A stretch of DNA of 5,510 nucleotides from contig JAFPMR010000113.1 in assembly GCA_017411235.1 (NCBI GenBank), positions 1-5,510 of the forward strand. Direction: 5' to 3'. Positions 1-5,510 of this stretch are shown one piece after another (within the stretch, counting starts at the first letter, position 1; each line of letters starts with the position of its first letter). The position numbers were made by a program, and so were the translations under genes. The DNA is from Bacilli bacterium. Lineage in GTDB: Bacteria > Bacillota_I > Bacilli_A > RF39 > UBA660. The notes under the pieces are model-generated. The model was not told the origin of the DNA and ran no database searches. It saw only the letters and a list, made by a program, of their open reading frames with translations.

Positions 1-44
1 AGCGGAGCGTCAGAACATTGTCAAATCGAATTTCCCCCGCAGAG

Positions 45-75
45 GCCCGAAAAGTGCCGGGATGGCGGGCTTTTT
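45..75 (+). terminator. Probable rho-independent terminator (plus strand)
   Basis: GCCCG at 45-49 can pair with CGGGC at 66-70 across a 16-nt loop, and five T residues follow at 71-75. An alternative inner pairing uses CCCG at 46-49 and CGGG at 58-61. The T-run lies on the plus-strand side, so the signal best ends transcription arriving from the left. It would sit just past the stop of the minus-strand gene at 77. None of the plus frames has a stop codon in 1-45, so any plus-strand gene from the left must have ended before the window or read through. Confidence 0.5.
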
Positions 76-76
76 G

Positions 77-871
77 TTAGACAGTCCCATATGTATCTAA
101 ATATTTATGATTTGCATAAGGGGTCCAAGGTAAAGTAAATCCTTGTTTTAGTACTCCAGTAGTTAATTCAGGTACTTTAGTGCCTATATTATATCCATCT
201 GCTAGTTGATATTCTCCATCTATAACGCCTTCAGTAGATGTAAATATATAATAACCATTAACTAGTACTTCATCAGGGAAATTATTTAATGCACCATGTT
301 GAGAATTATTTCCAATTTCTGCACATTTATCTACAGCAGCACCTCTAAGTAATACATCATTTATACCTAATGTATAATTATAAATCTTTCTACCTGGGGC
401 ATACACTTGAGTACCATAATCAGTTATAAAACCAACATAAACCAATAAACTACCGTCTGTATCTTTTTTTAAATGTGTTTCAATATCTGAATCTGAATAA
501 CCAGATGATCCTGTATGAGCACCATTGTCATTCATGACATATACAAAGTATTTTAACTCATCATTTTCATAGTAAGAAAATACAAAATAAGTACAAGCTT
601 TATGATCAAATAAAGCATCAGTATAAAAAGTAAAAGGTACTTTATAAATATTACCTATTATTGGTTTACCTTTAGTTGGGTTATCTTTCCAAAATTCATT
701 ATAAATATCTGCTGAATGCCAACCTTCTTCTAATGCAGTAGTTACATTAGAACGATATTTACTTTGATATATTGAATTATTTCTAAATGCATAAGGATAG
801 AAATAAGAAACATAGTACTGCCTGTTAGGGGGCAATACTATGGTTAAATTAAATGGTGAAGTATTACTCAT
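77..871 (-). CDS. Hypothetical protein, 264 aa, Tyr/Phe-rich, possibly phage-encoded
   Basis: Not recognised as a member of any family. The protein is rich in aromatic residues (many Tyr and Phe) and in Asn/Gly/Thr. It alternates short hydrophobic stretches with polar turns, which suggests a mostly beta-sheet fold. No signal peptide, transmembrane segment or catalytic motif is evident; the few cysteines form no metal-binding spacing. Position near presumed tail genes, the same strand and the composition would suit a virion or receptor-binding accessory protein, but that is only inference. The ATG at 871-869 overlaps the TAA of the upstream 65-aa gene by one base (TAATG), so the two are probably translationally coupled. 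The SD (AAGGA) lies within the last codons of that gene, about 10 nt upstream. Codons are strongly A/T-ending, like the array to its right. A real gene is highly likely; its function is unknown. Confidence 0.85.
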   Translation of the reverse strand: MSNTSPFNLTIVLPPNRQYYVSYFYPYAFRNNSIYQSKYRSNVTTALEEGWHSADIYNEFWKDNPTKGKPIIGNIYKVPFTFYTDALFDHKACTYFVFSYYENDELKYFVYVMNDNGAHTGSSGYSDSDIETHLKKDTDGSLLVYVGFITDYGTQVYAPGRKIYNYTLGINDVLLRGAAVDKCAEIGNNSQHGALNNFPDEVLVNGYYIFTSTEGVIDGEYQLADGYNIGTKVPELTTGVLKQGFTLPWTPYANHKYLDTYGTV

Positions 872-1068
872 TATTTAGTTTTCCTTAAATATAAAACTAG
901 AGCCAATGTACATAAATCTACTATGTTTTGGTCTTTTGGTTTAGTAATAAATTGAAATCCTCTATCCATCAGATTTTGCATCAATGATTCATTTGATACA
1001 TCTTTTGGGTAAAGGAATGTAGTATTTTCTTTAATATGAGTTAATAGCTCATCTAATTTATCTTCCAT
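871..1068 (-). CDS. Small hypothetical protein, 65 aa
   Basis: First gene of a two-gene minus-strand operon. The ATG is preceded by GGAG at 1077-1080 with an 8-nt gap. The N-terminal half is charged and probably helical (residues 1-15, MEDKLDELLTHIKEN). The C-terminus (residues about 49-61, IVDLCTLALVLYL) is a short hydrophobic helix followed by RKTK. That helix is barely long enough to be a membrane anchor; it could equally be a packing or oligomerisation helix. The last codons (TTA AGG AAA) supply the SD for the downstream 264-aa gene, so the pair is probably made in a linked ratio. A small chaperone or partner for the 264-aa protein is one possibility; a holin-like role is less likely because there is only one short segment. 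No family recognised. Confidence 0.75.
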   Translation of the reverse strand: MEDKLDELLTHIKENTTFLYPKDVSNESLMQNLMDRGFQFITKPKDQNIVDLCTLALVLYLRKTK

Positions 1069-1197
1069 TATATAATCTCCATAACAGGTTTTATTCTTTT
1101 ATAGTTTTTTTAAATAAATCAATAATAATTTTCTATTTTCTATTTTTTATCTACGCCCCTACGGGGCTTCAAGATTTATATTTTTTAAGGATTTAAT
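1069..1197. promoter_or_regulatory. Divergent intergenic region with leader hairpin
   Basis: These 129 bp separate the minus-strand operon from the plus-strand array, so promoters for both should lie here. The sequence is almost pure A/T, and I could not place convincing -35/-10 pairs. Two features stand out. A 7-bp unit is repeated at 1129-1135 (TTTTCTA), 1136-1142 (TTTTCTA) and 1143-1149 (TTTTTTA). A GC hairpin, GCCCC-TAC-GGGGC, lies at 1155-1167. It is followed by TTCAAGATTTATA and six T at 1181-1186, then the SD AAGGA at 1187-1191, six bases before the first array ATG. The hairpin could be an attenuator, an operator, or a stabilising 5' end of the array mRNA. Confidence 0.5.
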
Positions 1198-1488
1198 ATG
1201 TTTGAGTTACCTAAAGAGTTGTTTGAAGTTGAATTAAAAAATTTAGAAGATATTGTTATAGAACCAAGACTTAAAGATGAAGGTTGGTGTATTTATTATA
1301 ACTTTAAGAAGAAGATGGGATATGATCAATGCATTTGGGTATCACTGATAATAGATAAAAACAATAAGTTTGAATTTCATTATTGCAGTAACATAAACAG
1401 TAATGATTTTGAGATACAAACTGTTCAGAAGAGAATGGAAGTTGTTGCTAATTATTTAGAATTATTAGGGTATAAATTATATGGATAA
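1198..1488 (+). CDS. Array paralogue 1, 96 aa, unknown function
   Basis: First gene of the array and the only one with its own untranslated leader. AAGGA at 1187-1191 stands six bases before the ATG, which settles the start. The N-terminal box LPKELF (residues 4-9) comes at once; the helix that precedes it in most paralogues is missing, as in the last member. Residues about 28-60 are predicted beta-strands (GWCIYYNF, CIWVSLII). The C-terminal helix ends in NYLELLGY (85-92), a variant with L for I and Y for F. The stop overlaps the next start by 8 nt (ATGGATAA). AGGG at 1467-1470, which includes the Gly91 codon, serves as the SD of the next gene. Function unknown. Confidence 0.87.
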   Translation: MFELPKELFEVELKNLEDIVIEPRLKDEGWCIYYNFKKKMGYDQCIWVSLIIDKNNKFEFHYCSNINSNDFEIQTVQKRMEVVANYLELLGYKLYG

Positions 1489-1870
1489 CTTAAATATATC
1501 TAGAGATTTGTTTCTTGGTTTAAATAATAATCATGCTTCATTCCAATTATTAAAAAGCATGATTAAAACAGGTAAAAGAAATGATAAAACATATTATATG
1601 ATTCCTATTAGAGTACTATATAAAACACTATGGTGTAATTACTCATTTATTATTACATACAGCATATATCAGGAAGGAGATATACGTATGGATATAAATA
1701 AAAACATATATACAAAAAATTACAGTGATTATATGGCATTAAAATGCTATTGTGGAACTGAAGTATATAGACCATGTGATTTATTAAGAAATTATTTTAA
1801 TATTCTTGGTTTAATTAATTCTAGTTCAACTGTAGTTGCTAAACATGGTATATGGGTATGGCAGAAATAA
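1481..1870 (+). CDS. Array paralogue 2, 129 aa, most divergent member, C-terminal extension
   Basis: Longest and least typical member. The N-terminal box is degenerate (ISRDLF, residues 6-11) and lacks the proline. The C-terminal motif NYFNILGL (104-111) is intact but is followed by an 18-residue tail ending in WVWQK; other members have 3-12 residues there. Three cysteines fall close together (89, 91, 99) just before the final helix, which might bind metal, though there is no standard motif. An unusually strong SD, AAGGAG at 1674-1679, lies 8 nt before an in-frame ATG at 1688 (codon 70), so a separate 60-aa C-terminal product could also be made. The start at 1481 has AGGG 10 nt upstream. No clear SD for the next gene is seen near its end, unlike most junctions. 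Confidence 0.82.
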   Translation: MDNLNISRDLFLGLNNNHASFQLLKSMIKTGKRNDKTYYMIPIRVLYKTLWCNYSFIITYSIYQEGDIRMDINKNIYTKNYSDYMALKCYCGTEVYRPCDLLRNYFNILGLINSSSTVVAKHGIWVWQK

Positions 1871-2127
1871 TAGAGGAATTAGCTAAAGCATATGTAGATG
1901 GTATGCCTTTAGATACTATAAAAGATAAAATTGAAGATATAGTTACTACATATTATAAAGATAATGTATTTACTGTAAGTATTTATTTAATTGACTATTC
2001 ACGCATATGTATTTACATAAATTTAAGCGATTTACCTACTTTTAATATAAATAGTAATTATATCGGTAGAGCAATAGGTGAAATAGTTAATTATTTTGAA
2101 ATACTTGGTTTTAAGGAAATATCATGA
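1858..2127 (+). CDS. Array paralogue 3, about 89-91 aa, unknown function
   Basis: Two in-frame ATGs are possible, 1852 and 1858. I list the second, which gives a 13-nt overlap with the preceding gene; neither has a good SD, so this gene probably relies on coupling to ribosomes finishing the previous one. A leading acidic helix (AEIIEELAKAY) runs into GMPLDTI, a weak form of the N-terminal box. Strands around FTVSIYLI and ICIYINL follow, and the final helix ends in NYFEILGF, then KEIS. The Lys-Glu codons after Phe create AAGGA at 2113-2117, exactly six bases before the next ATG. The stop and next start share ATGA, the classic 4-nt coupling overlap. Confidence 0.83.
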   Translation: MAEIIEELAKAYVDGMPLDTIKDKIEDIVTTYYKDNVFTVSIYLIDYSRICIYINLSDLPTFNINSNYIGRAIGEIVNYFEILGFKEIS

Positions 2128-2453
2128 CTAATAAAGAATTAATTAATGTAATAGATAATCTACCTGAAGAATTGTTTGTAACAGAACGATTCAGTGGTAT
2201 TTCTTTCTGTAATGAGTATTTTAACCCTGCTTTAAACTGTTACATATTCATATACTGGGATAACCAAGATATTAAATATGAGGTTAAAGTATATGCCATC
2301 AGTGGTAAATTTGTAATAGCTCTAACTAAAAGAGAAAGTTCAGTTGCATTTAAACGTACTCATAAATTCATACAGAAAGTAGCAGAGAGTTTTAAAGCAT
2401 ATTTAGAAATTCTAGGATACCAAGGATATATAAGATTATATGACCGTGAATAA
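2124..2453 (+). CDS. Array paralogue 4, 109 aa, unknown function
   Basis: A clean representative of the family. The leading helix TNKELINVIDN (residues 2-12) is followed by LPEELF (13-18). Aromatic-rich strands (CYIFIYWDN; YEVKVYAI; KFVIALT) occupy the middle. A basic helix from about residue 75 ends in AYLEILGY (92-99), and the tail is QGYIRLYDRE. The start is fixed by ATGA overlap with the previous stop and by a well-spaced AAGGA. The tail's YDRE is read from the same bases that encode MTVN at the listed start of paralogue 5 (14-nt overlap), a junction form seen again farther along the array. No catalytic residues are recognisable; a binding protein is more plausible than an enzyme. Confidence 0.88.
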   Translation: MTNKELINVIDNLPEELFVTERFSGISFCNEYFNPALNCYIFIYWDNQDIKYEVKVYAISGKFVIALTKRESSVAFKRTHKFIQKVAESFKAYLEILGYQGYIRLYDRE

Positions 2454-2766
2454 TAGAGGTTACATTGTGGAAACAGAATTTGCTAGAACAATTTTAAATA
2501 TGCCTTATGATATATATAAAAGCTTTAATTATGTAACAAACCATATAGATGCATATCATAATATTTGGAGAATTTATTACAGAAAAAGTAAAAAATCTCA
2601 ATATATTATTAGAGTACAACAATGGAATAGTGTAACTATTGAAATAAGCGCAGAAGGGTATGTTGTAAATTTAAAATATGCTCCAAAGTATTTAGTTAAA
2701 ATAGTTAATAAAATAGCTAATTATTTTTCTATTCTTGGTTTTCCTATAAAGGTATGGGGATTATGA
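2440..2766 (+). CDS. Array paralogue 5, 108 aa (or 99 aa from GTG), unknown function
   Basis: The start is uncertain. ATG 2440 keeps the usual overlap with the previous gene (14 nt), but its only SD, AAGGA, is 13 nt away and the N-terminal box NMPYDIY then falls at residues 20-26, later than in relatives. GTG 2467 has AGAGG seven bases upstream and would put the box proline at residue 13, as in paralogues 4, 6 and 7. The middle is basic (RKSKKS) with strands WRIYY, YIIRVQQW and VTIEIS. The final helix ends in NYFSILGF (94-101 of the long form), then PIKVWGL. The N-terminal box and the aromatic centre place it closest to paralogues 6 and 7. Confidence 0.83.
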   Translation: MTVNNRGYIVETEFARTILNMPYDIYKSFNYVTNHIDAYHNIWRIYYRKSKKSQYIIRVQQWNSVTIEISAEGYVVNLKYAPKYLVKIVNKIANYFSILGFPIKVWGL

Positions 2767-3071
2767 ATAAGACAGTATTAGATTTAATAGAAAATATGCC
2801 ATATGAGGTATATGGTAATAAATACTTTAAAGGTAGACACTTTAATAGTGGAGTAGATTACTACCAATGGAATTATGATACTAAATCCAAGTATTATGAT
2901 TATCAAATTAATATATTTGAACAAGGTACTTATTTAGAAATTTATGCTTATAAAAATGATAGAATTTTACCCGCTAGGTTAGTGCCTAAAACAATAGCAA
3001 ATACATTAAATAGTATAGCTAGTTACTTTAATATTTTAGGTTTTACTGTGGGGAAAATTCATGATTACTAA
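2763..3071 (+). CDS. Array paralogue 6, 102-105 aa, close sister of paralogue 7
   Basis: Chosen start ATG 2763: it overlaps the previous stop as ATGA and has AAAGG at 2748-2752 ten bases upstream. ATG 2754 would have the same SD only one base away. After a leading helix come the box NMPYEVY, then N-K-Y-F-K-G, then WNYDTKSKY (residues 36-44 of this form). The middle YQINIFEQG and YLEIYAY are likely strands. The end is SYFNILGF, then TVGKIHDY. It aligns almost along its whole length with paralogue 7, including a 20-bp stretch of identical DNA (2868-2887 against 3169-3188), marking the most recent duplication in the array. The next gene's SD (GGGGA, 3050-3054) lies in its final codons. Confidence 0.87.
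   Translation: MNKTVLDLIENMPYEVYGNKYFKGRHFNSGVDYYQWNYDTKSKYYDYQINIFEQGTYLEIYAYKNDRILPARLVPKTIANTLNSIASYFNILGFTVGKIHDY
2868..2887 (+). repeat. 20-bp direct repeat, copy 1 (paralogue 6)
   Basis: Identical to 3169-3188 and 301 bp from it. It encodes WNYDTKS in the same frame of two neighbouring paralogues. It is the longest perfect match I noticed between array members and could support recombination that deletes or fuses the intervening unit. Confidence 0.8.
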
Positions 3072-3378
3072 TGAAATAATAAAGATAATAAAACATATGC
3101 CTCATTGTGTATATAGTAATGAGTACTATAGGAATAATCATTATATTAACAATATAGGTTATTGTTCATGGAATTATGATACTAAATCTAAATACTGCTC
3201 TGATTATCAAATCAAATTATTTGAACATGATGATAGAATTGGTATCTATCTCTTTAGAATGGATAATGTTTTACCTGTCAAAAGAGGACCTAAAGTAATT
3301 ATAAATTCATTACAAAGTATAGCAGATTATTTTAGAATTATTGGTTTTAAGGTAGAAACATTGTATGACCATAGATGA
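3061..3378 (+). CDS. Array paralogue 7, 105 aa, close sister of paralogue 6
   Basis: Overlaps the previous gene by 11 nt (ATGATTACTAA), with GGGGA six bases upstream of its ATG, so the start is secure. Box HMPHCVY (12-18), then NEYYRN, then WNYDTKSKY (37-45), then a strand pair YQIKLFEHD and IGIYLFR. The helix that follows VLPVKRGPKV carries the terminal DYFRIIGF (89-96), then KVETLYDHR. Shared order with paralogue 6 (Y-Y/F-x-N/G, WNYDTKSKY, YQI-x-x-F-E, x-I/L-P-x-R-x-x-P-K-x-I) shows which positions a recent pair keeps. The surface between YQI and the final helix has changed most, consistent with a variable binding face, though two sequences are too few to prove selection. Confidence 0.88.
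   Translation: MITNEIIKIIKHMPHCVYSNEYYRNNHYINNIGYCSWNYDTKSKYCSDYQIKLFEHDDRIGIYLFRMDNVLPVKRGPKVIINSLQSIADYFRIIGFKVETLYDHR
3169..3188 (+). repeat. 20-bp direct repeat, copy 2 (paralogue 7)
   Basis: Second copy of the repeat at 2868-2887. Similarity continues after it (tcaAAtA then GATTATCAAAT), with scattered third-position changes, showing that the match reflects recent duplication of the gene and not a separate inserted element. Confidence 0.8.
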
Positions 3379-3706
3379 AGAAAATAGAATAAATATATTA
3401 TCTAAGTTACCTAATGAATTACTTCAAACCAAAGAATGTAAATTAGAACATTCTTGGATTAATAGTACATCTACTGCAGCTTGGAGAATACTAGATTACC
3501 ATGAACAATATGACCTTAGAGCAATAAGAATATCTATAACTCATAAAATTAATAATTCTTACTATGTAGTTATTCATGTGTATATTTCAGGTACATGCTA
3601 TAGCTACTTTGAAGCACCTAGAGATAAATTATATCCTCAAGTTGATATAGCATATCAGATAGCTACTTATTTAAAAATATTAGGGTTACATGTATATGAC
3701 CATTGA
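3365..3706 (+). CDS. Array paralogue 8, 113 aa, unknown function
   Basis: Starts with MTIDEE in a 14-nt overlap whose bases ATGACCATAGATGA also encode the YDHR end of paralogue 7. The SD candidate AAGG (3349-3352) is 12 nt away, rather far, so coupling to the upstream stop is likely. Leading helix, then KLPNELL (14-20), then a polar Ser/Thr-rich segment. Three predicted strands follow (LRAIRISIT, YYVVIHVYIS, TCYSYFEA). The terminal helix reads TYLKILGL (101-108) with Leu in place of the final Phe, and a short tail HVYDH. The tail's YDH and the next gene's MTI come from the same bases, an arrangement shared with the previous junction. Confidence 0.87.
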   Translation: MTIDEENRINILSKLPNELLQTKECKLEHSWINSTSTAAWRILDYHEQYDLRAIRISITHKINNSYYVVIHVYISGTCYSYFEAPRDKLYPQVDIAYQIATYLKILGLHVYDH

Positions 3707-4031
3707 AGAAATAGAACAACTAATTAAAGATATACCTGAAGAACTATTTGAAATACCTAAATATGGTAAATTAATTAGAACAGTATCTACTGTTTCTACA
3801 TATGGTTCTCCTTATGTAGTATTACAAATAACTACAGGTTCAATCCCTGTAGCTCAATTTTCTATATTTAATAATATGAAATTTGTATTTAAGTTATATT
3901 TAGAAAATAGATATAGATTAATGAGCTGTTTAAAAACACAAATCCCAAATGTATTAAACCAAATTAAATCATATTTAAGTATTCTTGGTTTTAAAGAAGT
4001 TGGTTTAGAAGGATTTATGCATGGACGCTAA
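3696..4031 (+). CDS. Array paralogue 9, 111-113 aa, unknown function
   Basis: ATG 3690 and ATG 3696 are both in frame. The second is preferred: it begins MTIEE like paralogue 8, gives the recurrent 11-nt overlap (ATGACCATTGA), and puts AGGG (3682-3685) at 10 nt rather than 4. The N-terminal helix EEIEQLIKDI leads to PEELFEIPKYG. The middle lacks the tryptophan seen in paralogues 4-8 and is rich in Val/Thr/Ser (RTVSTVSTYG), with strands YVVLQITT and FVFKLYL. The terminal SYLSILGF is followed by a twelve-residue tail ending in FMHGR, the longest apart from paralogue 2. The tail contains AAGGA (4009-4013), seven bases before the next start. Confidence 0.87.
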   Translation: MTIEEIEQLIKDIPEELFEIPKYGKLIRTVSTVSTYGSPYVVLQITTGSIPVAQFSIFNNMKFVFKLYLENRYRLMSCLKTQIPNVLNQIKSYLSILGFKEVGLEGFMHGR

Positions 4032-4329
4032 TGAATTACTAGATATATTATATACAGTACCATATAACAAACTAATAAATGGTACTGTAGATTATAGAGT
4101 ACGTACTTTCACAAATATTGCATCTAATTTAGCTAGAGTAGATATAGATTTTATGAGAGGTAATACTTGTATAGGTTTCATAAGAGTATTTGGTAATAAT
4201 ACTATAGACCCTGCTTTTCCAGAAGAACACGAAAGAAATACAACGTATAAATGTTATAGTAAATGCTTTGAAGCTATGGAACGTGTTATAGCATATCTAG
4301 AAATATTAGGATTTAAAAATGACCGTTAA
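4021..4329 (+). CDS. Array paralogue 10, 102 aa, unknown function
   Basis: Well-defined start: 11-nt overlap ATGGACGCTAA and an AAGGA SD at ideal distance. Leading helix DANELLDILYT, then VPYNKL (13-18). Predicted strands VRTFTNI, LARVDIDFM and CIGFIRVFG. A proline/acidic loop (DPAFPEEHERN) precedes a final helix with two cysteines (KCYSKCFEAMERV), and the motif AYLEILGF (91-98) is only four residues from the end (KNDR). The Gly codon of the motif forms AGGA (4308-4311), seven bases before the ATG of paralogue 11, the clearest case of the protein motif and the ribosome-binding site sharing the same bases. Confidence 0.88.
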   Translation: MDANELLDILYTVPYNKLINGTVDYRVRTFTNIASNLARVDIDFMRGNTCIGFIRVFGNNTIDPAFPEEHERNTTYKCYSKCFEAMERVIAYLEILGFKNDR

Positions 4330-4588
4330 GGAATTACGCAGTATATTAGATTCTATACCATATAGTATATTAACCTATGATAATAGTGATTATGAATTTC
4401 ATGGAATGTTACATGGCATAGAAATAAGATTTGAATATGATAATTTTATTAAATGCTATTTAACAGTATATACAAGTGGTTATATGAGAGATGTAACTAT
4501 TCCATATAGTAATGAATATGATAAATGTGTTCAAGCTATGCATAATACTAAAACATACTTAGAGATACTAGGGTTTAAATCAATATGA
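4319..4588 (+). CDS. Array paralogue 11, 89 aa, shortest typical member
   Basis: Starts in the 11-nt overlap ATGACCGTTAA, with the SD supplied by the end of paralogue 10. It holds nearly the minimal form of the family: leading helix TVKELRSILDS, box IPYSIL (13-18), three short strands (EIRFEYD, CYLTVYTSG, DVTIPY), a helix with one cysteine (DKCVQAMHNT), and TYLEILGF (79-86) followed only by KSI. It shares with paralogue 10 the sequence pattern N/S-E-Y/H near the loop, a K-C in the final helix, and the same motif variant, so the two are probably sisters. ATGA overlap joins it to paralogue 12; AGGG at 4570-4573 is 11 nt from that start. Confidence 0.87.
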   Translation: MTVKELRSILDSIPYSILTYDNSDYEFHGMLHGIEIRFEYDNFIKCYLTVYTSGYMRDVTIPYSNEYDKCVQAMHNTKTYLEILGFKSI

Positions 4589-4893
4589 TTACTTTACCTG
4601 AAGAATTATATACTAGTGAATTAGTAGATATAATGAGTACTACTAATGAAGAAGATGAGAGTATTACATTAAGTATATGGTTACCATATAGATATAAACA
4701 TGAAACAGAAGATGTAGCTGATATTCATTTTTGGTTAGAAAAGAACACTTATTATATAGACCAATATGACTATAATTTAAAAGATAAAGCAGGTAATGAA
4801 ATAGTTAATAATGAAGTAAAAGAGATATTAGTTAATATAAAGAATTATTTAGATATTATTGGTTTTAAGGATATTTCACAAGATGAATACTAA
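4585..4893 (+). CDS. Array paralogue 12, 102 aa, acidic terminal member
   Basis: Last full-length member. Like paralogue 1 it lacks the leading helix and begins almost at the box (ITLPEELY, residues 2-9). It is markedly acidic, with clusters such as NEEDES and ETEDVAD, unlike the more basic paralogues 5-7, so the family covers a wide charge range. Predicted strands SITLSIWLPY and DIHFWLEK; then a helix NNEVKEILVNI ending in NYLDIIGF (87-94) and the tail KDISQDEY. Its end still carries the usual AAGGA (4867-4871) and an ATG overlapping the stop by 11 nt, although only a nine-codon frame follows. Confidence 0.87.
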   Translation: MITLPEELYTSELVDIMSTTNEEDESITLSIWLPYRYKHETEDVADIHFWLEKNTYYIDQYDYNLKDKAGNEIVNNEVKEILVNIKNYLDIIGFKDISQDEY

Positions 4894-4912
4894 AACAGCA
4901 AAAGTAAAGTAA
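4883..4912 (+). pseudogene. Vestigial or incipient thirteenth unit start (9-codon ORF)
   Basis: The frame MNTKTAKVK begins with ATG overlapping the stop of paralogue 12 by exactly 11 nt (ATGAATACTAA). The overlap size matches several true junctions, and the sequence is close to ATGATTACTAA at the 6/7 junction. AAGGA lies 11 nt upstream in the usual place. The frame stops just before the hairpin at 4914. It may be the surviving start of a deleted unit, a short peptide that is actually translated, or simply the by-product of a duplicated 3' end. The first is favoured because the junction signals are kept, but a nine-codon frame alone proves little. Confidence 0.4.
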
Positions 4913-4913
4913 A

Positions 4914-4931
4914 GCCCACTTAATAGTGGGC
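4914..4931 (-). terminator. Terminator hairpin, better suited to the minus strand
   Basis: GCCCACT (4914-4920), a TAAT loop, and AGTGGGC (4925-4931) form a perfect 7-bp stem. Read on the minus strand, it is followed by TTTACTTTACTTTT, a fair U-rich tract. On the plus strand only TAGAAAAGG follows. It therefore most likely ends the leftward (tail-region) transcript before it runs antisense into the array, and may also protect or weakly stop the array mRNA. Confidence 0.6.
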
Positions 4932-4938
4932 TAGAAAA

Positions 4939-5008
4939 GGCTGTTAACTGGTCCGCTATAACTAAGCGCATAACAGCTCTATTTATGTTAGTTACGCTAA
5001 CTGCATAA
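4939..5008. other. Two adjacent stem-loops, candidate structured RNA
   Basis: First stem: GCTGTTA (4940-4946) pairs with TAACAGC (4971-4977), enclosing an inner stem CGCT (4954-4957) with AGCG (4965-4968). Second stem: TTATG (4983-4987) with CATAA (5004-5008), continuing through a T-G wobble to AGTTA (4990-4994) with TAACT (4998-5002) around a CGC loop. The octamer GCATAACA occurs at 4968-4975 and 5003-5010, each time making up part of a 3' arm. This stretch between the array and the tail-region genes has no credible coding frame. It may be a 3' untranslated structure of the minus transcript, a small RNA, or a protein-binding site; the strand is undetermined. Confidence 0.4.
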
Positions 5009-5058
5009 CAACGATCAAAAGTATTATATTAGATAAATACGTACTTATCCATCATTTT

Positions 5059-5101
5059 ATATGGTATGGTTGTATTACTATAGGAACAACCATTACCATA
5101 T
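5059..5101. other. Long imperfect inverted repeat, 15-bp stem
   Basis: ATATGGTA (5059-5066) pairs with TACCATAT (5094-5101). After a one-base bulge (T5093), TGGTTGT (5067-5073) pairs with ACAACCA (5086-5092), leaving a 12-nt loop. No T-run follows on either strand, so it is not a standard terminator. It lies about 20 bp downstream of the ten-codon minus-strand gene and could protect an mRNA 3' end, be an operator, or mark an old insertion or recombination site. Confidence 0.5.
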
Positions 5102-5120
5102 AGGAAAACATAGTAATTAA

Positions 5121-5153
5121 TCATTTCTTTTTCTTACCACCTTTACAAGCCAT
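5121..5153 (-). CDS. Ten-codon basic peptide MACKGGKKKK
   Basis: The frame reads ATG, nine codons, then TGA. AAGGAG at 5160-5165 stands exactly six bases before the ATG, the best SD in the minus-strand part of the window. The peptide is Lys/Gly-rich with one Cys and no hydrophobic content. The strength and spacing of the SD, the lack of any longer frame in the same place, and the position just after the tail-region gene (24 bp from its stop) argue that it is translated. It could act as a nucleic-acid-binding or regulatory peptide, or its translation could matter more than its product. I recall tiny Gly/Lys-rich frames in similar phage positions but cannot confirm a family. Confidence 0.55.
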   Translation of the reverse strand: MACKGGKKKK

Positions 5154-5176
5154 AATGCTCTCCTTATTCAAATAGT

Positions 5177-5510
5177 TTAACCTTTACGCCCTTTCTCCAA
5201 TTCCTCAATCATGCTTTCCAATTCGTTAATTCTCACTCTAGCGTCATGCCTTTGTGATTTAACTTCCTGGTAGTCTGTTTCAGTTATTTCACCCTCTGCA
5301 AACTTAATAGCCTTGTAGTCGGTATCGGATAGATATTTTTTCAGTTCTACGATTTCAGCTTGATACTGCTCAATTAAAATCATGCTTTCAGTTTTATGTG
5401 GTGCAAAACCTTTGAGATAAATCCATCCATTCAGTTCGCTAACTTCTGTATCTGTAATAGCAACAGTGTTATCTTGCCAACCTAATTGATAAGCCACTGC
5501 AGTATTTTCA
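5177..5510 (-). CDS. Phage tail-region coiled-coil protein, 5' end outside the window
   Basis: The frame stays open to the window edge. A GTG at 5497-5495 could start a 106-residue protein, but no SD precedes it, and the codons above it (E-N-T-A) continue in frame, so the true start is probably outside and this is a partial gene. The visible N-terminal part, with NGWIYLKGFAPHK, resembles the small proteins that follow tail-fibre genes in many Bacillota phages. The C-terminal part, KKYLSDTDYKAIKFAEGEI followed by a heptad-like RINELESMIEELEKG helix, also matches the 'DYKAIKFAEGE' style of those proteins. The likely role is tail-fibre assembly or attachment; the exact function is unknown. Base composition is more balanced than in the array. 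Confidence 0.75.
   Translation of the reverse strand, partial: ENTAVAYQLGWQDNTVAITDTEVSELNGWIYLKGFAPHKTESMILIEQYQAEIVELKKYLSDTDYKAIKFAEGEITETDYQEVKSQRHDARVRINELESMIEELEKGRKG

Follow-up and report, generated by a model that had tools for sequence, protein, structure and literature searches.

Clusters of AcrID1 paralogues in archaeal rudiviruses would be the nearest analogue of the locus described here, and the structure of AcrID1 itself has been solved. Early clusters of multiple paralogous inhibitors have been documented in archaeal viruses, and the published description gives a minimum mutual identity of 7.3% within the AcrID1 family (PMC11065993). As described there, the rudivirus clusters resemble our array in that small proteins of low identity are encoded in many copies close together, are expressed early behind a common class of promoter (a prediction for our array) and vary in content among relatives (PMC11065993). 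In contrast, the rudivirus genes are mostly single, with individual promoters, whereas our array is one overlapping operon in an N4-like phage of bacteria; anti-defence activity, shown for rudivirus genes, would be a prediction here (PMC11065993). No sequence relationship to AcrID1 came up in a search of PDB sequences with the array family's A2 profile, which gave 0 matches at E ≤ 1. A second point of comparison is the early region of LUZ7, LIT1 and PEV2 (Schitoviridae), where hairpins with 3-nt loops are reported before early genes (PMC3715699), as we find here. In the related record G001, the RNA polymerase gene lies behind such a hairpin, and its primase and the portal of record L002 also have relatives in N4-like phages. 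Unlike in these early regions, however, the operon here is an array of 12 paralogues, and in G001 the array (~31–35 kb) is distant from the RNA polymerase gene (~6 kb). For a phage of bacteria to carry twelve overlapping genes of one unnamed fold in a single operon, an arrangement of which we found no report among the titles and abstract openings listed in searches of an open-licence library, would extend the inhibitor-cluster principle. The operon would also supply natural variants on one scaffold with which to screen for targets in defence or takeover, and illustrate the reshuffling of protein sets of this kind.

As the first-pass annotation had described, positions 1198–4893 of the window (the whole 5,510-nucleotide stretch analysed) hold a tandem array of 12 consecutive plus-strand ORFs of 89–129 aa. 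Genes overlap at 11 of 11 junctions, by 4–19 nt, and the neighbouring genes lie on the other strand. The features are as follows:

77..871, minus strand: 264-aa flanking gene, with longer homologues in L001 and L002
871..1068, minus strand: 65-aa flanking gene, retained next to the array in L001 and L003
1155..1167, plus strand: proposed N4-type virion-RNA-polymerase promoter hairpin (GCCCC-TAC-GGGGC, 5-bp stem, 3-nt loop)
1198..1488, plus strand: array member #1, 96 aa
1481..1870, plus strand: array member #2, 129 aa, the most divergent member
1852..2127, plus strand: array member #3, 91 aa, acidic (pI 4.3)
2124..2453, plus strand: array member #4, 109 aa
2440..2766, plus strand: array member #5, 108 aa, basic (pI 9.7)
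2754..3071, plus strand: array member #6, 105 aa, AlphaFold2 model
3061..3378, plus strand: array member #7, 105 aa, nearest paralogue #6 (42%)
3365..3706, plus strand: array member #8, 113 aa
3690..4031, plus strand: array member #9, 113 aa, AlphaFold2 model
4021..4329, plus strand: array member #10, 102 aa
4319..4588, plus strand: array member #11, 89 aa
4585..4893, plus strand: array member #12, 102 aa, last gene, strongly acidic (net charge −15)
4913..4932, minus strand: terminator-like hairpin between the array end and the convergent flanking gene
5177..5510, minus strand: C-terminal portion of the gene that flanks the array at its far end (153 aa in the L001 homologue)

The same annotation held that all twelve proteins share both ends. 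This stood in full for the C-terminal motif, whose regular expression matched 12 of 12 array proteins and only 14 of 24,000 shuffled proteins, but not for the exact N-terminal box, which is at the N-terminus of nine of the twelve: #3 and #10 keep its proline without the remainder, and #2 matches solely at residue 41. In 11 of 12 there is a proline somewhere in the first 22 residues. Profiles built from the other 11 members in turn scored 11 of 12 above all 1,200 shuffled decoys; the exception, #2, reached 9.2 bits against 11.2 for the best decoy, and a broader profile made without #2 and its orthologue rescued neither, at 11.4 and 13.5 bits against a top decoy score of 22.6. What keeps #2 in the family is not its profile score: it carries the C-terminal motif, it sits within the overlapping array, and its L003 orthologue has the proline. 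Motif, leave-one-out profiles and array arrangement bear out the paralogy of the twelve genes. Their middles do differ as claimed, with pI from 4.2 to 9.7 and net charge from −15 to +8, and 10 of 66 pairs of array proteins reached E 1e-3 in BLASTP. Variation is lowest at seven positions (Y91, G96, P16, L95, F92, I94 and F97 in #6 numbering), none of them charged, and the most conserved positions look structural. A reading of the C-terminal motif as a mere ribosome-binding site for the following gene was rejected, since #12 and the solo member of L003 (2795–3136) keep it with no family gene directly behind.

That the family is unnamed was upheld by database searches: it could be assigned to no family in Pfam, NCBIfam or the PDB sequences, and PHROG matches are weak. 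At 0.01, Pfam matched none of 60 members of set A3, and the 12 window members had no Pfam match better than 0.026. Two NCBIfam models each matched one of 35 members (0.0069 and 0.0078), and four PHROG families of unknown function were matched by one or two of 35 (best 3.5e-4). No curated Pfam, NCBIfam or PHROG model convincingly matches across members, nor was a homologue of the family found among known inhibitors. One match to HEC-02B (PADLOC; 1 of 35 members at 0.0017) was treated as stray. Relatives come from metagenomic sequence only; searches of 50,697 phage records with three array members, and of the species-genome collection with query P0159, found none.

A common fold, which the first-pass annotation had proposed to check by structure prediction, gains support from the two of twelve members modelled with AlphaFold2. 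Modelled from different alignments, #6 (mean pLDDT 89.7) and #9 (best model 81.6, from an alignment of its own orthologues only) have an identical order of elements, alpha-beta4-alpha. Profile–profile comparison matched A3 to A4 at 99.6%, a match that is not independent because A3 contains four #9 sequences. Crl and XisI-like folds, likewise arranged as alpha-beta4-alpha, ranked among the ten best structural matches for #6 as well as #9, a tentative resemblance. With a Crl-like fold the proteins might regulate transcription, for example by acting on host RNA polymerase or sigma factors, each paralogue serving its own regulon or stage; we regard this as unlikely.

Judging from gene content, the array-carrying phage is related to N4 (Schitoviridae). 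The window itself carries no N4-type replication or head genes and is placed with N4-like phages because of its similarity to G001. The primase-like 721-aa protein of G001 matched 464 phage records, 460 of them at ≥80% coverage, with 40–42% identity among the matches listed; the L002 portal is 47–48% identical to N4-like phages, again among the matches listed. Evidence for the two-subunit N4-like RNA polymerase (RNAPII) comes from PHROG: the family 'N4-like RNA polymerase' was matched at 1.3e-7 in L002 and at 3.2e-5 in G001 and L049, and the following gene in L002 had an RNA polymerase PHROG match at 4.5e-46. Neither of the first RNA polymerase subunits tested matched phage records by tblastn at 1e-5; against Pfam, the first L002 subunit gave nothing and the second only a match at 0.0092, below the cut-off. 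In G001, a 4,922-aa open frame, a candidate giant virion RNA polymerase, gave a single match to the virion RNA polymerase of Pollock (26% over 179 residues, E 5.9e-9); this Pollock-type match occurs in one of three records, the other two being 15 and 28 kb long. The virus is probably from an animal gut. In the species-genome collection, the L002 portal matched two 73-kb contigs only, both in one cattle-colon Lachnospiraceae bin that gave no array match (positive control G001); the two contigs were judged a binning artefact and not taken as a lead to the host.

The GC-rich hairpin at 1155–1167 lies 30 nt before the first array ATG. Hairpins of the same class precede three of three arrays (window, L001 and L003), and in G001 an intergenic one lies 41 nt before the gene matching the N4-like RNA polymerase PHROG (3.2e-5). 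Two stem pairs of L003 differ from those of the window and L001, each altered on both sides. N4-like early promoters are described as having this form (PMC4496689, PMC3715699). C-TNC-G hairpins numbered one in the window against 0.05 expected from shuffles, five in 28,951 bases of G001 against 0.15, seven in L002 against 0.1, and three in 16,320 bases of G003, where 20 shuffles gave none (a separate run on L003 gave 0.1). Apart from those before the arrays and the RNA polymerase gene, L001 and L003 hairpins of this class fall within ORFs or overlap them, and several sister loci have none. Because a hairpin of the N4 virion RNA polymerase type precedes both the arrays and the G001 RNA polymerase gene, we infer from sequence that the array is an early operon. 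According to published accounts, the N4 virion RNA polymerase promoter needs G at the loop centre (−11) and at −8 (PMC4496689, PMC3715699). By that strict standard our hairpins differ from N4 promoters: the template loop is GTA in the window and L001 and GAA in L003, giving a central T or A, and base −8 is C or T. The loop G:A pair and the C at −9 are retained in all three. Ordinary sigma-70-type promoters within the array may also act; promoter-like sites number 30 in the window, below the 45 that shuffles give.

The L001 array has the same flanks as the window. Homologues of the 264-aa gene are 653 aa in L001 and 609 aa in L002; the L001 homologue had no Pfam, PHROG or phage match, the 153-aa homologue had no family match, and neither L001 flanking homologue (153 aa, 625 aa) matched phage records at 0.01. 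In L001 the 153-aa gene adjoins a 780-aa gene that virion and tail-spike PHROG families match weakly, and in L003 a Peptidase_S74 gene is close to the array; because the flanking homologues are matchless in phage records, the virion label for the array's neighbours derives from these next genes out. A position among presumed virion genes, with the 780-aa and Peptidase_S74 genes close by, would suit proteins that assist virion proteins as adaptors or chaperones and differ in their partners. We consider this very unlikely, however, given a strand opposite to the flanks, an early-type hairpin of the array's own and the two members that stand alone elsewhere in G003. A promoter of early type favours inhibitors directed at the host over adaptors of the virion.

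The reading we favour, with middling confidence, is a bank of small binding proteins, made early and subject to recombination, whose likeliest targets are variable host factors in defence or takeover. In an N4-like phage, overlapping genes forming one operon would encode a set of small alpha-beta4-alpha proteins with a common scaffold and different surfaces. The injected virion RNA polymerase would transcribe the operon from a single hairpin promoter as infection begins, and translation would presumably be coupled. Each member would act by binding rather than catalysis, blocking its own host protein or its own variant of a shared one; these would mainly be bacterial defence factors or proteins subverted in takeover, with host defence the presumed target. 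Recombination at similar gene ends, the C-terminal motif of one gene and the start of the next, would be how related phages gain, lose and exchange members. More tentatively, the gene ends might serve at once as structural core and as DNA joint for exchanging whole members or halves, with one early promoter delivering inhibitors of host functions that share a scaffold and whose repertoire changes. Genes that are small, diverse, of early type and prone to swapping would suit variable rivals as well as variable hosts, each member blocking a different variable component of rival phages in the same niche, in competition or superinfection exclusion; the early expression of a lytic phage would, however, serve mainly its own infection, and we think this quite unlikely.

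Copy number varies among related phages, as the first-pass annotation had suggested looking for: 12 in the window, 11 in the array plus two solo in G003, and eight in G001. One of eight members in a relative's array is a 53-aa chimera, and chimeric proteins comprise L001 6600–6761, which lies within a 66,875-base contig, P0012, P0113, P0127, P0154, P0156 and P0158. Five related records of 68–76 kb have no detectable member, so the bank appears dispensable in the wider group. Fusions occur as well as tail swaps. In a survey of tail swaps, the C-terminal motif was present in 180 of 181 proteins, and in 22 of 181, many of them from short metagenome contigs and so possibly assembly chimeras, body and tail best matched different members. 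Ten passed a stricter score gap, of which four (#6 body, #7-like tail) were set aside as lineage variation. Divergence is mosaic, with dS between one and the same pair of phages ranging from 0.10 (#5) to 2.2 (#1, near saturation). Neutral expansion, in which unequal recombination at short repeated gene ends duplicates and removes genes while the copies drift without separate roles, could account for the DNA that junctions have in common at gene ends, for chimeras that include the 53-aa remnant and for the loose dN/dS. Yet all 12 frames are open, ten orthologues are collinear between the window and L003 despite diverged silent sites, and each of the 13 orthologue pairs that involve the window has a dN/dS under 1 (0.11–0.83, median 0.48; dS of #1 near-saturated), indicating purifying selection; we find neutral expansion unlikely. 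The same values lend no support to diversifying selection. The earlier suggestion that many versions are useful gains indirect support from purifying selection, gene turnover, mosaic divergence and the early-type promoter. Of four comparisons with flanking genes, three showed tighter selection than the array, and the 264-aa flanking gene, at a dN/dS of 0.41, is as relaxed as the array.

Twelve successive open reading frames (#1 to #12) occupy positions 1198-4893 on the + strand of the window, and all 11 junctions between neighbours overlap, by 4-19 nt, so that the tandem array described in the first-pass annotation stands. The C-terminal motif Y[LF]x[IL][IL]G[FYL], previously given as common to all members, was present in 12/12, against 14 of 24,000 shuffled proteins, and the middles differ widely in charge and sequence, again as described. 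The claim of a shared N-terminal end was borne out in part: a proline lies within the first 22 residues of 11 members, and is absent there in one. Likewise, assignment to one family held for the 11 members that scored above all 1,200 shuffled decoys with leave-one-out profiles, and not for #2, recovered neither in this way nor by a wider profile; we keep #2 as a family member on its motif and position in the array. A hairpin within #9 (window 3832-3852, loop TTCAATC) resembles a tRNA T-arm; ARAGORN found no tRNA in the window, and the resemblance is probably due to chance.

Two profile searches of 5.8 billion proteins yielded 163 and 144 proteins of the family at E ≤ 0.01, the best 120 of each bearing neither a Pfam domain nor any name other than hypothetical protein, in agreement with the earlier view of the family as unnamed. 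Three members searched against 50,697 phage records gave no match at E ≤ 1. Searches with the flanking 264-aa gene gave L001, a 66,875-base IMG/VR contig (record G001), and the related phage locus L002; those with array members gave L003, a 28,358-base contig (record G003), and G001 again. Both flanks of the window are similar to G001 (957 bases at 80% and 306 bases at 87%), and the window was therefore assigned to the same phage lineage. G001 encodes an N4-like primase and has a 4,922-aa frame weakly similar to a virion RNA polymerase. It also has a gene with a match at 3.2e-5 to the PHROG N4-like RNA polymerase, for which tblastn found nothing in phage records at 1e-5; L002 encodes an N4-like portal. 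Family and array are real, belong to an N4-like phage lineage and, as far as these searches reach, are undescribed. A gut source is likely, since two matches to a solo family member have NCBI names of MAGs, of Bacilli and Methanosphaera, and a portal relative among genome contigs came from cattle colon. Two 73-kb N4-like contigs of equal portal identity (L051 and L052) occur in a single Lachnospiraceae MAG, where they are probably mis-binned.

Copy number, which the first-pass annotation suggested comparing, differs among related phages: 12 in the window, 13 matches in G003 at E ≤ 0.01 (11 in the array and two solo) and eight in G001 at the same threshold, including one 53-aa remnant. Compared with the window, L003 is without #7 and #9 and has an additional member between #3 and #4, while L001 has #7, #8, #10 and a portion of #6 in common with it, besides four members of its own. 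With leave-one-out profiles, each of the seven divergent L001 and L003 members outscored 1,000 shuffled versions of itself, that at L001 8563-8901 by a narrow margin. Three non-family genes are embedded in the L001 array and are candidates for sharing an early function:

L001 8898-9503, - strand, 201 aa, heading the array
L001 7313-7831, - strand, 172 aa
L001 7128-7316, - strand, 62 aa

Neither the 201-aa nor the 172-aa gene had a Pfam match. No family match was found in 28 sister records with a related portal (five of 68-76 kb, the others 5.5-48 kb), using the query that finds eight in G001 and 13 in G003. A looser script scan gave weak candidates in the sister loci L036 (E 3.8e-4 and 0.04) and L026 (9.9e-4). 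Two adjoining small ORFs of L026 (2409-2714 and 2101-2412, - strand; profile E 0.00099 and 3.6) have a YLxFLGF-like motif close to the N-terminus, possibly a rearranged relative or convergence.

Ten of 12 self-similarities in the array DNA lie at gene ends or junctions; one of the others links #6 with #7 and one is an inverted repeat inside #10. Chimeric members were found in L001 and among metagenomic family proteins:

L001 6600-6761, start of #8 with end of #6
P0012, #8 with #10
P0113, body of #5 with tail of #6
P0127, body of #11 with tail of #10
P0154, P0156 and P0158, #11 fused to the end of #12

Nine further #10 bodies carry #11-like tails, weaker as chimeras because the tails are short. 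Synonymous divergence (dS) between window and L003 ranged from 0.10 (#5) to 2.2 (#1), so that the members of a single array differ in their history. For 13 orthologue pairs with the window, dN/dS was 0.11-0.83 (median 0.48), and for the flanks 0.12 and 0.14 (65-aa gene), 0.08 (gene at 5177) and 0.41 (264-aa gene). Array members share 58-94% identity between window and L003. The solo member at L003 6633-6911, with 44 metagenomic relatives at 71-96% identity, is better conserved than most array members between phages, as if it had a single fixed partner.

A short hairpin lies just upstream of the array:

Window 1155-1167, GCCCC-TAC-GGGGC

An identical stem and loop, occurring once in the 66,875 bases of L001, stands there 40 nt before the 201-aa gene, and the corresponding place in L003 has ACCTC-TTC-GAGGT, two stem pairs being altered on both sides. 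N4 virion RNA polymerase reads hairpins whose 3-nt loop contains, on the template strand, a sheared G:A pair (PMC4496689). In LUZ7-type phages, early genes are preceded by stems of 4-5 nt closed by 3-nt loops (PMC3715699). Hairpins of this class were more frequent than in shuffles in G001, G003 and L002; one intergenic hairpin precedes the N4-like RNA polymerase gene of G001 by 41 nt, and several surround the RNA polymerase genes of L002. The loop of C-TNC-G hairpins looks lineage-specific, with TAC in 5/5 hairpins of G001 pieces and 2/2 of L026, and TTC in 3/3 of L003, 5/7 of L002 and 4/5 of locus L028, suggesting that virion RNA polymerase and promoter loop co-evolve. Each array hairpin thus has its own phage's loop. 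Against a promoter, the loop centre of the array hairpins is T or A, whereas N4 needs G, and in L001 and L003 the array hairpin alone is clear of other ORFs. Several sister loci have no hairpin of the class, and the three in the N4-like phage Pollock do not exceed the shuffle maximum. On balance, early transcription of the array is a good inference rather than a fact.

An early operon of binding proteins on a common scaffold, with reshuffled membership, fits the anatomy and evolution of the array. This pattern, together with analogy to rudiviral AcrID1 clusters, leads us to infer a role as host-directed inhibitors: 26 of 35 AcrID1 homologues lie close together in four genomes (PMC11065993), an arrangement that we liken to the phage array. 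That the proteins are instead regulators is improbable, a neutral expansion of the array equally so, exclusion of rival phages slightly more so, and a role as virion adaptors very unlikely.

The 264-aa gene beside the array (window 77-871, - strand) matches solely the N-terminal part of longer proteins in relatives:

L001 9959-11920, homologue of 653 aa
L002 7802-9631, homologue of 609 aa

The 653-aa protein had no match in Pfam, PHROG or phage searches, and the 264-aa gene appears to be modular or shortened.
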